Assembly: GCA_014730235.1 (NCBI GenBank)
Contig: WJIO01000011.1
Location: 1-6,019, forward strand
Reading direction: 5' to 3'
DNA from: Candidatus Poribacteria bacterium
GTDB taxonomy: Bacteria > Poribacteria > DTPJ01 > WJIO01
DNA: 6,019 nt
Shown here: one piece after another, positions 1 through 6,019 of the stretch
Position numbering within the stretch: position 1 is the stretch's first letter
Layout: each line of letters begins with the position of its first letter
Made by a program: the position numbers and the translations under genes
The notes under the pieces: model-generated
Databases searched by the model: none
What the model was told of the DNA's origin: nothing
The model's input: only the letters and a program-made list of their open reading frames with translations

Positions 1-1
1 G

Positions 2-1225
2 AAACAAATGGCAAGAGTAGTTCCTTCCAGAATTAGAGTTGAATATGCCAATGCTATATCCAACCAAGTTTGCAGTGGATCAGATGAGCTTGAAAGAGCA
101 GCAGCTAATGTTCCTCCCAGGATATGTGTAGAATATGCCACAGCAATTTTTTCAAGAAGCATTGTTGATTCTCAGGATTTACGAAATATTGCATTTGCTG
201 CTGCACCTAAGAGAATATTGGTAGAGTATGCTTCTGCCATATTTTCCCGTGATTTAACACCATTTTTCCCAGGTGAAACCCCACCACCAGAAGAACCCGT
301 AACCCCGTCTATATCTTCTTTCACTTTATCTCTGGATTCAGGGATTAATATGATCTCACTGCCGCTTAGTCCAAGCGTTTCTTTTAAAGCAAGGGATCTT
401 GCAGAAAAGTTAGGCTCTACTATGGTTATCAGGTACGATACTAGGAGTGATGAATTTATCTCTTTTGTGCCGGAAGTGTTTACTGGAGATGGCTTTGCAG
501 TTGATGGTGGACAGGGATATATAGTCAATCAGCTTAGAGCATCGGAAGTAACATTTACTGGAACAGCATGGTCAAACGCGCCTTCCCGATTTACTTCTCA
601 AGGCAGTAAATGCTGGGCTTTTGTGGTATGTGGAGATATAGCGGATGTTAAAGAACCATTCTCTACATCAGATATTACTATTTCGGTCAAAAATCTAAGA
701 ACCGGTGAAAGCGTTGAAACCTTAATTAACACTCAGGAATTTGATAAATATTCAACAGCCTTTGTAGATTTAAACAGAAAACCTGTAGTGAACGCCGGTG
801 ATCATCTTGTCATTAATATGAAAGATGAATCATCTATGAAGGTTTCCAAAGCAATAGAATACTCACTGTCGTTACAGGATATATTGAGGGGTTACGCTGT
901 AATACCAATAAGTATGGAGTATTTCCATCCAATAGAAAACGCTCTTCTTCAGAACTACCCGAATCCATTTAATCCAGAAACCTGGATACCATATCAATTA
1001 AGGGAAGATGCTGAAGTCGTAATCAAAATACACACAGTAGCAGGTAGGATTGTCCGCCAGTTAGATCTGGGTTATAGGCAGGCAGGATTCTATACAGACA
1101 AAAATCTAGCCGCATACTGGAACGGTAAAAATGAAGCAGGAGAATCTGTATCCAGCGGTTTATATTTCTACACTATCTGTGCCGGTGATTATGTGGATAC
1201 AGGGAAAATGACAATAGCCAGGTAA
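2..1225 (+). CDS. Secreted repeat protein with C-terminal sorting/FlgD-like domain (5' partial)
   Basis: The reading frame is open to the left edge (codons AAA CAA precede the first ATG at 8), and no signal peptide is visible, so the gene almost certainly starts outside the window. Numbering from that ATG, residues 6-18, 36-51 and 67-82 are three copies of a repeat of the form P-x-R-I-x-V-E-Y-A-x-A-I, spaced 30-31 residues. A Pro/Glu-rich linker follows (about 85-100). A globular domain of about 105-190 contains INMISLPL and GGQGYIVN, a pattern I associate with extracellular proteins of candidate phyla. Residues 313-405 form a C-terminal domain starting LLQNYPNPFNPETW and ending SGLYFY...GKMTIAR, matching type IX secretion sorting / FlgD-Ig-like domains. 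The product is therefore probably exported and surface-attached or released. Its binding target is unknown. The gene ends 81 bp before the next one on the same strand. The domain call is firm; the function is open. Confidence 0.85.
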   Translation, partial: KQMARVVPSRIRVEYANAISNQVCSGSDELERAAANVPPRICVEYATAIFSRSIVDSQDLRNIAFAAAPKRILVEYASAIFSRDLTPFFPGETPPPEEPVTPSISSFTLSLDSGINMISLPLSPSVSFKARDLAEKLGSTMVIRYDTRSDEFISFVPEVFTGDGFAVDGGQGYIVNQLRASEVTFTGTAWSNAPSRFTSQGSKCWAFVVCGDIADVKEPFSTSDITISVKNLRTGESVETLINTQEFDKYSTAFVDLNRKPVVNAGDHLVINMKDESSMKVSKAIEYSLSLQDILRGYAVIPISMEYFHPIENALLQNYPNPFNPETWIPYQLREDAEVVIKIHTVAGRIVRQLDLGYRQAGFYTDKNLAAYWNGKNEAGESVSSGLYFYTICAGDYVDTGKMTIAR

Positions 1226-1292
1226 AAAAGGGAAAATTGCATAAGCAGAAGTTATGATTAGTATTCGTCATAAAATAGCGTATATGCTTAAC

Positions 1293-1298
1293 AGGAGG
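1293..1298 (+). promoter_or_regulatory. Ribosome binding site of the four-helix membrane protein
   Basis: A perfect AGGAGG lies 8 nt before the ATG at 1307. It fixes that start and argues that the gene is genuinely translated. No convincing -35/-10 pair was found in 1226-1292, so transcription may continue from the upstream gene. Confidence 0.85.
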
Positions 1299-1306
1299 AA
1301 AATAGT

Positions 1307-1843
1307 ATGAATAATATCACGTTGATAAAAAAGCTTTCACCCTCAATTTTCGGCCTTATCATAATTTGTTTCTTCATGCCATTTGTCAATATTTCATGCG
1401 CAGGTGGTGGTGCAGTTACCCTTACCGGGCTTCAATTAGTTACAGGAACAGATATTGGGGAATCGGATTCACATAGTCATGGGCATTCCAGAGATTCCTT
1501 TGGTCGCAGCCAATCCGAAAGTGTATCACCGCAACCATTGGTGATAGCTGTCCTCATATGTGGAATTCTAGGACTAGTCCTAAGTTTTCCCCGAAATCTG
1601 GAAATATCAATAATACCTGCCCTTATCGGCGTTATTGGTGTAATTTTGCTTTTGTTCTTTAAATACCAAGTTGATAACGCTATTCTGGAAGAAGGAGAGG
1701 GAATGTTACATGCTCAATATGGAATAGGTTTCTGGCTGACGTTTATATTCATAATTATCGCAATAATTCTCAACGTTTTTCTTTTTTTCCAAAGCAAGAA
1801 ACAATTAGAGGATGAAGTTATAGACTCGAATACAAGTAAATAA
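1307..1843 (+). CDS. Four-helix membrane protein with His/Ser-rich loop, function unknown
   Basis: This 178-residue protein starts at an ATG with an ideal ribosome binding site. Four hydrophobic segments are visible at about residues 14-31, 77-94, 100-118 and 140-161. The first ends in MPFVNISCAGG followed by VTLTGLQLVTG. I associate that arrangement with small uncharacterised bacterial membrane proteins that have an 'LPF..VSC' first helix and a 'TG.QL..G' segment. Between helices 1 and 2 is a polar loop of about 45 residues with the His-Ser run DSHSHGHSRDS (54-64), which could bind metal or be simple low-complexity sequence. Cys31 is not in a lipobox preceded by a typical signal peptide, so I do not call a lipoprotein. 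The C-terminus (162-178) is charged. It follows the repeat-protein gene on the same strand. No enzymatic motif is visible and I assign no function. Confidence 0.8.
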   Translation: MNNITLIKKLSPSIFGLIIICFFMPFVNISCAGGGAVTLTGLQLVTGTDIGESDSHSHGHSRDSFGRSQSESVSPQPLVIAVLICGILGLVLSFPRNLEISIIPALIGVIGVILLLFFKYQVDNAILEEGEGMLHAQYGIGFWLTFIFIIIAIILNVFLFFQSKKQLEDEVIDSNTSK

Positions 1844-2156
1844 CCTTTGACATTGAAATATATTCCCGTGTCCTATACGTGACCTATAGAATCTCAAGAA
1901 AGCAGAAAATGGTATGAAAAATAAGAAGAAATTTCAAAAAGGCTGGGAACAGGAAAGCCAGTCAATACGCTACTCCATAAAACAATTATAAACTATTTCA
2001 AAATATCTAAAAACCTACTTGGATGGACTCAAAATCCAGCGGGTGGTGACACCCATGTCGGTTCGATTCCGACCGCCGGCACCACCCTTAAATGCCTACC
2101 ATTACTCGCTTTGCCTGTATTTTGAAAATCCCTGATTTAGCCTGTTAAAGTTGGTC
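1844..2156. other. Gene-free stretch holding the att core
   Basis: These 313 bp separate the rightward membrane-protein gene from the leftward integrase, and I see no credible gene. A perfect TTGACA at 1847-1852 lacks a well-placed -10 (the nearest TA-rich hexamers are about 19-20 bp away). No clear terminator hairpin with a T-run follows either converging gene. The only strong content is the tRNA-Leu fragment at 2024-2084. The hexamer GCCTGT occurs twice to its right (2113-2118 and 2140-2145), 27 bp apart, and could be part of recombinase arm sites. Confidence 0.7.
2024..2084 (+). tRNA. 3' fragment of tRNA-Leu(CAA), probable att core (not a complete tRNA)
   Basis: The sequence folds as the 3' two-thirds of a class II tRNA. 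The anticodon stem TGGA/TCCA encloses the loop CTCAAAA with anticodon CAA at 2030-2032. A long variable arm follows (GGGTG 2041-2045 pairing with CACCC 2050-2054), then the T arm GTCGG-TTCGATT-CCGAC (2057-2073), the acceptor strand CGCCGGC (2074-2080), discriminator A and an encoded CCA (2082-2084). The expected 5' acceptor GCCGGCG and a D arm are absent upstream. Base 2023 already breaks the fifth anticodon-stem pair (A opposite G2039). Tyrosine-recombinase elements typically share exactly this segment, anticodon region to 3' end, with their target tRNA gene. The integrase gene ends 72 bp away. I read this as an att identity segment, not a functional tRNA gene. The tRNA identity is near certain; the att role is strong inference. 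Confidence 0.9.
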
Positions 2157-3224
2157 TTAATCAAGGCGTGTGCCTAAATGGTGCCCAAGGCTTGCGAAAT
2201 CTTCCGCAAATGGGAGTTGAAGGACTTGCTTTTTAACATGCTCTTTTGATAAATGAGCATATCTGAGAGTAGTTTGGTAACTCTGATGTCCCATGAGTTC
2301 CTGAATATGTCTTAATGGAACACCTGACGCTGCAAGCTGAGAAGCAAAAGTGTGCCTGAGAGTGTGAAGGGTTACATCCTTCAAACCGGCTTCCTTAACA
2401 ACCTTCCGCAAAGTAGTGTCAATACCATTCTTTATCCTTGCTCCCTTATAGGTAAAGACGTATTCGCACCTAATCCCGGATTCAATGCAATTTCTATATC
2501 TCTTCTGAAGCATTTCATACAAAACCGGTGTAAGGAACACAGTTCTTGGTTCATAGTTTTTTGTGTTCCAGTCATCTTTAGGCTGAATTGTGACTATACT
2601 TTGATTAAAGTCAATGTCTGACCATATCAAATTCAGCAATTCAGATTTACGCATCCCTGTATGAATAGCGGTCAATATAATTGGATAAATATAGGTATTT
2701 TGGGCAGATTCCAGAAGCCTTTTGATTTCATCAATGTTTAGAAATCTAGGGTTCTTTTTAGAAACTTTTAACTTCTCAACAAAAGATACAGGATTCTGAT
2801 CTACATATCTCCATCTTATGGCTGTTTTTATAATATGGCTTAAACAAACCAACTCATGGTTGATTGTATTGTTAAAAGCTTCCGTTTTAAGCCTTTTAGA
2901 TATATATTTATCTATCATCTCTGGAGTTATTTCCTTCAGGGAAGTCTTGCCAAAATACGGAAGTAAATGAGCTTCAATCCTGTATTTATCATTTTTGTAG
3001 GTACTTTTAGCTTTCGCGTCTTTAGTATACTCAAAATACCTGGTTAAAAATTTGCTGAAGGTAATATCTTTCTCCCTAAGTTCCCATTTACCTTCTGCGA
3101 TCTCATTTTTTATCCGGCGTTCTACTTCTTCCGCCTGCTTCTTTGTTCCAACCATCTTCCTATACCTTTTACCGTTTGGGTATAGATCAACGAACCATTT
3201 ATTTTTTCTCTTGCGAATTGCCAA
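2157..3224 (-). CDS. int: Tyrosine recombinase/integrase of the element
   Basis: This is a complete phage-type integrase of 355 residues. Residues 1-25 (IRKRKNKWFVDLYPNGKRYRK) resemble the N-terminal arm-binding domain. About 55-155 is the SAM-like core-binding domain (FSKFLTRYF... through ...NPVSFVEKL). About 160-335 is the catalytic domain with the full set of residues: Arg192 (HTGMRKSE), Lys222, His287 and Arg290 (LHTLRHTF), His313 (LMGHQS) and nucleophile Tyr322 (TLRYAHLS). The start is TTG, not ATG. It is chosen because AGGAG lies 7 nt upstream and because the N-terminal domain would be cut by the next in-frame Met (residue 24). The first 26 nt overlap the end of the excisionase gene, so translation is probably coupled. 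The enzyme should integrate and, with Xis, excise the element at the adjacent tRNA-Leu segment. It appears intact and potentially active. Confidence 0.97.
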   Translation of the reverse strand: MAIRKRKNKWFVDLYPNGKRYRKMVGTKKQAEEVERRIKNEIAEGKWELREKDITFSKFLTRYFEYTKDAKAKSTYKNDKYRIEAHLLPYFGKTSLKEITPEMIDKYISKRLKTEAFNNTINHELVCLSHIIKTAIRWRYVDQNPVSFVEKLKVSKKNPRFLNIDEIKRLLESAQNTYIYPIILTAIHTGMRKSELLNLIWSDIDFNQSIVTIQPKDDWNTKNYEPRTVFLTPVLYEMLQKRYRNCIESGIRCEYVFTYKGARIKNGIDTTLRKVVKEAGLKDVTLHTLRHTFASQLAASGVPLRHIQELMGHQSYQTTLRYAHLSKEHVKKQVLQLPFAEDFASLGHHLGTRLD

Positions 3225-3456
3225 TGCGAAACTCCTGTTCTTTTAACCAATCATCTATCTCTGACTGACGGAACCGAAGGTGTCCATGCATCTTAATGAA
3301 AGGAATCTTCTTCTGGTGTGTCAACCAGTATATATATGGTTTGGAGACTTTGAGAAGCTCGCATATCTCCTGGACTGTTAGCAATATACTAGCCTTTGTA
3401 TAATAATCATCTGAATTTACAATGTCAACAGGAGATTTTCTGTTTGAGTTATTCAT
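3199..3456 (-). CDS. xis: Excisionase-type helix-turn-helix protein
   Basis: This 85-residue protein carries a MerR-like winged helix of the excisionase/HTH_17 type at about residues 25-73: LLTVQEICELLKVSKPYIYWL, then the wing with IPFIKMHGHLRFRQSEIDDWLKEQ. This family bends or loads DNA at att sites to favour excision, or acts as an AlpA-like activator of int. The gene sits directly upstream of int and overlaps it by 26 nt, the usual xis-int arrangement. The ATG at 3456 is supported by AAGGAG 8 nt upstream. The N-terminal ~24 residues are polar and lack similarity to the family core. The symbol xis rests on fold plus position; recombination directionality has not been shown. Confidence 0.88.
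   Translation of the reverse strand: MNNSNRKSPVDIVNSDDYYTKASILLTVQEICELLKVSKPYIYWLTHQKKIPFIKMHGHLRFRQSEIDDWLKEQEFRIGNSQEKK
3232..3236 (-). promoter_or_regulatory. Ribosome binding site for int (TTG start)
   Basis: On the minus strand AGGAG is followed by 7 nt and then TTG at 3224-3222. The site lies inside the excisionase coding sequence, so int initiation probably depends on ribosomes translating xis. It decides the start of int. Confidence 0.75.
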
Positions 3457-3464
3457 TTGTTTTA

Positions 3465-3470
3465 CTCCTT
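3465..3470 (-). promoter_or_regulatory. Ribosome binding site for xis
   Basis: On the minus strand AAGGAG precedes the ATG at 3456 by 8 nt. It is stronger than the site for the upstream 66-residue gene and lies in the 31-bp gap between them. Confidence 0.8.
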
Positions 3471-3487
3471 GTTAGTAATATACAGTA

Positions 3488-3688
3488 TTAAGCATTCAGC
3501 AAAGATTCTATCTCTTTGATCTGTTTGTCTGTCAGATTCCAAATACCTTTGTCGAGATAACTAAACTTTTCACCAGCATATAAGCAGTTTTCTGTGTCGT
3601 TGAATTCGATTAGAACACGTTTACCTTTCTTATCTCCATAGGCTTTTAGAATGAAAAACACCTTGATATTTTCTTTTAATCTTTTCAT
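3488..3688 (-). CDS. Small protein of unknown function, upstream of xis
   Basis: This is a 66-residue basic/acidic mixed protein with no membrane segment or recognisable motif. The first half looks beta-rich (KVFFILKAYG, KRVLIEF). The C-terminus looks helical (LTDKQIKEIESLL). The ATG at 3688 has a modest AGGGA 7 nt upstream. The gene is 31 bp before xis on the same strand, with no terminator seen between them, so the two are probably co-transcribed. Small genes in this position of integrative elements often encode regulators or accessory factors, but nothing in the sequence assigns one. That it is a real gene is likely from spacing, ribosome binding site and absence of a competing frame. Confidence 0.65.
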   Translation of the reverse strand: MKRLKENIKVFFILKAYGDKKGKRVLIEFNDTENCLYAGEKFSYLDKGIWNLTDKQIKEIESLLNA

Positions 3689-3710
3689 GTAAATGTCCCT
3701 GAATTGTGAA

Positions 3711-3725
3711 GGTTAGGGCATAACC
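3711..3725. repeat. Short inverted repeat upstream of the 66-residue gene
   Basis: GGTTA and TAACC form perfect 5-bp arms around GGGCA. The repeat lies 23 bp before the ATG at 3688, in the 5' leader of that gene. It could be a small operator or an RNA hairpin near the ribosome binding site. The arms are short enough that chance is possible. Confidence 0.3.
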
Positions 3726-3802
3726 CCCTATGGCATGGCATAGTCTCTTATAATATTTCTGATCCTACCGAAGGACTTCGTTTTTCTTGGTGTAAGACAT
3801 GG

Positions 3803-4105
3803 CTAAACTCCATGATAAACATGGTCGAGATAATACGATATGGCATTATTCATAAGCCTTTCAATTAAAACCTTACCTGGTCTTTCATCCATATGCTTTG
3901 CCAGTTTCTCAACCCTTGCTCTGCATTCTGGTGACAATTGTTGTAATAGCTCTTCTGGTAAAATGCTGTTTGTTAGAGATTCACGAATATAATCACTGAA
4001 AGAAGTATCAATGCTTTCAGCTTTTTTCCATACTCTGTCCTTAATGTCACCTTCGATTCTTACGGTAAATGTTGAATTATAACGCCAATTGTTTTTATCA
4101 GACAT
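3803..4105 (-). CDS. Ribbon-helix-helix (Arc/CopG-like) DNA-binding protein
   Basis: The protein has 100 residues from the chosen ATG. About residues 11-17 (STFTVRI) form a probable DNA-contacting beta strand. Helix A (about 19-30, GDIKDRVWKKAE) and helix B (35-47, SFSDYIRESLTNS) follow, the arrangement of Arc/CopG/MetJ dimers. The C-terminal ~50 residues are helical and may mediate oligomerisation. An ATG 12 nt further upstream (4117) is in frame. I prefer 4105 because GGAG lies 6 nt before it, while the upstream ATG has no Shine-Dalgarno. RHH proteins in such elements act as autorepressors, copy-control proteins or relaxosome accessories. Its place between the candidate origin and the xis/int genes fits a regulator of element replication or excision. 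A terminator hairpin is not evident downstream, so read-through to xis and int is possible. Confidence 0.75.
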   Translation of the reverse strand: MSDKNNWRYNSTFTVRIEGDIKDRVWKKAESIDTSFSDYIRESLTNSILPEELLQQLSPECRARVEKLAKHMDERPGKVLIERLMNNAISYYLDHVYHGV

Positions 4106-4111
4106 CTTATG

Positions 4112-4115
4112 CTCC
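4112..4115 (-). promoter_or_regulatory. Ribosome binding site deciding the RHH start
   Basis: GGAG on the minus strand sits 6 nt before the ATG at 4105 and overlaps the codons just after the alternative ATG at 4117. It supports the shorter product. Confidence 0.6.
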
Positions 4116-4224
4116 ATTGATCATGTAGGACATTAGCAAATGCTAGGGAAAACAGCGATTAGGCTGAGTGAATAATTTCCAAAAAATTAGTCATTTCCTG
4201 TCGGATAATTCATAGATGGACTTA

Positions 4225-4241
4225 CAAAATGCGTCATTTTG
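4225..4241. promoter_or_regulatory. Palindromic candidate operator of the RHH promoter
   Basis: CAAAATG and CATTTTG are perfect 7-bp arms around a 3-bp centre (CGT on the + strand). The palindrome begins 5 bp downstream of a perfect minus-strand -10 box and so would cover the transcription start, a classical repressor position. The RHH product encoded downstream is the obvious candidate ligand. A related half-site (CATTTGCTA on the minus strand) lies within the inverted repeat around 4134-4145. Confidence 0.5.
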
Positions 4242-4246
4242 CTAGA

Positions 4247-4252
4247 ATTATA
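4247..4252 (-). promoter_or_regulatory. -10 box of the candidate RHH promoter
   Basis: A perfect TATAAT reads leftward here. No good -35 is found 16-18 bp upstream (hexamers ATAAAC or TAAACC), so the promoter is weak or activator-dependent. It would give a leader of about 135 nt before the RHH start codon. It lies at the edge of the iteron region, where replication proteins could interfere with it. Confidence 0.45.
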
Positions 4253-4272
4253 AAAGTTAGTCGGAGTAGGTT

Positions 4273-4536
4273 TATACTGGTCTAAAGGTTGGTATATATG
4301 CCCTGAAGTATTGTCAAATAAGGGATTACAGCTTTCAATATAGACCATATAGACCAAAACATGGAAACTTTTTTTGGTATAATACATTTCTCTTCTGATT
4401 GTTAATCTTTTATTTTCTCAAATTATTTTTTATGAAAGTTGGTCTATATGGTCTATATTATTCCCGTAAAGGCTTATCAATAAAGGGTTTAGCATATATA
4501 GACCAACATATATACCAGTATAGACCATATACACCA
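4273..4536. repeat. Iteron array with nested dyad symmetry, candidate replication origin
   Basis: A 9-bp unit TATANACCA, mostly TATAGACCA, occurs about ten times. Forward copies start at 4339, 4348, 4497, 4509, 4519 and 4528. Reverse copies (TGGTNTATA) start at 4290, 4440 and 4449, with one variant TGGTCTAAA at 4278. Adjacent units are mostly 9, 10 or 12 bp apart, close to a helical turn, as expected for a protein binding one face. Orientation runs reverse pair, forward pair, AT-rich centre, reverse pair, forward four. Outer and inner sets are therefore mirror images around about 4400. The array begins 12 bp beyond the stop of the Rep-like gene. Together these features fit an initiator-bound origin; an operator array for the RHH protein is the main alternative. 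Confidence 0.75.
4337..4459. repeat. Perfect 21-bp inverted repeat flanking an AT-rich core
   Basis: The arms 4337-4357 and 4439-4459 are exact reverse complements. Each consists of two abutting TATAGACCA units plus one or two flanking bases per side. The 81 bp between them (4358-4438) contain 17 G/C bases, about 79% AT, with T-runs, which suits a DNA-unwinding element. Each arm is itself a tandem repeat, so protein binding is a better explanation than a simple hairpin. Transcripts reading through from the Rep-like gene could nonetheless fold here. Confidence 0.85.
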
Positions 4537-4548
4537 GATTTGTATTTC

Positions 4549-6019
4549 TCAATTAATATGCTGCTTTCCTGTAAAAATATATTCATTAGCTGCACCTTTT
4601 TTCTTCAGAATCTCAAAATCGAAGTATTTCTCCAGTTCCTTTTTCAGATGCCATAATTTCGTTGATAAAGAAATGACGTTTGCGCAAGGGAAATACATAT
4701 GGTTTTCTTCTGCAATGTTTTTTAATGAATGAAATAATTCACCAGCTTTTATTGGCTTGCTTTCATTACCATTACTTCCCAACCATTCTGAAATACATAT
4801 TAAAACAGGATCATCTTCCAGTAGGAAATCACTTTGCTCTTCAGTGATCTTCTCGAGAATGTTTAGAAAGATTTCTTTATTATCAGATACCTTCCAACCA
4901 AAACTGGCAAAATCAGCCATACGAAAATTATATTCCTGAGCCCTATCTTTGTTCTCTCTCAGGTTGTTTATGCAGTCATTCAATATATGAAAAAGTTCCG
5001 TTAATAAAGCATTCCTATTACTGTCTATTCTATCCAGCAAAATAGATTCAGAGATGAAATCTGATAAACGCTCTAATTTAAATATGATTAATCTTTCAGT
5101 CACATCATCCCTTTTGAATTTTGGTGTTCTTGCTGTAAGAATCAAGAAGCATCTGGGATAAAATTGTTCTAAATCATTAGTTGTATAATATTTACGCTTA
5201 CTTATAGTTTGACCAGTTGATATTCTGGCTAGATGATCAGGCAACCAGTTACTTTTTGAGTCAGCATTATCAAAGGCAACCAGGTAACTATTGCAAACAT
5301 TAGCAACGAAATCTTTTTCATCATTAATAGGATTAACATCGAATTTATTACCAAATAAAAGGCGACCAATAATCCTGGCTGCAAAGGTTTTACCGCTTCC
5401 TTTTACACCAGTGAACAACAGTAAAGGTTTAGTAGGCATAATGGACTCGAAAAAGATAGAATAAAGCCATATCCTAAAGAGTAAACGTTGTTCATCACAT
5501 GACAATATTGATTGTTCAAAATTAATAAGGGTAGTAAGGTAATCTTCCGGAATATTTTGCTTTTTTACTCTTTCCAATCCATAAGACCGATCTATCTCAT
5601 AGGGTTGACAATCTTTATTATATTGAAACAGAATACCATCTGTACCGTTGGACATTAGCTCTATACTGTCACCATCCAGTTTGTATACCTGTCCATCGAA
5701 TTTATCTATATAAAGCCTGAAATTATCTTTATCATAATATGCATACCTATAAACCTGGGTTTCCTTCCCGTAAGAATGACATCTGGCTTTTAAATCATTC
5801 TGAACATATTTAAAATCATATTCACCTTCTACAAGACCAAAAGATTTATTCAGCAGGGATACGAAATCCATATTCATAAGATTTACCAACTTTTTTTGTT
5901 CTGAAATTAAGTAGAAATATTCATTTTCAGTTTTTATGAATTTACCCTTATCCAGAAGTTCCTGATATACGCAATTGGATATAAGTCCTTTCTTCTCTTC
6001 ATAACTTATTTTACTATCC
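4549..6019 (-). CDS. Replication-type AAA+/SF3-like ATPase (primase-helicase family), 5' partial
   Basis: The frame stays open to the right edge (43 further codons beyond a TTG at 5889), so the N-terminus is missing and 489 residues are visible. Numbering from that TTG, a mixed region of about 1-120 (YDKDNFRLYIDKFDGQVYKLDG, NGTDGILF) resembles the linker preceding helicase domains of phage/plasmid primase-helicases. Walker A is GVKGSGKT (161-168). A Walker B-like strand is YLVAFDNAD (202-210). WLPDHLARISTGQTISKRKYYTTN (215-238) and the segment up to TERLIIFKL (264-272, Arg266 a possible arginine finger) match ATPases of phage, satellite and plasmid replication proteins in the D5/SF3 neighbourhood. 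The C-terminal ~90 residues look like a winged helix, possibly origin-binding. A primase part could lie off the edge. The iterons follow immediately, supporting a Rep role. ATPase is firm; replication initiator/helicase is likely. Confidence 0.85.
   Translation of the reverse strand, partial: DSKISYEEKKGLISNCVYQELLDKGKFIKTENEYFYLISEQKKLVNLMNMDFVSLLNKSFGLVEGEYDFKYVQNDLKARCHSYGKETQVYRYAYYDKDNFRLYIDKFDGQVYKLDGDSIELMSNGTDGILFQYNKDCQPYEIDRSYGLERVKKQNIPEDYLTTLINFEQSILSCDEQRLLFRIWLYSIFFESIMPTKPLLLFTGVKGSGKTFAARIIGRLLFGNKFDVNPINDEKDFVANVCNSYLVAFDNADSKSNWLPDHLARISTGQTISKRKYYTTNDLEQFYPRCFLILTARTPKFKRDDVTERLIIFKLERLSDFISESILLDRIDSNRNALLTELFHILNDCINNLRENKDRAQEYNFRMADFASFGWKVSDNKEIFLNILEKITEEQSDFLLEDDPVLICISEWLGSNGNESKPIKAGELFHSLKNIAEENHMYFPCANVISLSTKLWHLKKELEKYFDFEILKKKGAANEYIFTGKQHIN

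Follow-up and report, generated by a model that had tools for sequence, protein, structure and literature searches.

The 3' end of a Rep-like ATPase gene on a Poribacteria contig is followed by a mirrored array of short repeats, and the question raised by this locus is what the array does and which protein recognises it. The contig, WJIO01000011.1, is part of a 5.53-Mb draft genome, and its 6,019 nt make up the whole stretch of DNA analysed here (the window). A preliminary description read the array as a replication origin on the 3' side of rep, similar to those of the SaPI phage satellites. This reading is supported by three independent lines: the fold of the Rep protein, the architecture of related loci and the layout of a functional PICI origin. 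We conclude that positions 4268-4536 very probably serve as replication origin for an integrative element resembling a plasmid or satellite, and are recognised by the adjacent Rep. A search of the accessible literature returned no dedicated paper on mobile DNA in Poribacteria.

Read along the minus strand, the window begins with rep (4549-6018, 489 aa up to the contig edge, which truncates its 5' end), which encodes a predicted SF3/D5-type helicase ATPase. The origin array comes next, followed by a gene for a ribbon-helix-helix (RHH) protein (3803-4117, with weak Arc-like and NikA-like matches), a 66-aa ORF without family match (3488-3688, from the ORF list and family searches), the excisionase-type HTH_17 gene xis (3199-3456) and a tyrosine integrase gene (2157-3224), the last two assigned by family searches. 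The genes of the rep/xis/int module reported beside the array are all on the minus strand. Near the end lies the 3' half of a tRNA-Leu(CAA) gene (2023-2084, plus strand; tRNA identity assigned by reading), which adjoins the integrase gene and is a probable attachment site. Its 5' half is absent beside it, no complete tRNA was called in the window, and an Rfam scan of the window gave no match. A diverged second copy of the tRNA-Leu piece is present on contig C80 (L003, about 1519-1580), and no further match to it was found in this genome. The sequences of these pieces suggest repeated insertion at one tRNA gene, and the left 2 kb of the window possibly belongs to another insertion. The contig covers the int end of an integrative element and lacks the remainder.

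The array consists of a single unit, TATANACCA, of which nine exact copies occur in the window, all within 4290-4536; one-mismatch units at 4268-4276 and 4278-4286 bring it to about 11 units over 4268-4536. The repeats first counted as about ten copies are real, their number being refined to nine exact and two one-mismatch units, and the unit map also bears out their arrangement in four clusters of mirrored orientation. The first unit lies 12 bp past the rep stop codon (4549-4551), so that the array adjoins the ATPase gene as stated and occupies the position of a PICI/SaPI-type origin, immediately 3' of the initiator gene. On the rep strand, four units run one way, forming the rep-side outer cluster (4497-4536, TATANACCA on the plus strand; units at 4497-4505, 4509-4517, 4519-4527 and 4528-4536), and a 39-bp spacer (4458-4496) separates them from two units running the opposite way, the first inner pair (4439-4459, minus strand). 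After this pair come the AT-rich core (4358-4438, 81 bp), which is the presumed melting site, two mirrored units forming the other inner pair (4337-4357, plus strand), a 40-bp spacer (4299-4338) and the outer cluster away from rep (4268-4298, minus strand), in which one exact unit (4290-4298) is joined by the two degenerate ones. The 39-bp spacer contains AAACCCTTTATTGATAAGCC on the rep strand, and the 40-bp spacer contains AATCCCTTATTTGACAATACTT, also on the rep strand, which is a loose direct repeat of it.

Each inner pair holds its two units at a 9-bp period and forms one arm of the 21-bp inverted repeat that had been described; the arms pair at every position (100% complementarity), and the 81 bp that separate them form a core of 79% AT. 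The inverted matches between the outer clusters (4290-4300 with 4507-4517, and 4273-4281 with 4514-4522) are likewise real, and their centres at 4403.5 and 4397.5 fall close to that of the inner arms at 4398.0. The outer clusters are mirrored in orientation but unequal, the rep side having four exact units and the far side a single exact unit plus two degenerate ones. What had been called a nested design holds as regards mirrored orientation; it is not a set of independent palindromes, but one unit repeated in mirrored orientation.

The array is far above chance. In shuffles of the whole window (n=200), TATANACCA occurs on average 0.28 times and at most 3 times, compared to 9 observed, and in 2000 dinucleotide shuffles of 4273-4536 the units number at most 2 and the inverted arms reach at most 14, compared to 21 observed. 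Because TATANACCA was picked from the same data, a motif-free count matters here: the best exact 9-mer family is present six times, against a shuffle maximum of 3. The mismatch-tolerant array score of the window has a z of just 3.9 (12 shuffles), because AT-rich DNA lifts the background.

The window Rep reaches the cut-off of no Pfam family (including DUF927, D5_N, Primase_Cterm and VapE) and has a weak phage-primase match (PHROG 47, 2.6e-7). Three of 18 relatives match DUF5906, and three match VapE-like families weakly. An AlphaFold model of Rep, built with 17 relatives in the alignment (pLDDT 88.6), was compared with known structures using Foldseek and VIA-align. Its best structural match is the primase-helicase PriRep1 of SaPI5 (7ola, Z 18.4, rmsd 5.7, 375 residues aligned), with further matches to 7om0 (Z 17.9), poxvirus D5/E5 (about 16), AsfvPrimPol, NrS-1 and Cch. 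The helicase fold is common to most of the Rep length, and by this model Rep is an SF3/D5-type helicase. The last 70 residues have the predicted secondary structure helix-helix-strand-strand, from which the C-terminal end is putatively named a winged-helix type. The N-terminal primase part of Rep may lie beyond the contig edge.

Among characterised systems, the origins of PICIs and SaPIs (SaPIbov1, SaPI5, EcCICFT073) are similar in lying directly 3' of rep, with two iteron sets flanking an AT-rich stretch (PMC6092414). Their Reps have an SF3/D5-like helicase fold, and origin recognition resides in the C-terminal domain (PMC6092414, PMC7581432), as described for SaPI Rep and Cch2 (PMC7581432). 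The EcCICFT073 origin in CFT073 (L120:3996-4285) carries mirrored GGTAGAYA units right after the primase gene, and deletion of this origin region strongly reduces plasmid maintenance in E. coli (PMC6092414). The iteron sequence of the window is different, and its Rep belongs to a separate sequence family without a DUF927 or D5 Pfam match. The gene order also differs: in PICIs, int lies beyond the regulators and is followed by xis-pri-rep-ori and by interference/packaging genes (PMC6092414), whereas the window has, on a single strand, rep-ori-RHH-orf66-xis-int, in which int lies beyond the origin. We do not class the element itself as a PICI, because this order is not that of a PICI and because no PICI regulator, terS or capsid gene is visible on the contig part of the element, which ends inside rep.

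The crr region of phage P4 is similar in that the alpha primase-helicase gene is immediately followed by mirrored 8-bp type I units, whose head-to-tail pairs face each other. It differs in its unit (GGTGAACA) and in being composed of two 120-bp direct repeats together with a separate ori, whereas the window has a single mirrored array and no 120-bp direct repeat. P4 alpha was not among the Rep sequence matches in the phage collection. By analogy with these systems, the best reading is that the window array works like a PICI/P4 origin. Repeats resembling the P4 unit were also seen in a Streptomyces plasmid, where several copies of CGTGAACAG (L019:2232-2798) lie ~8 kb from the ATPase relative.

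A third similar origin, that of the Sulfolobus plasmid pRN1, lies 3' of ORF904, a primase-helicase-winged-helix protein. It is a stem-loop located 54 bp downstream of the gene, with 20-21-bp arms, an AT-rich loop and a stem whose integrity is required (PMC4234260), and the window shares this form in its perfect 21-bp arms and 81-nt loop. The pRN1 origin differs in its archaeal host and 58-nt loop, in that outer clusters are not seen, and in being described as a structural rather than an iteron origin. In our own reading, however, the pRN1 stem can be written as TTATGTCCATAGTGTCCAAC...GTTGGACACTATGGACATAA, two units at 9-bp spacing inverted around the AT-rich loop, and the stem-loop and iteron models therefore overlap.

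Relatives of the window Rep were drawn from genomes of the same phylum, from plasmids and viral contigs, and from a set of 84,980 species represented by a single genome each, and their rep 3' ends were scanned for repeated words in comparison with shuffles and with the remainder of each locus. Single-protein scans found no close relatives; alignment-based searches were successful. The check suggested in the preliminary description, to look for the unit beside homologues of the ATPase, recovered the plan but not the unit: TATANACCA was found beside none of the relatives examined, whereas the mirrored plan, with very different units but at the same position relative to rep, recurs in Poribacteria, Calditrichota, Zixibacteria, Planctomycetes, plasmids and viral contigs. 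Mirrored arrays are present in Poribacteria (L009, the same as L111; unit GTGACGTTT ×13, repeated word AAACGTCAC ×13, null maximum 3), in L098 (unit TATTAGTTT ×13, repeated word AAACTAATA ×13) and in a Chlorohelix plasmid (L018; unit GTGACGCT ×12, repeated word AGCGTCAC ×12, null maximum 4). A weaker one, with the unit GGGTGACA, is present in Calditrichaceae (L097), and GGGTTAG units were recognised by reading in Zixibacteria (L099). Clear arrays also occur in Planctomycetales (L100), in two viral contigs (L022 and L023) and in L030 and L047, and weaker ones at the rep 3' end of L016 and L027; that of L017, recognised by eye, is one gene farther on. Scores at least 6 SD above shuffles (12 shuffles each) were obtained for L009, L022, L023, L097, L098, L100, L018, L030 and L047.

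The unit sequence differs in nearly every lineage, a GTGACG core being common to L009, L018 and L030. Across loci, the inner pairs have an 8-10-bp period and face each other over 55-139 bp, with a core AT content of 62-80%. By the cross-locus measure the core is 84 bp in both the window and L097, and 75-87 in L022, L023, L098 and L099. The spacers between inner and outer clusters are 39/40 bp in the window, 39/39 in L009, 40/40 in L098 and 37 on one side each in L097 and L018, with deviations in L022 (longer) and L023 (39 bp and 60 bp). The origins of L009, L097, L098, L099, L100, L018, L022 and L023 belong with the same or a related Rep family and have the mirrored plan with similar core and spacer lengths, but their units are almost completely diverged. 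The primase part also varies among the relatives, being DnaG-type in L022 and L098, while L018 has a separate gene upstream without Pfam family match. The Calditrichaceae locus (L097:5809-7783) has the order rep-iterons-RHH-serine recombinase instead of a tyrosine recombinase, and the integrase type has therefore been swapped while rep-ori-RHH is kept. In L047 (5028-5310) and in L038 near the rep 3' end, the 3' coding tail of rep itself contains the iterons, and one stretch of sequence thus belongs to both origin and protein tail.

In the tree of Rep sequences, the window Rep groups with L098, L022 and L023 (support 95/94), and all four bear arrays. The array label requires at least 8 changes over 34 rows, compared to 11.6 by shuffling; with 22 of 500 shuffles as low, the arrays are mildly clustered on the tree. 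The placements of L016 (long branch) and L046 (wrong-frame row) were left uninterpreted. Related rep genes in Gastranaerophilales (L101-L110) and phages (L112-L119) have no array within 600 bp 3', and in the tree five Gastranaerophilales-type rows and most phage rows are without one. The array is therefore not universal in the family: presence of rep without the repeats, which the preliminary description had named as evidence against an origin, is found in this subset. The rep gene is directly followed by genes for an excisionase-type protein and an integrase in L101, L103 and L110 (by reading). No significant array was found in the Methanothrix plasmid pH6Ac (L014) or in M. bullatum (L015), and a large group of ~500-aa marine viral ATPases has no 3' arrays. 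Two plasmids bear other repeats: in pH6Ac, GTTCGAGCA occurs six times at an 11-bp period upstream of rep (L014:942-1005), and the Desulfocapsa plasmid (L016:4545-4859) has a second array, AACTATCAC ×8, beside a separate annotated replication initiation protein, so that this plasmid may have two replicons.

The most serious rival explanation is that the array is a partition site (centromere) or an operator, bound by the neighbouring RHH protein and not by Rep. ParR, ParG and omega are RHH proteins that bind short repeats, and the gene after the array encodes an RHH protein in the window, in L009 (CcdA-like, 9e-7) and in L097 (RHH_10, 5e-5, with a weak ParG match). RHH binding is nevertheless disfavoured, because six loci (L018, L022, L023, L098, L099 and L100; ORFs read by eye) bear arrays without a recognisable RHH gene directly after them. 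The position of the arrays follows the rep 3' end, the one in L047 falling within the rep coding tail. In the window, the RHH gene has a palindrome of its own, CAAAATGCGTCATTTTG at 4225-4241, which is distinct from the iterons and a candidate operator of that gene (a second, half-similar copy lies at 4183-4196), and no ParA/ParM-type partner was seen. We consider this explanation unlikely.

A decayed origin, in which the repeats would be a functionless fossil within an inactive element, is also decidedly unlikely. In its favour are the interruption of rep by the contig end, the degeneracy of one outer cluster, and the orphan tRNA-Leu piece with its diverged C80 copy, which indicate that old insertions are present; against it, the 21-bp inverted repeat is perfect, and no stop interrupts the visible parts of the rep, xis and int frames. 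Recognition of a large DNA stem-loop extruded by the 21-bp arms, rather than of the unit, is very improbable: it has a precedent in pRN1 (PMC4234260), and a DNA fold of 4273-4536 on the rep strand has a predicted energy of -35.8 kcal/mol (z -5.4), but mirrored binding sites produce an equal fold signal, and the units also occur outside the stem and side by side in the same orientation, neither of which a stem needs.

For an origin recognised by Rep, the following working can be proposed. The C-terminal winged-helix part of Rep would bind the TATANACCA/TGGTNTATA units, and the mirrored inner pairs would place Rep hexamers head to head across the AT-rich core. ATP-driven Rep would then melt the core and load as replicative helicase on both strands, the hexamers moving outwards, and after excision by int/xis a primase, either N-terminal or encoded by a neighbouring gene beyond the contig end, would prime bidirectional synthesis. 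The outer clusters, ~40 bp away on each side, may hold extra Rep copies or serve copy control. A second origin or a different initiator may be present elsewhere in the element, which is truncated here.

The spacers between inner and outer clusters were also searched for a common motif by EM. The pooled score was higher than in shuffles, but the null was run with fewer starts and the comparison is hence unfair; the leave-one-lineage-out result was weak and the forward strand no better than the reverse, and a common spacer motif is not claimed for the window. A box of the form AAAGCC-GC-NNN-ATTACT-GGC(TTT), often a hairpin, was observed in the inner-outer spacers of the Poribacteria origin L009 (4425-4448 and 4641-4664), of an origin on a viral contig beside a DUF927-like helicase gene (L205:2784-2806; helicase assigned by reading) and of the functional E. 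coli PICI origin (L120:4186-4205), although their Reps belong to different families. The box is not clearly present in the window. A scan of viral contigs for the L009/EcCICFT073 box gave one clear match at a mirrored-iteron origin (L205), many other matches being coding (Ash/Icd-like) or unrelated. Many prophage contigs (L158:3634, L177, L210, L141 and others) carry the box in a frame reading AESRAITGF, presumably Ash/Icd-like, and it is flanked on both sides by ATGTGCGG repeats, which gives the small ORF the look of an iteron array. In L225 (11264-11286) and L241 (12402-12424), the box is located within a gene and surrounded by TTCGACGG repeats, a layout reminiscent of an origin within a replication gene; in L225 this gene precedes an ORF with a GKT motif, possibly as a lambda-O/DnaB-like pair.

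The survey supports a general origin class of SF3/D5-type replicons, with unit turnover and steady geometry, for which a controlled survey is needed. More tentatively, PICIs, P4 crr, pRN1 and plasmids and elements of multiple phyla could possibly share one widespread class, defined by mirrored pairs of units at 8-9-bp spacing that flank an AT-rich core where an SF3/D5-type rep gene ends. In such a class the geometry would be kept and the unit almost freely replaced together with the Rep C-terminus, and a second conserved feature, the spacer hairpin AAAGCC-N11-GGCTTT with an ATTACT loop, would be common across Rep families.

The analysis gives a mobile element of Poribacteria a candidate replication origin. 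In the loci compared here, Rep/iteron pairs vary naturally in sequence while their geometry stays similar, a set of variants with which the recognition code of the Rep C-terminus can be tested directly. Their shared plan also offers a simple search rule for the origins of unclassified plasmids and integrative elements.
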